DNA from: Aestuariibacter sp.
GTDB lineage: Bacteria; Pseudomonadota; Gammaproteobacteria; Enterobacterales; Alteromonadaceae
DNA: 64,000 nucleotides
NCBI GenBank assembly: GCA_017794925.1
Contig: CP051238.1
Coordinates: 2,910,957 to 2,974,956 of the forward strand
Reading direction: 5' to 3'
Numbering within the stretch: position 1 is the stretch's first letter; every line of letters starts with the position of its first letter. This document shows positions 1 through 64,000 of this stretch, piece by piece. A program made the position numbers and the translations under genes. The notes under the pieces were generated by a model. The model was not told where the DNA came from. It worked only from the letters and a program-made list of their open reading frames with translations, and ran no database searches.

Positions 1-905
1 ATGTGAATGAGCTTGATACCCGGACGAGGTTCATCTTCATTCATGTCTTCTCGCTTGCGATAGAGCCGTTCTTTGAGCTGCTCTGTATCTAAAGCCAGAA
101 TAGGAGAGGGGTCAGATTGTAAATCTACGGCAATAACGGCGTTTGGGTTGGTTGGGTGCTGCGCAACCGGTAGGATCCAGGTACAACAGCCCTGACTGGC
201 TGGGATTTTTGACGACACATGCACAAGTGGCGTTAATTGCTGCAAATTTATTTGCTTTGATACCTGCGCTTTCTGACGCAGGGACAGCGCATAATCAAAC
301 AGCTTTGGCTGCTTTTGTTTGATTAACTTTGCCAGTGCAATAGTCGCCCGTACGTCGGACAGTGCATCGTGCGCATGGCCGTGATCAATGCCATTTGCTG
401 CGGTTAACAGCTCAAGCTTAAAACTGGGCGAACCATCCTCGCGTAATGGCCACTCGATGCCCTCAGGACGCAACGCATAACAGGCTCGAACCAAATCAAT
501 GATATCCCAGCGGCTGTTGCCGTTTTGCCATTCTCGTGAATAGGGGTCATAAAAGTTACGGTAGAACAGATAGCGTGATACTTCATCATCAAAGCGAATG
601 CTATTGTATCCCACAACGCAGGTACCAGGTTCGGCCATAACTTGCTGCACTTTGGCTGCAAAATCTGCTTCATTCATGCCATCGCGTAACGTGTGCTGTG
701 GTGTTAAACCGGTCACCAGTGCCGCCTGAGGTTGAGGTAAGTAATCATTGGCTATCTGGCAGAGAATATTGATAGGCTTTCCAATTTCATTCAGATCTGC
801 ATCTGTTCGAATAGCGGCAAACTGACTGGGCATGTCTTTTTGTGGGCTTACGCCCCAGGTCTCATAATCGTGCCACAGGAAACTGGTTGGGCTTTGTTGA
901 CTCAT
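1..905 (-). CDS. sbcB: Exodeoxyribonuclease I, 3' part cut off by window edge
   Basis: The gene runs off the left edge; about 301 N-terminal codons are present out of roughly 475 usual for the family. Exonuclease I degrades single-stranded DNA 3' to 5' and serves in recombination and mismatch repair. The N-terminus carries the DEDD exonuclease motif I (WHDYETWG, with the acidic D and E), then YNSIRFDDEVSRYLFYRNFYDPY and HDALSDVRATI, as in E. coli SbcB. The visible end (PGIKLIH) matches the linker before the C-terminal domain. The start is the ATG at 903-905. The reading frame stays open to base 1, so nothing suggests a broken gene. Confidence 0.93.
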   Translation of the reverse strand, partial: MSQQSPTSFLWHDYETWGVSPQKDMPSQFAAIRTDADLNEIGKPINILCQIANDYLPQPQAALVTGLTPQHTLRDGMNEADFAAKVQQVMAEPGTCVVGYNSIRFDDEVSRYLFYRNFYDPYSREWQNGNSRWDIIDLVRACYALRPEGIEWPLREDGSPSFKLELLTAANGIDHGHAHDALSDVRATIALAKLIKQKQPKLFDYALSLRQKAQVSKQINLQQLTPLVHVSSKIPASQGCCTWILPVAQHPTNPNAVIAVDLQSDPSPILALDTEQLKERLYRKREDMNEDEPRPGIKLIH

Positions 906-948
906 GGTTTAACGGTACTTATTTAAACGTGCATGCACTTTACTGATT

Positions 949-977
949 AAGTAAGTCATAAAATGTGTGACTTACTT
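949..977. promoter_or_regulatory. Perfect 10-bp inverted repeat upstream of sbcB
   Basis: AAGTAAGTCA at 949-958 pairs perfectly with TGACTTACTT at 968-977 across a 9-base loop. It lies 44 bp upstream of the sbcB start and about 210 bp upstream of the asparaginase gene, between divergent genes. No U-tract follows directly, so an operator is more likely than a terminator. No regulator can be assigned. Confidence 0.35.
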
Positions 978-1185
978 TGCGTAGATTTTTCGCCCGAGGG
1001 AGACCCATCGGGCTTCAAATTCAAATACTAACATGCAGGTTTAAGCCACCCAAGTGAATAAAGTGGCAGAGCGGTAAGCTTAGATAAATTCGTGATTCGA
1101 TGAACTTCCGATATAGCAGACCGTTGCTACTGGTCAGCGCGTGGGGAAAACCGTAAAGTGAGATGAAAATCCATTGGGAGCACCT

Positions 1186-2199
1186 ATGAAAATAATTCAG
1201 AAATTAAAATTAGTCTTGTTATGTAGCTGTTTAGCCGTGCCGGCCTGGGGGCAGGATGTGGCGATAGTTATTCACGGTGGCGCAGGCACGATTTTAAAAA
1301 AGAACATGACACCAGAGCGCGAAGCGGCCTATGTTGCGGCCCTTCAGGAAGCCGTAAAGACCGGATATACGTTACTGAAAAGTGGCGCCAAGGGGGAAGA
1401 GGCGGTAGTCGCCGCTATTCAGGTTATGGAAACCTCTCCGCTGTTCAACGCAGGTATTGGTGCGGTATACACTTTTGAGGGCCACCACGAACTAGACGCG
1501 TCGATTATGCACGGCGGAAGTCTGAATGCCGGTGCGGTAGCCGGAGTGAAAACGATCAGAAGCCCAATCGCCGCAGCACTGGCTGTTATGGAGCAGTCTC
1601 CCCACGTCATGTTAAGCGGTAAAGGCGCAGAGCTGTTTGCAGAATCAATCGGCATGAAGCCAGTGAAAAATTCATTGTTTAATACCGAACGACGCTACAA
1701 GTCCTTGTTGAAGGCAAAGGAGCGTATTCTGAATGCACATATTCCCTATGGTGGTCAGCAAGGTAACGAACGTTTCGGCACAGTAGGCGCGGTTGTAATG
1801 GATAAAGAGGGTAACCTGGTGGCCGGCACATCAACCGGGGGCATGACCGCCAAGCGTTATGGCCGCATCGGTGATTCACCGGTAATTGGTGCTGGTACAT
1901 ACGCTGACAACGCCAGTTGTGCGGTATCTGCTACCGGGCACGGCGAGTATTTTATTCGTTATCACGTTGCCGCTGACATTTGTAGCCGAATGAAATACCG
2001 CAATGACACGCTGGCCGAAGCGGCGAATACCGTTATCAACGATGTACTGGTTAAAGCTGAGGGTGACGGGGGAATTATTGCCGTAGACGCAAAAGGGAAT
2101 ATCGCTGCGGTGTTTAATACCGCGGGAATGTATCGCGCACAAATAGATACGCAAGGCGAAATGAAAGTCGGCATCTACCAGGAGTGGGTTAACGAGTAA
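1186..2199 (+). CDS. Exported isoaspartyl peptidase / L-asparaginase (Ntn hydrolase)
   Basis: This 337-residue protein belongs to the Thr-type (plant-type, IaaA-like) asparaginase family. These hydrolyse L-asparagine or beta-aspartyl dipeptides after self-cleaving into two subunits. The predicted nucleophile is Thr199 in RFGTVGAVV; HGGAGT near residue 30 and the N-(A)-G-I-G-A-V motif of the alpha subunit are present. Residues 1-22 form a clear signal peptide ending in VPAWG, so the enzyme should act in the periplasm. The ATG at 1186 was chosen over an upstream TTG at 1174 because a GGGAG at 1176-1180 is well spaced for it. It stands alone, followed by a hairpin. Confidence 0.9.
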   Translation: MKIIQKLKLVLLCSCLAVPAWGQDVAIVIHGGAGTILKKNMTPEREAAYVAALQEAVKTGYTLLKSGAKGEEAVVAAIQVMETSPLFNAGIGAVYTFEGHHELDASIMHGGSLNAGAVAGVKTIRSPIAAALAVMEQSPHVMLSGKGAELFAESIGMKPVKNSLFNTERRYKSLLKAKERILNAHIPYGGQQGNERFGTVGAVVMDKEGNLVAGTSTGGMTAKRYGRIGDSPVIGAGTYADNASCAVSATGHGEYFIRYHVAADICSRMKYRNDTLAEAANTVINDVLVKAEGDGGIIAVDAKGNIAAVFNTAGMYRAQIDTQGEMKVGIYQEWVNE

Positions 2200-2207
2200 T
2201 GCCGAAT

Positions 2208-2244
2208 GCTGGCGTGTTTACCAGCCTCTCAAAAACACGCCAGC
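2208..2244 (+). terminator. Strong hairpin after the asparaginase gene
   Basis: A 12-bp perfect stem (GCTGGCGTGTTT at 2208-2219 with AAACACGCCAGC at 2233-2244) and a 13-base loop start nine bases after the asparaginase stop. The following bases are only moderately T-rich, so termination is likely but not certain. Confidence 0.6.
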
Positions 2245-2259
2245 GCATTTGCGTTTATT

Positions 2260-2616
2260 ATGTTAAAAGGTTTCCTTTCCCGGTTTAAAGCCCCACCTGT
2301 ACCATTGATTGTCGTTGGCACGGATTACCTGTCTTTTCAGTTAGGGGCGTCTCTGCAAAAGCACCGGCAGTATGTAGTACCGTTTTTCATCAACGAAGAC
2401 CCTTAGCATCATCGAACAACAATGCTGGGAGCAGAACTCCGTTACGAAAATGAACTGCTGGCACTGGTTCGTCGATATGGCATAAAAGTGGTGTGTTGTG
2501 TCCTTGAGTCAGACTTTTTGTACTACCAGTCTCACTACGCTGAAGCATTGCGCCAGAACCACTGTCAGCTAAGACTGTGTGATGCAAACATGGATTTAAC
2601 GTTGTTGGTTAGTTGA
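2260..2616 (+). pseudogene. Rossmann-like (CoA-binding/CapD N-terminal type) ORF interrupted by TAG
   Basis: Two open stretches lie in the same frame, separated only by the TAG at 2404-2406. The first part reads PPVPLIVVGTDYLSFQLGASL, a beta-alpha nucleotide-binding pattern, and ends VVPFFINEDP. The second continues HHRTTMLGAELRYENELLALVRRYGIKVVCC. In FlaA1/CapD-type N-terminal domains the equivalent loop reads as a short acidic run, proline and often tryptophan, so the TAG looks like a mutated TGG. The likely start is ATG 2260, since an upstream ATG at 2206 overlaps the hairpin. Joined, it would be 118 codons, a stand-alone single domain. It could be a real nonsense mutation, a readthrough site or a sequencing error. 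Function unknown. Confidence 0.55.
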
Positions 2617-2674
2617 GTGATAAAATACGAACCGGTATGGTACCTGGGGTGTACGTATTTAATATTGAAAAACG

Positions 2675-3145
2675 ATGGTGCCAGATAAAACGCTGTTAAT
2701 TATTGCTCATATACCTTCCGATAATACCCGCCTATTGGCTGATGCCGTCAGAAAGGGGGCGGAAAATCAGCAAGTCTGTGGTGTCAGGGCTCGCGTTATG
2801 TCCCCATTACATGTATCTCCTGAAGATATAATTGATGCCGATGCCGTGATCATTGGAACCACAGAAAATCTGGGGTATATGGCAGGCCTGACTAAGGATA
2901 TGTTCGACCGTTGTTATTACCCCTGCCTTGAACGCACGCAGGCAAAGCCGTTTACGTATTACATTCGTGCCGGGCACGATGGCACTGGTACAGCGCGCGC
3001 CATCACGTCTATTACAACCGGACTGCGCTGGAAACTGGTGCAGCCGCCATTGATTTGTAAAGGTGAGTTTTGTGACGATTTTATTCAACAGTGTGAGGCG
3101 TTGGGCTTAGCGATGGCCGCCAGCTTGGAAGCCGGTATTATTTAA
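2675..3145 (+). CDS. Flavodoxin-like NAD(P)H-dependent FMN reductase family protein
   Basis: A 156-residue single-domain protein of flavodoxin fold. The N-terminus (TLLIIAHIPSDNTRLLADAV) fits the phosphate-binding loop of FMN proteins, and VIIGTTENLGYMAGLTKDMFDRCYYP is the usual second flavin-contacting stretch. Such proteins transfer electrons from NAD(P)H via FMN; the substrate is not evident. ATG 2675 is the first start and fits the family's N-terminus; no strong ribosome site is seen. It may be co-transcribed with the broken ORF 58 bp upstream. Confidence 0.75.
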   Translation: MVPDKTLLIIAHIPSDNTRLLADAVRKGAENQQVCGVRARVMSPLHVSPEDIIDADAVIIGTTENLGYMAGLTKDMFDRCYYPCLERTQAKPFTYYIRAGHDGTGTARAITSITTGLRWKLVQPPLICKGEFCDDFIQQCEALGLAMAASLEAGII

Positions 3146-3401
3146 GGCTTTCAGAAAGCACATTATTGAGACTGGCCTTTCGAACACTGTTAATTAATCG
3201 CGTTATTTCCATCATTTCTTTAATTCATGTGAATTTTCTAAAACTGCGCTACGCTTAAAGTAGAGAGTTTCTGGCAATACAGGTTTTACAAAGCGCTAGA
3301 GGCTGTTGATACGCGTTAAGCAGTCCGTAAATGCAACCTCACAGGATAACAACAACTATGCAGTACCGGCCCGGTTTGGCCACCGCTGTGCAGGAGGAAA
3401 A

Positions 3402-3821
3402 ATGGAATCGTTGCAGGTTTGTGATTATATGAACCATCACCCCGTTAAACTGACCAAGAATATGCCCGTCGCGGAGGCCGTAGAACGACTGCTGCAGAGC
3501 GTACAGTCAGGAGGCCCGGTGATAGACGAAGGGGGCAAGCTTTGCGGATTTTTGTCGGAACAGGATTGTATAAAAGCAATGGTTGAGTCGACGTATTACC
3601 GTGAGCAGGTCTGTCGGGTCGGCGAAATTATGCAGTCACCGGTTTTAACGGTGTCAGACACCATGTCTATTTTAGAAGTCGCGGAAAAGCTATTGAGAGA
3701 AAAGCCGAAAATGTATCCGGTAGTCGATGAGAGCGGGGTGTTGGTGGGGTGTATCAGCCGGACTCAAATTCTCGCCGCTATCGATAAGCAGCTCCATGCG
3801 GAATACCCCAAAACTGCCTGA
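3402..3821 (+). CDS. Tandem CBS-domain protein
   Basis: A 139-residue cytosolic protein made of two CBS motifs, roughly residues 8-65 and 72-130 (VCDYMNHHPVKLTKNMPVAEAVERL and VGEIMQSPVLTVSDTMSILEVAE). CBS pairs bind adenine nucleotides and usually act as energy sensors. No catalytic domain is attached. The frame is open further upstream, but CAGGAGGAAAA directly before ATG 3402 fixes the start. It is monocistronic, with 213 bp before hrpA. Confidence 0.85.
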   Translation: MESLQVCDYMNHHPVKLTKNMPVAEAVERLLQSVQSGGPVIDEGGKLCGFLSEQDCIKAMVESTYYREQVCRVGEIMQSPVLTVSDTMSILEVAEKLLREKPKMYPVVDESGVLVGCISRTQILAAIDKQLHAEYPKTA

Positions 3822-4034
3822 GATTGTACGATATTCGCGCCGGTGAATCGCGGCGCGAATAAACAGTGACAACCCATTATCACACTATAATCGTGAAGCG
3901 TCGTTTTGCTTAAAACTACGCGAAGCATGTATTTCGTGTCGATGTGCTGCAAAATACCGGAAAAGGCTAGAAAAAGACGACGGCTTCTTCTAGGATCGCT
4001 GTTTTTGCAGTTTCAGAGTCACTCACAGTCCACT

Positions 4035-7000
4035 ATGCCCAATCCCTCGCCGATAAAAGCGCTTTTCAGTCAGGTACCTCAATGTGCTATCTCGGATCGT
4101 TTTCCGATTCGTCGACAGTTACAGCGTTTGCAAAAAGCTAACTTAGATGACGATGCCTCTCAGCAACAACTGGCCAGGGTGATCGACAGGCTCAATGCTT
4201 CTATTGCCAGTTGTGAGGCCAGAGCGGCCGCTGTACCGCAAATCGAATATCCGCCGCTACCGGTGAGCGAGCGTAAAGATGATATTAAGCAAGCGATTGC
4301 TGATAATCAGGTGGTGATTATTGCAGGGGAAACTGGCTCAGGTAAGACGACGCAGATCCCCAAAATATGCCTGGAATTAGGACGTGGAATAACGGGAAAG
4401 ATTGCACATACTCAACCCCGGCGGTTGGCTGCACGCAGCGTTGCATCGAGAATTGCGGAAGAGTTGGGCACGGAAATTGGGGACAAAGTCGGTTTTAAAA
4501 TCCGTTTTTCTGATCAGGTCAGCGACAGCACGCTGGTAAAATTGATGACAGACGGGATGTTGCTCGCCGAGATGCAGCAGGATCGATTCTTAAATGAATA
4601 CGATACCATCATCATCGACGAAGCCCACGAACGCAGTCTGAACATCGATTTTCTGATTGGCTATCTCAAGCAGTTATTAGTAAAGCGACCTGAACTCAAA
4701 GTTATAGTTACATCGGCCACTATCGATCCGGAGCGGTTTTCCCGCTATTTCAACGATGCACCTATTATTGAGGTCAGCGGCCGGACATTCCCGGTAGAAA
4801 TTCGTTATCACGACCCGGAAGACGTCGAAGATGACCAGGACCAGGTCGACCGCATTATCAACGCCGTCGATGAACTCATGCGGGAATCGCGTGGTGACAT
4901 ATTAGTATTCTTAAGTGGGGAGCGGGAAATCCGCGATACGCAGGATGCCCTTAGCAAGCAGCAGTACCGCAATACTGAAATCATTCCTCTCTATGCTCGC
5001 CTGTCAGCCTCTGAACAACAACGCATATTCCAGCCCCATGGCGGACGTCGTATTGTGTTATCTACCAACGTAGCCGAAACGTCACTTACTGTGCCGGGGA
5101 TCAAATATGTTATTGATCCCGGTACTGCTCGTATTTCGCGTTATAGCCCGCGAAGCAAAGTGCAGCGCTTGCCCATTGAACCTGTTTCACAGGCGTCGGC
5201 AAACCAGCGGGCAGGGCGATGCGGCCGTGTATCGGAAGGGATTTGTATTCGACTCTACAGCGAAGACGATTATTTAAATCGCCCTGCGTTTACCGATCCG
5301 GAAATCCTGCGTACTAATTTAGCGTCGGTTATTTTGCAAATGCTGACTCTGGGGTTAGGTGACATTGCGAATTTTGACTTTGTGCAGCCGCCCGATAGCA
5401 GACAAATCAACGATGGCTTCCGCCTGTTGGAAGAAATACAGGCGATTGACCGCCGCAAAGGTAAAGCGGGATTAACTCAGCTAGGCAGGCAGATATCCCG
5501 ATTGCCTGTGGATCCGCGTTATGCCCGTATGGTCGTCGCAGCTGGTGAGCTGAACTGTTTGATGGAGGTCATTGTTATTTCCGCCGGATTGACGATTCAG
5601 GACCCTCGAGAACGTCCACAGGAAAAGCGCGCCCAAGCCGATGAAAAGCATGCCGAGTTTGCCGATAAAGACTCAGACTTTATTGCGTTGTGGAATTTGT
5701 GGCAGGCGTTCAGAGAAAAGCAAAACGAATTATCGAACAATCAATTACGAAAATGGTGTCAGGCAAACTTCATAAACTACCTGCGTATGCGGGAATGGCA
5801 GGATATCGTTAGCCAATTGAGAAAGTCGGTTGCGGAGTTAAATTTGCGCATTACTCAACAGCCTGCTGATTATGCTGCGATCCACCAGGCTCTGTGTACC
5901 GGCCTGCTGTCTAATCTTGGCATGAAAGACAAAGAGCGCGAATACCTTGGTGCCCGCAATACCAAATTTATGATTTTTCCAGGGTCAGGACTGGCCAAAG
6001 GTAACCCGAAATGGGTGGTGGCAGCAGAGCTTGTTGAAACGTCAAAACTCTTTGCGCGCATGGTTGCGAAGATTGATCCTGCCTGGATTGAGCGCCTGGC
6101 GGGGCATTTGGTAAAACAAAATTACTCTGAGCCACACTGGTCTAAAAAACGCGGTGCGGTGACTGCCAGTGAGAAAGTGACACTGTTTGGCTTACCCATC
6201 GTCGCTCAGCGGTTTGTTACGTACAGCCAGATAGACCCGCCTGTTTGTCATCAGTTATTTATTCGGGAAGCACTGGTTAATGGCGATACCCGCTTGCGGT
6301 ATGACGTATTGGAAGACAATCAGGCCATGTTGCAACTGGCCGATGACTGGGAACAGAAAACCCGACGTCGCGACTTGATGGTTGATGAACAGCAATTGGT
6401 CGACTTCTACGCCCAAAAGCTGCCGGTAGCTGTTAACAGCGAAGCGGCATTTAAAAAGTGGGCTAAACAGAAAGACGCACTGGCCTCATTGCGCTTTACC
6501 GAAGACGATGTATTTGTTCAGCAGCCGGGAACCGGATTAGTCAACGCGTTTCCGGATAGCTGGCAGCAGGGTAACCTGGCCTTGCCCTTGCGATACCACT
6601 TTGAACCGAACGCGCCAGATGACGGGGTGACCGTGACAATTCCATTGCCGCTGTTGAATCAGGTGTCTGCAGAAGGGTTTGACTGGCAGGTGCCGGGGTT
6701 GCGCCATGAATTGATTGTGCAGTTAATTAAGAGTTTGCCAAAGCGGTTACGTCGTAATTTTGTGCCGGCGCCAAATTACGCGGATGCCTGCCTGTCTGAT
6801 ATGAAAGATAAGGAAGAAAAATCAGGCAGACCGATTCCCTTGCTGGAAGCCGTAACGCAAAAGTTATTGCGTATGACAGGTGTGAAAGTGGAGCAGGAAG
6901 ACTGGCAGTTAGATCAGTTGGACAAGCACCTGATTATGCATTTTGAGGTGGTGGATGCCGACCGCAAGGTGCTGGCCAGTGGCGACGATCTGGATAACCT

Positions 7001-7931
7001 GAAACACACACTTCAAGGCAAAGTGAAACAAACCTTTGAGAAGGCCGCGACACCAGAGCTGGAGCGCAAAGATATTACCAGCTGGGACTTTGATGCGTTG
7101 CCACAAAGCTTTACACAGAAACATGGTGGGTTTGAGGTACAGGCCTATCCCGCTTTAGTTTTTAAAGGTAAACGGGTTGATATAGAGTTGGTGCCAGAAG
7201 CTGATCAAGCGGAAAGACTGCATCAGCAAGGGTTAAATCGTCTGCTGATGGTGAATATGCCATCGCCGGTTAGTTACCTGGAACAGAAGCTACCGAACAA
7301 AGCCAAGCTGGGTTTGTACTTTAATCCATTCGGGCAAATTAAAGCGCTGATTGACGATTGTATTTTGGCGGGCATTGATGCGTTGAGCCGACGGTTTCAG
7401 TCAGAAACCGGGCAGTCGGTTAGGAATAAAGCGCAGTTTGAAGCCTGTCTGGATGTTGTCAGAGCGAATATTAACGACGAAGTACTGGTGATTGCTCAAC
7501 AGGTGGAAACCGGCCTGACACTGGCGCATGAATGCCAGAAGAAAATGAAAGGAAAAGTGTCGTTCGATATGGTGAGTGGCCTAAGCCACATCAAATCACA
7601 TTTGGCGAAGCTGGTTTTCCCCGGGTTTGTCGCGGCATTCGGCAGCCAAAAACTCGATGACTGGAACCGATATATAAAAGCGTTGGCTCGTCGACTGGAA
7701 AAGCTGCCGGTTGACCCTAATCGCGACCGCATCCAACAACTGACGATTGATAAAATCGAAAATGCGTACCAGAGTGTGCTGAGTAAATACCCGGAGCATA
7801 AAGTGCCTGAGGAGCTGGTTGAAGTACGCTGGATGATTGAAGAATTGCGGGTATCTTTATTTGCTCAACAGCTTGGGACAGCGTATCCGATATCGGCTAA
7901 ACGCATTGAAAACCAGCTTGATCAGTTTTAA
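4035..7931 (+). CDS. hrpA: ATP-dependent RNA helicase HrpA (DEAH box)
   Basis: At 1298 residues the protein equals E. coli HrpA (1300) in length and follows it from near the N-terminus. Walker A GETGSGKT lies near residues 98-105 and the DEAH box at 195-198; SAT (motif III) and QRAGRCGR (motif VI) follow. Then come the helicase-associated and OB-fold domains and the long HrpA-specific C-terminal region. HrpA unwinds RNA and in E. coli is linked to fimbrial mRNA processing and rescue of stalled ribosomes. The frame extends 129 bases upstream, but ATG 4035 gives the family's N-terminus. Confidence 0.97.
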   Translation: MPNPSPIKALFSQVPQCAISDRFPIRRQLQRLQKANLDDDASQQQLARVIDRLNASIASCEARAAAVPQIEYPPLPVSERKDDIKQAIADNQVVIIAGETGSGKTTQIPKICLELGRGITGKIAHTQPRRLAARSVASRIAEELGTEIGDKVGFKIRFSDQVSDSTLVKLMTDGMLLAEMQQDRFLNEYDTIIIDEAHERSLNIDFLIGYLKQLLVKRPELKVIVTSATIDPERFSRYFNDAPIIEVSGRTFPVEIRYHDPEDVEDDQDQVDRIINAVDELMRESRGDILVFLSGEREIRDTQDALSKQQYRNTEIIPLYARLSASEQQRIFQPHGGRRIVLSTNVAETSLTVPGIKYVIDPGTARISRYSPRSKVQRLPIEPVSQASANQRAGRCGRVSEGICIRLYSEDDYLNRPAFTDPEILRTNLASVILQMLTLGLGDIANFDFVQPPDSRQINDGFRLLEEIQAIDRRKGKAGLTQLGRQISRLPVDPRYARMVVAAGELNCLMEVIVISAGLTIQDPRERPQEKRAQADEKHAEFADKDSDFIALWNLWQAFREKQNELSNNQLRKWCQANFINYLRMREWQDIVSQLRKSVAELNLRITQQPADYAAIHQALCTGLLSNLGMKDKEREYLGARNTKFMIFPGSGLAKGNPKWVVAAELVETSKLFARMVAKIDPAWIERLAGHLVKQNYSEPHWSKKRGAVTASEKVTLFGLPIVAQRFVTYSQIDPPVCHQLFIREALVNGDTRLRYDVLEDNQAMLQLADDWEQKTRRRDLMVDEQQLVDFYAQKLPVAVNSEAAFKKWAKQKDALASLRFTEDDVFVQQPGTGLVNAFPDSWQQGNLALPLRYHFEPNAPDDGVTVTIPLPLLNQVSAEGFDWQVPGLRHELIVQLIKSLPKRLRRNFVPAPNYADACLSDMKDKEEKSGRPIPLLEAVTQKLLRMTGVKVEQEDWQLDQLDKHLIMHFEVVDADRKVLASGDDLDNLKHTLQGKVKQTFEKAATPELERKDITSWDFDALPQSFTQKHGGFEVQAYPALVFKGKRVDIELVPEADQAERLHQQGLNRLLMVNMPSPVSYLEQKLPNKAKLGLYFNPFGQIKALIDDCILAGIDALSRRFQSETGQSVRNKAQFEACLDVVRANINDEVLVIAQQVETGLTLAHECQKKMKGKVSFDMVSGLSHIKSHLAKLVFPGFVAAFGSQKLDDWNRYIKALARRLEKLPVDPNRDRIQQLTIDKIENAYQSVLSKYPEHKVPEELVEVRWMIEELRVSLFAQQLGTAYPISAKRIENQLDQF

Positions 7932-8044
7932 GCAGGAAATAACATTGACAAGCGATTAATGTCGCCCTATAACCAATATCATGTGAGGGGTTACCCGAAG
8001 GGTCCCTAATTGGTATTGTGGTAGCGGTCACAGGAGAAGTAAAA

Positions 8045-8347
8045 ATGTTAGGATACGACGACAAGCGAAACTTTTTCAGGATGATGGTGAATTCTCCTTG
8101 TCAGGTGCAGATCATCGATGATGAGTCCAGTCGTTCGTTGCAGGCGGTATGTAAAGACATTAGCGCAACGGGTATGTCACTGGAAGTGGATGAGCCATCA
8201 ATTGAGATTGGTACCGAGGTGAGCATCAGTATTGATTCTACAAGTTCGCAAATTCCTTCGTTATCTGCGGTAGCTAAAGTGGTTCGTTGTGTAGCAAATT
8301 CAGACAGCAGCTGCGTTATTGGTGTCGAAATCTCTGAAATGAAGTAA
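8045..8347 (+). CDS. Single PilZ-domain protein (probable c-di-GMP receptor)
   Basis: A 100-residue stand-alone PilZ domain. Both c-di-GMP contact motifs are intact: RxxxR at residues 8-12 (RNFFR) and DxSxxG at 38-43 (DISATG). This suggests a small c-di-GMP-binding adaptor; its output partner cannot be read from the neighbours. AGGAG at 8032-8036 fixes the start at ATG 8045 rather than the in-frame codon at 8018. Confidence 0.88.
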   Translation: MLGYDDKRNFFRMMVNSPCQVQIIDDESSRSLQAVCKDISATGMSLEVDEPSIEIGTEVSISIDSTSSQIPSLSAVAKVVRCVANSDSSCVIGVEISEMK

Positions 8348-8460
8348 GCCCGCGACGCGGTACCGTAAATCGGTTTATTTTATTAGATGAATCGATAAAT
8401 CCAGTTTTAATCTATTTCTGTAATTAGCAATACTTCTCATTATCAAATGAGGAGTTTGTT

Positions 8461-8661
8461 ATGTTGAAAACTATTACCTTCGCCATTGTGCATTTCACCG
8501 TTGCATTTACTGTGACTTACTTGTTGACCGGTAGTCTGGTGGTAGGCGGCGCTGTTGCGTTAGTCGAGCCGGCTATTAATACGGTTGTCTTTTATGTTCA
8601 TGAAAAAATCTGGCAGAAACTGAAGCCTGTGCAAGGCCAGTCGTATTCACTGGCCGCATAA
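8461..8661 (+). CDS. DUF2061-type small membrane protein
   Basis: A 66-residue protein with two hydrophobic segments (about residues 5-25 and 27-45) ending in FYVHEKIWQKL, the usual signature of the DUF2061 family. A GAGGAG-like ribosome site sits just before the ATG. It is an inner-membrane protein of unknown role, convergent with rlmI. Confidence 0.8.
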   Translation: MLKTITFAIVHFTVAFTVTYLLTGSLVVGGAVALVEPAINTVVFYVHEKIWQKLKPVQGQSYSLAA

Positions 8662-8690
8662 GTCCGTAACTGACAGGCAATTGCCGAAGA

Positions 8691-9878
8691 TTACTCTACC
8701 TGGCAAACCAACCCTTTGAGGTAGTACCCTTCAGGGTAGTTCATGGCGATGGGATGATCAGGTGCCTGAGACAGGTGTTCCAAAATACGTACCTGGCGCC
8801 CTGCATCAAGAGCAGCATCGGCGACCACTTTTTGAAACAGGTCGGCGGGCATTAAACCTGAACAGCTAAAAGTGAGTAATATGCCGCCGGGTTTTACCGC
8901 GTGGATCCCGAACATATTAATGTCTTTGTAGCCACGGCAAGCGCGCTTCAATGACGCTTTACTGTCGACAAACTTAGGTGGATCCAGAATGACCATATCA
9001 AACTGCGTAGTGTCTTTGTGATATTGACGCAATACCTCAAATACGTCGCCTTTGACATGGCTGCACTGGTCTTCAGAAAAGCCGTTCAAATCGATGTGGG
9101 TGGCAGCCATATCAAGCGCCGGTTGCGAAACATCGACGTTGGTGACGTGCTTGGCTCCGCCTCGCAGTGCATAGCAGGCGAATGTACCCGTATAGCTAAA
9201 ACAGTTCAGCACATTGGCCTGGTCCGCATAGCGACTTGCGGCAAAGCGGTTTTCGCGCTGGTCCAGGTAAAAGCCGGTTTTGTGGCCGGTATGCAAGTCT
9301 ACGCGAATTGTGACACCATGCTCCTGAATATCGACCGTCTGAGGCACGTCGCCCCATAATGGTTGAACTAATGGCTCGAGTCCTTCCTTGTGTCTTACGT
9401 CGACATCGCTACGTTCAAAAATAGCTCGCAGTGGTAATGTCCGTTGCAATGCCCAAACGATTTTATCGCGGTGTTTGTCTGCACCAGCGCTAAGTAACTG
9501 CACCACTGCAACGTCGTCATATAAATCAATGGTAACACCGGGTAAACCATCGGATTCTGCGGCAATTAAGCGGCAGGCATTGGAATTCGCCCGGGCCATG
9601 ATTTGCTGACGCAACTGCCAGGCTGATTCAATGCGGCGACAGAAAAAGGCATTGTCGATACTCTCGTTTTTATCGAAGGTCCAAATCCGCACGCGAATTT
9701 GAGAATTGGGCGAAAAGGCCCCACGACCAAGCCATTTGTCGTCCGAACTGTAAACGTCTACTGTGTCACCCATGCGGCAGCGGCCTTTAACGGTGGCAAC
9801 GGCACCTTCGAATACCCAGGGGTGACGACGCAATAAAGACTTTTCCCGACCGGGTTGTAAATAGATTTTGGCAGACAT
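8691..9878 (-). CDS. rlmI: 23S rRNA m5C1962 methyltransferase RlmI
   Basis: A 395-residue SAM-dependent methyltransferase, matching E. coli RlmI (396). It methylates C1962 of 23S rRNA at carbon 5. The N-terminal PUA domain ([23 protein letters not shown]) is followed by the RlmI middle domain and the Rossmann methyltransferase: [18 protein letters not shown] is motif [10 protein letters not shown] carries the catalytic-loop DPPKF. ATG 9878 is chosen because the PUA domain begins there; an upstream in-frame start at 9959 adds residues without family similarity. Confidence 0.94.
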
Positions 9879-10027
9879 ATGCTTGGCATTCTTCGAACAA
9901 TATTGGGCGCGCAGTATACTGGCGATGGCAGCGCGAAGTCCAGCCGGCAGGAGAGTCACTGGCAGCTCGTGACGATTGTTTGTAGGGGCAAAATATCGCG
10001 TTCAACTCAGGACAGAAGGAAATAGTA

Positions 10028-10477
10028 GTGTCCGATAATCTGGTTCCAGAAACATTTACATTGGTCTCTCAGCTCGATGAGATGAATTTTGACGTGATCC
10101 ATGGATTTATAAGTCAAACCTACTGGGCAAAGGGGATTCCCGCCGAAGTCCTGAAAACGGCTTTGGCAAATTCGATTTGCGTGGGCGTGTTACACTACGG
10201 CGAGCAAGTTGCCTTTGCCCGGGTCATTACTGACAAAGCCACCTTTGGCTATTTAGCCGATGTGTTTGTGTTACCAGAGTACCGGGGGCAGGGTCTGAGC
10301 AAATGTATGATTGATGCCATTGTGAATTTGCCTGAGCTGCAAGGGCTTCGCCGTTTTATGCTGGCAACTAAAGATGCGCACACGCTCTACACTCAATTTG
10401 GTTTTGAGGCGGTGACCGATCCTACGCCGTTGATGCAGATCCACCGGCCTGATATTTATACGCAGGGGCAGCAATAA
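10028..10477 (+). CDS. GNAT-family N-acetyltransferase
   Basis: A 149-residue GNAT protein. VFVLPEYRGQGLSKCMIDAIV is the acetyl-CoA pyrophosphate-binding motif A (R/QxxGxG/A), and LYTQFGFEAV is the usual C-terminal motif B. The acceptor is unknown. It starts with GTG at 10028 after AAGGAA. Its TAA overlaps the next gene's ATG, implying translational coupling with the quinone oxidoreductase. Confidence 0.88.
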   Translation: MSDNLVPETFTLVSQLDEMNFDVIHGFISQTYWAKGIPAEVLKTALANSICVGVLHYGEQVAFARVITDKATFGYLADVFVLPEYRGQGLSKCMIDAIVNLPELQGLRRFMLATKDAHTLYTQFGFEAVTDPTPLMQIHRPDIYTQGQQ

Positions 10478-11469
10478 TGGCTTCCACTATGAAATACATC
10501 GCGTTTGACAATGATAACCCTGGTCGCACTTTGCACCTTGCAGATTGCGCAGTACCAACGATTACGCCTAATCAGGTACTGGTAAAAGTCAGTGCGTTTG
10601 GTGTCAACCGCGCAGATTTATTGCAACGTGCCGGCCACTATCCACCCCCTCCCGGAGAAAGCGACATTCTGGGACTCGAAGTGTGCGGTACCATTACCCG
10701 TTTAGGTGAAGACGTTGGCAGTTGGGACCTTGATGAGCGAGTCTGCGCGATTATAGCCGGTGGCGGCTATGCCGAATATGTTGTGATAGAAGCATCACAT
10801 TTGATGCGTGTACCCATGAACTTGAGTGACGCAGAAGGTGCTGGCCTGGCTGAAGTATATCTGACCGCCTTTCAGGCACTCAATACGATTGCAGGACTAA
10901 ATGCAGGGCAAAGAGCGCTAATTCATGCTGGTGCCAGTGGCGTCGGTTTAGCTGCCATACAGCTTTGCCGGTTGTGGGGAGTCGAAACGGCGGTAACGGC
11001 ATCCTCTGCGGAGAAGCTGGCAGTCTGTCAGTCACAAGGGGCGTCGGTATTGATTAACTATAAGAAGCAGGACTTCGTGACTGAGATTAAGCACTGCTGG
11101 CCCCATGGTGTGAACGCGGTTCTGGATATGGTCGCTGGGGACTACGTAAACAGAAACCTGAATGTCATGGCTATGGATGGCGTAATGGTTTATCTGGCCA
11201 TGATGGGGGGACGATTTGCTAACAACCTTGATATGGCAAAACTGTTAGGCAAACGCATAAGTATTATCGGCAGTACCCTGCGTAATCGTTCGATAGCGTA
11301 CAAGGCTGAACTGGTCGCAGCGTTTACAAAGGCCTGCCTGCCAGCATTTACCTCGGGTGAACTATCGGTGGTCATCGACAGTGAATACAGCATCGCAGAC
11401 ATTAATGCGTGTCATGATGCTATGCAACGAAATGCAACGAAAGGAAAACTGGTGGTGAGTTGGTCATGA
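10477..11469 (+). CDS. Zinc-free NAD(P)H:quinone oxidoreductase (PIG3-like MDR)
   Basis: A 330-residue medium-chain dehydrogenase/reductase of the quinone oxidoreductase branch. The GroES-like half contains FGVNRADLLQRAGHYPPPPGES, typical of TP53I3/PIG3-like enzymes, and the NADPH-binding motif is HAGASGVGLAAIQL. The structural zinc cysteine cluster of alcohol dehydrogenases is absent, as expected. It probably reduces quinones or electrophilic carbonyls with NADPH. It overlaps the acetyltransferase upstream (TAATG) and the DUF2834 gene downstream (ATGA), so the three form one transcription unit. Confidence 0.9.
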   Translation: MASTMKYIAFDNDNPGRTLHLADCAVPTITPNQVLVKVSAFGVNRADLLQRAGHYPPPPGESDILGLEVCGTITRLGEDVGSWDLDERVCAIIAGGGYAEYVVIEASHLMRVPMNLSDAEGAGLAEVYLTAFQALNTIAGLNAGQRALIHAGASGVGLAAIQLCRLWGVETAVTASSAEKLAVCQSQGASVLINYKKQDFVTEIKHCWPHGVNAVLDMVAGDYVNRNLNVMAMDGVMVYLAMMGGRFANNLDMAKLLGKRISIIGSTLRNRSIAYKAELVAAFTKACLPAFTSGELSVVIDSEYSIADINACHDAMQRNATKGKLVVSWS

Positions 11470-11801
11470 AAGCATCGACGCTGTTCTTATTCCTAGCCCT
11501 GGCCGGTGCTATCCTGCCGCTGAAAGTGTTTTGGAGCTGGTTGGTGGAGTACGGGATTCATCCAGCGTTGTTTTGGCAACATTTAACCGCCACGCCTCTC
11601 AGTATCTTTGCCTGGCTGGACGTCTTTATTTCGGCAGTGGTTATTCTGGTGTATTTGTATGTTGCAAAGGCACGCTACTCACGTGCCCAAATTATCAGTG
11701 TCATATCGGCAACGTGCCTGATTGGTGTGTCTTGTGGGTTGCCATTAATGTTGAGCTATCAGTTCAGGCTGTACGAGAACGGTCCGCATAAGGCTGACTA
11801 G
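11466..11801 (+). CDS. DUF2834-like small membrane protein
   Basis: A 111-residue protein with three hydrophobic helices (about residues 3-22, 38-62 and 74-96) and a short charged tail. The spacing and the [14 protein letters not shown] segment resemble DUF2834 proteins. ATG 11466 overlaps the preceding stop by four bases, the usual sign of coupling; a start six bases earlier is possible. Function unknown. Confidence 0.7.
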
Positions 11802-12268
11802 CTTTCTGGTTGATAGCCCGTGTCCTCGTGGGTTGGATTGTTCGCTCCGGCTCTGGCAAGCTCGTCGCAGCGCTCATTTTCGGGATGGCCACTGTGACCT
11901 TTAACCCAGTGCCAGTTTACATTATGGCGCTTAATGGCCTCGTCAAGCCGCTTCCATAAATCCGCATTTTTTACCGGCTTTTTATTGGCCGTGCGCCATC
12001 CGTTCTTACGCCAGCTGTGGATCCACTGGTTAATACCGTTTTTGACATACTGGCTGTCGGTGGTTAACTCAACCTGACAGGGTTTGGTAAGTTCATTCAG
12101 TGCTTCAATGGTCGCCAGCAATTCCATGCGATTGTTGGTAGTGAGCGTAAATCCTTCGCTTAATTCTTTGCGATACTTGCCATAAATGAGTATAGCGCCA
12201 TAGCCACCGGGTCCGGGATTGCCTAAACAAGACCCGTCAGTAAAAATATGTACAGATTGTTGCGCCAC
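11798..12268 (-). CDS. rnhA: Ribonuclease HI
   Basis: A 156-residue RNase HI that cleaves the RNA strand of RNA-DNA hybrids. The metal-binding residues are Asp11 ([14 protein letters not shown]), Glu49 ([13 protein letters not shown]), Asp71 (TTDSQYV) and the Asp of NERCDELAR, with the mobile-loop His in VKGHSGH. The gene is divergent from dnaQ, as in E. coli. Its end overlaps the DUF2834 gene by four bases on the other strand. Confidence 0.97.
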
Positions 12269-12354
12269 GATTTCTCCTTTTTTGTTATGAAGGCGTGGTC
12301 AGCCAGCAATGGCTTGGTATACTACCGGAATCTGACCAAAGTTTAGAGTGGTTT

Positions 12355-13062
12355 ATGCGTCAAATAGTACTGGATACAGAAACAACAGGTATTGAGCCCA
12401 GAGAAGGGCACCGTATTATCGAGATCGGTTGTGTTGAGGTGGTTAACCGCCGTTTAACCGGTAATCATTTTCATGTGTATATTAATCCTCAGCGAGAGAT
12501 TGAACAGGAAGCAATTGAAGTTCACGGTATCACCAATGAATTTCTTGCTGACAAACCACTTTTTGCTGACGTTGCTCAGGACTTTATTGACTTTATTCGT
12601 GGCGGCCAACTGGTTATTCACAATGCACCATTTGACGTGGGCTTTATGGATCACGAGTTCGCCATGCATGGTCCGACTGCCGGTACGATTACCCGCGAAA
12701 TATGTTCGGTGCTGGATACGCTTGTGCTGGCCAGAGACATGCACCCGGGTCAAAAAAATAACCTTGATGCACTGTGTAAGCGCTATGGGATAGACAACAG
12801 TCATCGCGAGCTTCACGGCGCATTGCTGGATGCCGAAATCCTGGCCGATGTGTATCTGATGATGACCGGCGGCCAGACAGACCTGAATCTGGCTGGCAAT
12901 AATCAGTCAGCTGGCAGTGGTGCGGAAGTGATTAGACGCATCGAACGCGGCACAAATAAATTAAAGGTTATTCAAGCCACTGCCGATGAATTAACACAAC
13001 ATGAGGAACGTCTGAACCTGGTTGAAAAACAAGGTGGACAGTGTTTGTGGCGTAACCTCTAA
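12355..13062 (+). CDS. dnaQ: DNA polymerase III epsilon subunit (proofreading exonuclease)
   Basis: A 235-residue protein (E. coli DnaQ 243). Exonuclease motifs are complete: ExoI VLDTETTG near the start, ExoII VIHNAPFDVGFMDHEF, and ExoIII epsilon HRELHGALLDAEILADVYL. It removes mispaired 3' ends within the Pol III core. The C-terminal part (ELTQHEERLNLVEK...) resembles the alpha-subunit-binding tail. ATG 12355 gives the E. coli-like N-terminus MRQIVLDTETTG; the frame is open upstream to 12295. Confidence 0.96.
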   Translation: MRQIVLDTETTGIEPREGHRIIEIGCVEVVNRRLTGNHFHVYINPQREIEQEAIEVHGITNEFLADKPLFADVAQDFIDFIRGGQLVIHNAPFDVGFMDHEFAMHGPTAGTITREICSVLDTLVLARDMHPGQKNNLDALCKRYGIDNSHRELHGALLDAEILADVYLMMTGGQTDLNLAGNNQSAGSGAEVIRRIERGTNKLKVIQATADELTQHEERLNLVEKQGGQCLWRNL

Positions 13063-13090
13063 CTCTTATAGCCGGGATAGGGCGCTAGCA

Positions 13091-14551
13091 TTGTTTTTTA
13101 AACGCATTACACGCACTGCGATTTTATTGATATGGGTCTGTGTCGTTGGGCATGCTTTTGCACAGTCACGCGATGACATGCCCCCATCAACCGGCACTGC
13201 ATCAGAGTCAACCGGGCAAACTGGTGAGGGTGAAGCAGAATCACCTATCTCATTAATAGGCAGTGAATACGAGAACGGGATTAAGCTATTGCAAAACCGT
13301 TTTCGCATCGATTACAACGTTGAAGAAGTCACCATGGTGTTTTTCCGTGAATACGGTTCGGCACCGGTGGTGTTAGTTCGCCCGGACGGGTCAAAAATCT
13401 TTCAGAGTCAGGTAGAGGGTAAGGACATCTTTTGGTTCGATGCCGATACCTACGACATGATCAACATTAAAAATCCGGTACCCGGACCCTGGCAGGCGGT
13501 GGGGCAGATATTACCCGGCAGCCGCGTGATGGTGTTGTCTGATATTGCGCTGCACGCCGATCCGCTTCCTCCCATCTTGTTCTCAGGTGAAATTCTGAAA
13601 CAGACCGCCTATTTAACCAATGGCGATAAGCCTATTGATTACAGTCAGTTCAGAGATGTTGTTGAGCTGACGATTGATTTGGTGAGCACAAACAACCCAA
13701 ACTTTGATAACTTCGGTGCTGACGATCAGCAAATAGCCACCTTTGAAGATAACGGCAGGGGCATGGATGAAGCGCCGCTGGATGGCATTTTTACGGGGCA
13801 GTTTAATCTGGCTGTAGCTGCAGGGGAATGGCAACCTATTTTCCGCGTAACCACCCCTATGTTCACCCGCGAGCAGGTAGATCCACCGATTCGCCTGTAC
13901 CCGAATCCGGTGATAATGAACGTTGAACTTGATGGTGGTGGTAACGATTACCACAAACTGTTGATCGATGTGGATCGCAATCTGGTCAACATGAACTCTT
14001 TATTGGTTGATGGCAAGGTGCGTTATCCAAACGGTGATGTGCAGAATTTCTCTTTGACTGAACCCAGTGAAGATATCCGTGAACATCTAATTATTGCCTT
14101 TGACTACGGCATCTTTCGCGTCAAGCTTACTGCTTACGGAAAAACGGTGAATGGCCGGGATTTCATCCTGGATGTCCCTGAGTATACCTTTTTGGTTGCT
14201 GAGCCTGAATTACCAGAGCCTGAAGTCGCTGAGTCGGTAGCAGAAAATGACATTGATACTGTTGTTACGGAGCCTGAGCCAGCTCCTGAACCGGAAGGCA
14301 TGGATGATAAGACGCTAATGATTTGGTTAATTGCCGTAAATGGCGGCATTATCGTTATAGGCGGTATTGTGATTGGCTTAGTGATTTGGTTGAAACGCCC
14401 CAAATTGAAATTACCCGCAGACGCTAACGCAAAAGCACAGGCAAAGGCTAAGAAGCCGGCAAAGGCCTCTGCAGACGGTGAAGAGAAAAAAGGCTTCCTG
14501 GCAGGCTTACTGGGTAAGTTTAAAAAGAAAAAGGCGCCAGAAAGCGAATAG
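13091..14551 (+). CDS. TIGR03503-like envelope protein
   Basis: About 486 residues: a signal peptide (FFKRITRTAILLIWVCVVGHAFA), a low-complexity Thr/Ser/Glu stretch, a large extracytoplasmic region, an acidic Pro-Glu linker, one membrane helix near residues 410-435 (LMIWLIAVNGGIIVIGGIV) and a short Lys/Ala-rich cytoplasmic tail. Topology and sequence recall the TIGR03503 family of marine gammaproteobacteria, whose role is not known. No ATG gives the signal peptide; TTG 13091, just downstream of a GGATAGGG, is preferred. A TTG at 13022 overlapping dnaQ is the alternative. Confidence 0.72.
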   Translation: MFFKRITRTAILLIWVCVVGHAFAQSRDDMPPSTGTASESTGQTGEGEAESPISLIGSEYENGIKLLQNRFRIDYNVEEVTMVFFREYGSAPVVLVRPDGSKIFQSQVEGKDIFWFDADTYDMINIKNPVPGPWQAVGQILPGSRVMVLSDIALHADPLPPILFSGEILKQTAYLTNGDKPIDYSQFRDVVELTIDLVSTNNPNFDNFGADDQQIATFEDNGRGMDEAPLDGIFTGQFNLAVAAGEWQPIFRVTTPMFTREQVDPPIRLYPNPVIMNVELDGGGNDYHKLLIDVDRNLVNMNSLLVDGKVRYPNGDVQNFSLTEPSEDIREHLIIAFDYGIFRVKLTAYGKTVNGRDFILDVPEYTFLVAEPELPEPEVAESVAENDIDTVVTEPEPAPEPEGMDDKTLMIWLIAVNGGIIVIGGIVIGLVIWLKRPKLKLPADANAKAQAKAKKPAKASADGEEKKGFLAGLLGKFKKKKAPESE

Positions 14552-14605
14552 CGCAGGTAAGTCACCAGGTTAAGTGACTGTTCATTAATTGGTTTCGCTT
14601 TTGAG

Positions 14606-14782
14606 ATGATTTTTAACCAATGCGGTGCCTATTTCGTCGATGTGGCGAAGAAACAGGCAAACGATTCAAAGAATGACAGTTTGGTTAAAAAAACCGTTGA
14701 CTCGACCCAGTGTAATCCGTATTATCTGCGCCGCAGTGAGGGGCAAGCTTCTGAAAAGACACTTGTTAAATCGCTGAAATAA
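14606..14782 (+). CDS. Possible small protein, 58 residues
   Basis: An ATG-initiated frame of 58 codons fills most of the gap between the TIGR03503-like gene and the tRNA genes. The product is hydrophilic and basic (MIFNQCGAYFVDVAKKQ...), with two cysteines and no membrane segment or recognised motif. The upstream TTTGAG is a poor ribosome site. It ends ten bases before the first tRNA. Coding status is uncertain. Confidence 0.3.
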   Translation: MIFNQCGAYFVDVAKKQANDSKNDSLVKKTVDSTQCNPYYLRRSEGQASEKTLVKSLK

Positions 14783-14792
14783 TTGAAAATGT

Positions 14793-14869
14793 GGAGCGGT
14801 AGTTCAGTTGGTTAGAATACCGGCCTGTCACGCCGGGGGTCGCGGGTTCGAGTCCCGTCCGCTCCGCCA
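14793..14869 (+). tRNA. tRNA-Asp (GTC), copy 1
   Basis: A 77-base cloverleaf with encoded CCA. The acceptor arm GGAGCGG pairs with CCGCTCC, the anticodon loop is CTGTCAC (anticodon GTC), and the T arm contains GGTTCGAGTCC. It is identical to the copy 100 bp downstream. Confidence 0.97.
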
Positions 14870-14892
14870 TTAGCCTGATTCACATTCCCTGT

Positions 14893-14969
14893 GGAGCGGT
14901 AGTTCAGTTGGTTAGAATACCGGCCTGTCACGCCGGGGGTCGCGGGTTCGAGTCCCGTCCGCTCCGCCA
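14893..14969 (+). tRNA. tRNA-Asp (GTC), copy 2
   Basis: A second, base-for-base identical 77-base tRNA-Asp, separated from the first by 23 bp. Both are probably processed from one transcript. No integrase or att duplication lies beside them. Confidence 0.97.
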
Positions 14970-15065
14970 TTCGGGAATCCTTTCTCAAGTTATACATTTC
15001 GTTACATTTCCTCGCTGATTTTGTCTGTATTATTTTCTTATAATTGATGTCATTAAAAAAAGTGG

Positions 15066-15308
15066 ATGTCGTTTATGGAAGAGTTAGCAGAAGGCTTGTT
15101 GCGTACTACCTTTCGCGTAGCCAAGTGGGTACTTTTCGAATTATTTGTTGAAGTGCTGCTTTACTGGATTGGTAGAGGCACGCTAAAAGTGTTTTCTCTG
15201 GGACGGTATCCCTCATCGAATGACGAAGCGCATGGTTGTTGTATTTTGACTGGCTTCGCGACCCTTGTCGTTGTTTTCGTGGCGTTAATATATCTTCTTC
15301 CTGCTTAA
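15066..15308 (+). CDS. Small hypothetical membrane protein
   Basis: An 80-residue protein with two hydrophobic stretches (about residues 20-35 and 58-78) joined by a short polar loop with GRYPSSNDEAHGC. The initiating codon may be ATG 15066 or ATG 15075. It is not recognised as a named family. It sits between the tRNA-Asp pair and the rhamnose island and does not look functionally tied to either. Confidence 0.6.
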   Translation: MSFMEELAEGLLRTTFRVAKWVLFELFVEVLLYWIGRGTLKVFSLGRYPSSNDEAHGCCILTGFATLVVVFVALIYLLPA

Positions 15309-15377
15309 TTGCCTGCCAGATAAATATGTTTCTAATTTGAACAACTGTTACCGTATACTGCAAAACTTGAATTTTTA

Positions 15378-15408
15378 TGATTGATAATGATTGTTTTTGC
15401 GTTATCAT
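15378..15408 (+). promoter_or_regulatory. Predicted DeoR-type operator and promoter of the kinase gene
   Basis: TGATTGATAATGATTG (15378-15393) contains two TGATTG units 10 bp apart. The same motif recurs at 16914 and 17934. A possible promoter is TTGATA (15381-15386), 16 bp, TATCAT (15403-15408), so the operator covers the -35 box. Repression by the neighbouring DeoR protein is inferred. Confidence 0.6.
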
Positions 15409-15507
15409 GTTTGTTGTTAAATTCATGTAACTTGCTGGCAGCGAAACAGTTCAGTTCCTACTGACTTGTCACGGCCTGGCAAGGCGAAACGGACAGGTAC
15501 CAGCATA

Positions 15508-16902
15508 GTGAAAGCCATTCTTGATATCGGTAAGACCCACATTAAATTACTGTTTGTAAATGACGGGACAGAGCAAGCCAGTTTTAGTTGTAAAAATGCC
15601 CCGATTGCCGGCATGTACCCACAGGCTGACGTTGCTTCTATTTGGTCGTGGCTGATCGAAACGTTTCATTCATACCCCAATACCGCGTCTGTGACCGATT
15701 TGGTTTTCACAACTCACGGTGCAACCGCCGCATTGATTAATGCGAAGATTAAAGAAAAGGCAAATGCATTAACACTCCCCGTACTCGATTATGAATATAC
15801 AGGTATTGAAAGCTGTGCAGAGGCATACCAACACGTGCGGCCTGCATTCGAAGACACACTGTCACCCGTTTTACCCGCGGGCCTGAATCTGGGCAGACAA
15901 TTATTCTGGTTACAACAAAAGTACCCTGAGCAGTTTAACCAAACCACACACGTATTAATGTATCCACAATACTGGGCCTGGCGGTTTGGTGGTGAGTTAG
16001 CGACGGAAGTAACGTCACTCGGCTGCCATACCGATATGTGGGCGCCAGAGACCAATACCTACTCGTCGCTTGTAGAAACGCAAGGCTGGGTAAACTTAAT
16101 GCCGCCTATGCGTAAAGCCTGGGATTGCTTAGGTACTGTCAGTGAAAGCGTTGCCAAAGAAACAGGCTTACCCGTCGACTGTAAAATATATGCCGGCGTG
16201 CATGACAGTAATGCCAGCTTTTTACGTTATTTGAAATCCAGTCAAACAGGTGAGGGCGCCTTTACGGTAATCTCTACGGGTACCTGGACAATTCTAATGC
16301 AAGGCAATGGCAATGTTGCTGATTTGGCCGGGCACCAGGACACACTCGCTAATGTGGACGTAAAAGGCAATCCTGTGTGTTGTGCTCGCTTTATGGGCGG
16401 CAGGGAATACGAAAGTATTTGCACGCAACTTGGCGGCAATATTAGCATGACGGTAGAACTGAAGGATGTTCAGCAGGCGATCAACGAACAATGGCTGGTT
16501 ACGCCTGACTTTAGTGCCGGTAATGGTCCGTTTGGTGGAATGGAGCCGTCTTTGTGTTGCCCCGACATGCCTGCAGCACCTCAAGCCATTGCAACACTTT
16601 ACTGCGCATTGATGATCGATCAGCGCTTGGATGATTTGAAGGCTACTGGACCTATTTTTATTGAAGGTGCGTTCCTGAAGAATCCTATTCTGTGTCAGAT
16701 TGTGGCGCAATTACGGCCTGAACAGCCGGTATACTTGTCAGCAGACAATACCGGTACGGTGATGGGCGCTGCTGCACTTATCGATTTTGAGCAAACTGAC
16801 ACGCTTAGCTTTCCGTTAAACGCGTGTGAACCTGCGCAATTTGAGCGATTAATGGAATATAAAGCCGCTTGGTATAACGAAATCACTAAAAATCAATCAT
16901 AA
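15508..16902 (+). CDS. rhaB: L-rhamnulokinase (FGGY carbohydrate kinase)
   Basis: A 464-residue FGGY kinase (E. coli RhaB 489). The N-terminal phosphate-1 loop is ILDIGKTHIKLLF; GVHDSNASFLRYL and VISTGTWTILMQG form the central ATPase elements, and GAFLKNP with GTVMGAAAL close the C-terminal lobe. By context it phosphorylates L-rhamnulose to L-rhamnulose-1-phosphate; sequence alone would say only FGGY kinase. GTG 15508 is preferred: it starts just before the ATP-binding strand and has GGACAGG upstream. It leads the rhamnose island. Confidence 0.85.
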   Translation: MKAILDIGKTHIKLLFVNDGTEQASFSCKNAPIAGMYPQADVASIWSWLIETFHSYPNTASVTDLVFTTHGATAALINAKIKEKANALTLPVLDYEYTGIESCAEAYQHVRPAFEDTLSPVLPAGLNLGRQLFWLQQKYPEQFNQTTHVLMYPQYWAWRFGGELATEVTSLGCHTDMWAPETNTYSSLVETQGWVNLMPPMRKAWDCLGTVSESVAKETGLPVDCKIYAGVHDSNASFLRYLKSSQTGEGAFTVISTGTWTILMQGNGNVADLAGHQDTLANVDVKGNPVCCARFMGGREYESICTQLGGNISMTVELKDVQQAINEQWLVTPDFSAGNGPFGGMEPSLCCPDMPAAPQAIATLYCALMIDQRLDDLKATGPIFIEGAFLKNPILCQIVAQLRPEQPVYLSADNTGTVMGAAALIDFEQTDTLSFPLNACEPAQFERLMEYKAAWYNEITKNQS

Positions 16903-16913
16903 ATTTTACATTA

Positions 16914-16945
16914 TGATTGAAAATGAATTGTTAACTAACTATATT
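16914..16945 (+). promoter_or_regulatory. Predicted DeoR-type operator and promoter of the regulator gene
   Basis: TGATTGAAAATGAATTG (16914-16930) matches the other two island operators with one inserted A. It overlaps TTGAAA (16917-16922), which with a 17-bp spacer and TATATT (16940-16945) makes a credible promoter. This suggests autoregulation. Confidence 0.6.
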
Positions 16946-16979
16946 TGGTCAAGTTTGCGTAAATACAACAGGACCAAAT

Positions 16980-17765
16980 ATGCTAGAAAAACAACGACAA
17001 CAATTAATTTTAGATATTCTGGATGAGTCATCTTTCGCCAGTGTGAAAGAGTTGTGTAAGCAACTTAATTCGTCAGAAGCCACGATTCGCCGCGATCTGG
17101 TGAAATTGGCAGGTGCCAATAAAATCAAAAAGATCCGCGGCGGTGCGCAAGTAATCGATACCCGCACAGTGTCGAATATCAAACTATCGGGCAATGCGTT
17201 TTTGGTAGACCGGGAACGCAATACTGATACTAAACGCATGATAGCAAGAGCGGCCACTCAATTGTGTCAGGATGGGGAGTCAATCATCATCAACGGCGGT
17301 ACGTCGACGTTTATGATGGCCGAGTTTTTAACTGAGCGCCGCATGAACATACTGACTAACTCCTTTGTGCTTGCTAACGAATTACTGGAAAACAGCCAAA
17401 ACCAAATTACCCTGCCGGGTGGTGAGGTGTATCGCAAACAAAGCATTATCTTAAGCTCCTTCGAGAATGACACTACGCAAAACTTCCATGGCACTAAAAT
17501 GTTTATGGGCTCGCCGGGCGTGAGTGAGTTTGGCATTGTGGAAAACGACCCGTTGTTGATTCTTGCTGAACAAAAATTACGGAAGCGGGCAGATAAACTG
17601 ATAGTACTTGCCGACAGCAGTAAAATAGGTGAGCGGGGTAATCTGATATTCTGTGGGTTGTCGGATGTGGATGTGGTTATTACCGATTCAAATGCCGATC
17701 CTGAAGTGCTGGACAAAATACGTACCCATGGTGTTGAAGTCGTCGTCGTAGAAGCCTGCGAGTAA
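16980..17765 (+). CDS. DeoR/GlpR-family repressor of the rhamnose island
   Basis: A 261-residue DeoR protein. Residues 1-57 are the winged helix-turn-helix (QQLILDILDESSFASVKELC ... SEATIRRDLVKLAGANKIKKIRGGA), with the family signature. The rest is the sugar-phosphate-sensing DeoRC domain (INGGTSTFMMAEFL, ILTNSFVLANEL, ADKLIVLADSSK). It lies inside the rhamnose genes and a shared direct-repeat motif occurs upstream of it, of the kinase and of the aldolase, so it is the probable local repressor. The effector is likely a phosphorylated intermediate (family knowledge). It is unrelated to the AraC-type RhaR/RhaS of E. coli, so no symbol is given. Confidence 0.88.
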   Translation: MLEKQRQQLILDILDESSFASVKELCKQLNSSEATIRRDLVKLAGANKIKKIRGGAQVIDTRTVSNIKLSGNAFLVDRERNTDTKRMIARAATQLCQDGESIIINGGTSTFMMAEFLTERRMNILTNSFVLANELLENSQNQITLPGGEVYRKQSIILSSFENDTTQNFHGTKMFMGSPGVSEFGIVENDPLLILAEQKLRKRADKLIVLADSSKIGERGNLIFCGLSDVDVVITDSNADPEVLDKIRTHGVEVVVVEACE

Positions 17766-17776
17766 TGTCTCTGTAA

Positions 17777-17830
17777 CCTGATAGCCGGTATGTCTGCGTG
17801 GCCGGCTGTCAGGAGATTAATTTTATTCTT
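17777..17830 (+). terminator. Terminator after the DeoR gene
   Basis: CCTGATAGCCGG (17777-17788) pairs with CCGGCTGTCAGG (17802-17813), a 12-bp stem with one G-T pair, followed by a T-rich stretch (ATTAATTTTATTCTT). It separates the regulator from the aldolase-isomerase operon. Confidence 0.7.
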
Positions 17831-17933
17831 CCCTGCCTTTTATCCCTTCGATTAATAGCATTTTGTTTAATAACGAATAATTTACATTCTGTCGTTTCGA
17901 TAATGACACTTCTGTTACATTTCTGTTAATTTG

Positions 17934-17974
17934 TGATTGAAAATGATTGACAAAGATTGTTGTGAGGGTATATT
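17934..17974 (+). promoter_or_regulatory. Predicted DeoR-type operator and promoter of the aldolase-isomerase operon
   Basis: TGATTGAAAATGATTG at 17934-17949 continues with a third, weaker unit (AGATTG at 17953-17958), giving three units at 10-bp steps, one helical turn. The consensus -35 TTGACA (17947-17952), 16-bp spacer and TATATT (17969-17974) overlap it, which fits repression by occlusion. Confidence 0.7.
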
Positions 17975-18043
17975 GCACAATAAATTCAATCTTCAATATG
18001 CAATTGAAGTCATTTTATAGCAATAACAGCAAAGGACACCTTC

Positions 18044-20236
18044 ATGCCTTATCAGCCAGATGACTACAGACACGTCAATTATCTATGGGAAGATGACGTT
18101 GCTGACAAACTTGACCCGGTGGAGAACCTGGTTTATCGCTCAAATAAGCTGGGTGAAGACCAGCGCATCACCAATACCGGCGGTGGTAATACGTCTGCCA
18201 AAATTATGGAAAAAGATCCGTTAACCGGTCAGGAAGTCGAAGTACTGTGGGTTAAAGGTTCAGGTGGTGACTTAAGAACGTCGACCAAGGAAAACTTCTC
18301 TTCTTTATACGAAGACAAGCTACGTGCCCTGGACGAGGTTTATCAGGTATATCCGGACAAAGGCTACAAGTCAGCTGGCGAAGACCGCATGGTAGGCATG
18401 TTCAAACACTGTAACTTCTGTTTGAACCCGCGCGCCTCTTCCATCGATACGCCTCTGCATTCAATGATTGATGAAAAGCACGTAGACCACCTGCACCCGA
18501 ATGCGGTTATTTCTGTGGCATCTTGTAAAGATCAGGAAAAACTGACTGAAGTTATCTGGGGCGGGAAACTGGCTTATGTACCTTGGATGCGTCCTGGTTG
18601 GGAAGCGGCCAAAGTGTGCGAAGATTCGTACAAAGCCAACCCTGACATCTGGGGTATTTTGTTAGGTCAACACGGCCACACTAACTGGTCTTCTGAAAGT
18701 AAGAGCTGTTATGAAACGTCACTGTGGGTAATTGAAACGGCAGCGCGTTATATTGAAGAGCACGACAAAGGCGAAATGACCTTTGGTGGCCAGAAGTATC
18801 AGAGCCTGAGCGAATCTGCGCGTACTGAATTACTGACTGCGTTCCTGCCTGTTGCCCGTGGCCTGATTTCAAATAAAGTGAAATTTATTGGTACGGTGCA
18901 AACTGATGACAACACGCTGCGCTTTGTAAACAGCGTAGATGCGCCGCGTCTGGCAGCACTGGGCACATCTTGCCCTGATCACTTCCTGCGTACCAAAATC
19001 CAACCATTATATGTTGATTTTGATCCGCAAAATGACGACGTTGATACACTGATTGCTAAGTTCAAGTCAGGTCTGGCGGCTTACCGCGAGTCTTACACTG
19101 CTTACTACGAAGCGTGCAAGCGTGAAGATTCACCAGCTATGCGTGATCCGAGCCCAACAGTGGTGCTGATCCCGGGTATCGGTATGATTGCCTGGGGCAA
19201 GAACAAGAGTGAGTCGCGCGTAACTGCAGAGTTCTACAACTGTGCCATTGAAGTAATGCGCGGTGCCGAAGCGATTTCCGAGTATACCGCACTGCCACAA
19301 CAAGAAGCCTTTGATATTGAATACTGGGCACTGGAAGAAGCTAAGCTGCAGCGTATGCCGGCTGAGAAGCCTTTGGCGCGTGATGTGGTTGTCGTCATTG
19401 GCGCGGGTGACGGTATCGGTAAAGCCGTGGCTCACCGTGTGGCAAAAGAAGGTGCTCACGTTGTATGTGCGGATTTGCGTCTTGAAAACGCTGAGCGCAC
19501 AGCAAAAGAACTGACCGACATTTACGGCCAAGGCATTGGTGTGTCGGGCAGCGGTATTTCTGCTTGCGGTCCGGCAGTCGCGTTACAAGTCGATATTACC
19601 AAACGCGAAACCGTATCTGCTATGTTTACAGATGTACTGCTGGCCTACGGCGGTATCGATAAAGTCATCGTCACTGCGGGTGTCTTCATGGCAGAAGGCG
19701 GTGACATGGCGAAGAACGACCAAATCTTCGATTTGAGCTTCGGTGTTAACGTAAAAGGCGGTTATGTGGTTGCGTCTGAAGCCCAAACCATTTGGGAAAA
19801 ACAAGGCCTTAAGGGCGCAATGGTATTAACCACCAGCGTAAATGCAGCAGTGTCTAAGAAAGGTTCTCTGGCTTATGACACCAGTAAAGCGGCTGCCAAC
19901 CACCTGGTGCGTGAGCTGGCCGTGACACTGTCTCCAACGGTGAATGTGAATGCACTGGCACCTGCTACGGTTGTGCAAGGTAGCAGCATGTTCCCACGTG
20001 ACCGCGTAATTTCGTCGCTGACCAAATACGACATTGCGTTTGAGGAATCGGAAAGCACCGAATCGCTGCGTAACAAACTGGCCGAGTTTTATGCTCAGCG
20101 TACCCTGACTAAGCTGCCAATTACGCCGGAAGATCAGGCAGAAGCAGCGTACCTGTTGGTGTCAGGTCAATTAAGCAAAACCACCGGTCAGGTGATCAGT
20201 GTTGATGGCGGCTTACACGAAGCCTTCCTACGATAA
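18044..20236 (+). CDS. rhaD: Bifunctional L-rhamnulose-1-phosphate aldolase / L-lactaldehyde dehydrogenase (SDR fusion)
   Basis: A 730-residue fusion. The N-terminal half (to about residue 400) is a class II aldolase/adducin domain with zinc-binding His149 and His151 (DHLHPNA) and His210/212 (GQHGHTN). It should cleave L-rhamnulose-1-phosphate to DHAP and L-lactaldehyde. The C-terminal half (about 445-730) is a short-chain dehydrogenase: VVVIGAGDGIGKA binds NAD, and Ser598, Tyr611 and Lys615 form the catalytic set. It probably oxidises lactaldehyde to lactate. The architecture matches fused RhaD/RhaEW enzymes of other bacteria. It is followed 11 bp later by rhaI; the upstream promoter carries the shared operator. 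Confidence 0.92.
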   Translation: MPYQPDDYRHVNYLWEDDVADKLDPVENLVYRSNKLGEDQRITNTGGGNTSAKIMEKDPLTGQEVEVLWVKGSGGDLRTSTKENFSSLYEDKLRALDEVYQVYPDKGYKSAGEDRMVGMFKHCNFCLNPRASSIDTPLHSMIDEKHVDHLHPNAVISVASCKDQEKLTEVIWGGKLAYVPWMRPGWEAAKVCEDSYKANPDIWGILLGQHGHTNWSSESKSCYETSLWVIETAARYIEEHDKGEMTFGGQKYQSLSESARTELLTAFLPVARGLISNKVKFIGTVQTDDNTLRFVNSVDAPRLAALGTSCPDHFLRTKIQPLYVDFDPQNDDVDTLIAKFKSGLAAYRESYTAYYEACKREDSPAMRDPSPTVVLIPGIGMIAWGKNKSESRVTAEFYNCAIEVMRGAEAISEYTALPQQEAFDIEYWALEEAKLQRMPAEKPLARDVVVVIGAGDGIGKAVAHRVAKEGAHVVCADLRLENAERTAKELTDIYGQGIGVSGSGISACGPAVALQVDITKRETVSAMFTDVLLAYGGIDKVIVTAGVFMAEGGDMAKNDQIFDLSFGVNVKGGYVVASEAQTIWEKQGLKGAMVLTTSVNAAVSKKGSLAYDTSKAAANHLVRELAVTLSPTVNVNALAPATVVQGSSMFPRDRVISSLTKYDIAFEESESTESLRNKLAEFYAQRTLTKLPITPEDQAEAAYLLVSGQLSKTTGQVISVDGGLHEAFLR

Positions 20237-20247
20237 GGGGAATTACA

Positions 20248-21543
20248 ATGAAAAAACGTATTGATAGCGCCTTACTGGAGGCCGAAAACGCCAAGCGCGA
20301 GAGCGACTTAAACAGTGATTACGCTGCGTTAGGTGAAAAGCTGGCTCGTGCAGATATCGATATTGAAACCATCACGGCAAAAGCCGGTGAGTTCCAAATT
20401 GCTGTCCCTTCATGGGGTACTGGTACTGGCGGTACACGCTTTGCCCGTTTCCCGGGTGAAGGTGAGCCACGTAACATCTTTGAAAAACTGGAAGATTGCG
20501 CGGTTATTAATGAGCTGTCTGGTTGTACCGACAGCGTGTCTCCGCACTTCCCATGGGACAAAGTAGACGACTTTTCTGAGCTGAAACAACAGGCAGACGA
20601 GTATGGCCTGAAGTGGGTGTCGGTAAACTCAAATACCTTTCAGGACCAACCTGGTCAGGAACACTCTTACAAGTACGGCAGCTTGAGCAATACGCAAAAA
20701 GCGTCACGCGATCTGGCTATCCAACACAATCTGGACGTCATTGAGTACGGTCAGAAGCTGGGTGCAAAAAGCCTGACTGTATGGGTAGGCGATGGTTCAA
20801 ACCACCCGGGTCAACAGCATTTCCAACGTGCCTTTGAGCGCTATCTGGCCAGCATGGAAGAGATCTACAAAGGCCTGCCTGATGATTGGGAAATGCACAT
20901 CGAGCACAAAATGTTTGAGCCTGCGTTCTACTCAACCATCATTCAGGACTGGGGTTCAAACCTGCTTGCGGCCATGCACTTAGGTCCTAAGTGTAAGTCT
21001 CTGGTTGATTTAGGCCACCACGCGCCAAACACCAACATTGAAATGATCGTGTCACGCCTGATCCAGTTTAAGAAACTGGGTGGCTTCCACTTCAACGACA
21101 GTAAGTACGGCGACGATGATTTGGACAGTGGTTCACTGCATCCTTATCAGCAGTTCCTGATCTTCAACGAGTTGGTTGATGCGGAATACCGCAATCAGGA
21201 AGGTTTTGGTCCGGCTTACATGCTTGACCAGTCACACAACGTGACTGATCCGGCAGAGAGTCTGATTAACTCTGCTATCGAGGTTCAGCGTTCATACGTG
21301 AAAGCCTTACTGGTTAACCGCGAAGCACTTTATGGCTTCCAGGAAGGCAATGACGCGTTGATGGCGTCGCTGGAACTGAAAAATGCGTTTAACCTGGACG
21401 TGTCTCCGATTCTGGCAATGGCGCGTCTGCGCAAAGGTTCTGCGATTGATCCGCTGGCAGTTTATCGTCAGGCGGGTTACCGTAAAGCCATGGCCGAAGC
21501 CCGCCCACGCGATCCCAATGCCACAGGCTCTGGTATCGTTTAA
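20248..21543 (+). CDS. rhaI: L-rhamnose isomerase (Pseudomonas-type RhaI)
   Basis: A 431-residue TIM-barrel sugar isomerase of the L-rhamnose isomerase type found in Pseudomonas and Bacillus, not the RhaA type of E. coli. It interconverts L-rhamnose and L-rhamnulose using divalent metal. Family stretches visible are SWGTGTGGTRFARFPG, WEMHIEHKMFEPAFYST, SLVDLGHHAPNTNIEMI and GGFHFNDSKYGDDDLDSGS, which hold the metal-binding Glu, Asp and His residues. It forms an operon with the aldolase gene and ends before a strong terminator. Confidence 0.94.
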   Translation: MKKRIDSALLEAENAKRESDLNSDYAALGEKLARADIDIETITAKAGEFQIAVPSWGTGTGGTRFARFPGEGEPRNIFEKLEDCAVINELSGCTDSVSPHFPWDKVDDFSELKQQADEYGLKWVSVNSNTFQDQPGQEHSYKYGSLSNTQKASRDLAIQHNLDVIEYGQKLGAKSLTVWVGDGSNHPGQQHFQRAFERYLASMEEIYKGLPDDWEMHIEHKMFEPAFYSTIIQDWGSNLLAAMHLGPKCKSLVDLGHHAPNTNIEMIVSRLIQFKKLGGFHFNDSKYGDDDLDSGSLHPYQQFLIFNELVDAEYRNQEGFGPAYMLDQSHNVTDPAESLINSAIEVQRSYVKALLVNREALYGFQEGNDALMASLELKNAFNLDVSPILAMARLRKGSAIDPLAVYRQAGYRKAMAEARPRDPNATGSGIV

Positions 21544-21586
21544 ATCCGGCGTGCAGGCAGGGTAGTGCCCTGCCAACGTTTATTGA

Positions 21587-21619
21587 AACAGCCCGCCATG
21601 CCTGCGGGCTGTTTGTTTT
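21587..21619 (+). terminator. Rho-independent terminator after rhaI
   Basis: AACAGCCCGC and GCGGGCTGTT pair around CATGCCT, followed by a T-rich run (TGTTTTG). A smaller hairpin (GGCAGGGTAGTGCCCTGCC) precedes it. Confidence 0.85.
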
Positions 21620-21647
21620 GTACTGTACTTAACGTAGGTTGTTCACA

Positions 21648-22793
21648 ATGCGACTCAGTCAGTGTCACAATTTTCATGACTTTCGGCGTTTAGCGGAAAA
21701 ACGCTTGCCGGGGCCTGTTTTTAACTATATCGATGGCGGGGCCGACGACGAGAGCACGTTGCGCCGCAATACGTCAGCGTTTCGCGAGTGCGATTTAATC
21801 CCACGTGTATTGACCGGTGTGAAAGACATCGACCTGTCAGTCGAAGTGATGGGGCAAAAGCTCAAATTACCGGTGTATCTTTCACCTACCGCATTACAGC
21901 GACTGTTCCACCATCAGGGCGAACGCGCCGTGGCGGCGACTGCTGAGAAGTTCGGCACCATGTTTGGTGTGTCTTCACTGGGCACCGTGAGCATGGAAGA
22001 AATCGCCAAACAATATAACACCCCGCAGGTGTACCAGTTTTACTTCCACAAAGATCGCGGCCTGAACCGCGCCATGATGGAACGCGCCAAGGAATCCAAC
22101 ATTGAAGTGATGATGCTCACGGTGGATTCAATTACCGGCGGTAACCGGGAGCGGGATTTACGCACCGGGTTCTCAATTCCTTTCCGCTTAAACCTGAAAG
22201 GGCTTTGGCAGTTTGCGACCAAACCTGCATGGGGTATTAATTACATTACCCACGAGAAATTCAGTCTTCCCCAGCTGGACGCGCACATTGATATGGGCGG
22301 CGGTGCCAGTTCAATCGGCGACTACTTTACCAATATGCTGGATCCGTCGATGAACTGGAAAGACGTGGAAGACATGGTCAAGTTCTGGGACGGTCAGTTC
22401 TGCCTGAAAGGCATCATGAGTGCCGATGACGCCAAACGCGCCGTCGATATCGGCTGCACCGGCATTGTGATTTCAAATCACGGTGGTCGTCAGCTAGACG
22501 GTTCGCGCAGCTCGTTTGATCATCTGGCTGAAATTGTCGATGCCGTGGGTGATCAAATCGACGTGATGTTCGACAGCGGTATTCAGCGTGGTACTCATGT
22601 ACTTAAAGCGCTGGCTTTAGGTGCTAAAGCAGTTGGAATAGGGCGTTATTACCTTTATGCGCTGGCCGCAGCCGGTCAAGCAGGCGTAGAACGCGCTATG
22701 CAGCTTCTGGTGGCTGAAATTGAGCGAGACATGCGCCTGATGGGATGCAGTAGCATTAGTGAGCTTAATCGTGACCACGTGCGTTTCAGATAA
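21648..22793 (+). CDS. lldD: FMN-dependent L-lactate dehydrogenase (alpha-hydroxy-acid dehydrogenase)
   Basis: A 381-residue flavoprotein of the LldD/glycolate oxidase family. NYIDGGADDESTLRRN opens the FMN barrel; YQFYFHKDR, TVDSITGGNRERDLR and the catalytic His-Arg motif SNHGGRQLDGSRS are all present, as is VMFDSGIQRG near the end. It oxidises L-lactate to pyruvate and passes electrons to the respiratory chain. In this island it would use the L-lactate made from rhamnose. It sits after the rhaI terminator, 29 bp from it, so it may rely on readthrough or an unseen promoter. Confidence 0.9.
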   Translation: MRLSQCHNFHDFRRLAEKRLPGPVFNYIDGGADDESTLRRNTSAFRECDLIPRVLTGVKDIDLSVEVMGQKLKLPVYLSPTALQRLFHHQGERAVAATAEKFGTMFGVSSLGTVSMEEIAKQYNTPQVYQFYFHKDRGLNRAMMERAKESNIEVMMLTVDSITGGNRERDLRTGFSIPFRLNLKGLWQFATKPAWGINYITHEKFSLPQLDAHIDMGGGASSIGDYFTNMLDPSMNWKDVEDMVKFWDGQFCLKGIMSADDAKRAVDIGCTGIVISNHGGRQLDGSRSSFDHLAEIVDAVGDQIDVMFDSGIQRGTHVLKALALGAKAVGIGRYYLYALAAAGQAGVERAMQLLVAEIERDMRLMGCSSISELNRDHVRFR

Positions 22794-22816
22794 GCCCGAA
22801 AAGTCACAATGAATAC

Positions 22817-22840
22817 AAGCCAGCGCAAGCTGGCTTTTTT
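22817..22840 (+). terminator. Terminator after lldD
   Basis: AAGCCAGC and GCTGGCTT pair around a GCAA tetraloop, followed directly by TTTT. Confidence 0.88.
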
Positions 22841-22892
22841 GTGTGCACAGTTTGTCACGACAAGGTCAGTCGTCGATGAGTGATAAATAGTT

Positions 22893-22921
22893 TTCAACCT
22901 GTTATGCACAAGGTGTATAAT
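22893..22921 (+). promoter_or_regulatory. Candidate promoter of the 91-residue hypothetical gene
   Basis: A perfect -10 TATAAT at 22916-22921 preceded by TG, with a weak -35 TTCAAC (22893-22898) at 17 bp. It points at the small gene starting at 22986. Confidence 0.5.
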
Positions 22922-22985
22922 AAATGTACAGTTTGAGTGGTGTTTGAATCGATGATTCAACAAGTTCGGCATTTAGGGAATGAAG

Positions 22986-23261
22986 ATGCGTACTATTGCA
23001 ATGTATTGTGACGAATATGTAGATTTGGTTAACGAGTTAGACAGGGTCGGCTTCGCGGTATTCAGGGATTTATCGGCTTTGACTAAAGGTGAGTTAATCA
23101 AGTTTTATGAGATTCAGGACTGTTACGAGATCAACAGGAGCGACGGCTCAACATATAAAACGCGAAGTCAGACTGGAAAAAACAGAACGGCCAAAGTGAT
23201 GTTCTCCAGAGAGAAGGGCTTATCACAGTATGATGTGTATGTCGCCAGGATGGACAAATAA
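22986..23261 (+). CDS. Hypothetical protein, 91 residues
   Basis: A small, charged, soluble protein (MRTIAMYCDEYVDLVNELD...) with no recognised domain. The second ATG, 22986, is favoured because TTAGGGA lies six bases before it, whereas the first ATG at 22980 abuts that site. A TATAAT box upstream and terminators on both sides mark it as an independent gene. It lies inside the rhamnose island between lldD and rhaT, with no visible link to sugar metabolism. Confidence 0.65.
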   Translation: MRTIAMYCDEYVDLVNELDRVGFAVFRDLSALTKGELIKFYEIQDCYEINRSDGSTYKTRSQTGKNRTAKVMFSREKGLSQYDVYVARMDK

Positions 23262-23293
23262 CCGCACTTGCAAGGAAATAACCAAAGACGGGC

Positions 23294-23319
23294 ATAAAAA
23301 AGGCTGCAAAAAGCAGCCT
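23294..23319 (-). terminator. Terminator of rhaT
   Basis: On the minus strand AGGCTGC and GCAGCCT pair around TTTTT and are followed by a run of Ts. A second hairpin (ACCTGTCG / CGACAGGT) lies between it and the rhaT stop. Confidence 0.85.
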
Positions 23320-23356
23320 GAAATACGACCTGTCGCCCATGCCGACAGGTGCATAG

Positions 23357-24415
23357 TTACTGAAACGAGTTCCCCACACCAATCACAATGGTAGACAGCA
23401 CCAACAGGCTGATCCCTGCCAGTAACAGCATGCGACTCTTACGGTTACTGCCGCGCCATTCCATTAATGCCAATCCCCACAGTGTGGAGAAGATAATGAT
23501 ACTGGCCATGTGAATGGTCCAACTGGAGAATTCGTATTTACCCATGTGACTTTCGCCCATGGTGTAAAAGAAGAACTGGAAGTACCACAGCGCGCCACCC
23601 AGTGAAGCGAGCAGGTAGTTTTTAACCAGGTTGTTTACAGGCAGTTTTTCTGCCGATGCCGCGACCTGGCCGAGATACTCTCTTGCGGTACCGTTTTTCT
23701 TAATCAACCATAAACACCACAATGCGTTAGTGGTTAAACCGCCCGCCAACACAACACATAATACCGGTAAGCCCTGCCATAATGACGCAGTACCTGCTTC
23801 CACAGTAAGTTCGTTAATGGGCTTGCCTGCTGCAATACCAAAGGCAAAACAGCTCGACATAATGCCGGAGAACAAGGCAATCAACAGACCTTTTCGCATA
23901 TCGATGCTTTCGCTGTCTTCTGCGGTATTCAGGCTGCGATTTTTTTCCGCGGTGGCTTTGGCAACAATGATCACGCCAATCAGTGTCATGAACGTTCCCG
24001 CAACAGCGAACTGGCCGCTCGTGGTCGCGATAACGTCACCAAAGTGTCCTGACGCAATAGGCGGGCCCAGGGTACCCAGTACCGTAGTCAGACCCAATAC
24101 AATGGCCATGCCGGATGAAATACCCATATAGCGAACGGCTAGTCCAAATGTTAAACCGCCGAAGCCCCAGCCGGCACCCCATAAGTAACATTGCTGTAAC
24201 ACATCTGACGGAACAGATGACAATACCCCAAGTAAATCCTCAGTCTGAATCCAGGCGAAAAACCAAGGACAAACCAGCCAGCTAAAAATGCCGCCACACA
24301 ACCAAAAAATTTCCCATGACCATCGCTGTATACGCTTGTAGGGCACGTAGAAGCTGGCGGAGAACAGTCCTCCTAGCCAGTGAAAAAATACGCCTAATAA
24401 CGGGTTAGTCGCCAT
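23357..24415 (-). CDS. rhaT: L-rhamnose/proton symporter RhaT
   Basis: A 352-residue membrane protein with about ten hydrophobic helices, similar along its length to RhaT: NPLLGVFFHWLGGLFSASFYVPYK at the N-terminus, WGAGWGFGGLTFGLAVRYMG and GGALWYFQFFFYTMGESHMG later. It imports L-rhamnose with protons. GAGAGGAG lies just before the ATG. It is transcribed toward lldD and its upstream region holds a degenerate copy of the island operator, so it probably belongs to the same regulon. Confidence 0.92.
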   Translation of the reverse strand: MATNPLLGVFFHWLGGLFSASFYVPYKRIQRWSWEIFWLCGGIFSWLVCPWFFAWIQTEDLLGVLSSVPSDVLQQCYLWGAGWGFGGLTFGLAVRYMGISSGMAIVLGLTTVLGTLGPPIASGHFGDVIATTSGQFAVAGTFMTLIGVIIVAKATAEKNRSLNTAEDSESIDMRKGLLIALFSGIMSSCFAFGIAAGKPINELTVEAGTASLWQGLPVLCVVLAGGLTTNALWCLWLIKKNGTAREYLGQVAASAEKLPVNNLVKNYLLASLGGALWYFQFFFYTMGESHMGKYEFSSWTIHMASIIIFSTLWGLALMEWRGSNRKSRMLLLAGISLLVLSTIVIGVGNSFQ

Positions 24416-24780
24416 GCAGCACTCCTCTCATAGCCGGTAAAAACACCATTGCGATCTCGCAATTGTTTATTTTTTGTAAAAGTTGGCCGCTAGCATACAC
24501 CGAATTTTGTTAATTATCACGCAATATCAATCTTTATTGGTCATAATTGGTGCTTGAGTGTGATTGGTTTGGTTTGAATACGACCTGGAAAGTGGTTTAT
24601 TTACCCGATTCTTCAGACAGGCAGGAACACAGGGTGATTAACCTATACCCCATGCCTGCCTTACAGTACAATGCATTGATAACATCAGTCTGGGCTTTAG
24701 CTGCTGTAAGTCTTTGAGTAAGCAATGTTTACTTTTCTCACTGTAGTGAAGGGCCAGTCCGGGAATTAAATGAGGGATTC
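24416..24780. other. 365-bp gap between rhaT and lolD
   Basis: Divergent intergenic region. At 24518-24533 the minus strand reads AGATTGATATTGCGTG, matching the kinase operator at 12 of 16 positions. Closer to lolD, AGGCAGG (24619-24625) and CCTGCCT (24655-24661) form a loose inverted repeat with a 29-base loop. No coding sequence and no remnant of lolC can be seen. Confidence 0.45.
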
Positions 24781-25479
24781 ATGGCGAAAGACATGTCATT
24801 AGTATGTCGGGATGTAAGTAAAACCTATCACGACGGTGACAATCAGATTGCAGTACTCGACAGTGTGTCATTTGAACTGGCGCGAGGCGAGAAAATTGCC
24901 ATTCTGGGCAGCTCCGGCTCAGGTAAAAGTACGTTGTTGCATATTCTGGGTGGGTTAGATCATCCCACTGCCGGGAGTGTGGAAATTAACAAGCAGGTAC
25001 TGGCCGAGTTATCCAGCAACGCGTTAGCGGCCTTGCGCAATCAAAAGCTCGGTTTTATTTACCAGTTTCATCACTTGTTGGCTGAATTTACCGCCGTCGA
25101 AAACGTCGCCATGCCGCTAATGATCAACGGCGAGTCCAAAAACAAAGCAGAAGAACGCGCTGCTGCGTTACTGGAAAAAGTAGGGCTTAGCCATCGCATT
25201 CATCATTTGCCGTCGGCTTTGTCTGGGGGGGAACGTCAGCGAGTCGCTATTGCGCGTGCGCTGGTAAATAATCCCAGTATTGTGCTTGCCGACGAACCAA
25301 CCGGTAATCTGGATAACAAAACCGGTGCGCAAATCTACGCGCTGTTGTGTGAATTGAGCGAACAAATGGGTACCAGCTTTATTGTGGTCACTCACGATAT
25401 CCAGCTGGCAAATGAAATGGACCGCGTACTTGAACTGACTAACGGTAAATTGTCTACCCGGGAGCAGGGTGCGTTGTGA
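24781..25479 (+). CDS. lolD: Lipoprotein-releasing ABC transporter ATP-binding protein LolD
   Basis: A 232-residue ABC ATPase: Walker [11 protein letters not shown]-loop [16 protein letters not shown], signature [15 protein letters not shown], Walker [13 protein letters not shown] and the switch His in VVTHD. The [16 protein letters not shown] stretch is characteristic of LolD. It powers extraction of outer-membrane lipoproteins from the inner membrane for transfer to LolA. It overlaps the permease gene downstream by four bases. lolC, normally directly upstream, is not present. Confidence 0.94.
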
Positions 25480-26708
25480 ACATCAGCTTATTATTAGCCC
25501 GCCGGTTTCGCAAAAGTAAATCCAGCAATCGGTACACGTCCTTTGTTTCCCTGTCTTCAACACTGGGGATTGGATTGGGGTGTTTCGTACTTATTGTACT
25601 GCTGAGCGTAATGAATGGCTTCGAGCGCGAATTGCGCGACAGACTTCTGGCCATTATTCCCCATGGCGAACTGTTTTCAATAAACCAGTCAGGCATTCAG
25701 GACTGGCAGAATTACCAGCGTAAATTTAGTCGGGACGACAGAATCGTCAGCGTCGAGCCGTATACCAAAATCACTGGCATGATACAGCAGGGCACGGAAC
25801 TTAAAGCGGTAGAACTGACGGGTATTCAGGTAGGCGAGACAGTACCAGCCCGCTGGCAACGGGAGATATCTCAACTGGATTGGCAACATTTGGCAGCACA
25901 ACCTGCCGGTGTGTTGTTAGGTAGTGCCATTGCGAAAAAGCTGGGGTTGTCGGTAGGTGACAAGATTACAGTGGTGATCCCATCAGTGACAGAAGACCTC
26001 ACCTTTGCTGCGCCTAAAAATCTGTATCTTACTCTTGCTGGTACGGTAAGTCTCGGCGGTGAGCTGGATAACTTAATTGGCATTATGCATTTGCAAGCGG
26101 CCTCTGAGGCGTCGGGTATTGCTTCCGGGGCGCAAGGATTGCGCTTCCAGTTACACGATCCGTTCGCCGCTTACAGCGTAGTCCGTGAGATTGGCTATAC
26201 CTTTCCTCAGGCCGTTTATATGTCTGATTGGACAAGGACTCAGGGACATCTTTATGACGATATTAAATTGGTGCGGGTAGTGGTTTATATTGCGCTTTCA
26301 CTGGTTATTGCCGTGGCCTGTTTTAACATTGTGTCGTCTTTGGTGATGGCGGTAAAAGAAAAACAAGCATCGATTGCAATATTAAAAACCATGGGCGCAA
26401 CAGACCGACAGGTGCGATTCGCCTTTATGTATCAGGGCATGCTTAACGGCGTTATTGGTGTGTTTTGGGGGACATTACTGGCAGTGATCACTGCACCGAA
26501 TTTGTCGGCCTGGATTGGCGCGCTGGAATCACTTCTGGGCGTGAAGGTACTGTCAGGCGATATCTACTTTATTGATTTTCTGCCGTCGCAGTTATATTGG
26601 GGAGATGTGTTAATAACGGTGGTTGTTGCATTGACGCTGAGTATTCTTGCTACTTTGTATCCAGCGCATAAAGCCGCTGCGATTGCACCCGCCCGGGCAT
26701 TGCATTAA
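25476..26708 (+). CDS. lolE: Lipoprotein-releasing ABC transporter permease LolE
   Basis: A 410-residue permease with one N-terminal membrane helix, a long periplasmic domain and three C-terminal helices (FtsX/MacB fold). It resembles LolE more than Lol[13 protein letters not shown] after the first helix and [17 protein letters not shown] near the end match E. coli LolE. It starts with GTG, overlapping the lolD stop (GTGA). Because lolC is missing here, it might work with a LolC encoded elsewhere or as a homodimer as in LolF systems. Confidence 0.88.
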
Positions 26709-26731
26709 CCCGGGCAGGTCGCCGTTAGCTT

Positions 26732-28078
26732 TTAGGCATTGCGATCGAAGTGTTCAAAGTCGACGTCTTCCTGTTTCGAGCCCGCATTCGGGTCGTCAAA
26801 TACTGCTTGGTCTAATTCACCTTCAGACTTCGCAATAATACAGGCTACCGTACAGTCACCCGTAATATTCACGGCTGTACGCGTCATGTCCAGCAAGCGG
26901 TCCACACCGATAATTAGCGCGATACCTTCTACTGGCAGATTAACTTGCTGCAGTACCATGGCAAGCATGATTAGGCCTACACCTGGCACACCAGCAGTCC
27001 CCACAGAAGCCAGTGTGGCTGTCAGCACTACCATCACGTAATCACCCAGCGTTAAATCCACGGCGTAGACTTGAGCAATAAATACAGTCGCGACTCCCTG
27101 CATAATGGCGGTACCGTCCATATTGATGGTGGCACCTAAAGGCAGTGTAAATGACGAGACGGATTTACCTACACCCAGCTTATTGCGGGCAGTTTCCATG
27201 GTTACCGGCAAGGTTGCACTGCTGCTTGACGTGCTGAATGCGAACAGGGCTGCATCGCGCATCTTGGTAAGCAGCATGACAGGGCTTAACCCGCTGAATA
27301 CTTTTAACAGCGCCGAATAAGTGACCAGTCCGTGAATAATTAACACCACCAGTACAACCAGGAAGTATTTAACCAGGCTGATTATTGTGCCGATTTCAAT
27401 GCTGGCAAACAGCTTGGCCATCAACACAAACACACCGTAGGGCGCCAGATTCATAATAATGGTGACCAGACGCATAATAACGGTATTCAAATCCTCAAAA
27501 AACGCTGCTACGCGTTTGCCTGCATCACCTGTCATCGCCATGGCTACACCGAGCAGTACGGCAAATACGATGATTTGCAGCATATTACCCTGCGCCAGCG
27601 CATTAATTGGGTTGCTTGGGAACATATTCACAATAACTTGCGACAGGGACGGCGCTTCTTTTGCTGCATAAACCGTTTCGGCCTGCAGGTTTAAGCCTTC
27701 TCCTGGTGCCACCAGCAAACCCGCCATAATAGCCAGTGTTACTGCTATGCCGGTTGTGAGAATGTAGAAACTAATAGACTTGATACCGAGTCTGCCTAAT
27801 TTTGAAGGGTCAGACAAAGAACTTGTACCACAAATTAATGAAACTAAAACCAGCGGGACTACCAGCATTTTCAGGCTGGATATGAAGATTTGCCCGAGAG
27901 TTGAAAATATACCTTCAACCAAAATGCTATACGTGGAAACTTCCACTGAGAATATCGAAAAGCGTAAATCTCCGCTATCATCAAATATAAATTGAAGCAG
28001 GGCACCAATAATGATTCCGGCAATCATGCCGATAAAGATGCGTGCAGTTAAGCTGTACTTGTGTGAAGACTGAGACAT
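26732..28078 (-). CDS. Dicarboxylate/amino acid:cation symporter (SLC1/DAACS family)
   Basis: A 448-residue transporter of the GltP/DctA/Glt-Ph family. The helical-hairpin motif FSTSSSSATLPVTME (HP1), LPLGATINMDGTA (TM7) and VDRLLDMTRTAVNITGD (HP2/TM8) bind substrate and sodium. The Arg in DMTRTAVN favours acidic substrates such as aspartate or C4-dicarboxylates; the exact one cannot be told. It is convergent with lolE (23 bp apart) and stands alone. Confidence 0.92.
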   Translation of the reverse strand: MSQSSHKYSLTARIFIGMIAGIIIGALLQFIFDDSGDLRFSIFSVEVSTYSILVEGIFSTLGQIFISSLKMLVVPLVLVSLICGTSSLSDPSKLGRLGIKSISFYILTTGIAVTLAIMAGLLVAPGEGLNLQAETVYAAKEAPSLSQVIVNMFPSNPINALAQGNMLQIIVFAVLLGVAMAMTGDAGKRVAAFFEDLNTVIMRLVTIIMNLAPYGVFVLMAKLFASIEIGTIISLVKYFLVVLVVLIIHGLVTYSALLKVFSGLSPVMLLTKMRDAALFAFSTSSSSATLPVTMETARNKLGVGKSVSSFTLPLGATINMDGTAIMQGVATVFIAQVYAVDLTLGDYVMVVLTATLASVGTAGVPGVGLIMLAMVLQQVNLPVEGIALIIGVDRLLDMTRTAVNITGDCTVACIIAKSEGELDQAVFDDPNAGSKQEDVDFEHFDRNA

Positions 28079-28189
28079 GTAAATTCCCTGAAGTGTTATT
28101 TTATTATTGTACTTAGTTAGTGTGCCAGATTCAGAGCAGTTTTAAATACTTAAAATGACCCAATCACGGTAAAGAGGTCCAGGAAGACG

Positions 28190-30409
28190 ATGAAAATGCA
28201 ATCTCTACGCTTATTATCCATCACATGGGCACTGTTACTACTGGTAGCATGTGGTGGTGGCGGTTCGGTATCAAGAGATGATGACACCGGTACTGTTACC
28301 CCAGATCCTACTTATAGTATCAGCGTTGCGTTGACCAACGGCGCAGGAGAGGCCAGTACGGCGTTAACCGGTGATTCACCGTTAACCCTGACTGCTACGG
28401 TGACGGACAGCTCGGGTAATCCCGTGTCAAACCAGGTGGTGTCATTCAGTTTCTCTGTTGAGAATCTGGCGCGATTCTCCAACGACACCGGTACCGCACT
28501 GACCAATAGTGAAGGGGTTGCCACCATTACCCTGATTGTAGGTGAATTGTCGGGCAGTGGTATGGTAACCGCTACCCTCGACTCCACCACCAGTGCACAG
28601 ACCGGGTTTACTTCCTCGGGTACAACTGCAACGGTGGAAACACCAGAATCCCTCGAAATATTCTCCAGTCAATCGCAGCTGTCTTCCAGCGGTAATGACG
28701 AAGTGGAATTGTGGGCAGTCGTTAAGAACGCACAGAATATTCTTCTGGAGGGCGTTACTGTCTCGTTTTCGGCAGACAACAACGCCGCTATCGCCGAAAC
28801 CCAACCTGTCACAGATGATAACGGTACCGCTCGTGTCCAGTTAAGAACAGGCGGTGACAAGGAAAACCGAACCATTACCGTTACGGCAACCGTGTCGGGC
28901 GAAACCACATTAACTGAAACTCTGAGTATTAATGTGGTGGGCACTGAAATCGATATTAACGGGGCAACATCAGCCATTATCGGCGACGCAGTAAACATTA
29001 CTATTAGTCTGGAAGACTCTGATAATGTGGGCATTAGCGGCGAAGCGTTGACGCTGGTAGTGACTGATCCAAGCGGTGCAGACGTAACCGCTACAACGGT
29101 AAATAATGTAGAACCGGTAACAGGCGACGAAGGACGTGTTACCGTGCAGTTTACTGCACCTGCATCAGGTACGTATTCATTAACGGCCAGCGCGTTGAAT
29201 ACCCAAACCAGTTTTGAAATTGAAGTGCAACAAGATGAATTTGTATTCCTGAATGCGCCAGATGTGGATGATGTTGAGCAGGATATTGCACTTAATACTA
29301 ATTTCGCGCTGCAAATTCGCTGGTTACGTGACGCCAACCCGTTCTCTGGTGGCAATGTGAGCTTTGCAATATCACGCGGCTCTATTGTGAGCGCTGATGC
29401 CACAACTGGCACAGATGGTATTGCCAACTTAACCGTGTCATCCACCAACGCAGGTTTAGCAACCATTTCGGCAACCGGTACTGATGGATCGGGCGTTGAA
29501 GTGTCTACGCAAATTGATATTGCCTTTATCGCGACCGATGCGGAAACATTGATTCTGGATGCAACCCCTGACTCAATTGGTCCGGACGGACAGACAAGTA
29601 CCATTTCAGCTGTTGTGTTGGACTCCGATGGCAACCGGGTGCGCAATAAGCTGGTTAACTTCGAGGTGAACGACGTTTCTAACGGCAATCTGACCGATGC
29701 GCAGAGCCGCACGGACCGCCGCGGTATCGCCACTACAGTGTATGAATCCAATGCAGTAAGTACCTATCAAAGCGTGCAGGTTACCGCTTATGTGAATGAC
29801 GAACCGTCTGTAACGGGTACCACGTTCCTGACAGTGGGTGACCGTCCTTTTGATATTTCTTTGGGTACTGGCAACCTGATTGAAGCGCCGCAGCAGTCGT
29901 CGTACAGCAAAGAGTTCTCGGTATTTGTGACTGACGCCGATGCAAATCCTGTGGAAGGCACAACGCTAACGTTCAGTGCGACACCCGTTATTGAAACGGT
30001 TGGTTATGCTTACTACAAAGGTTACTGGATTTGGGATGAAGACGACTCTATTCATTATCAGGTGATCACAGCGCAGTGCTTCAGCGAAGATGCGAATGGC
30101 AATGGCCGACTGGATGCAGGTGAAGACCTGAATGGAGACGGACAGCTGACTCCGGGGAATACCGCTGCCATCGATGCTGATGCTACTACCGATGAAAATG
30201 GTCAGGCGCTTATCGAGCTTAATTATCCCAAGCAATATGGTGGTTGGGTACAGTTAACTCTGAGTGCAAGAGGGGAGTCTTCTGGTACCGAGTCTGTCGA
30301 TACCATGCAATACACATTAGGTGTGTCTGCAGAAGACCGGAGTACCCAGGGTTCGCCTCCGCCATCAAGCACCTGGGGCACTAGCAGCAGTTGCTCGGAT
30401 ACCTTGTAA
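28190..30409 (+). CDS. Lipoprotein with repeated Ig-like (Big-1/invasin-type) domains
   Basis: A 739-residue surface or periplasmic lipoprotein. The lipobox LLVACGGGG gives Cys21 as lipidation site; a Gly/Ser/Asp linker follows. The body has about five to six bacterial Ig-like repeats, recognisable from recurring VTDSSGNPVSNQVVSF, DSDGNRVRNKLVNFEV and T...GIA..T segments. Near residues 630-660 lies a calcium-loop-like segment (DANGNGRLDAGEDLNGDG). The C-terminus is Ser/Pro-rich with one Cys. Such proteins are usually adhesins or surface scaffolds; the ligand is unknown. AGGAAG precedes ATG 28190. Confidence 0.82.
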   Translation: MKMQSLRLLSITWALLLLVACGGGGSVSRDDDTGTVTPDPTYSISVALTNGAGEASTALTGDSPLTLTATVTDSSGNPVSNQVVSFSFSVENLARFSNDTGTALTNSEGVATITLIVGELSGSGMVTATLDSTTSAQTGFTSSGTTATVETPESLEIFSSQSQLSSSGNDEVELWAVVKNAQNILLEGVTVSFSADNNAAIAETQPVTDDNGTARVQLRTGGDKENRTITVTATVSGETTLTETLSINVVGTEIDINGATSAIIGDAVNITISLEDSDNVGISGEALTLVVTDPSGADVTATTVNNVEPVTGDEGRVTVQFTAPASGTYSLTASALNTQTSFEIEVQQDEFVFLNAPDVDDVEQDIALNTNFALQIRWLRDANPFSGGNVSFAISRGSIVSADATTGTDGIANLTVSSTNAGLATISATGTDGSGVEVSTQIDIAFIATDAETLILDATPDSIGPDGQTSTISAVVLDSDGNRVRNKLVNFEVNDVSNGNLTDAQSRTDRRGIATTVYESNAVSTYQSVQVTAYVNDEPSVTGTTFLTVGDRPFDISLGTGNLIEAPQQSSYSKEFSVFVTDADANPVEGTTLTFSATPVIETVGYAYYKGYWIWDEDDSIHYQVITAQCFSEDANGNGRLDAGEDLNGDGQLTPGNTAAIDADATTDENGQALIELNYPKQYGGWVQLTLSARGESSGTESVDTMQYTLGVSAEDRSTQGSPPPSSTWGTSSSCSDTL

Positions 30410-30428
30410 CGCTGGACAGCCATACACG

Positions 30429-30458
30429 AAAAAGCCGCTCAAATTGGAGCGGCTTTTT
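30429..30458. terminator. Bidirectional terminator between the lipoprotein gene and astB
   Basis: AAAAAGCCGCTC (30429-30440) pairs perfectly with GAGCGGCTTTTT (30447-30458) around AAATTG. The A and T runs on both sides allow it to serve both convergent genes. Confidence 0.92.
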
Positions 30459-30492
30459 GTTGTCTGCAGGAACCTGAATTTAATCAGGGGAA

Positions 30493-31833
30493 TCAGGCTT
30501 GTTGGAACGGATATACAGAGCCCAATTTTAACAGCTGGGTTAATTGATCCAGTGCCGTGCGTGATTCAACCAATAATTGTGGGTCACGTAAATCATCTTC
30601 TGTGAGTACATCACGGTAATGTTTTTCTACCCAGTTGTTTAACTTGCCGAATAAATCGTCGTTCATTAGCGTGTTCGGATTAACCGCCGCTAATTCTGCG
30701 TCGGTAAGGGCTACGCGTAACCGCAAACATGCAGGGCCTCCGCCGTTGCGCATACTTTGTTTTACATCGAAATAATTAACACTTTTTATCGGCGTATCGC
30801 GGGTAACCAGCTCAGCAAGGTATTGCTCTACAACCGGATTTTCCTGACACTCAGAGGGCGCGATAATGGTCATATTGCCATCTGGCAAGGTGACTAACTG
30901 GGTGTTAAACAGGTACGTTTTAATGGCATCCTGCACTGACACTTCACTGTCTTTCACTTCAATAAAGTGCAAAGGCTGTTCACCAAATTTTTGTTGAATT
31001 TCAGCGATGGCCGCACTGCTGTTATGGAAGGCTTGCTGGTGATAGAACAACACGTTGCGATTACCGACAGCAATTACGTCGTTGTGGAACACGCCTTGGT
31101 CTATCACATCCGGGTTTTGCAGAATATACACCACGTTTTCATCGCTCAGGCCATGCAAACGGGCAACAGCCTGACTCGCTTCGAACGTTTGACGAGCAGG
31201 GAATTTCTTCGGCTGCGGACGATCGTTTCTGAACGCGTGGCGGCCATATACAAAAATCTCGACACCGGCGTGACCATATTCACTGCACAAACGCGTGTGG
31301 TTGGCTGCGCCTTCATCACCAAAATGTTCGTTGTCTGGCAGGTGAGCGTGGTGAGCAAAATACTTATTATTCGCAAAGGTGGCTTTTAAAATGTTGCCGG
31401 TTACCTGTGGTTCTAACGAACGGTGGAATTTATTGGTTAGGTTCGCCGGTGTGAAATGGACTTTTCCATCGGCGGTATCGGCGCTAGGCGATACCGTAGC
31501 CGCGTTGGCCGTCCACATGCTGGACGCTGAGCAACACGCCAAAAAGATTTCACGCGCTTGTTTACCGGCTTGTTCCAGCACATTGCCGTCGCTTCCGGTA
31601 AAGCCCAGACGACGCAATGTGGCGATATCAGGACGCTCCTGCGGTGCTAATACGCCCTGAACCAGTCCCATGTCAGACAACGCCTTCATTTTTTTAAGGC
31701 CCTGTAAAGCGGCTTCTTTGGGGTTGCTCGCCGCATTCGCATTAGAATAAGAGGCAACATTGCCGAAAGACAACCCGGCATAGTTATGAGTGGGACCCAC
31801 CAGACCATCAAAGTTTGCTTCACAATATTGCAT
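30493..31833 (-). CDS. astB: N-succinylarginine dihydrolase
   Basis: A 446-residue enzyme, nearly the same length as E. coli AstB (447). It converts N2-succinylarginine to N2-succinylornithine, CO2 and ammonia, step two of the AST arginine-degradation pathway. Typical stretches are [18 protein letters not shown] at the N-terminus, [28 protein letters not shown] and the catalytic-Cys motif [14 protein letters not shown]. No astA, astC or astD flanks it, so the pathway must be split or the other genes are elsewhere. Confidence 0.95.
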
Positions 31834-32184
31834 GATTTCCTGCCTTATTCTTTGTTATACGACACTAACTGATTTGGTATTAATCCGAACAGTAGCTATA
31901 AAAGTATTCGTTACAACAGCAACAATTTACGGTGCCGGTATAGGTAACTCGGGCGCATTATACGTAAATAAATGGCGGTGCCAATCGCAGTGGTTAAAAA
32001 ATGAACTATTATTGCTGTGTAAAAAAACATCATTGCGAATAAGTATTAAGAAGAACTTGTTTTCCATTCACTTTGTAGATATATGTTAAAAAAAGAAGCG
32101 TTAGCCTGTATGAGTGAATCTGCCTTATTATTTTTCTGGCTTAGCATCAAAAACTTAAATTTTTCAAAGGTTTAATTCTTATTT
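31834..32184. other. 351-bp AT-rich gap between divergent astB and topA
   Basis: Presumably holds the promoters of both genes. No credible coding sequence; the longest frame near topA encodes only 30 residues (ATG 32082). No terminator-like hairpin and no confident ArgR-type box were seen. Confidence 0.4.
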
Positions 32185-34818
32185 ATGACAAAATCACTGG
32201 TCATAGTCGAGTCACCGGCCAAAGCGAAAACAATTAATAAATATCTCGGTAAAAATTTTATCGTAAAATCTTCCGTGGGCCACGTACGCGATCTACCAAC
32301 TAAAGCGTTAGGCAAAGTTGAGCCGAAAAAAAGCGCAAAAGAACTGAAAACGTATTCGGACGAAGACAAGGCCGAGTACCTCAGGAAGTTTGAATATCAA
32401 AAGCTGGTTGACCGCATGGGCGTCGACCCGCAACACAACTGGAAAGCACACTATCAGGTGCTGGAAGGCAAGGAAAAAGTCGTTAATGAGCTTAAAAAGC
32501 TCGCCAAAGATGCCGACACTATCTACCTCGCAACGGATTTGGACCGCGAAGGAGAGGCCATCGCCTGGCATTTACAAGAGTTGTTGGGTAAGAAAGACAA
32601 AACCTACCAGCGCGTGGTATTTAACGAAATTACCAAAAACGCAATAAAAGAAGCGTTTGAACATCCGGGTGAAGTGAACACCGCACGGGTTAACGCCCAG
32701 CAAGCGCGACGTTTCCTCGACCGCGTAGTAGGTTTCATGGTGTCGCCACTGTTGTGGAAAAAGATCGCCCGTGGCCTGTCTGCCGGACGGGTTCAGTCTG
32801 TTGCGGTGCGTCTGGTTGTAGAGCGTGAACGCGAAATCAAAGCGTTTGTGCCAGAAGAGTTCTGGGATGTACACGCCGATTTAACCACAGCGTCCAGCGA
32901 AGCGCTGCGCATGCAGGTTATGAAGCAAGCTGGAGAAAACTTCAAGCCGGTTAACAAAGCGCAAACCGACGCAGCGGTAGCCCTGTTAAAAGATGCGCCG
33001 TACGAAGTGATCAGCCGCGAGTCGAAACCGACTCAGAGCCGCCCGTCAGCACCGTTTATTACATCAACATTGCAACAGGCTGCGAGTACGCGTCTGGGCT
33101 TTGGTGTAAAGAAAACCATGATGCTGGCCCAGCGCTTGTACGAAGCGGGTCACATTACCTATATGCGTACCGACTCAACAAACCTGAGTCAGGAAGCGCT
33201 GGATGCGTGTCGCGGTTTCATTGACGACAACTTTGGCAGTGCCTATTTGCCAGCGTCGCCTAACCGATACGGTAGCAAAGAGGGCGCACAGGAAGCTCAC
33301 GAAGCCATCAGGCCTTCAAACGTCAATACCCAGGCTGCCAGTCTAAAAGACATGGAACGCGACGCACAGCGTCTCTACGAGCTTATTTGGCGACAATTTG
33401 TGGCGTGTCAGATGACACCCGCAAAATATGACGCCACAACCGTGAAAGTTGCAGCCGGTGATTTTGAGTTGGTTGCCAAAGGCCGGGTACTGAAATTCGA
33501 CGGTTGGACCAAAGTGCAACCGCAAAAGAGCAAGAAAGGCGACGAAGACAAGTTACTGCCAGACGTGAAGCCGGGCGACACGCTGAATTTACAGCAGTTA
33601 GATCCCAAACAGCACTTCACTAAGCCGGTGGCGCGTTTTAACGAAGCGTCGCTGGTAAAAGAGCTTGAAAAGCGAGGAATTGGCCGTCCTTCAACCTACG
33701 CCAGTATCATCTCGACGATTCAGGATCGAGGTTATGTGCGTTTGGAAAACAAACGTTTTTATGCTGAAAAAATGGGCGAGATTGTCAATGATCGCCTGAT
33801 GGAAAACTTTGATGACCTGATTGGCTATGATTTTACGGCCAACATGGAACAGCAACTGGACGAAATCGCAGAAGGCCATAAAGACTGGAAAAAAGTCCTG
33901 GATCTGTTCTATTCCGATTTTTACCAGAAGTTACTGCGTGCCGAGCAAGATCCTGAAGAGGGCGGAATGCGCCCCAATCAGGCCGTACCGGTTGCAATTG
34001 ATTGCGGCAAGTGCAGTCGTCCCATGAACGTTAGAACAGCCAGTACAGGCGTGTTCCTTGGCTGCTCGGGTTACAACCTGCCGCCCAAAGAGCGTTGTAC
34101 CAACACCATGAACCTGACTTCCGGTGAGGAAGTGGTAAAAGTGGATGACGACGATGAGCAGGAAACCGCAGATTTACGCGCCAAGCGCCGTTGTCCTGAG
34201 TGCGGCACCGCGATGGACAGCTACCTGGTTGATGAAACCCGTAAACTGCATGTGTGCGGTAATTCACCGGCATGTCCCGGCACTTACGTAGAGCAGGGTA
34301 CATTCAAGATCAAAGGCTACGACGGCCCCATCATTGAATGCGACAAGTGTGGCAGTGATATGGAGCTGAAGAACGGCCGTTTTGGTAAGTACTTCGGTTG
34401 TACCAACACGGAATGTAAGAACACCCGTAAGTTACTCAGAAACGGTGAAGCGGCGCCGCCTAAAGAAGACCCGGTAGATTTACCTGAGCTGCCGTGCGAG
34501 AAAAGTGATGCTCACTTCGTACTTCGCGATGGCGCGTCAGGTATTTTCCTGGCTGCTCACAATTTCCCGAAATCCCGGGAAACACGGGCACCCAAAGTGG
34601 GAGAGCTTGCGCGCTTCCGCGACCGTTTGTCACCGAAGTTTTATTACCTCGCTGACGCACCAAAAGCCGATCCGGATGGCAATCCGTCGATTGTCCGTTA
34701 CAGCCGGAAAACCAAGCAGCAATACGTGATGTCGGAAGATGCCAAAGGCAAAGCGACAGGATGGTCTGCCTGGTACGAAAACGGCAAATGGCAACCCAAA
34801 GACACTAAAAAGAAATAA
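32185..34818 (+). CDS. topA: DNA topoisomerase I (type IA)
   Basis: An 877-residue TopA (E. coli 865) that relaxes negative supercoils. The Toprim domain begins [20 protein letters not shown] and contains [15 protein letters not shown] with the metal-binding acidic residues. The active-site tyrosine is Tyr326 in ITYMRTDST. The C-terminal third holds zinc-ribbon repeats (CGKCSRPM...C, CPECGTAM...C, CDKCGSDM...C) and then a TopA-type basic tail (KPKD-like). ATG 32185 gives the family N-terminus. A YaiL-like gene follows 15 bp later. Confidence 0.97.
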
Positions 34819-34833
34819 AACAGGTTCAGGTAA

Positions 34834-35382
34834 ATGGCATCGTTACAAGAACAGTTACTCAAAGCAGGCTTGGCAGACAAATCAAAAGCGAAACAAGCCC
34901 GCTCTGAGAAGCGTAAAAAGCAGAAGCTAAAAAACAAAGGCGCAGCCGTTGAGCAAGACGCCAGCAAAGTCGCGGCGCAGGCTGCTGCAGAGGCTAAAAA
35001 GGAACGGGACCGCGAGCTGAATCAGCAACGCAAAGCGGAAGCCGACAAAAAAGCGGTGGTAGCGCAAATACGTCAGCTCATTACCACCAACCAGCAGCCG
35101 AAAGGTGATGGCGATACGCTTCTCAATTTCACCGACGACAATGTGGTAAAACGCATGTACGTCAGCGCAGCAGTGCACAAACTGGTACTGGATGCGCGAC
35201 TGGCAGTAGTGAGACTGGACGAAGAATACGCGCTGGTACCCACCCCAGTAGCCGATAAAATCGCCGAACGTGATGAAAACGTGGTGGTATACCGCGCCGA
35301 TCTCCGCGAGGAGAACAAAGCGAAATCGGAAGAAGATGACTGGTACGCCGACTACGAAATCCCGGACGATTTAACCTGGTAA
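34834..35382 (+). CDS. yaiL: DUF2058 (YaiL-like) nucleoid/polynucleotide-associated protein
   Basis: A 182-residue protein starting MASLQEQLLKAGLADKSKAK, the hallmark of DUF2058. A long charged Lys/Ala coiled-coil region covers about residues 15-85; the C-terminal domain ends in the acidic DDWYADYEIPDDLTW. In E. coli YaiL is uncharacterised. It lies 15 bp after topA and probably shares its transcript. Confidence 0.85.
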   Translation: MASLQEQLLKAGLADKSKAKQARSEKRKKQKLKNKGAAVEQDASKVAAQAAAEAKKERDRELNQQRKAEADKKAVVAQIRQLITTNQQPKGDGDTLLNFTDDNVVKRMYVSAAVHKLVLDARLAVVRLDEEYALVPTPVADKIAERDENVVVYRADLREENKAKSEEDDWYADYEIPDDLTW

Positions 35383-35399
35383 ACTGGTGCAGAATAACC

Positions 35400-35432
35400 A
35401 AGCCAGTCGGGAAACTCCTGACTGGCTTTTTT
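35400..35432 (+). terminator. Terminator after the yaiL-like gene
   Basis: AAGCCAGTC (35400-35408) pairs with GACTGGCTT (35420-35428), followed by TTTT. Confidence 0.9.
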
Positions 35433-35451
35433 GTTTCTGCATAAAACGCCT

Positions 35452-35868
35452 TTAGATGTCGGCTTGATTTCCCGACAAGTGTTGTAAAAAACTCAGAGCC
35501 TGTTGTGGTGTCATTTCATCGGGTAGGAACTCAGATTGCCCTAAATCTGACAGTAACCGGGTGAATTCTGCGCTGCTTCCAGCATAGCCCATTTGCCACT
35601 GTTTAAAGCAGGGCGCATCAATGTATTCATAGCTGATGATATTAATTTCGTCGTGGCGAGGGTCATCGGCGATATCCAGGTATAACTCATTTACAGCGCC
35701 GCGTTCGCCTTCCAGCGCCTGCAAAAAATACTGTTTGTCGTAAGACAGCATGCCGCAAATTTCCAGAGAATCGTTGTTAGAGCGCGCCACCTCCAGAATA
35801 GATTTCAGATCGCCCAATGACATTTCTCGTGATGCCCGGCTATAGTACACCAATCGTATTAAATTCAT
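35452..35868 (-). CDS. BLUF-domain blue-light photoreceptor
   Basis: A 138-residue short BLUF protein of the PixD/Slr1694 type: one flavin-binding domain and a short C-terminal helical cap, no effector domain. All photocycle residues are present in the same numbering as PixD: Tyr8, Asn32, Gln50, Trp91 and Met93. Blue light should shift the FAD hydrogen-bond network and change a protein contact. ATG 35868 is set by AGAGGG six bases upstream; a TTG at 35874 is less likely. It is divergent from a histidine kinase gene with 108 bp between them, suggesting a signalling partner. Confidence 0.93.
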   Translation of the reverse strand: MNLIRLVYYSRASREMSLGDLKSILEVARSNNDSLEICGMLSYDKQYFLQALEGERGAVNELYLDIADDPRHDEINIISYEYIDAPCFKQWQMGYAGSSAEFTRLLSDLGQSEFLPDEMTPQQALSFLQHLSGNQADI

Positions 35869-35976
35869 TTTCAACCCTCTTAAACCAATGTATACCGTCT
35901 AATTTGCACAACACAAACTGGCGTCTATGCTTCAAATATAGCAGAGAATAAATAAACAGCAGCGCCAGGTGAATCG

Positions 35977-37767
35977 ATGAATAGTCCGGTATTTTTGGTG
36001 GGGCAGAGCGCAAAACCTTCTGAGTTTCTTCCCGACAATGGCATTCCTTTCGAATTGCTTACCAGTTTAAGAAATACCAGGAAAAAACTGCGTAGTGTTA
36101 AACCTTCACTAGTTATTCTGAGAGTGACCTGTGAGGAGGATATTCATCTATGTCAGGAGGTTGCTCAATACGTTCGTCAAGGACTCGCAAATCAGGATAC
36201 CAGGCTCGTATTACTTCATGATCCTGGCCAACAGCTGGACGAGGTGTTATGGCTTGAGGACTATCAAATTAATGCGTGCCTGACAGCGTCATTCGAGAGA
36301 GCGACGTTTAATGCCAGTGTATTGAAACGGGAAATCGCGACATTTGAGTACATCGAAAATACGCACAAACAACACGATGCCGAAACCGAAATGTTGGTGT
36401 GTATTACGCGTTTTTCCAGAGCTGACGAAAATATTACTGCGTTGCTATCAACCTTTTCCGAAGCCTTAGCCAGGCTGTGCCATGCCACCTGTAGTTTTGA
36501 AATATATATAGAAAACCAAACCGGTTACAGGGTAAGAAGTGCAGGAGTAGAAACCGCAGAAAGGGTCAATGCGTTACGACAGCTGTTGCTTAATAATCAG
36601 GTTCCGCCAAGTATCAGGCAGGCTATCGACGAGAAACACCCTCAGATAAATTTGCTGCAGGAAAATGCCGGGCTCGAAAGCGTTATTTCGCTTATTGATG
36701 AGGACATCGGCAGTTATCTGGCATTCCCTGTGGTGGTCTATAATCGGGTGGTATGTCTGTTGTTCTACCTCATCCCGGAAAGTGAAATGGACCGGGTGTC
36801 AATGAAGCAAATCAATATTATTAATAAGGCCGCTGAGCAGCTTACCGTTTTACTTGAACGTAAACAGGCAGAATCGAGCCTAAAAAAACAATATCAACGG
36901 CTGAGGGATACATTACTCGAACTGAAAACGACGAAAGAAGCGTTGGCGCACAATGAAAAGCTGGCCAGTATTGGTCGGATGGCTGCCGGTATTGCCCATG
37001 AAATAAACAACCCTCTGTCTTTTGTTATGAGCAATTTCTCGTCCATGGACGGTTATGTAGAAAGCATTATTCAGTTGCAGTCCATGCAGTCCGAGCTATT
37101 GACTGCCATAGACATTCAGCAGGATCACGAAGCGGTACATCTCAAAAAATCACTGAACGATTTTGAGGAACAAGCCGGGATCCCGTTTATTCTGGAAGAC
37201 ATCCGGGCCATTGTGTCTGACTCCTTCCACGGGTTACAGCGCGTAAAGAATATCATTACTGACCTGAAATCTTTTTCACACAACCAGGCGGGAGAAAAAA
37301 CGTTTTGTGACATCAAAACGGTGCTTGATGAGTCGCTTAAAATGCTTCGTTATGATTTAGACAATAAGGTTTCTATTATTGAGGAAGTGTCATTTACTGG
37401 CGTGTTCTATGCTTATGCTGGATTGCTGGAACAGGTGCTGCTCAATATTATAAAAAACGCTGTTCAAGCCATGGAGAAAGCACAAACGCAGGCACCTGAG
37501 ATTACTATCAACATTGCTGATAAGGACGATGAATTAGAAATTCGTATAAAAGATAATGGCCCCGGCATAAGTAAAGAAACAAAAGCGAAGATCTTCGAAC
37601 CCTTTTTTACCACCAAACCTATAGGCGAGGGAACAGGGCTGGGTTTATCGGTGGTGTATAACATTGTTCAGCGATTGGATGGGCGAATTGAGTGCAACAG
37701 TGAACCCGGTGTGTACACAGAATTTGTGATGCATTTTCCTCTCAAATTAGAGGACGGCAGTGACTAA
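35977..37767 (+). CDS. Cytosolic hybrid-like sensor histidine kinase with degenerate receiver and GAF-like domain
   Basis: A 596-residue protein without membrane helices. Residues 1-125 look like a receiver fold that has lost its phospho-acceptor (LVILRVT where a receiver has an Asp). Residues about 150-300 resemble a GAF sensor. A coiled coil (300-330) leads to the dimerisation domain with His341 in GIAHEINNP, and the ATPase has N box NIIKNAVQAM, DNGPGI and GTGLGL. It is therefore a probable active kinase with a non-phosphorylatable N-terminal interaction module. No response regulator is nearby. It is divergent from the BLUF gene; AGGTGA precedes the ATG. Confidence 0.88.
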   Translation: MNSPVFLVGQSAKPSEFLPDNGIPFELLTSLRNTRKKLRSVKPSLVILRVTCEEDIHLCQEVAQYVRQGLANQDTRLVLLHDPGQQLDEVLWLEDYQINACLTASFERATFNASVLKREIATFEYIENTHKQHDAETEMLVCITRFSRADENITALLSTFSEALARLCHATCSFEIYIENQTGYRVRSAGVETAERVNALRQLLLNNQVPPSIRQAIDEKHPQINLLQENAGLESVISLIDEDIGSYLAFPVVVYNRVVCLLFYLIPESEMDRVSMKQINIINKAAEQLTVLLERKQAESSLKKQYQRLRDTLLELKTTKEALAHNEKLASIGRMAAGIAHEINNPLSFVMSNFSSMDGYVESIIQLQSMQSELLTAIDIQQDHEAVHLKKSLNDFEEQAGIPFILEDIRAIVSDSFHGLQRVKNIITDLKSFSHNQAGEKTFCDIKTVLDESLKMLRYDLDNKVSIIEEVSFTGVFYAYAGLLEQVLLNIIKNAVQAMEKAQTQAPEITINIADKDDELEIRIKDNGPGISKETKAKIFEPFFTTKPIGEGTGLGLSVVYNIVQRLDGRIECNSEPGVYTEFVMHFPLKLEDGSD

Positions 37768-37989
37768 TTGCCACGAAAAAACAGGTTAATTGCCTTTAGG
37801 CGAATATCTTCACATTTACTCAAATCCCTTCATGTTAGTGCCAATCACTTTAGGTATTATCTTTCGGCACAAAGCAGCACTGAAATAAAACATTTGAATC
37901 CAGCCTATAGTCAGATGCAAGGTATTGTTATTAAATAATTATGTTGAGATTTCAAAGATTGTATTGGTCAGGTATTTTTGGTCACCTGA

Positions 37990-38300
37990 TTATGGTTGTT
38001 TTACGCCAAAGCGGAAAGGATTTACATCCATACTTTTATGAAGGATTCTTATAATCCGAATTTCCTGGCTACCTGTTTGCTTGTAGAAAATAACGTGACT
38101 ACCTTGCGGAAATTTTCTGTATCTGTCTCTTATTTCGTCGCAGCTTTTGCCGATATCAGGATTTTCAGATAACATCCAAAATGAATTGTCGAACTGCTTT
38201 AGGTATGCATTACGCTGTTCTCGGCCCATTTACGTTGCGTAAACAACGCGATATCTTTTAAATCGGATTTTGCGAGTACAGATAACTTGAATGGTTTCAC
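37990..38300 (-). pseudogene. parE: ParE-family toxin with a -1 frameshift near its N-terminus
   Basis: The antitoxin stop overlaps a GTG at 38300 (GTGA), the normal coupled parE start. That frame reads MKPFKLSVLAKSDLKDIALF...RKW, a ParE N-terminus, but then runs out of frame and ends within nine codons. Family similarity continues in the next frame from GREQRNAYLKQ at 38226-38229 to the end (YKQTGSQEIRIIRILHKSMD). ParE proteins have a Trp-Gly at this junction, so one G appears to be missing from the run at 38225-38227. Restored, the toxin would be about 103 residues. An ATG at 38229 could give a 79-residue truncated form lacking the first helix. Confidence 0.8.
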
Positions 38301-38539
38301 TCTATTAATTCATCATCTAGTTCTGAAATCAGGTGCTCAAGGTCGTATTCAGCCTCGCCACTTTCTTCACCTGCTACAAGTAACTGACGCAAAGTGTTTA
38401 ATTTGGTCTCCTGCGCTTCTAGCAAGTGAAGAGCTGAACGAATCACTTCGCTTGCTGAACCATATCGACCACTTTGAATTTGACTAGTAATAAAGCCATC
38501 AAAATGATCTCCAAGGGTAATGCTGGTATTTTTAGCCAT
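38297..38539 (-). CDS. parD: ParD-family antitoxin (ribbon-helix-helix)
   Basis: An 80-residue protein: ribbon-helix-helix DNA-binding domain at the N-terminus (SITLGDHFDGFITSQIQSGRYGSASEVIRSAL with the usual GRYxSASEV turn) and an acidic C-terminal toxin-binding tail. ParD neutralises ParE and represses its own operon. Its stop overlaps the parE start by four bases. Repeats of TACC/GGTA in the upstream region could be the operator. With the toxin frameshifted, it may now be an orphan antitoxin. Confidence 0.9.
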   Translation of the reverse strand: MAKNTSITLGDHFDGFITSQIQSGRYGSASEVIRSALHLLEAQETKLNTLRQLLVAGEESGEAEYDLEHLISELDDELIE

Positions 38540-38553
38540 TGGCTTTCTCTAAG

Positions 38554-38578
38554 TACCAATATATACCTAATTATGGTA
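38554..38578. promoter_or_regulatory. Candidate ParD operator
   Basis: TACCA (38554-38558) and TGGTA (38574-38578) form an interrupted inverted repeat with a second nested TACC/GGTA pair, just upstream of parD. The word TATACCTAA at 38562-38570 recurs at 38738-38746. ParD-type autoregulation is known for the family; this site is inferred. Confidence 0.4.
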
Positions 38579-38598
38579 TTTGTGCATTGAAGTCAATT

Positions 38599-38683
38599 GC
38601 ACATAACAATCACAGTATGCCGCTCGTAGGCTCGCTGGGGCAGTCACACAAATTTTAGCCCATGCATTACTGCACGTTATGCG
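38599..38683 (+). repeat. attC-like imperfect palindrome (possible integron cassette recombination site)
   Basis: CATAAC-AATCA-CAGTATGC on the left pairs with GCATTACTG-CAC-GTTATG on the right. The two blocks per arm, short unpaired spacers, one extra base in the right-hand inner block and the GTTATGC core are all features of integron attC sites. GGGCGTTG follows the core, as at the 3' end of many chromosomal attC sites. The central part holds a GGGC/GCCC stem. No integrase gene and no second copy are in the window, and the neighbouring parDE genes are in the opposite orientation to a typical cassette gene. Confidence 0.4.
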
Positions 38684-38905
38684 GGCGTTGATGACCGCTT
38701 ATGCAAAATTATTAGTTCTAAAATGAATTATTTGGCCTATACCTAAATAACCGCTCTTGATCACTAGCAGAATTGTCAGAATTCATTGGTACTCACATAT
38801 AGTCACTTCATCAGTACTAAGAAATTACAACGTGCTGATAATTCTTTATACTGACGTTAATCTTACTCAACTCACGGACCCGTTTTGTTTTCAGCCAACC
38901 TCGCA

Positions 38906-39346
38906 ATGGAAAAAGCAAATCAGTTTTCTCGTTTTGACCTCGATAATCCGTTATCAACGTGTTCAGAACATCCTATTTTACTGGAAGACCAAAACTGGCT
39001 TACCTGTGAACACTATGTTCAGGCAAAAACGTTAAAAAGTGCTCAGCAAGCCAGTAAGGTTGCTTCATTGATCTCGGGTGAACAAGCTTACGTTTATGGT
39101 AAGGCCTGGTACCGTGGAAAAATTAAGGACTATAAAAGCACAGCGCCGATACTGATGAAAAGGGCGCTGTACACTAAAGTGCAAATGTACGAGGAAGTGC
39201 GGGAAGCCTTACTGGCTACTGACGACAAGCTGATTGTCGAAACATCACAATACGATTATTTCTGGGGTATTGGTCGTGATCAGCGAGGATTGAATCATAT
39301 TGGCAAAGCGTGGATGGATATCCGGGATAAGTTACGCAACGCCTAA
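38906..39346 (+). CDS. NADAR-family (YbiA-like) protein
   Basis: A 146-residue protein with the NADAR pattern: NWLTCEHYVQAKTL near the N-terminus, W-Y-R-G-K followed by a lysine-rich helix ending in M..AL..KVQMYEEVREALLAT, then IVETSQYDYFWGIGRDQRGLNHIGKAWMDIRDKL. NADAR enzymes hydrolyse N-glycosidic bonds of ADP-ribose or riboflavin-pathway compounds. Upstream in-frame codons to 38885 are possible, but ATG 38906 is the first good start. It lies next to the toxin-antitoxin and attC-like region. Confidence 0.83.
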   Translation: MEKANQFSRFDLDNPLSTCSEHPILLEDQNWLTCEHYVQAKTLKSAQQASKVASLISGEQAYVYGKAWYRGKIKDYKSTAPILMKRALYTKVQMYEEVREALLATDDKLIVETSQYDYFWGIGRDQRGLNHIGKAWMDIRDKLRNA

Positions 39347-39356
39347 TTAACAGACT

Positions 39357-40076
39357 TCAGGTAAGCCGGTACTTCGCCAAATGTTCATAATGCTTCATTG
39401 CCTCGTCAAGCAGCGGCTGTAAGTCGTCCGGCACGTCGGGTAACGATCCTTCTGGACCTGCAAAACCGGTACTCTTCCAAACTTCCGGATACCAGTGTGA
39501 TGCCCATACGCCGTCAGATTTGTGTCCGCCGGCCGGCCAATTCAGCATGGCTGGATCCCATTTTATACCTATCGCCGAACATAGCTTTTCTAAAAACATG
39601 GCAGGGTTGGACCGAATATCGCCTGAATCAATCACAACAGGTGGCGCATCAGGCTGACTGGTTAGTTTGTCAAAAAGCGCAGCTTGTTCTTTCACACCAA
39701 TGTCGCTGAGTACGGGAATACCGTTTTTCCGGGTGTAACTGGCAATGACCCGGGCTGGATGTCGAATTAAAAACACGTGTTTAACAGCGTCCATCCATTT
39801 ATCAGGAAAGCCGGCTAACATGTGCTGGGGCATGTGTTTTTGGTAAAACAAGGTTTTATTGTCGGGGATAGGGCCGGCACAACGCTCGCCAACCTTTACT
39901 GGGTCGGTTTCTTCATTGGCAAAAATGACATCCAGCATGGGATCCGCTCTGCCGCCAATTTTCAGAAACGGGGCATAGAAGGGCTCATCCCATACAGCGC
40001 AATCGGCGCGAGCACCAAATGCATACATCATGGCGGTTGAAAGGTTTCTGGGTCCTGACCACATTGCAATACGCAT
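39357..40076 (-). CDS. Sulfotransferase-like P-loop protein
   Basis: A 239-residue protein with the sulfotransferase/P-loop start MRIAMWSGPRNLSTAMMYAFG (phosphosulfate-binding region) and a second nucleotide-contact segment VFLIRHPARVIASY. Substrate unknown; some members of this branch may be kinases rather than sulfotransferases. ATG 40076 is preferred because AAGGGAAA precedes it and it starts the P-loop strand. It is divergent from an nhaC gene and close to a class-IV aminotransferase. In plants the same two folds are fused in branched-chain-aminotransferase-like proteins. Confidence 0.78.
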   Translation of the reverse strand: MRIAMWSGPRNLSTAMMYAFGARADCAVWDEPFYAPFLKIGGRADPMLDVIFANEETDPVKVGERCAGPIPDNKTLFYQKHMPQHMLAGFPDKWMDAVKHVFLIRHPARVIASYTRKNGIPVLSDIGVKEQAALFDKLTSQPDAPPVVIDSGDIRSNPAMFLEKLCSAIGIKWDPAMLNWPAGGHKSDGVWASHWYPEVWKSTGFAGPEGSLPDVPDDLQPLLDEAMKHYEHLAKYRLT

Positions 40077-40325
40077 TACATTTCCCTTGTTCATATAAAC
40101 AACGTTTGGATGAGTACTAAACATTACGAAACTAGCTAAGCCGTTGCAACGTATTTCCCTTTTCTGCACGGACGATGCACCAATATCTGGCAGTGTGTGG
40201 TGATTTGGTAATTTTTAGCACAAAAATACGCAATATATTAGGCATTTAGACCGTATTTATCTGCCATGATTCTTGCATCTGTTTTCGTCAGTTAACCGCC
40301 AGCAGTACATAAAAAAGGAGCGCAA

Positions 40326-41735
40326 GTGACGACGGTGTCATCTCCATCAGGCCGGGCATTGGGTTGGGCTTTACTGCCCATTATCCTAACCGCGGCCATC
40401 CTGATGTATGTGTTATTTGTATTGAAAGGTGGTCCGCACATTCCTTTATTAGTCGGTTGTGCCATTACGGCGTTGATTGGCGTTTACCACGGTACTTGTT
40501 GGCAGGATGTGCAATCGTCAATGATTAAAAACATCGCAGAAAGCCTCCCTGTGCTGGGCATTTTTATGCTGGTAGGTATGACCATAAGTAGTTGGATTGC
40601 GGCGGGGACGGTACCATTTCTTACCGCGCAGGGAATTGCATTGATCTCTCCAGACTGGTTTTTGCCGGCGACCTGTTTATTGTGCGCGCTGGTGTCAGTG
40701 TTTACCGGTACGTCCTGGGGAACTGTCGGGACGATTGGTCTAGCCTTAATGGGGATGGCTGACGTACTGGGGATTTCGCCTGCACTGTGTGCAGGTGCTA
40801 TTGTTTCCGGGGCCTGGTTTGGCGATAAGATGTCGCCGCTATCCGATACCACCAATTTCACCGCAGCTATTGCCCGGGTAGATTTGTATGCGCATATTCG
40901 CAATATGATCCCCAGTACATTACCGGCAATGTGTCTTGCGTTGGTCATTTATTATTGGCTGGGGCCTGATACGTCAACTAAGACGCTGAACGATGGCGTA
41001 TTAGCTTCACTTTCTGCCAGTCTTGAAAAGCAATTTGATTTGGCCTGGTGGGTGCTTATTCCGCCCGGTGTGATTGCGTTGACAATCTACTTTCGACTCC
41101 CGGCTATTCCTGGCATATTTTTTGGTGTCGTATCTGCCTCTATTGTAGCAGTGCTCGGGCAGGGAGAGAGTCTGGATTCACTGGTTCAGCTGTTAATGAA
41201 TGGTTTTCAGAGTCAAACCGGACAACCCGGTTTGGACGCATTGCTGTCCAAAGGGGGCCTGATGTCGATGATGTGGGTCATTTCATTGATTATTCTGGCG
41301 ATGGCGTTGGGTGGCGCGTTACAAGCAACCGGGAGTCTTGAAACTTTATTGCACGCGCTGCTGAAAATAGCGAATACACGATTTAGATTGGTTGTTGTAA
41401 CGCTGTTGGCGGCACTGGGCTTTAACTTTGCCAGCAATGCCTTTATCGCTTATACCTTACCGGGCAGAATGTTGTTGCCTGCGTATCAACAGCGCGGGTT
41501 GTCCGGGGCTAATTTGTCACGTTTACTGGAGGACGGTGCAACCATGAGTGCGCCGCTTATTCCGTGGAATTCGGGGGGCGTTTTTGTGGCAGGTACACTG
41601 GGTATGCCGACCTTGTTTTATGCGCCTTTTGCATTTGCAAATTGGTTTGCGCCGCTGTTTGACCTGCTTTGGGCGGCATTAAACTGGTTTATGCCAACCA
41701 CAAGCGAAAAGCAAGATAAGATAAATAAGCTGTAG
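40326..41735 (+). CDS. NhaC-family Na+/H+ antiporter
   Basis: A 469-residue inner-membrane protein with about eleven to twelve helices. Family stretches are GMTISSWIAAGTVPFL, FTGTSWGTVGTIGLALMGMA and SGAWFGDKMSPLSDTTNF, the last being the NhaC signature. Members exchange Na+ for H+, or couple malate/lactate or amino acids. GTG 40326 has AAGGAG eleven bases upstream. The aminotransferase gene follows 20 bp later, so the two are likely one operon, perhaps moving a substrate or product of that enzyme. Confidence 0.88.
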   Translation: MTTVSSPSGRALGWALLPIILTAAILMYVLFVLKGGPHIPLLVGCAITALIGVYHGTCWQDVQSSMIKNIAESLPVLGIFMLVGMTISSWIAAGTVPFLTAQGIALISPDWFLPATCLLCALVSVFTGTSWGTVGTIGLALMGMADVLGISPALCAGAIVSGAWFGDKMSPLSDTTNFTAAIARVDLYAHIRNMIPSTLPAMCLALVIYYWLGPDTSTKTLNDGVLASLSASLEKQFDLAWWVLIPPGVIALTIYFRLPAIPGIFFGVVSASIVAVLGQGESLDSLVQLLMNGFQSQTGQPGLDALLSKGGLMSMMWVISLIILAMALGGALQATGSLETLLHALLKIANTRFRLVVVTLLAALGFNFASNAFIAYTLPGRMLLPAYQQRGLSGANLSRLLEDGATMSAPLIPWNSGGVFVAGTLGMPTLFYAPFAFANWFAPLFDLLWAALNWFMPTTSEKQDKINKL

Positions 41736-41755
41736 CGCAGTATTGAGGAAACACG

Positions 41756-42673
41756 ATGCAGGAACACAAAGCTGGCGGCGCTCACGCGTCGATTGATGAT
41801 GAAAGAAATCAACATATCAAAATTTATGTGAATGGTGATTTGGTACCCAAGCACGAAGCCAAAGTATCCGTTTATGATAGTGGGTTTATGCTGGGAGATG
41901 GCGTTTGGGAAGGATTACGACTTCACAAAGGCAAATTTGCGTTTATCGATGATCATTTAGATCGCCTGTTTGCCGGTGCGAAGGCGCTGGATATGGATAT
42001 TGGTAAAACCCGTCAGGAGCTTACCGATGCGCTTTATGCCACAGTAGAAGCAAACAATATGACCGATGGTGTACATGCACGTTTAATGGTGACCCGTGGG
42101 CCAAAGAAAACGCCGTATCAGGACCCAAGGCTCAGTTTGTGGGGGCCGACCATTGTGATTATTGCGGAGTATAAATCACAGGACCTGACACCTGTAGAGC
42201 AGGGCATTAAACTGTTTACCGTGCATGTGCGAAGAGGGCACCCGGATGTACAGGATCCGCGCTTGAACTCACACAGTAAAATAAACTGCATTACCGCTAT
42301 GATTCAGTCTTACAAAGCCGGTGCTGATGAAGCGCTGATGTTAGATCCGCACGGATTTGTGAGCACCTGTAACTCCACTAATTTCTTTATAGTGAGAAAA
42401 GGGGAAGTGTGGACGTCTACCGGTGACTATGCAATGAAAGGGATCACGCGGCAGAAAACCATTGATGTGTGCCGGAAGCACGGTATACCGGTTTTCGAGA
42501 AAAACTTCTCTTTAGTAGACGTATACAGTGCAGATGAAGCCTTTGTTACCGGCACATTTGGTGCACAAACGCCAGTTATCGACGTAGATGGGCGCAGTAT
42601 TGGCGAGGGTGAACCCGGCCCGATGGTTAAACGCATCCGCCAGCTGTATCACGATATGGCAGAACAAAGTTAG
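41756..42673 (+). CDS. Class IV aminotransferase (D-amino-acid/branched-chain type)
   Basis: A 305-residue PLP enzyme of fold type IV. VNGDLVPKHEAKVSVYDSGFMLGDGVWEGLR is the family N-terminus; the PLP lysine is in SHSKINCITAMIQS; EALMLDPHGFVSTCNSTNFFIV and GITRQKTIDVCRKHGI complete the active site. It moves an amino group between an amino acid and a 2-oxo acid; the exact substrate is unclear. A hydrophilic extension of about 20 residues precedes the domain, so an internal start is possible. It follows the nhaC gene and is near the sulfotransferase-like gene. Confidence 0.86.
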   Translation: MQEHKAGGAHASIDDERNQHIKIYVNGDLVPKHEAKVSVYDSGFMLGDGVWEGLRLHKGKFAFIDDHLDRLFAGAKALDMDIGKTRQELTDALYATVEANNMTDGVHARLMVTRGPKKTPYQDPRLSLWGPTIVIIAEYKSQDLTPVEQGIKLFTVHVRRGHPDVQDPRLNSHSKINCITAMIQSYKAGADEALMLDPHGFVSTCNSTNFFIVRKGEVWTSTGDYAMKGITRQKTIDVCRKHGIPVFEKNFSLVDVYSADEAFVTGTFGAQTPVIDVDGRSIGEGEPGPMVKRIRQLYHDMAEQS

Positions 42674-42683
42674 CGTTGTCGCT

Positions 42684-42716
42684 GACCTGTCAACGCTTGT
42701 TCACCGTTGGCAGGTC
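42684..42716. terminator. Hairpin between the convergent aminotransferase and lysR genes
   Basis: GACCTGTCAACG (42684-42695) pairs with CGTTGGCAGGTC (42705-42716), 12 bp with one G-T pair. Neither side has a T-run, so termination is only weakly supported. It overlaps the lysR stop codon. Confidence 0.4.
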
Positions 42717-43616
42717 GTTATCCCAATAAGGGATATCCCCATAATACTGGCTGGCAAAGTCGATAAATGCCCGTACTTTACTGGCCAGCAGTTGTCGATG
42801 GGCATAAACCGCATACAAGTTAATAGGCTCAGGTTCCAATTCAGGCAAGATTACCGTTAAGTCTCCACGTCGTAGTGCATCAAAGCAAATAAAGGTAGGT
42901 TGCAATACAACGCCCTGACCCAGTTCCGCTACCTGACTGAGCAAGCCGCCATGGTTACAACTCAGGCTTCCCATTTGGTCGTGCGTTGTGTCAGATAAGT
43001 ACTGATGAGGCAGCGGGCCATTGTCGGCATCGAGGTAACTGTAGCGTAAATAATTGTGTGTTTTCAGGGCTTCCAGGTTTTTTGGCATCCCAAATTTCGC
43101 CAGATAGTCAGGTGATGCACACATCACCATACGAATTTGGGTCAGCCTTTTTGCAATAAGAGACGAGTTTTTCAGGTTGCCGATACGCAGGGCAATATCA
43201 AACCCTTCTTCGACAATGTCGACTTTGCGGTCGTTTAACTGCAAGTCGATATCGACATCAGGAAACTGTCGCTGAAAGGCGTGAATCAGCGGCGCTAAAT
43301 GCATTGTGGCAAATGCGACTGGGGCGCTGATCCTCAACAGGCCTCTGGCTGCCGTTTGCATTTCACCCAGTTGGTCTTCCATTTCATCAATATCTTCGAG
43401 TACCTGTGCTGCCCTTACCAGATAACGTTCACCCGCTTCTGTCAGGTGCACCTTTCGGGTTGTACGATTTAATAATCGTGTATTGAGATGGGCTTCCAGT
43501 TGCGAAACATATTTACTGATTAACTGTGGGCTCTTGTCGAGTTTGTCTGCAGCAGCGCTAAACGCGCCGAGTCTGGCAACTGAGACAAAAGCACGCATGG
43601 CTTCAATTCTATCCAC
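42690..43616 (-). CDS. LysR-family transcriptional regulator
   Basis: A 308-residue LysR protein. The N-terminal helix-turn-helix is MRAFVSVARLGAFSAAADKLDKSPQLISKYVSQLEAHL..RLLNRTTRKVHLTEAG; the remainder is the periplasmic-binding-like effector domain of the CrgA/DmlR-like subgroup. It is divergent from the DoxX gene with 148 bp between, and an ATC-N11-GAT dyad lies in that gap. It therefore probably controls the DoxX / hydroquinone-reductase / dioxygenase group. Confidence 0.9.
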   Translation of the reverse strand: MDRIEAMRAFVSVARLGAFSAAADKLDKSPQLISKYVSQLEAHLNTRLLNRTTRKVHLTEAGERYLVRAAQVLEDIDEMEDQLGEMQTAARGLLRISAPVAFATMHLAPLIHAFQRQFPDVDIDLQLNDRKVDIVEEGFDIALRIGNLKNSSLIAKRLTQIRMVMCASPDYLAKFGMPKNLEALKTHNYLRYSYLDADNGPLPHQYLSDTTHDQMGSLSCNHGGLLSQVAELGQGVVLQPTFICFDALRRGDLTVILPELEPEPINLYAVYAHRQLLASKVRAFIDFASQYYGDIPYWDNDLPTVNKR

Positions 43617-43630
43617 TGTGACATTTAGAT

Positions 43631-43649
43631 TATCAATGAAATGTTGATA
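43631..43649. promoter_or_regulatory. Candidate LysR binding site
   Basis: TATCAA-TGAAATG-TTGATA is a dyad of the ATC-N11-GAT (T-N11-A) type that LysR proteins bind. It lies 15 bp upstream of the lysR start, in the divergent region shared with the DoxX gene. Confidence 0.5.
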
Positions 43650-43764
43650 GTTAGTCTATTTCATTGGGGTTAATCAATCAATAGGAGTTAAGTATAGTTA
43701 GCACACTGATGACGCGAAGGGGTAGTTCCCTTTGAGCACAATGACACTATTTTGAGGAATTATC

Positions 43765-44220
43765 ATGAATACGAAATTACTAACTTCACTGTTTACATCT
43801 AACGCTGGCCTGTCGGCTTTGATCCTTAGAGCGCCTGTTGGCATTGTGCTAGCAGCTCACGGTGCGCAAAAATTATTTGCTTGGTTCGGTGGCTACGGCT
43901 TGGAAGGCACCGGGCAGTACATGGAAAGCATTGGTCTGGCACCAGGTTTCCTGATGGCGCTATTAGCCGGTAGTGCAGAATTCTTCGGTGGTCTGGCGTT
44001 GGTGTTAGGCTTGCTGACACGACCTGCCGCACTGGTGAGTGCCTTTACCATGCTTATGGCCATCTTTACCGCGCATATCAGCAACGGATTATTCCTGTCG
44101 AACGGCGGTTACGAATACGCGCTGGCACTGTTTGCCGCAACCTTATCGCTGGTGTTTAGCGGAGCAGGGCGACTAGCAGTGGACAACCTGATTGCGAATA
44201 AATTCGTGTCGGCCCAGTAG
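43765..44220 (+). CDS. DoxX-family membrane protein
   Basis: A 151-residue protein with four membrane helices. Typical DoxX stretches are LRAPVGIVLAAHGAQKLFAWFGG and GSAEFFGGLALVLGLLTRPAALV. In E. coli the related yqjF lies beside the hydroquinone reductase gene yqjG and responds to quinone-type compounds. The same pairing is seen here. The function is probably in redox or thiol stress at the membrane (inference). GAGGAA precedes the ATG. Confidence 0.88.
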   Translation: MNTKLLTSLFTSNAGLSALILRAPVGIVLAAHGAQKLFAWFGGYGLEGTGQYMESIGLAPGFLMALLAGSAEFFGGLALVLGLLTRPAALVSAFTMLMAIFTAHISNGLFLSNGGYEYALALFAATLSLVFSGAGRLAVDNLIANKFVSAQ

Positions 44221-44245
44221 CTTTGTCGAAAAAAAGGAGACGAAG

Positions 44246-45196
44246 ATGTTAGTGAATGGAAAATGGGATGCCAACTGGCATCCCGTTCAAAGCAAAGATG
44301 AGCAAGGCCGGTTTATTCGTCAAACATCGTCCTTTCGCAATTGGATCACGCCTGATGGTGCGCCCGGACCCACCGGTAAAGGTGGGTTTAAAGCCGAACC
44401 GGGTCGTTACCACCTGTACGCTGCGTTAATCTGCCCCTGGGCAAGCCGTGTGCTAGCAGTGCTAGCGTTGAAAGGATTAACTCGCTATATCAGCGTAACC
44501 ATCGTTAATCCGCGATTAAGTGAACAGGGCTGGCAATTTGGTGGCTATGAAGGCGCTCAGCCAGACCCGTTGATGAACGCCAGCTACATGCACGAAATAT
44601 ACACCCAGGCTGACTGCCATTTTACCGGCCGCGCAACCGTACCTGTGCTATGGGACAAGCAACAACAAACCATAGTAAACAACGAATCAGCTGATATCGT
44701 GCGTATGCTGAATACGGCGTTTGCCGACTTTACCCAACACGGGCCAGAGCTGTATCCTGAAGCGCTGGCAAATGACATAGAGCACTGGAATGACAGGATT
44801 TATACCCAGTTAAACAACGGTGTGTATCAGGCGGGCTTTGCCTCTTCCCAACAAGCTTACGGCGAGGCGTACGACAATGTGTTTACCATGCTCGACGTGT
44901 TGGAAAACACGCTGGGCGATGGACGGGAATATTTGCTGGGTAATCAGTTAACCGAAACCGATATTCGCTTGTTTGTTACGCTGGTAAGGTTTGACGTTGC
45001 GTATTACGGTTTGTTTAAGTGTAATAAAAAGCCGATCCGCGACTACGCGCATTTGCAGCGTTACATGATGCGCATATACCAATTAGAGGGTATGGCAGAG
45101 ACCGTTAATATCGACCATATCAAAGCGGGTTATTACTCCATTAAAGCATTGAATCCATCGGGTATAGTGCCGAAAGGGCCGGAGACTGATTTATGA
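44246..45196 (+). CDS. Glutathionyl-hydroquinone reductase (YqjG/Xi-class GST)
   Basis: A 316-residue omega/xi-like glutathione transferase. The catalytic cysteine is Cys63 in ALICPWASR, the same number as E. coli YqjG. WDANWHPVQ near the start, VPVLWDKQQQTIVNNESADI (glutathione-binding) and the all-helical C-terminal domain ending VNIDHIKAGYYSI are typical. It removes glutathione from glutathionyl-hydroquinones. AAAGGAG (44234-44240) fixes the ATG; the frame is open upstream. It overlaps the dioxygenase gene by four bases. Confidence 0.93.
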   Translation: MLVNGKWDANWHPVQSKDEQGRFIRQTSSFRNWITPDGAPGPTGKGGFKAEPGRYHLYAALICPWASRVLAVLALKGLTRYISVTIVNPRLSEQGWQFGGYEGAQPDPLMNASYMHEIYTQADCHFTGRATVPVLWDKQQQTIVNNESADIVRMLNTAFADFTQHGPELYPEALANDIEHWNDRIYTQLNNGVYQAGFASSQQAYGEAYDNVFTMLDVLENTLGDGREYLLGNQLTETDIRLFVTLVRFDVAYYGLFKCNKKPIRDYAHLQRYMMRIYQLEGMAETVNIDHIKAGYYSIKALNPSGIVPKGPETDL

Positions 45197-45990
45197 ATAC
45201 CACAAAGCAGATTGTCTTTATTTCCCACGGTGGCGGTCCACTGCCTTTGTTGAACGATCCTGCACATGCTGCACTGGTCGAGCAATTGAAAACGCTGCCA
45301 CAGAAACTGCGCAAGCCTAAAGCGATTATTGTGATAAGTGCCCACTGGGAAGCAGATGAGATTCGGGTTACTGACGCATCAGCTCCGGCACTACTCTATG
45401 ATTACTATGGTTTTCCGCCTGAAAGCTATCAAATCAAATATCCGTGTAAGGGAGAGCCTGAATTAGCGAAGAGTATTGTGGCTGAACTCAACGGTGCAGG
45501 GATCCCGGCTAAAACAGAATCTAAGCGCGGTCTTGATCACGGCGTATTTGTACCACTGAAGCTCATGTACCCTGAGGCTGACATTCCGGTGGTGCAAGTG
45601 TCGCTGTCGGCAACGCTTGATCCTGCATTGCACCTGCAAGTGGGCGAAGTTCTGGCGCAAATACCACAGGATGATCTGTTGATTATTGGCTCTGGTTTTT
45701 CGTTTCACAATATGCGGGCATTTTTCTCACCGGCAACGGCGCAAACACAACAGTTAAACAACGCGTTCGAACAGTGGTTGAAGGACAGCCTGTCTTTAAA
45801 ACACAGCTACGCTTCAATTCGAGAACAACTGACTAACTGGGAACAAGCGCCGGGAGCCCGGTTTTGCCATCCGCGAGAAGAGCATTTGTTGCCTCTGCAT
45901 GTATGCGCTGGCGCTGCTGGCAGGGGAACCGATAACTATGAAGACATCATGGTGCTGAACAAACGCGCCGGCTTTTTTGGCTGGTTCTAA
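45193..45990 (+). CDS. 4,5-DOPA dioxygenase extradiol-like protein (YgiD/LigB)
   Basis: A 265-residue LigB-fold extradiol dioxygenase. Metal-binding histidines are seen in FISHGGGPLPLL, VISAHWEAD and LDHGVFVPLKLMYP; GSGFSFHNMRAF is also conserved. Relatives cleave catechol-type rings such as DOPA. It follows the hydroquinone reductase with an ATGA overlap, so both are made together, in line with turnover of catechols and quinones. Confidence 0.9.
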   Translation: MNTTKQIVFISHGGGPLPLLNDPAHAALVEQLKTLPQKLRKPKAIIVISAHWEADEIRVTDASAPALLYDYYGFPPESYQIKYPCKGEPELAKSIVAELNGAGIPAKTESKRGLDHGVFVPLKLMYPEADIPVVQVSLSATLDPALHLQVGEVLAQIPQDDLLIIGSGFSFHNMRAFFSPATAQTQQLNNAFEQWLKDSLSLKHSYASIREQLTNWEQAPGARFCHPREEHLLPLHVCAGAAGRGTDNYEDIMVLNKRAGFFGWF

Positions 45991-45997
45991 ATTCTCG

Positions 45998-46984
45998 CTA
46001 GTTAATTTGAGCCAGTGCTAAGCGAGTATGGTGCTGCAGACTTTCGTTGATTTTAGCGTGAGACGGGCTCCAGCCGCTTAAAAAGCGGTGGAAATCGGCA
46101 CTGGCCACGTTGTACAGGTTCCGCCAGGTGTCGCACAGGGTTGCGATTGTTTGCTTATCATAGTGCGCTGACAATCGTTTGCTCAACGCCTCAAAATACG
46201 TGTTGAGCAGGGCCGGTGTGTGATTCAGTAAATCTTCATCGCTTAGCGCGCTACCTAAGAAATAGGTTACGTCCTGCACGCCAATGCCGCCACCCACGTA
46301 TTGAAAGTCTACCGCGGCAACCCGGGTTAAATCGCGACTAAAGCAAAAGTTGGCCAGTTTAGCGTCACCATGGATCAGCGTTTGAAAAGGGCAGTTGCGT
46401 AGCGCTGAGTCCAAGGTGGCCGCTGCATCTTTAAGTGGGCCACTTTCTATGGCGTGCCATTCATCCTCACGGGTCGCTAGATGCCAGTAGCTGCCTCTTT
46501 CCCACAATGCATCGGCAGGTGTGTTGAGATGCTCTGCGTGAAAGGCAGCCAACCATTGCAGCACGGGTTCGCACTGCTTCAGCGTGAGGTATGCAGGCCT
46601 TAACGGAAACCCTTCATCATCCAAATCAGATAGCACCAGTGCCTGACTGTCGCCTATTTGTTGTTGAGCAATAAGTTGTGGCACGGCGTATTGATGTGGC
46701 TTAGCGTAAGCCCGGTAAAACTCGCGCTCTACAGCATAAGATTGCCATTTACGCTTCTGACTGGTTTGGCTGTTCCAGCCCCTGGGATGATTAAACTCCT
46801 CTGGCTGGCATATCCACTTCACAATAAGCGGCGCCTGACGGAGAGGGGAAAAACAGCGGATCAATTTACCAAAGTTACTCCATAACGGTTGCACCAGAGA
46901 AAACTGCGTTAACTCAGGGTCATCGGTTACGGTGAGTAACCATTGCATTATGTCGTGGGGGAGTAAGTCGGAATGTGTGTTCAT
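45998..46984 (-). CDS. APH-fold phosphotransferase family protein
   Basis: A 328-residue kinase-like protein of the aminoglycoside phosphotransferase / ecdysteroid-kinase-like superfamily. The Brenner motif LIHGDAKLANFCF holds the catalytic Asp, and VAAVDFQYVGGGIGVQDVTYFLGS holds the metal-binding Asp. The N-lobe lysine may be in APLIVKWICQP. The substrate is unknown and it need not confer resistance. It is monocistronic and convergent with the dioxygenase gene; rne lies just upstream on the same strand, with its terminator between. Confidence 0.8.
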   Translation of the reverse strand: MNTHSDLLPHDIMQWLLTVTDDPELTQFSLVQPLWSNFGKLIRCFSPLRQAPLIVKWICQPEEFNHPRGWNSQTSQKRKWQSYAVEREFYRAYAKPHQYAVPQLIAQQQIGDSQALVLSDLDDEGFPLRPAYLTLKQCEPVLQWLAAFHAEHLNTPADALWERGSYWHLATREDEWHAIESGPLKDAAATLDSALRNCPFQTLIHGDAKLANFCFSRDLTRVAAVDFQYVGGGIGVQDVTYFLGSALSDEDLLNHTPALLNTYFEALSKRLSAHYDKQTIATLCDTWRNLYNVASADFHRFLSGWSPSHAKINESLQHHTRLALAQIN

Positions 46985-46993
46985 TGGTATGAT

Positions 46994-47019
46994 AAAAAAG
47001 GCGGCTAGTTAGCCGCCTT
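46994..47019 (-). terminator. Terminator of rne
   Basis: AAGGCGGCT and AGCCGCCTT pair around AGTT. On the minus strand the stem is followed by a run of Ts, eight bases after the rne stop. Confidence 0.9.
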
Positions 47020-47026
47020 AATGTTA

Positions 47027-50000
47027 TTACAACGTTGTTGGCCGTGTTGTCGGCGCCGAAGCGGCGTTAGACGCACTGGCGATGGTCGCCAATCTGCCTG
47101 ATACAATCAGCGCGGGGCGTTGATCGTCCTGCTTGGCAGTGAGTGCAACGTCAACAACCGGGTCATTCACCTCAGCCGGGTTGGCCATAGGGTGAGACAC
47201 GTTGAATTTGCCTAAGCTGCTGGCCATGTGAACAACGGCTGCTGGTTTTACTACAGGCGCAGGCTTCTCAGCTGGTTGAGCTGGCGCTTCAACTACCGGC
47301 TCAGCTGCCTCAGGTTCGCTGGTTTCTGCAACTGGCTCCGCCGTTGCTGGCGCTTCAGCTTCTTCAGCTTGAACTGGTTCAACCGGTGCAGTTTCTGCTG
47401 CTTCTGATCCTTCGGCAACAGGGGCTTTTTCCTGACTTGCTGCTTCTTTTGATTCAGCTTCAACAGGCGCAGTTTCAGTGGCTGCTTCAACAACCTCTGC
47501 CTGTGGCGCTTCAGACTCAACGGCAGCTTCAGGTTGTGTTTCCTCTGCTACTTCTGCTTTCTCTACTTCCGCCGGCGCTTCCGGAGCCTCAGGAGCTTTG
47601 TCTTCAGCAACAGTGGCTTCAGCTGGTGCGTTGTCTGCATCCAGATTGATTTCTACCTGCTTAGGCTCAGACGCGGCTTCAGTTGATTCTGCGCTGCTTT
47701 CAGGCATATCGAACTGTAGCTCATCCTGTTGCACTGCCGGAGTGGCTTCTGCATCAGCCTCAGGTGCCTTGTCCTTCTTGCGACGTTGGCCAGCTGCACG
47801 AGCGTGACGAGGTGAACGGCGACTGCGGCTACGTGCGCCTTTTTCCGATTTCGCTTTGTCTTCGTCAGACTCAGTTTGTTCGCTGGTTTCAGCTTCATTT
47901 GCTACTGCCGGTGATTCAGCGTCTTTCGCTGTTGGTGCTGCTTGGTCAGTAACAACGGCTTCTGCCTGAACAGGTGTATTAACTGCGTTCACTTCAGCAG
48001 CTTCCTGTTCATTGCTTTGCGTCGCTTTCTCTGCAACTTCAGCTTTTACAGCATTAGCTTGTTGTGCTTTTACGTTCTCGTCTTGCGCGTTCTCTGAAGC
48101 TGCAGATTGAGCCTGGTTGTTCTTAGCTCGAACACTGCCTTTCATGTTACGACGCTGGCGACGTTCTTTCACCACTCTTTTCTTCTCGGTAGCCTGTTCT
48201 GACTCATTCGTCTGAGCAGTTGCTTCTACCGCATTGGTGTTGTCAGCGGCTTTATCTGACTGTGGCTTACGAGAGCGATTGCGACCGCGGTTGTTACGTT
48301 CGTTGCGATCCTGACGCGGCTTGTTATTACCAGTAGACTCATTTTTGTTGTCATTCTCTGGCGCATCTGTGGCCTTGTCGTTGGTGTTCTTACGACGGTT
48401 TTTGTTGTTGCGCGGATTACGACGCTTGTCGTTCTGACGCTTGCGATTATTCTGGCCACTGTTGCGGCCTTTTTTCGGCTCTGGCTTAGGCGCTTCTTCT
48501 TCGCTGCTGAACAACTTGCTTAACCAATTGCCAAGTGCGGCGAATAAGCCGGGTTTTTCTTCCGCTTTAGGTTCAGGTGCCGCTGCTGGAACTACCGGTG
48601 CCTGGGTAGGCGCAATCAGGCCTTTTAGCGCGGGTTCTTCGCGTTTAACCGGCGTTGCAGTGCTGGTTGTTGTTTCCTCGGCTTCTGCTTCGGCCAGTTG
48701 CACGTTGTAGCTGGCATCTGTGATGACATCGTCGGTGCGGTGACGAACGATTTGATAATGCGGCGTATCGAAATTCGGATTAGGAATGATCAACAAGCTG
48801 ACGTTGTGGCGTTTCTCGATATTCTGAATTGCTTTACGCTTTTCATTCAGCAGGTAAGTGGCCACGGGTACAGGCAATTGCGCTTCAATCTGACCTGTGT
48901 TGTCTTTGATACTCTCTTCTTCAAGAATACGCAAAATCGACAGAGCCAGTGATTCAGTACCGCGGATGGTGCCGTGACCTGAACAGCGAGGACATACATT
49001 GTGTGCAGACTCACCCAGAGACGGACGCAGACGCTGACGAGACATTTCAAGCAGGCCGAAGCGTGATATACGACCTAATTGAACGCGAGCGCGGTCAGGG
49101 CGAACCGCTTCTTTAATTCGGTTTTCTACTTCACGTTGGTGACGCACTGGTGTCATATCGATAAAGTCAATAACGACCAGACCACCGAGGTCGCGTAAAC
49201 GCAACTGACGTGCGATTTCGTCGGCGGCTTCCAGGTTAGTATTTAATGCAGTTTCTTCGATATCACCGCCTTTGGTTGCACGGGCAGAGTTGATATCGAT
49301 AGAGGTCAGTGCTTCGGTTGGGTCAATAACAATTGAACCACCTGACGGCAGGCGCACTTCGCGCTCAAACGCCGACTCGATCTGACTTTCGATTTGGTAG
49401 TGACTGAACAAAGGCACATCACCTTTGTACTGTTTTACGCGGTTCGCAAAGTCTGGGCGAACTAATTGAATGTGTTGTAATGCCTGTTCGTAAACGCTGG
49501 TTTTATCAATCAGGATTTCGCCAACATCGCGGCGCAGATAATCGCGGATTGCACGAACAATAACGTTACTTTCCTGGTGGATCAGGAATGGAGCAGGGCG
49601 CTCTTCTGCTACTTTGGAAACGGCTTCCCAATGGGTCAGCAGAACGCGTAAATCCCAATCCAGTTCTTCGTAAGATTTACCTACACCCGCGGTACGTACA
49701 ATCAGGCCCATGCCATCAGGCAGGTCTAATTTTGATAACGCCGCCTTTAGGTCGGTACGCTCGTCGCCTTCGATACGGCGCGAAATACCACCTGCACGAG
49801 GGTTGTTTGGCATAAGCACCAAATAGCTACCAGCCAATGACAGAAAGGTGGTTAACGCAGCGCCTTTCTGACCGCGTTCTTCTTTGTCGATTTGAACGAT
49901 AACTTCCTGTCCTTCCTTGATCACATCTTTGATGTTAGGACGGCCTTCAAGCTTGTAGTCTTTAGGGAAGTAAGTGCGGGCAATTTCTTTGAGGGGAAGG

Positions 50001-50200
50001 AAACCGTGGCGTTCTGCGCCGTAATCAACAAAGGCTGCTTCCAGACTGGGTTCGACGCGAGTAATTTTACCTTTGTAAATATTGGCTTTTTTCTGCTCGT
50101 GTCCAGGACTTTCGATGTCCAGATCGTACAGGCGCTGCCCGTCGACCAAGGCTACTCGCAACTCTTCTTGTTGAGTTGCATTGATTAGCATTCTTTTCAT
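47027..50200 (-). CDS. rne: Ribonuclease E
   Basis: A 1057-residue RNase E. The first 60 residues are nearly identical to E. coli Rne (S1 domain from about 35 to 120). Catalytic Asp residues fall near 302 ([15 protein letters not shown]) and 345 (LVVIDFIDM), and the zinc-link cysteines are in CPRCSGHGT. The C-terminal half is disordered: an Arg/Lys/Asn-rich RNA-binding stretch followed by a long Ala/Glu/Pro-rich region, and a conserved-looking end ([12 protein letters not shown]). It starts the degradosome scaffold and processes rRNA, tRNA and mRNA. A 5' leader of several hundred bases suggests feedback control as in E. coli. Confidence 0.97.
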
Positions 50201-50864
50201 TGTATCTAACTCTGTTTTCGTACAGCCGTTAAGCTAGATACACAATTGTGTTGACTGTGCAAAACCTCACCGCGCAACCTCTCGTTGGGCGGGGATCCTG
50301 TTGTACGTTGTATTACCCTTAGTTTTGTCCGCCAAAGCCTGTTTTCAGCCTGGTGTTCTGTCTGTTATTGGGTGTCGGGAACAACGGCCCCTGATTCACT
50401 TTTCTTGTAGGTACCGACGTTAACTTCAGAGAGTCAGTACGCTTTTGTCAATTCAATTCTGTATTTCTAAACGGCAAAACGATTTTCGCTCTTATCGTGA
50501 TAGTTGTCGAAGCGGGCTAATGCCATCACTGCGTTATTCCCTCATTGCTTTCATGATTTGCTTACGGATTATCCGTTACACATGAGGACATCACGATGTG
50601 TTGTTAAACCTTTTTAAGTTTAACGTGAATTATTTTAACTACGCGCATGACTTCGTAATGTAGTGTCTTTGCGGTTAAAACATTCAGATTATCGCATCAA
50701 AGTTCAAATATAGGCAAGTAATACCGATTAATAGGGCAAATAAAAACCTGGTACATCTAGTGTTCAGTGTGTTTTTTGAACAGTTTTCGTTTTTTTACAA
50801 TCAATAAAATAAACTTCTTTAAATTGCTTACGCCCTGACAGACGATAGGATAAAATGCCGCCGC
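50201..50864. other. 664-bp divergent region: rne 5' leader and rluC promoter
   Basis: No gene is visible. On the minus strand TTGCCT (50717-50712), 18 bp, GATAAT (50693-50688) is a possible rne promoter, which would give a leader of about 480 bases. GTTAAAC (50603-50609) and GTTTAAC (50618-50624) form a hairpin in that leader. E. coli rne likewise has a long structured leader through which RNase E controls its own mRNA; the parallel is inferred. Confidence 0.4.
50824..50850 (+). promoter_or_regulatory. Candidate rluC promoter
   Basis: TTGCTT, 16 bp, TAGGAT. The predicted transcript would begin only about 8 bases before the rluC ATG. Confidence 0.35.
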
Positions 50865-51830
50865 ATGAACACATCGAATCAATCTCAAGTGCACAATCAA
50901 GTCCAGTTTGTCGAAGCCGACCCCGATCTCGAGGGACAGCGAATCGATAATTTTTTACGCACACAATTAAAAGGCGTACCGAAAAGCCTGATTTACCGTA
51001 TTCTTCGCAAAGGCGAGGTACGGGTGAATAAAAAAAGGGTAAAGCCTGAATACAAGTTACAACCCGGCGATGTTATTCGCATACCGCCTGTAAAAGTCAG
51101 CGAAAAGCCTGAAGCGCCATCACCCAAGCTAAATAAAATTGCCAGCCTGGAAAACCATATCCTGTTTGAAGACGATCATTTGATTGTATTCAATAAACCG
51201 TCTGGTTTGGCCGTACACGGCGGTAGCGGGTTGAGTTTTGGTCTTATTGAAGGCCTAAGAGCATTGCGTCCTCAGGCCAAATTCATGGAGCTGGTACACA
51301 GATTAGACCGCGATACGTCGGGGTGTATTCTCGTGGCTAAAAAACGTTCAGCGCTGCGTCATATGCACGAGCAACTGCGCGAAGGTAAAATGGACAAGCG
51401 TTACCATGCGCTGGTAAGCGGAGCATGGCCAGAAAACCGTTTTAAAGTTAAAGCACCTTTGCAAAAAAATGTGCTGCAATCTGGTGAGCGCCTGGTGAGT
51501 GTGTCTGAGCAGGGAAAACCGTCCGAAACACGTTATCGTATTCTTCAACGTTATGTAGAGGCAACGCTAGTTGAAGCATCGCCGATTACTGGCAGAACAC
51601 ATCAGATTCGCGTTCATTGCTTACATGCGGGCCATCCTATTGCCTGCGACGATAAGTATGGTGATGCAGAGTTTGATCGGGCGATGCAAGACAAAGGTTT
51701 GAATCGTTTGTTTTTGCACGCAGCCAGCCTGCGATTGTTTCACCCCAAAACAGAACAACCCGTTACCTTTAATGCACCCATTGATGAGGTGTTGAGCCGG
51801 ACATTAGAGAATCTTAATGAAGCAGTATGA
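50865..51830 (+). CDS. rluC: 23S rRNA pseudouridine(955/2504/2580) synthase RluC
   Basis: A 321-residue RluA-family synthase. An S4 RNA-binding domain (GQRIDNFLRTQLKGVPKSLIYRILRKGEVRVNKKR) precedes the catalytic domain with the nucleophilic Asp in ELVHRLDRDTSGC, plus FNKPSGLAVHGG and GRTHQIRVH. It makes three pseudouridines in 23S rRNA. It overlaps the next gene by 14 bases. The divergent placement opposite rne matches E. coli. Confidence 0.96.
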   Translation: MNTSNQSQVHNQVQFVEADPDLEGQRIDNFLRTQLKGVPKSLIYRILRKGEVRVNKKRVKPEYKLQPGDVIRIPPVKVSEKPEAPSPKLNKIASLENHILFEDDHLIVFNKPSGLAVHGGSGLSFGLIEGLRALRPQAKFMELVHRLDRDTSGCILVAKKRSALRHMHEQLREGKMDKRYHALVSGAWPENRFKVKAPLQKNVLQSGERLVSVSEQGKPSETRYRILQRYVEATLVEASPITGRTHQIRVHCLHAGHPIACDDKYGDAEFDRAMQDKGLNRLFLHAASLRLFHPKTEQPVTFNAPIDEVLSRTLENLNEAV

Positions 51831-52467
51831 ATTAATTATCTTTGACTGGGACGGTACGCTGATGGATTCGGCAGCTAAAATTGTAAGCTGTATGCAAAAA
51901 GCGGCCGAGCATTGTGGCGTCGACATCCCGTCGGCAGACGCGGTCAGTCATATTATAGGCATTAGTTTAAAACCGGCGATAAAGCAGCTTTTTAATACTA
52001 ATGATGATGCACTGGCTGAACGTCTGACCCTGGCATATAAAGAAGTGTACCTTGGTGCAGATACTACGCCATGTCCTTTATTTAGTGGTGTGAGCGATAT
52101 GCTTAAAACACTTACTGAAGCAGGTAATGTACTGGCAGTGGCAACAGGAAAGGCTCGCCGTGGCCTGAATCGGGCCTGGGAACAAACCGGAACCGGGCAT
52201 TTTTTTACTACCTCGCGTTGTGCTGATGAAGCTGAGTCTAAGCCATCGCCCGATATGCTAATACAATTACTAGAAGAGCGTGGACTAACAGCAGCACAGG
52301 CGCTCATGATTGGTGACACCACCTATGATATGCAAATGGCCCAGTCCATTGGCATGGACAGGGTAGGGGTAAGCTACGGCGTGCATGCACAGGTGCACCT
52401 GGAAAAGCACAAACCAAAAACCATCGTGCACTCCATTACTGAATTACACGCATACCTGACAGCATAG
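51817..52467 (+). CDS. HAD-IA family hydrolase (phosphoglycolate-phosphatase-like)
   Basis: A 216-residue HAD phosphatase. Motif I FDWDGTLMDS has the nucleophile and acid/base Asp; motif II AVATGK, motif III Lys near SKPSPDML and motif IV MIGDTTYDMQMA complete the site. The helical cap at about 15-80 is the Gph-like type. The substrate is unknown. It overlaps rluC by 14 bases, so translation is coupled. E. coli lacks a gene at this place. Confidence 0.9.
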   Translation: MKQYELIIFDWDGTLMDSAAKIVSCMQKAAEHCGVDIPSADAVSHIIGISLKPAIKQLFNTNDDALAERLTLAYKEVYLGADTTPCPLFSGVSDMLKTLTEAGNVLAVATGKARRGLNRAWEQTGTGHFFTTSRCADEAESKPSPDMLIQLLEERGLTAAQALMIGDTTYDMQMAQSIGMDRVGVSYGVHAQVHLEKHKPKTIVHSITELHAYLTA

Positions 52468-52498
52468 AGGCTGTCAGGCAATTTAAGAAATTCAACAC

Positions 52499-53122
52499 TC
52501 AACGCAATACAATGCTGGCCAGATCGATTTCCCATTTGGCTAGCATGTCTCTGAGCATCATAACCGGCATGCCTATCAGCGTATTCGGATCACGGGATTC
52601 GATGCGTTCAAATAAAAGGACACCTTTGCCTTCTGATTTGAAACTGCCCGCACAATCATAGGGTTGCTCACTCAATAGATATCGCTCAATGGTGGCTTCA
52701 GACAATGCTTTAAATGTGACTTTTACCGTTTCCACCTGAGTCAGCGTTGCATTCCTGGCATCGTGCACCAGACTGACTGCGGTATAAAAGGTAACCGTAT
52801 TTCCGGAACACAATTTAAGCTGGTCAATGGCGTTTGGCAAATTGCCAGGCTTGCCTAGTTTGTGCAACACACCGTTGGCGTCGGATACCGCGGCAACCTG
52901 GTCGCCGCCAATAACAACGGCGTCAGGGTAATCTGCAGCTATTTGTTCTGCTTTGCTTTGAGCCAGGCGGGCTGCCAGCGCTTCGGGCGCCTCATCGTCG
53001 TGTGGTGTTTCGTCAATCGAGGGGGAAATGCCGGGCAATTGCAGTCCGATATTGGCCAATTGCGCCAGACGGTAGCGCGATGAAGAAGCAAGAATGAGTC
53101 TTGGATAAGATTTTTTGCTCAT
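52499..53122 (-). CDS. yceF: Maf-like nucleoside triphosphate pyrophosphatase (YceF)
   Basis: A 207-residue Maf/YceF protein. LILASSSRYRLAQL is the Maf N-terminus; GGDQVAAV, KLGKPGN and CAGSFKSEGKGVLLFERIESRDPNTLIGMP carry the catalytic residues. YceF-type enzymes hydrolyse m7GTP and other modified nucleotides. It is transcribed opposite to its neighbours, divergent from yceD, as in E. coli. Confidence 0.93.
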   Translation of the reverse strand: MSKKSYPRLILASSSRYRLAQLANIGLQLPGISPSIDETPHDDEAPEALAARLAQSKAEQIAADYPDAVVIGGDQVAAVSDANGVLHKLGKPGNLPNAIDQLKLCSGNTVTFYTAVSLVHDARNATLTQVETVKVTFKALSEATIERYLLSEQPYDCAGSFKSEGKGVLLFERIESRDPNTLIGMPVMMLRDMLAKWEIDLASIVLR

Positions 53123-53313
53123 AAATTCAGTCGTTTAGTTTATTATCATTATGGTTGTCCGGCTAAGAGCTATCACGCCGAATTTTTCAGATAGTGTAGC
53201 GGAATTTTAGACAGGATGTCGCGTTTTCAACGTGAATTTAAACACAGAGAACGCGCTAACGAAGCAGGAAAAGGATGTACTCCTGCTAATTCATGAAAAA
53301 GTCCATTAATCCT

Positions 53314-53342
53314 TTGACAGTAAAGGGTTGACGCTATATTAT
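53314..53342 (+). promoter_or_regulatory. Near-consensus promoter of the yceD-rpmF-fab cluster
   Basis: A perfect -35 TTGACA (53314-53319), 17-bp spacer and TATTAT (53337-53342). The expected transcript start, near 53349, is only a few bases from the yceD ATG at 53352, so the mRNA would be leaderless or nearly so. Confidence 0.75.
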
Positions 53343-53351
53343 GCGCGCCCT

Positions 53352-53879
53352 ATGCAGAAAGTGAAATTACCTCACCAGGTCGATCCGGTCAAAAGCGCGT
53401 TAAAGCGGTCTGATTATCAGGGCGTGTTAGCCGTTAAGGATATGGAACGATTAGCCGGCTCAGTTGTCAGTTATGACGAGTGGGTCGACGTGGAAGTACA
53501 GTTCAAAAAAGACGAGCAGGGTCTTACTGTTTTCCACGGAACGCTGGAGACTAAGGTTTCACTTATCTGTCAGCGGTGTAATGAGGCATTTGATTGTCCA
53601 CTTCACGTAGCGTTTTGTTTTAGTCCAGTGCAGGGACAGCAAGACGCAGAAGCATTACCCGAAGCCTATGATCCGGTAGAGGTCGGCGACCACGGAGAAG
53701 TCAGTCTGCTTCATTTATTTGAAGACGAGTTGATTTTGTCATTGCCTATTGTACCCTTCCATGCAGAGGAAGCGTGTACAGTGACAAGTGATGACATGCA
53801 ATTCGGTGAGATTGAACCGGAACAGAAGCAACCAAACCCTTTCGCGGTTTTGAAAGAACTTAAGCGAGACCAGGAGTAA
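53352..53879 (+). CDS. yceD: YceD family protein (DUF177), 23S rRNA accumulation factor
   Basis: A 175-residue protein (E. coli 173) starting MQKVKLPHQVDPVKSALKR as in E. coli. The CxxC pair in ICQRCNEAFDCPL and the end PNPFAVLKELKRDQE are family features. YceD is needed for normal 23S rRNA levels. The ATG at 53352 is fixed by homology, although an in-frame codon exists at 53328 within the promoter. rpmF follows after three bases. Confidence 0.94.
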   Translation: MQKVKLPHQVDPVKSALKRSDYQGVLAVKDMERLAGSVVSYDEWVDVEVQFKKDEQGLTVFHGTLETKVSLICQRCNEAFDCPLHVAFCFSPVQGQQDAEALPEAYDPVEVGDHGEVSLLHLFEDELILSLPIVPFHAEEACTVTSDDMQFGEIEPEQKQPNPFAVLKELKRDQE

Positions 53880-53882
53880 GTT

Positions 53883-54053
53883 ATGGCAGTACAACAAAAT
53901 CGTAAAACGCGTTCTAAGCGCGGTATGCGTCGCTCACACGATGCGTTGACAGGCGCGACTTTGTCTGTCGATTCAACGTCGGGTGAAACACACCGCCGTC
54001 ACCACGTGACCGCTGATGGTTACTACAAAGGCAAAAAAGTCATCGGTAACTAA
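53883..54053 (+). CDS. rpmF: 50S ribosomal protein L32
   Basis: A 56-residue basic protein, [20 protein letters not shown]..., matching L32. It lacks the zinc-binding cysteines, as in the usual gammaproteobacterial form. It lies between yceD and plsX as in most proteobacteria. Confidence 0.97.
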
Positions 54054-54071
54054 GTTACTGGTGCCGACATT

Positions 54072-55097
54072 TTGTCTAGACTAACCATTGCGTTAGATAT
54101 CATGGGGGGCGATCATGGTCCCCCTGTTATCCTTTCCGCTGCAAAGCAAGCTATTCAAACACTTCCCGATGTTCAGTTTATACTGTGCGGTCGCGAAGAA
54201 ATCATATCTCCCGCATTAGAAGATTTAACCGAAGGCCAACGTGCCCGTGTTGTTGTTCAGCATTGCGAACAATCCGTTGAAATGGGCGAAGCGCCTACTT
54301 CTGCGTTACGCAATAAGAAACAATCCTCCATGCGTAAAATGCTGGAACTGGTTGAAGCTGGCGAAGCGCATGCGTGCGTAAGTGCTGGAAATACCGGCGC
54401 ATTACTCACTCTCGCATTTTATGTTTTAAAAACATTACCCGGTATTGACCGGCCTGCGTTGGTGTCAGATATGCCCACTGCCAGTCACCACCGCGTATTT
54501 TTACTGGATTTGGGCGCAAACGTGAATTGTACGTCCGAAATCCTGTTCCAGTACGGTGTGATGGGTTCAGTACTGGCTGAACAAATCAGTGGTATTCATC
54601 AGCCTCGTGTAGCCTTGTTGAATGTGGGTGAAGAAGATATTAAGGGTAATGCACAGGTAAAGTATGCCGATCAATTGTTTCGCAATGCACGCGGCCTGAA
54701 CTACATAGGTTATGTAGAAGGCGATGATATCTTTACCGACAACGCTGATGTCGTTGTAACTGATGGCTTTACCGGCAATATAGCGCTTAAGTCTTGTGAA
54801 GGTCTGGCTAAGCTGGTAATAAATGAAGTAAAGCGTCAGTCTCAGGAAAGCTTTTTTAGTCGATTGATGGCAAGAATTGCCCTTCCGTTGTTAAAAACCG
54901 TCTACAACCGGGTGAACCCCGACCAGTATAACGGTGCCAGTCTGTTAGGATTGCGCGGCATTGTGATAAAGAGTCACGGTAACGCCTCGGCGGATGCATT
55001 CTACTATGCCATCCTGCAAGCCAAGCAGGAAGCCGAGATGAACGTGCCAGAAAAAATAAAAAGTAAAATAGAAACCGTTTTATTGGAGCAACTTTGA
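54072..55097 (+). CDS. plsX: Phosphate acyltransferase PlsX
   Basis: A 341-residue enzyme that makes acyl-phosphate from acyl-ACP for phospholipid synthesis. It starts with TTG at 54072, giving [17 protein letters not shown] as in E. coli, whose plsX is similar there. [46 protein letters not shown] and [16 protein letters not shown]-type stretches are all family marks. It overlaps fabH by four bases. Confidence 0.95.
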
Positions 55098-56059
55098 GCA
55101 AATTTTCACGTATTATCGGGACGGGAAGTTATTATCCCAGTGATGTGCGCACTAATGCTGATCTCGAAGTCATGGTAGACACCAGCGACGAATGGATAAC
55201 AGACCGCACCGGTATTAAAGAACGCCGAATTGCCGGGCCGCACGAAACGGCCGCAACAATGGGCGCTGAAGCCAGTAAAAAAGCGTTTGAAGCTGCTGGT
55301 ATCGACCCCAAATCCATCGACATGATTGTTTGTGCTACGACTTCCGGGCGATACGCCTTACCCAGCACAGCATGCGAAATTCAAAATATCCTTAAACTGG
55401 ATAACATTCCTGCCTTTGACGTTGCTGCAGCATGTGCTGGTTATTGTTACGCACTGAGCGTAGCTGACCAATATATCAAGAGTGGCATGGCCAAGCGCAT
55501 TTTGGTGATTGGTACCGATTGTCTTAGCCGTTTAGTTGACCCATCTGACCGCACCATGGTGATTCTGTTTGGTGATGCAGCGGGTGCAACCGTTATTGAA
55601 GCCAGTGATGAGCCGGGTATCCTGTCTACCCATATTAATGCGGCAGGGTCGTACAGCGATTTGTTATACGTTGGTAATCCCACGCGTGGAGACGAGCAGT
55701 CTGTGCACGAAAACTGGGGCGTCATGAAAGGCAATGAAGTCTTCAAAGTGGCAGTAACCAAACTTTCTGAGGTAGTAGAGCAGACCCTGGCCGCCAATAA
55801 TATGGTCAAATCTGATCTTGACTGGTTGGTTCCTCACCAAGCAAACTTCCGAATTATCAAAGCAACAGCGAAAAAGCTGGATATGTCTCTTGACCAGGTT
55901 GTACTGACCTTGGAAAACTATGGCAATACCTCAGCAGCGACCGTACCAACGGCGTTGGATACCGCTGTTCGTGATGGCAGAATTCAACGTGGCCAGCATT
56001 TGTTGCTGGAAGCATTCGGCGGTGGTTTTGCCTGGGCATCTGCATTAGTGCGCTACTAA
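55094..56059 (+). CDS. fabH: 3-oxoacyl-ACP synthase III
   Basis: A 321-residue KAS III that condenses acetyl-CoA with malonyl-ACP to begin fatty-acid synthesis. The catalytic triad is Cys114 ([11 protein letters not shown]), His in [11 protein letters not shown] and Asn in [11 protein letters not shown]; the C-terminal [13 protein letters not shown] is conserved. Translation starts at a TTG inside the plsX stop (TTGA), so it is coupled to plsX. Confidence 0.97.
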
Positions 56060-56109
56060 GCGCATAAGATGTAATTCGTACTTAATCAGAAAAATAATAA
56101 GGAATTCTT

Positions 56110-57039
56110 ATGTCTCGTATCGCTTGCGTATTTCCGGGTCAAGGATCTCAGACGGTTGGCATGCTGAAAGAACTTTCAGAGTCACATGCTTCGATTATCG
56201 ATACATTTTCTCAAGCCTCTGCCGTATTAGGTTACGATCTGTGGGCGCTAGTACAAAATGACGCTGAAAAACTCAATGAAACCCAGGTTACGCAACCTGC
56301 TTTGTTGACTGCCAGTGTGGCTATCTATCGTATTCTTGCTGAGCAGGGTATCGAACCTGAATTTATGGCTGGACACAGCTTAGGTGAGTATTCAGCATTA
56401 GTATGTAGTGGTGTCATGGCATTCGAAGATGCCGTTAAGCTGGTCGAGTCTCGTGGTAAGTTTATGCAACAAGCTGTTCCCGCCGGGGCAGGCGCGATGT
56501 ATGCCATCATTGGATTAGATGATGACGCGATTGCTGATATCTGTAACGAGACTGCCATTGCAACAGGGGATGTTGTCGCGCCAGTTAATTATAATTCGCC
56601 TGGCCAGGTCGTCATTGCGGGTGAAACTAAAGCGGCTGAACAAGCGGCTGCAGCATGTAAAGAAGCCGGCGCCAAACGCGCGTTGCCGTTATCGGTAAGT
56701 GTGCCTTCTCACTGCGAGTTAATGCGACCTGCTGCTGATCAACTGGACGACGCACTGGCTAATATCACGTTAAGTACACCGACAATAAATGTAGTAAATA
56801 ACGTGGATGTCGCTGTTGAGACAAACCCGGACAACATTCGCAATGCACTGGTACGCCAGCTATATTGCCCGGTGCAATGGACCAAAACCATTGAATTTCT
56901 CGCTGCTGAAGGAATCGACACTGTGATCGAAGTCGGCCCGGGTAAAGTCCTGACAGGTCTGGGCAAGCGCATCGCTAAATCAATTAATTATACTGCTATT
57001 AATACACCTGACACGCTGAATGCGTGGCAGGAAGCGTAA
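56110..57039 (+). CDS. fabD: Malonyl-CoA:ACP transacylase
   Basis: A 309-residue transacylase. The active-site Ser90 is in GHSLGEYSALV; FPGQGSQTVGM at the N-terminus, the malonyl-binding Arg in VESRGKFMQ and the His in SVPSHCELM are present. It loads malonyl groups onto AcpP. AAGGAATTCTT precedes ATG 56110. Confidence 0.97.
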   Translation: MSRIACVFPGQGSQTVGMLKELSESHASIIDTFSQASAVLGYDLWALVQNDAEKLNETQVTQPALLTASVAIYRILAEQGIEPEFMAGHSLGEYSALVCSGVMAFEDAVKLVESRGKFMQQAVPAGAGAMYAIIGLDDDAIADICNETAIATGDVVAPVNYNSPGQVVIAGETKAAEQAAAACKEAGAKRALPLSVSVPSHCELMRPAADQLDDALANITLSTPTINVVNNVDVAVETNPDNIRNALVRQLYCPVQWTKTIEFLAAEGIDTVIEVGPGKVLTGLGKRIAKSINYTAINTPDTLNAWQEA

Positions 57040-57055
57040 ACAGGAACGTAACAAC

Positions 57056-57796
57056 ATGAGTGATTTACAGGGTAAAATTGCGTTAGTGACCGGCGCTAGC
57101 CGTGGCATTGGTAAAGCCATTGCTACACAACTGGCAGAGCAGGGCGCGATTGTAATTGGTACTGCAACCAGTGATGCAGGCGCTGCCGCAATTACCGAGT
57201 ATTTGCAAGCGTCTGGTGGTAAAGGTATGACGCTGAATGTGACTGAACCAGGCGCATCTGAAGCGTTGGTAAAAGCTATCACTGACGAGTTTGGTGCGGT
57301 TGAAATTTTGGTGAATAATGCCGGTATCACACGCGATAATCTGCTAATGCGCATGAAAGATGACGAATGGCAGGCGATCATGGATACCAATCTAACGTCT
57401 ATATTTTCATTGTCAAAAGCCGTTTTGCGTGGAATGATGAAGAAGCGTTTCGGTCGTATTGTGTCGATCGGATCGGTAGTGGGTTGTGCAGGTAACGCTG
57501 GTCAGGCAAACTACGCTGCTGCAAAAGCGGGTGTAATCGGCTTTTCTAAGTCGTTGGCGCGTGAAGTTGCATCACGTGGTATTACGGTAAACGTAGTAGC
57601 ACCTGGCTTTATTGATACTGATATGACGAAAGCGCTGAGCGATGAACAACGCGAAGCGATTTTCAAAGATATTCCGGCGAACCGTTTGGGTCAGCCAGAA
57701 GAAATTGCCGCGACAGTCAGCTTCCTGGTAAGTACTGGCGCGGCTTATATAACAGGTGAAACCATTCAGGTGAATGGTGGCATGTATATGGGGTAA
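57056..57796 (+). CDS. fabG: 3-oxoacyl-ACP reductase
   Basis: A 246-residue SDR reductase: VTGASRGIGKAIA binds NADPH, NNAG follows, and the Ser-Tyr-Lys set lies in SIGSVVG...NYAAAKAG. It reduces 3-oxoacyl-ACP. The end IQVNGGMYMG is typical of FabG. ATG 57056 is preceded by AGGAACG; earlier in-frame codons overlap fabD and add a non-homologous basic tail. Confidence 0.97.
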   Translation: MSDLQGKIALVTGASRGIGKAIATQLAEQGAIVIGTATSDAGAAAITEYLQASGGKGMTLNVTEPGASEALVKAITDEFGAVEILVNNAGITRDNLLMRMKDDEWQAIMDTNLTSIFSLSKAVLRGMMKKRFGRIVSIGSVVGCAGNAGQANYAAAKAGVIGFSKSLAREVASRGITVNVVAPGFIDTDMTKALSDEQREAIFKDIPANRLGQPEEIAATVSFLVSTGAAYITGETIQVNGGMYMG

Positions 57797-57998
57797 GTCT
57801 GTTTTCGCGTGTTTTTTGCAAATAACATTGACACGCGGCCAGATAAAACCTTGAATGTAAAAATCTTGTTGATTAAACTTGGTTCGCTGCTGGTTTGACC
57901 AGGCCATTTGTTTCTACTGGTTGCTTGCAAGGTTAAGACTTGCAAAATAAACTAGCGGCATTTTTTGTATCTAGTGACGTTAAGGGAAACCTAGAATT
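57797..57998 (+). other. 202-bp gap between fabG and acpP
   Basis: Probably holds a separate acpP promoter. A consensus -35 TTGACA is at 57828-57833 but the matching -10 is poor. CTTGCAA occurs twice (57924-57930 and 57939-57945), 15 bp apart. AAGGGAA before the ATG is the acpP ribosome site. Confidence 0.4.
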
Positions 57999-58238
57999 AT
58001 GAGTAACATTGAAGAGCGCGTAAAAAAAATCATCGTTGAGCAGCTTGGTGTTAAAGAAGAAGAAGTTAAAGCCGAAGCATCGTTTGTTGATGATTTAGGC
58101 GCTGACTCGCTTGACACAGTTGAGCTGGTAATGGCGTTAGAAGAAGAGTTCGATACTGAGATTCCAGATGAAGAAGCTGAGAAGATCACGACTGTTCAGT
58201 CAGCTGTTGACTACATCAACGCAAACAAAGACGCGTAA
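57999..58238 (+). CDS. acpP: Acyl carrier protein
   Basis: A 79-residue, strongly acidic carrier protein. The 4'-phosphopantetheine attachment site is Ser37 in [12 protein letters not shown]. It carries the growing acyl chain for all enzymes of this cluster. A perfect palindromic hairpin lies after it, which probably raises its transcript level over fabF. Confidence 0.98.
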
Positions 58239-58254
58239 GCATCTTTTTCCAGAT

Positions 58255-58280
58255 AAAACGGCTCGATATCGAGCCGTTTT
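58255..58280. terminator. Palindromic terminator/attenuator after acpP
   Basis: AAAACGGCTCGA and TCGAGCCGTTTT form a 12-bp perfect stem with a two-base loop. The T-run is inside the stem, so it may terminate partially or protect the acpP mRNA end. Confidence 0.75.
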
Positions 58281-58320
58281 CTGTTTACCTTCCTTATAAG
58301 TTCCAATGCGAGGGCATTTT

Positions 58321-59559
58321 GTGACAAAACGTCGCGTAGTGGTTACTGGTCTGGGCATGCTATCCCCACTGGGTTTGTCAGTTGACAAAACCTGGACACG
58401 CATTTTAGCGGGTGAAAGCGGGATCGGTGAAATCACCCATTTTGATTGCAGTGACTATTCCACCCGATTTGCCGGTCAAATCAATGATTTTGATCCGCAA
58501 GAATATATCGACAAAAAAGAAGCCAAGAAAATGGACCGCTTTATCCAGTTAGGGATTGCCGCGGGTAAACAAGCTTTGGCAGATTCAGGTCTGGCAGTTA
58601 CCTCCGACAATGCACACCGTGTAGGTGTTGCTATCGGTTCCGGTATCGGTGGTCTTGAACAAATTGAACAGAATCACGTGAAGTTGATGAACAGTGGGCC
58701 GCGACGTGTGTCGCCTTTCTTTGTGCCATCAACAATCACAAATATGATCTCTGGCTTCCTGTCGATCATGGAAGGCTTAAAAGGGCCTAACCTGAATATC
58801 GTTACAGCATGTACAACCGGTGTACATAACATTGGTGTTGCAGCGCGAACGATAGCATACGGTGACGCGGATGCTATGCTGGCAGGTGGTGCGGAAGCGA
58901 CCATCACGCCTCTTGGTATTGCCGGCTTTGCCGCCGCTCGCGCGCTGTCTGCACGTAATGACGCGCCACAACAGGCAAGTCGTCCATGGGATAAAGACCG
59001 TGACGGTTTTGTTATGGGTGAAGGTGCAGGCGTTGTCATGCTGGAAGAGTATGAATCAGCCGTTGCACGCGGTGCGACCATCTACGCTGAACTTGTTGGC
59101 TTTGGCATGAGTGGCGACGCTTATCATATGACTTCGCCGCCTGAAAATGGCGAAGGTGCAGCAGCATCGATGGTAAATGCGATTAACGACGCACAAATAG
59201 ACCGTGAAAAGATTGGCTATATCAATGCGCACGGTACTTCAACACCGGCTGGTGACATAGCGGAAGTCTCGGCGGTTAAGGGGGTGTTTGGCGAGCATGC
59301 GCATAACCTGTTGGTAAGCTCGACAAAATCGATGACAGGTCACTTGCTTGGTGCGGCTGGCTCGGTTGAAGCAATCTTTACGGTGTTGGCACTTCGTGAC
59401 AAAATGGCTCCGCCAACTATTAACCTGGATAACCCGGGTGAAGGGTGTGATCTTGACTTTGTTGCCAACAAAGCCAAGGGATTTGAAGAAGAGTACGCAT
59501 TGTGTAACTCCTTCGGATTTGGTGGTACTAACGGTAGTTTAATTTTCAAACGTCCGTAG
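58321..59559 (+). CDS. fabF: 3-oxoacyl-ACP synthase II
   Basis: A 412-residue KAS II (E. coli 413). The catalytic Cys is in [12 protein letters not shown] (the TACTTG pattern), with His in [11 protein letters not shown] and in [12 protein letters not shown]. It elongates acyl chains and controls C18:1 content. GTG 58321 is chosen because GAGGG precedes it at good spacing and it gives the [16 protein letters not shown]-terminus; an in-frame ATG at 58306 is five codons earlier. Confidence 0.96.
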
Positions 59560-59586
59560 TTGCTGCTTGCTACAAAGGATTTAAAT

Positions 59587-59614
59587 ACGGGAGCTTATGC
59601 TCCCGTTTTGTTTT
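59587..59614 (+). terminator. Terminator after fabF
   Basis: ACGGGAGC and GCTCCCGT pair around TTAT, followed by TTTGTTTTCT. Confidence 0.9.
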
Positions 59615-59686
59615 CTATCAGAGTAAATTTCCCCACTAATAACTGTTATACTCGCTTTCATTATGGAATTGTTTGTATAACAGGTC

Positions 59687-60520
59687 ATGTCAGACTCGCT
59701 TCAATTACAGTCACTTAGCCAGTTTGCGCTGAACGATCGTTTGGCTAATTACGGTGACGGTGTTTTCACTACAATGCATGTCTCAAATGGTAAGGTTGGT
59801 TTGTTATCACGCCACTTAACGCGTTTGGTTAACGATGCGGCTGCGCTGGGTTTAATGGTAGAAAAGTCCGATCTTGAACAGTTGACTAGGGAAGCGTTGT
59901 CGGCTAGGCAAAATGGCGTTTTGAAGCTGTTGGTGGGCAGTGGACAGGGAGGGCGTGGTTATGCGAGACCAGAATCGCCCACACTGTCTGTTGCAGTAAG
60001 CTGGCATTCTGTACCTGACCTTTATGATACGTGGCGAACAGACGGTATCAGTTTGGGCTTATCGCCAATAAAACTGGCAGTACAACCCCTTCTCGCTGGA
60101 TTGAAGCATGCAAACCGGTTGGAACAGGTTCTGATAAAACGCGCCATGCAAAGCATGGACTGTAATGACTGTGTAGTCACAGACAACAACTGTACGATTA
60201 TTGAAGCCAGTGCGGCTAATTTATTCTGGTATAAACAAGGCACATGGTTCACTCCCGCGGTGTCGAATGCCGGTGTAAATGGTGTAATGCGACAGTTTAT
60301 TATCGAGCACTGTCAGACTGTTGAGGTGGGAGAGTACCATCTTCGTAACTTGTATGATGCGGACGCTATCATGCTTACCAATGCATTAATGCAAATGGTA
60401 CCCGTGCATACGTATACCGACAAAAAGTTATCAGCATCACCACAATATAAAATTCAACCGGTACACACACTACGGCAAGCTCTCGCTGATGCCTACGAAC
60501 AGGAACGAGCCAGTGCGTAA
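59687..60520 (+). CDS. pabC: Aminodeoxychorismate lyase
   Basis: A 277-residue fold-type IV PLP enzyme that makes 4-aminobenzoate for folate. LANYGDGVFTTMHV is the family start, the PLP lysine is in GLKHANRLEQVL, and VVTDNNCTIIEASAANLFW follows. It differs from the longer class-IV aminotransferase at 41.8 kb. It precedes mltG with an eight-base overlap, as in E. coli gene order. Confidence 0.92.
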   Translation: MSDSLQLQSLSQFALNDRLANYGDGVFTTMHVSNGKVGLLSRHLTRLVNDAAALGLMVEKSDLEQLTREALSARQNGVLKLLVGSGQGGRGYARPESPTLSVAVSWHSVPDLYDTWRTDGISLGLSPIKLAVQPLLAGLKHANRLEQVLIKRAMQSMDCNDCVVTDNNCTIIEASAANLFWYKQGTWFTPAVSNAGVNGVMRQFIIEHCQTVEVGEYHLRNLYDADAIMLTNALMQMVPVHTYTDKKLSASPQYKIQPVHTLRQALADAYEQERASA

Positions 60521-61526
60521 ACTGATTATTCTGGTTCTGCTTCTGGTAGCAGCCGTAATGACGTTTAATGGCTGGTTTCAGTATCAGACAAATAAGCCGC
60601 TGTTAATCAGTGAGCCAGTACATTACAGCTTGCCAGGCGGGCAGTCTGCGATTGCGACTATTCATGATCTCGAGCGCAGAGGCTGGCTGCCGATGCCGCG
60701 TCTGGCGGCCAGATTATGGCTAAAGTTCGTGGCTGGTGATACGCATATTCGTGCAGGTACCTATGAATTAAAGCCGGGTGCAAATCTTGATACTGTTTTT
60801 TCTTTGTTTGCATCAGGTCAGGAAGTACAGTTTGATATTACCCTGGTTGAAGGATTGACTTTCGAACAGTGGAGGCAATCATTGACGGCCAGTGAATTGT
60901 TGGAAAATGATTTAACCGAGCCAACACTGCAGGGCGTCATGGATAACTGGGAATCGTTGACTAAGCGCGAGATCACCTCGTTAGAAGGGCTGCTTTTGGC
61001 TGATACCTATCACTTTACCAAGGGCACCAAAGCCAGTGAGATTGTTCAAAGAGCCTCAGACGCGATGCAATCGTATTTGTTAGACGTATGGGAAAAGCGT
61101 ATAGGCGGCTTACCTTATCAATCGCCGTTTGACGTACTGACTATGGCGTCGATTATTGAAAAGGAAACGGCATTGGAACACGAACGTTCACATATCGCCG
61201 GTGTTTTTGTTAATCGCCTCGAGCGTGACATGCGCCTGCAGACCGATCCCACAGTAATCTATGGGTTAGGTGAACGGTTTGATGGCAATTTGACCCGCAA
61301 ACACTTACGAGAAAATACGCCGTATAATACCTATGTGCATAAAGGCTTGCCGCCTGGCCCTATTGCTATGGTAGGAAAAGCCGCCATAGAGGCCGCATTG
61401 TTACCTGAAATCACCGAAGATCTGTATTTTGTGGCCAAGGGTGACGGCAGTCATGCGTTTTCTGCTACGTTGCAGGAGCACAATAAGGCGGTCAGGCAGT
61501 ACCAGTTAAAAAAAGAGGAAAATTAA
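60513..61526 (+). CDS. mltG: Endolytic murein transglycosylase MltG (YceG)
   Basis: A 337-residue membrane-anchored lytic transglycosylase (E. coli 340). One N-terminal helix (LIILVLLLVAAVMTFNGWF) is followed by a LysM-like region and the catalytic domain. The catalytic Glu is in MASIIEKETALEHERSHIAGVFVNRL, and LQTDPTVIYGL and PYNTYVHKGLPPGPI are conserved. It ends glycan strands during growth. It begins at GTG 60513, overlapping pabC. Confidence 0.94.
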   Translation: MRKLIILVLLLVAAVMTFNGWFQYQTNKPLLISEPVHYSLPGGQSAIATIHDLERRGWLPMPRLAARLWLKFVAGDTHIRAGTYELKPGANLDTVFSLFASGQEVQFDITLVEGLTFEQWRQSLTASELLENDLTEPTLQGVMDNWESLTKREITSLEGLLLADTYHFTKGTKASEIVQRASDAMQSYLLDVWEKRIGGLPYQSPFDVLTMASIIEKETALEHERSHIAGVFVNRLERDMRLQTDPTVIYGLGERFDGNLTRKHLRENTPYNTYVHKGLPPGPIAMVGKAAIEAALLPEITEDLYFVAKGDGSHAFSATLQEHNKAVRQYQLKKEEN

Positions 61527-61532
61527 GCGCCC

Positions 61533-62150
61533 ATGAGCGGAAAGTTTATAGTTGTTGAAGGCCTGGAAGGCGCAGGTAAAAGTTCAGTTATTGCTCTCAT
61601 AGAGTCGTTGGTTAATAACAAAGGCTACAACACCATTACGACCCGGGAACCGGGTGGCACCCCTATGGCAGAAGCTATTCGCGAGTGCGTGAAACAAAAC
61701 TGGCAGGAAGACGTAGTAGAAGAAACTGAACTGATGCTTATGTATGCTGCACGGGCGCAACTGCTGGCAAATGTAATTAAACCTGCCATGGCGCAAGGAA
61801 CCTGGGTAATAGGCGATCGTCATGACCTGTCATCACAAGCTTATCAAGGCGGCGGACGAGAGATCGAGCAAACCACGTTAACTACATTACGCGACCTCAC
61901 TTTAAAAGGGTTTACGCCGGATTTAACCTTGTATCTGGATGTCGAGCCAGCAACAGGACTTGCGCGAGCCCGTGGTAGAGGCGAGTTGGATCGTATCGAA
62001 CTATCCGGACTGGCGTTTTTTGAACGGACCCGAGCCCGATATCTGGCACTCGCCGAACAGGACGTACGCATTGTGACAATCAGTGCTATGCAATCAATGC
62101 CGGATGTTCACCAGCAGGTACGGGAAGTCGTGGAGCAATTCCTGCAATGA
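61533..62150 (+). CDS. tmk: Thymidylate kinase
   Basis: A 205-residue dTMP kinase. P-loop VEGLEGAGKSS, the DRX-type GDRHDLSSQAYQGGGR and the lid Arg residues in ARGRGELDRIE are seen. It phosphorylates dTMP to dTDP. It overlaps holB by four bases (ATGA). Confidence 0.96.
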   Translation: MSGKFIVVEGLEGAGKSSVIALIESLVNNKGYNTITTREPGGTPMAEAIRECVKQNWQEDVVEETELMLMYAARAQLLANVIKPAMAQGTWVIGDRHDLSSQAYQGGGREIEQTTLTTLRDLTLKGFTPDLTLYLDVEPATGLARARGRGELDRIELSGLAFFERTRARYLALAEQDVRIVTISAMQSMPDVHQQVREVVEQFLQ

Positions 62151-63055
62151 TACCTAGTACAACTGCATCAGGTACGTTACTGCCGTGGATGGTATCGATA
62201 CAACAGTCCCTTATGCAGCGCTTTTTGCAACACAGTTTGCATCATGGGTTGCTATTGAGCGGTCCTCAGGGCATCGGTAAGCGCAATCTGGCCGATGAGC
62301 TAATGAAAGGCTTGTTGTGTTTACAGCCATCATCTGATGGTGCTTGCGGTAGTTGTCAAAGTTGCAAACTTGTCAGTGCTGGTACGCATCCTGATCACCA
62401 TGTGTTAGAAAGCGACAAGCAGTTGGGTGTTGATGCGATTCGAACCGCTATCGGCAAATTAAATTCAACGGCGCAGATTGGTCGTCACAAAGTGTTGTTG
62501 ATTCCTGTAGCAGATAAAATGACGGAGGCAGCATCCAATGCGTTACTTAAAACACTGGAAGAGCCAACCGACAATACCTATTTGATTCTGATTACCTGCA
62601 AAATCACCAGTTTGTTGCCCACCATATTGAGTCGTTGTGAAAAGCTTAATTTACCTATGCCGGATCCTGAGCAAAGTCTGAGCTGGCTTGCTTCTCAAGG
62701 GGATTTTGAAGTAACAGGCGCATTGTTGCTGGCTTACGGTAATGCCCCGTTAAGAGTGCTTAAGGCACTCCAGGACGATGCAAGCATATCGTACCGGGAG
62801 TTTACTGATGGGTTGGCTGACATGTTGTCGGGTAACGCTGACATTACAACGTTTGCCGGTAAGTGGCAGGGCAACGCTGAGTTAGTGATTGATTGGTGTC
62901 AGCAGTATTATCATGATCAGTATCGCCAGCAATTACGTAGCAGTGATTTCGAGCGGTATCAACAGTGCATTGGATTTGCAAAGCGTGCTCAGCACCCGGG
63001 AATCAATAAATCACTGCTGTTAACTCAGCTTTTTTCTCAACTTATTCAACAGTAA
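62147..63055 (+). CDS. holB: DNA polymerase III delta' subunit
   Basis: A 302-residue clamp-loader subunit. It keeps a P-loop-like GPQGIGKRNL, zinc cysteines CGSCQSCKLVSAGTHPD and the RFC-box-like SNALLKTLEEP. The sensor SRC is seen as LSRCEKL. It assembles with tau/gamma and delta to load the beta clamp. tatD follows after ten bases; the small pilZ gene often found between them in other lineages is absent here. Confidence 0.94.
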   Translation: MIPSTTASGTLLPWMVSIQQSLMQRFLQHSLHHGLLLSGPQGIGKRNLADELMKGLLCLQPSSDGACGSCQSCKLVSAGTHPDHHVLESDKQLGVDAIRTAIGKLNSTAQIGRHKVLLIPVADKMTEAASNALLKTLEEPTDNTYLILITCKITSLLPTILSRCEKLNLPMPDPEQSLSWLASQGDFEVTGALLLAYGNAPLRVLKALQDDASISYREFTDGLADMLSGNADITTFAGKWQGNAELVIDWCQQYYHDQYRQQLRSSDFERYQQCIGFAKRAQHPGINKSLLLTQLFSQLIQQ

Positions 63056-63065
63056 GAGGCCAATT

Positions 63066-63857
63066 TTGTTTGTTGACTCACATTGTCATTTAGATCGTTT
63101 AGACAAATCACCCGACGCTTTACGAGAAACGCTTGAGTTTGCGCGCCGCCGCGGTGTCGAGCACTTCTTGTGTGTATCCGTCTCAGTGAACGATTACCCT
63201 AAGATGGTTGAAACGGTAACTGAATTTGATGATGTGTCTGTGTCTTGTGGTGTGCATCCTTTGCATCAGGACGAAGCCTGCTCTTACGAGGAACTGCTTG
63301 AGGCTGCAAGCGATGACAAGGTTGTGGCTATCGGTGAAACCGGGCTGGACTATTATTACAGTGCTGATACACGTGAAGTACAAATTCAATCATTTATAGA
63401 CCATATTCGGGTCGCTAATGAAACGGGGAAACCGTTGATCATTCACACGCGTGACGCTCGAAAAGAAACGATTGAGTTGTTAAAAGCGCATTTAGCCCCA
63501 GGTACCCAGGGCGTGTTGCATTGTTTTACTGAAGATTTAGCGATGGCTGAAGCGGCCATTGAATTAGGCTTCTATATTTCGTTGTCAGGCATTGTGACAT
63601 TTAAATCGGCCGCTGAACTGCAGGAAGTCGCTAAAGCCATTCCCCTTGAGCGGATGTTGATTGAAACGGATTCTCCCTGGCTTGCGCCTGTGCCTTACCG
63701 GGGAAAACAAAATCAGCCGGGATATGTGGTTGAGGTTGCCGAGTTCATTGCCAAGTTGCGTGGAATTTCTACAAAGGCGTTGGCCGAGGAAACTACCGCT
63801 AATTTCTACCGCCTTTTTTCACTTGCCAAGCAATCTGAGGCTGTGGCGAGCGTATGA
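63066..63857 (+). CDS. ycfH: TatD-family metal-dependent hydrolase (YcfH)
   Basis: A 263-residue TIM-barrel hydrolase. Metal ligands are in FVDSHCHLD, AIGETGLDYYY, IIHTRDA, VLHCFTED and LIETDSPWLAP. Members act as DNases or D-aminoacyl-tRNA deacylase-type enzymes; the role of this paralogue is unclear. TTG 63066 is the start: it gives the HxH motif at residues 6-8, and GAGG is seven bases upstream. The stop overlaps the next ATG. Confidence 0.93.
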   Translation: MFVDSHCHLDRLDKSPDALRETLEFARRRGVEHFLCVSVSVNDYPKMVETVTEFDDVSVSCGVHPLHQDEACSYEELLEAASDDKVVAIGETGLDYYYSADTREVQIQSFIDHIRVANETGKPLIIHTRDARKETIELLKAHLAPGTQGVLHCFTEDLAMAEAAIELGFYISLSGIVTFKSAAELQEVAKAIPLERMLIETDSPWLAPVPYRGKQNQPGYVVEVAEFIAKLRGISTKALAEETTANFYRLFSLAKQSEAVASV

Positions 63858-64000
63858 ATGGCTGGCGTCAGCGGTTGGTAAAAAGCTTGTATCAATCTCG
63901 TAGTACGCCAGAGAGTCGCTATTTTCAACTGGCTACACAGTCAGCAGACGGCAGGTTGCACAACCGGACGGTGGTATGCAGAGGGCTCGATGATGAGCGT
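63854..64000 (+). CDS. Pyridoxamine 5'-phosphate oxidase-like flavoprotein, cut by window edge
   Basis: Forty-nine codons are present from an ATG that overlaps the ycfH stop (ATGA). The text SRYFQLATQSADGRLHNRTVVCRGL matches the start of the FMN-binding split-barrel in pyridoxamine-phosphate-oxidase-like proteins. Whether it is a true PdxH or one of the many relatives cannot be told from this fragment. Confidence 0.7.
   Translation, partial: MNGWRQRLVKSLYQSRSTPESRYFQLATQSADGRLHNRTVVCRGLDDER

Follow-up and report, generated by a model that had tools for sequence, protein, structure and literature searches.

We show that a sulfotransferase (SULF) and a protein of aminotransferase fold (AT-like) are linked in three bacterial phyla, and that this link is real and deep. 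With somewhat more confidence than doubt, we suggest that the two form an ancient two-protein sulfation module, in which a PAPS-type sulfotransferase is joined by a repurposed aminotransferase-fold partner. In the window (the whole stretch of 64 000 nucleotides of Aestuariibacter sp. DNA that was analysed) SULF and AT-like are separate genes, placed as follows:

39357..40076, minus strand: SULF, a predicted PAPS-type sulfotransferase (PF19798, Pfam 263 bits), 239 aa from the ATG at 40076
40326..41735, plus strand: NhaC-family antiporter (TIGR00931, 405.8 bits), not a core member, between the pair in the window's lineage only
41756..42673, plus strand: AT-like, a class IV aminotransferase-fold protein without the PLP lysine, 305 aa (PF01063, 134.9 bits)

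The list of open reading frames and the Pfam and NCBIfam families agree on the three genes of the original prediction, and the 20 bp it gave between NhaC and the aminotransferase gene are found at 41736–41755. In Pfam, 39357–40169 (minus strand) matches Sulfotransfer_5 (PF19798; 263 bits against a cut-off of 23.2), 40326–41735 (plus) matches Na_H_antiporter (PF03553; 175.8 against 23) and 41756–42673 (plus) matches Aminotran_4 (PF01063; 134.9 against 28.5); the transporter also lies above the NhaC equivalog cut-off in NCBIfam (TIGR00931; 405.8 against 370). AT-like scores below the threshold of each of the 18 listed NCBIfam models, the best being PRK08320 (258 against 363), with IlvE_I at 207 against 245.55. 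The SULF frame is open upstream to a GTG at 40169, and the ATG at 40076 is the more likely start, because the Pfam match sets in only from residue 32 when the long frame is translated and because relatives begin with the same MRIAMW.

Among 398 Pseudomonadota genomes, 37 carry both genes, none SULF only, four AT-like only (4 of the 41 with AT-like) and 357 neither (Fisher p 5e-48, without correction for shared ancestry and overstated because related genomes are not independent). The 60 relatives searched, some of which also belong to the Pseudomonadota sample since the genome samples overlap in part, comprise nine with both genes, none with one alone and 51 with neither. When SULF copies of at least 232 bits are counted, the 198 Actinomycetota divide into 13 with both, none with either gene alone and 185 with neither; ten further Actinomycetota hold only weaker SULF copies (at most 187 bits) and no AT-like. 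SULF was found in 21 of the 149 Planctomycetota searched, and AT-like too in 20 of these 21, one of the 20 being cut by a contig end. SULF without AT-like was seen in G446 (locus L019) and in the Halieaceae G447 and G448 (L020 and L021), all three of them MAGs. The sulfotransferase/aminotransferase-fold pairing seen in the window is kept in three phyla, which excludes a lack of linkage in other genomes, and given this conservation across phyla SULF and AT-like probably share a pathway.

The pairs are mostly adjacent, with varying gene order; nine of the 37 Pseudomonadota genomes, all from family f71, have them at distant positions or on separate contigs. In 57 distinct close pairs AT-like precedes SULF in 42, SULF precedes AT-like in six, eight are divergent and one is convergent, and in 16 of the 57 the genes overlap by 1–7 bp (with starts chosen for that count). 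Considering this varied geometry together with the overlaps, we argue that adjacency outlived rearrangement. Over the same 57 pairs the distance matrices of the two proteins correlate (r 0.56, with 0 of 9999 permutations as high), a moderate correlation to which shared ancestry adds. AT-like is the more conserved of the two, with a median distance ratio of 1.5 in close pairs and, at loci L005 and L006, identities of 96 versus 77 % and 98 versus 74 %. Single-protein bacterial fusions were considered and rejected: the 638 aa and 513 aa frames at L093 and L101 cover both genes, with AT-like in another frame, and a motif-pattern search of 3080 frames of at least 120 aa from the pair loci returned no SULF and AT-like fusion.

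The third gene fares differently. In the window and the 57 distinct pairs, NhaC lies between the two genes only in the window, L005 and L006, and six other distinct divergent pairs have 297–303 bp and no NhaC there; we accordingly reject NhaC as a core member, so that of the three genes first proposed as one group the pair stands and the antiporter drops out. NhaC, a neighbour confined to one lineage, may transport the substrate or product. A transport link to AT-like is hinted at elsewhere: in three of the four AT-like-only Pseudomonadota genomes AT-like follows genes resembling an amino-acid ABC importer (named by eye). Clustering of the frames of 52 loci revealed no constant third gene near the pair, and for this reason the context names no substrate. 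Near SULF, 15 loci carry an argG-like and 18 an MsrA-like gene, again named by eye; these seem to reflect synteny among Rhodobacterales-like loci, with the exception of a single MsrA-like gene found in L019. PDH E2 and Lpd, also named by eye, were discarded as partners, occurring in some f61 genomes only.

AT-like has fold type IV, judged from its sequence and a solved relative. Its model (mean pLDDT 78.7, weak at 162–173, just around residue 171) gives VIA Z 27.5–33.2 to 50 listed structures, all class IV-type by title, and we propose that it descends from a class IV aminotransferase. The residues that would form its PLP site are:

41963..41965, plus strand: Arg70, phosphate-cup residue, kept in 80 of 80 AT-like
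42266..42268, plus strand: Asn171 (codon AAC), aligned without gaps to the Schiff-base lysine of archaeal BCATs
42278..42280, plus strand: Lys175, in the position of the PLP O3'-binding tyrosine, from residue counts in AT-like and ordinary class IV enzymes
42365..42367, plus strand: Thr204, in the position of the Glu binding the PLP ring nitrogen, from residue counts
42446..42448, plus strand: Thr231, phosphate-cup residue, kept in 80 of 80 AT-like
42554..42556, plus strand: Thr267, phosphate-cup residue, kept (Thr in 79 of 80, Ser in one)

The place of the Schiff-base lysine holds Asn in 57 and His in 23 of the 80 distinct AT-like sequences read, and Lys in none, whereas Lys is invariant in the 26 ordinary class IV enzymes read. 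At residue 175 we read K 50, L 19, R 7 and Q 4 in AT-like and Y 23, L 2 and R 1 in the ordinary enzymes, and at residue 204 T 50, S 7 and E 23 against E in 26 of 26, the ring-nitrogen Glu being gone in the Asn branch and retained in the His clade only (23 of 80). The 80 sequences include the 13 of search profile A1 and leave out the AT-like genes of the nine unlinked f71 genomes (485–508 bits) and the too-short one of G763, and some rows of alignment A3 bear false N-terminal extensions. Score limits for ortholog calls were chosen after gaps in the hit lists were seen, and AT-like scores (at least 308) are parted from those of ordinary enzymes (at most 285) by a narrow gap at the edge, but the tree separates the groups: it holds a single Lys-less clade (SH-aLRT 98) that splits into N and H clades (99 each), both of which include close SULF pairs. 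Five Pseudomonadota hits of 210–225 bits were classed as ordinary, and both of those fetched carry K, as do all seven fetched of the eight Actinomycetota hits of 226–284 bits classed likewise. The Asn at the lysine place had gone unnoticed in the original prediction. Lys175 was rejected as a substitute lysine, its place holding Arg in 7, Leu in 19 and Gln in 4 of the 80, and a pseudogene was rejected on the full frames and the 90–98 % identity among Alteromonadaceae loci of the window's type. Since AT-like is without the lysine for an internal PLP aldimine, its residues argue that it is not a conventional transaminase. The cup roles of the Arg and the two Thr are taken from PMC8401098.

The AlphaFold2 model of SULF (pLDDT 95.6) has a sulfotransferase fold, with VIA Z of 14.4 to 4gox, 14.1 to CurM 4gbm and 14.1 to TPST1 5wrj. 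Three stretches stand out among 53 aligned sequences:

40035..40061, minus strand: putative 5'-phosphosulfate-type loop W6-SGPRNLST-14, with W6, P9, R10 and S13 invariant
39822..39839, minus strand: candidate catalytic stretch K80-HMPQ-H85, with K80 invariant and H85 in at least 90 %
39738..39764, minus strand: putative 3'-phosphate-binding type motif R105-HPARVIA-S113, with R105, P107 and S113 invariant

The first, which may be the PSB loop, sits with its GPRNLST at the turn from strand 2–7 to helix 10–21 of the model. The classic 5'-phosphosulfate loop is PKSGTTW or PRSGTT, and the different PRNLST of SULF counts against the proposed module. R105 and S113, spaced eight residues apart, fit the 3'-phosphate motif; at their position the CurM alignment reads LvRhPysViesf. 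APS kinase is needed for PAPS, and the genome encodes one. That SULF uses PAPS is, like the joint function and the ligand class of the module, something we infer.

In the module that we favour, SULF would catalyse PAPS-dependent sulfation of a hydroxyl on a small metabolite, probably one resembling an amino acid or oxo acid; the kept phosphate cup of AT-like would probably hold a ligand that bears phosphate or sulfate or resembles an amino acid, and AT-like would serve SULF either as a substrate-handling partner or as the catalyst of a neighbouring lysine-independent step. Alternatively, though we think it unlikely, AT-like could be a PLP/PMP enzyme working without internal aldimine, SULF sulfating an amino-acid hydroxyl to make a leaving group that AT-like then eliminates or replaces. 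In favour of such chemistry are the retained cup, an H clade (23 of 80) with His exactly at the lysine place and its ring-nitrogen Glu intact, and a PDB profile search in which SULF matched, under E 0.01, only the sulfotransferases of CurM and of the olefin synthase; against it, the window's own branch (57 of 80) is without that Glu and puts K or R in place of the O3' tyrosine, and TPSTs equal CurM in fold score. Distinctly unlikely is that AT-like catalyses nothing itself and is a pseudoenzyme for binding or regulation, whose sensing of PLP, of a phosphate metabolite or of an amino acid controls SULF: loss of the ring contacts with the cup kept, and the stronger conservation of AT-like than of SULF, are consistent with this, whereas AT-like without SULF behind ABC-importer-like genes in three genomes suggests a role of its own. 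A conventional pathway along the lines of the original prediction, with AT-like transaminating an amino acid, SULF sulfating the product and NhaC exporting it, is highly improbable, since the PLP lysine is missing in 80 of 80 AT-like, all 18 NCBIfam cut-offs listed are missed and NhaC is not conserved, despite the Pfam class IV match and the amino-acid-type transporter genes (ABC genes named by eye) adjoining AT-like in some lineages. Of that joint amino-acid or oxo-acid pathway, the probable sharing of a pathway by the pair is supported, and the working transaminase and the membership of NhaC are not.

By domain, AT-like resembles a branched-chain aminotransferase, yet the lysine of that chemistry is missing in all members read, and its near-constant sulfotransferase partner offers a testable clue to the role of lysine-less proteins, among them the crystallised protein from Variovorax. 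Should the plant proteins share the same fold pair, the answer would extend to plants: in plant branched-chain-aminotransferase-like proteins, according to the original prediction, sulfotransferase and aminotransferase folds may be fused. That protein name is found in printed work, the moss protein HIP6 has a sulfotransferase domain according to its paper, and a Chlamydomonas paper, in the portion available, merely lists a gene name; the word 'aminotransferase' is absent from the main text of the HIP6 paper and from that of a plant sulfotransferase paper using PF19798. It is doubtful, but conceivable, that AT-like is a retired PLP aminotransferase whose cup now accommodates a metabolite carrying sulfate or phosphate, and that it is obligate to a PAPS sulfotransferase as its partner in a cross-phylum two-protein sulfation system of a sulfur-metabolite pathway (plants included if the fusion holds).

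Finally, considering known systems, the nearest solved structure to AT-like is the Variovorax paradoxus 'aminotransferase-like protein' 7z79 (50 % identity, VIA Z 33.2), which shares its Asn at the lysine place and whose NSHSR motif and sequence resemble the ABC-linked AT-like branch without SULF; 9j32 is the N174K mutant of 7z79, N174 aligning with Asn171 of the window. Our literature searches returned no paper on the function of 7z79 and none on the SULF/AT-like pair. The fold of AT-like and its phosphate cup recur in the fold type IV aminotransferases for branched-chain and D-amino acids (5e25, VIA Z 31.1; 1daa, 29.2), whereas the N, T and K of the window's AT-like are K, E and mostly Y in the 26 ordinary class IV enzymes. 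ColD, a sugar dehydratase that works without internal aldimine, has His for the PLP lysine, where the window's AT-like has Asn and the sister clade (23 of 80) His. TPST1/2, Golgi enzymes acting on proteins, tie with CurM in fold score for SULF (VIA Z 13.4–14.1) at 11–13 % identity. Top fold scores, at 15–19 % identity, go to the sulfotransferase domains of CurM (4gbm) and of the Synechococcus olefin synthase (4gox), the sole PDB profile matches at E 0.01 (4.8e-9 and 1.3e-7); they are polyketide synthase domains that act on carrier-bound acids and activate a hydroxyl for elimination, whereas SULF stands alone.

The three genes of the original prediction are present in the window as it described them:

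39357-40076, minus strand: sulfotransferase gene (SULF, PF19798), with an alternative upstream GTG start at 40169
40326-41735, plus strand: NhaC-family antiporter gene
41756-42673, plus strand: class IV aminotransferase-fold gene (AT-like, PF01063), 20 bp behind NhaC

The same genome holds three more class IV genes, and the closest named loci are from Alteromonadaceae (Aestuariibacter sp. GS-14 and Marisediminitalea aggregata). The proposal that the three form a group holds in other genomes for the SULF/AT-like pair but not for NhaC, which, among the window and 57 other distinct pairs, stands between the two only in the window and in loci L005 and L006.

SULF was sought with PF19798 (Pseudomonadota and relatives) or with a profile of 53 sequences (Actinomycetota and Planctomycetota), and AT-like with a profile of 13 sequences (A1) in the same genome samples. 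PF19798 matched in 38 of 398 Pseudomonadota genomes; the match of G393, like second copies in G122, G278 and G369, is a remote paralog (at most 81 bits), and the ortholog (at least 179 bits) occurs in 37 genomes, all 37 of which carry AT-like (at least 384 bits). AT-like stands without SULF in four (G274, G299, G331 and G384), and 357 have neither. In 27 of these genomes no more than 500 bp separates the two matches; nine, all of family f71, carry the genes at distant places or on separate contigs; and in the window NhaC stands between them. Both genes occur in the same nine of 60 relatives, with neither in the other 51. In Actinomycetota, SULF matched in 23 of 198 genomes, and AT-like (at least 372 bits) is found in exactly the 13 whose SULF copies reach 232 bits, about 105 bp or less away; in the remaining 10, which lack AT-like, no SULF copy exceeds 187 bits, and those read show a variant loop (PRSxST). 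In Planctomycetota, 20 of the 21 SULF-bearing genomes (of 149) have AT-like: 19 at 308 bits or more, and G763, in which an AT-like start 5 bp behind SULF is cut by the contig end. Beside this cut pair, 15 are adjacent, two are separated by 2-3 kb and two are split between contigs. No AT-like was found in the remaining genome, G446, and none of the 149 has AT-like without SULF. SULF without AT-like also occurs in the Halieaceae MAGs that supplied L020 and L021; there, as in G446, the best class IV gene keeps the lysine of ordinary enzymes.

Among 57 distinct close pairs outside the window and Planctomycetota, the order is AT-like then SULF in 42, the reverse in six, divergent in eight and convergent in one, with overlaps of 1-7 bp in 16 given the starts chosen there. 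NhaC-sized gaps occur only in L006 (1668 bp) and L005 (1694 bp), and both hold NhaC. Since six divergent pairs instead have a spacer of 297-303 bp, NhaC was probably gained by, or lost from, the spacer in one lineage. SULF and AT-like protein-tree distances correlate (r 0.56; 0 of 9999 permutations), as expected for genes travelling together, with shared species history also contributing.

The archaeal branched-chain aminotransferase motif IKSLNYLNN aligns ungapped with LNSHSKINC of the window protein, which places Asn171 at the Schiff-base lysine. For the fold IV transaminase Halhy, PMC8401098 names K143 as the residue that forms the Schiff base, E176 as the one that binds the ring nitrogen and Y147 as the one that binds the phenolic oxygen; the phosphate is bound by R52, I202, T203 and T239. 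Residues were read from a profile alignment of 106 distinct matches, 80 AT-like (scoring at least 308, the A1 sequences among them) and 26 ordinary (scoring at most 285). Lysine is present in 26/26 ordinary proteins and 0/80 AT-like (57 Asn, 23 His), and the ring-nitrogen Glu in 26/26 and 23/80; the states are coupled, Asn with Thr or Ser (57) and His with Glu (23). The phosphate residues are kept in AT-like (R70 and T231 in 80/80, T267 in 79/80; window numbering). In a quick tree of 105 rows, in which long branches meet among the ordinary enzymes, the lysine-less proteins form one clade (SH-aLRT 98) with sister His and Asn clades (99 each). Since close SULF pairs occur in both, the pairing probably predates their split. 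Three ABC-linked AT-like genes (L095-L097) fall within the Asn clade.

We consider it most likely, if only somewhat better than an even chance, that SULF and AT-like constitute a two-protein sulfation module with AT-like as a repurposed partner. The main rival, that AT-like carries out a PLP or PMP reaction on a sulfated amino acid without needing the lysine, seems to us doubtful, and is more plausible for the His clade than for the window's Asn clade; an ordinary transaminase pathway is quite unlikely. No constant third gene accompanies SULF/AT-like in the loci examined, so gene context gives no substrate. There are hints: in the SULF-less G274, G299 and G384, AT-like comes after three genes of amino-acid ABC type, two permease-like and one ATPase-like (by eye); in the window it follows NhaC; and 18 of 52 loci have an MsrA-like gene (GGCFWC, by eye) in the vicinity of SULF.

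The MsrA-like loci are L074-L083, L085, L086, L098-L100, L013, L014 and L019, one Phycisphaerae MAG included. The stretches in which AT-like comes after ABC-importer-like genes of amino-acid type, with no SULF, are L095:4305-8370, L096:7501-13059 and L097:2263-8122, the latter two enclosing an opposite-strand MmgE/PrpD-like gene (all by eye). In L102 and L103 (family f61 genomes), lipoamide dehydrogenase and pyruvate dehydrogenase E2-like genes lie upstream of the pair (by eye). A NADAR-domain gene adjoins SULF in the window (38885-39346, plus strand; PF08719, 84.7 bits), falling just under the cut-off of a riboflavin-intermediate N-glycosidase model (72.9 against 73.7) and far below that of an anti-phage NADAR model (41 against 240). 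LysR, DoxX, glutathione S-transferase and LigB/DOPA-dioxygenase-like genes (42690-45990) flank the pair in an order shared by eight Alteromonadaceae-type loci (L005-L011, L017), and look like a separate locus. The window also has two tandem tRNA-Asp (gtc) genes (14793-14969, plus strand). Remote PF19798 paralogs with the loop PRSTST (L068:2904-3656, L069:2926-3741), with no AT-like nearby, adjoin genes that resemble those for Rieske oxygenases and RpiR; L068 also has an aldehyde-dehydrogenase-like gene there (all by eye); theirs is a different sulfotransferase pathway.

With regard to the putative plant fusion of the two folds named in the original prediction, PMC12506393 gathers plant sulfotransferases with PF19798, and the word 'aminotransferase' is absent from its main text. 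The closest structural matches of the AT-like model (pLDDT 78.7, with low confidence at residues 162-173) are 7z79, titled 'aminotransferase-like protein from Variovorax paradoxus', and the 'mutant N174K' of that protein, 9j32. Since N174 aligns with Asn171, the depositors had evidently noticed the missing lysine; our literature search, with subscription journals mostly outside its coverage, found no paper on this protein. The SULF model (pLDDT 95.6) resembles the olefin synthase sulfotransferase (VIA Z 14.4, rmsd 3.8, 217 aligned), the curacin sulfotransferase (14.1, 3.7, 217) and TPST1 (14.1, 4.2, 213), with the non-TPST sulfotransferases further down (VIA Z at most 11.7), and in a profile search of the PDB only the olefin synthase and curacin enzymes pass E 0.01.
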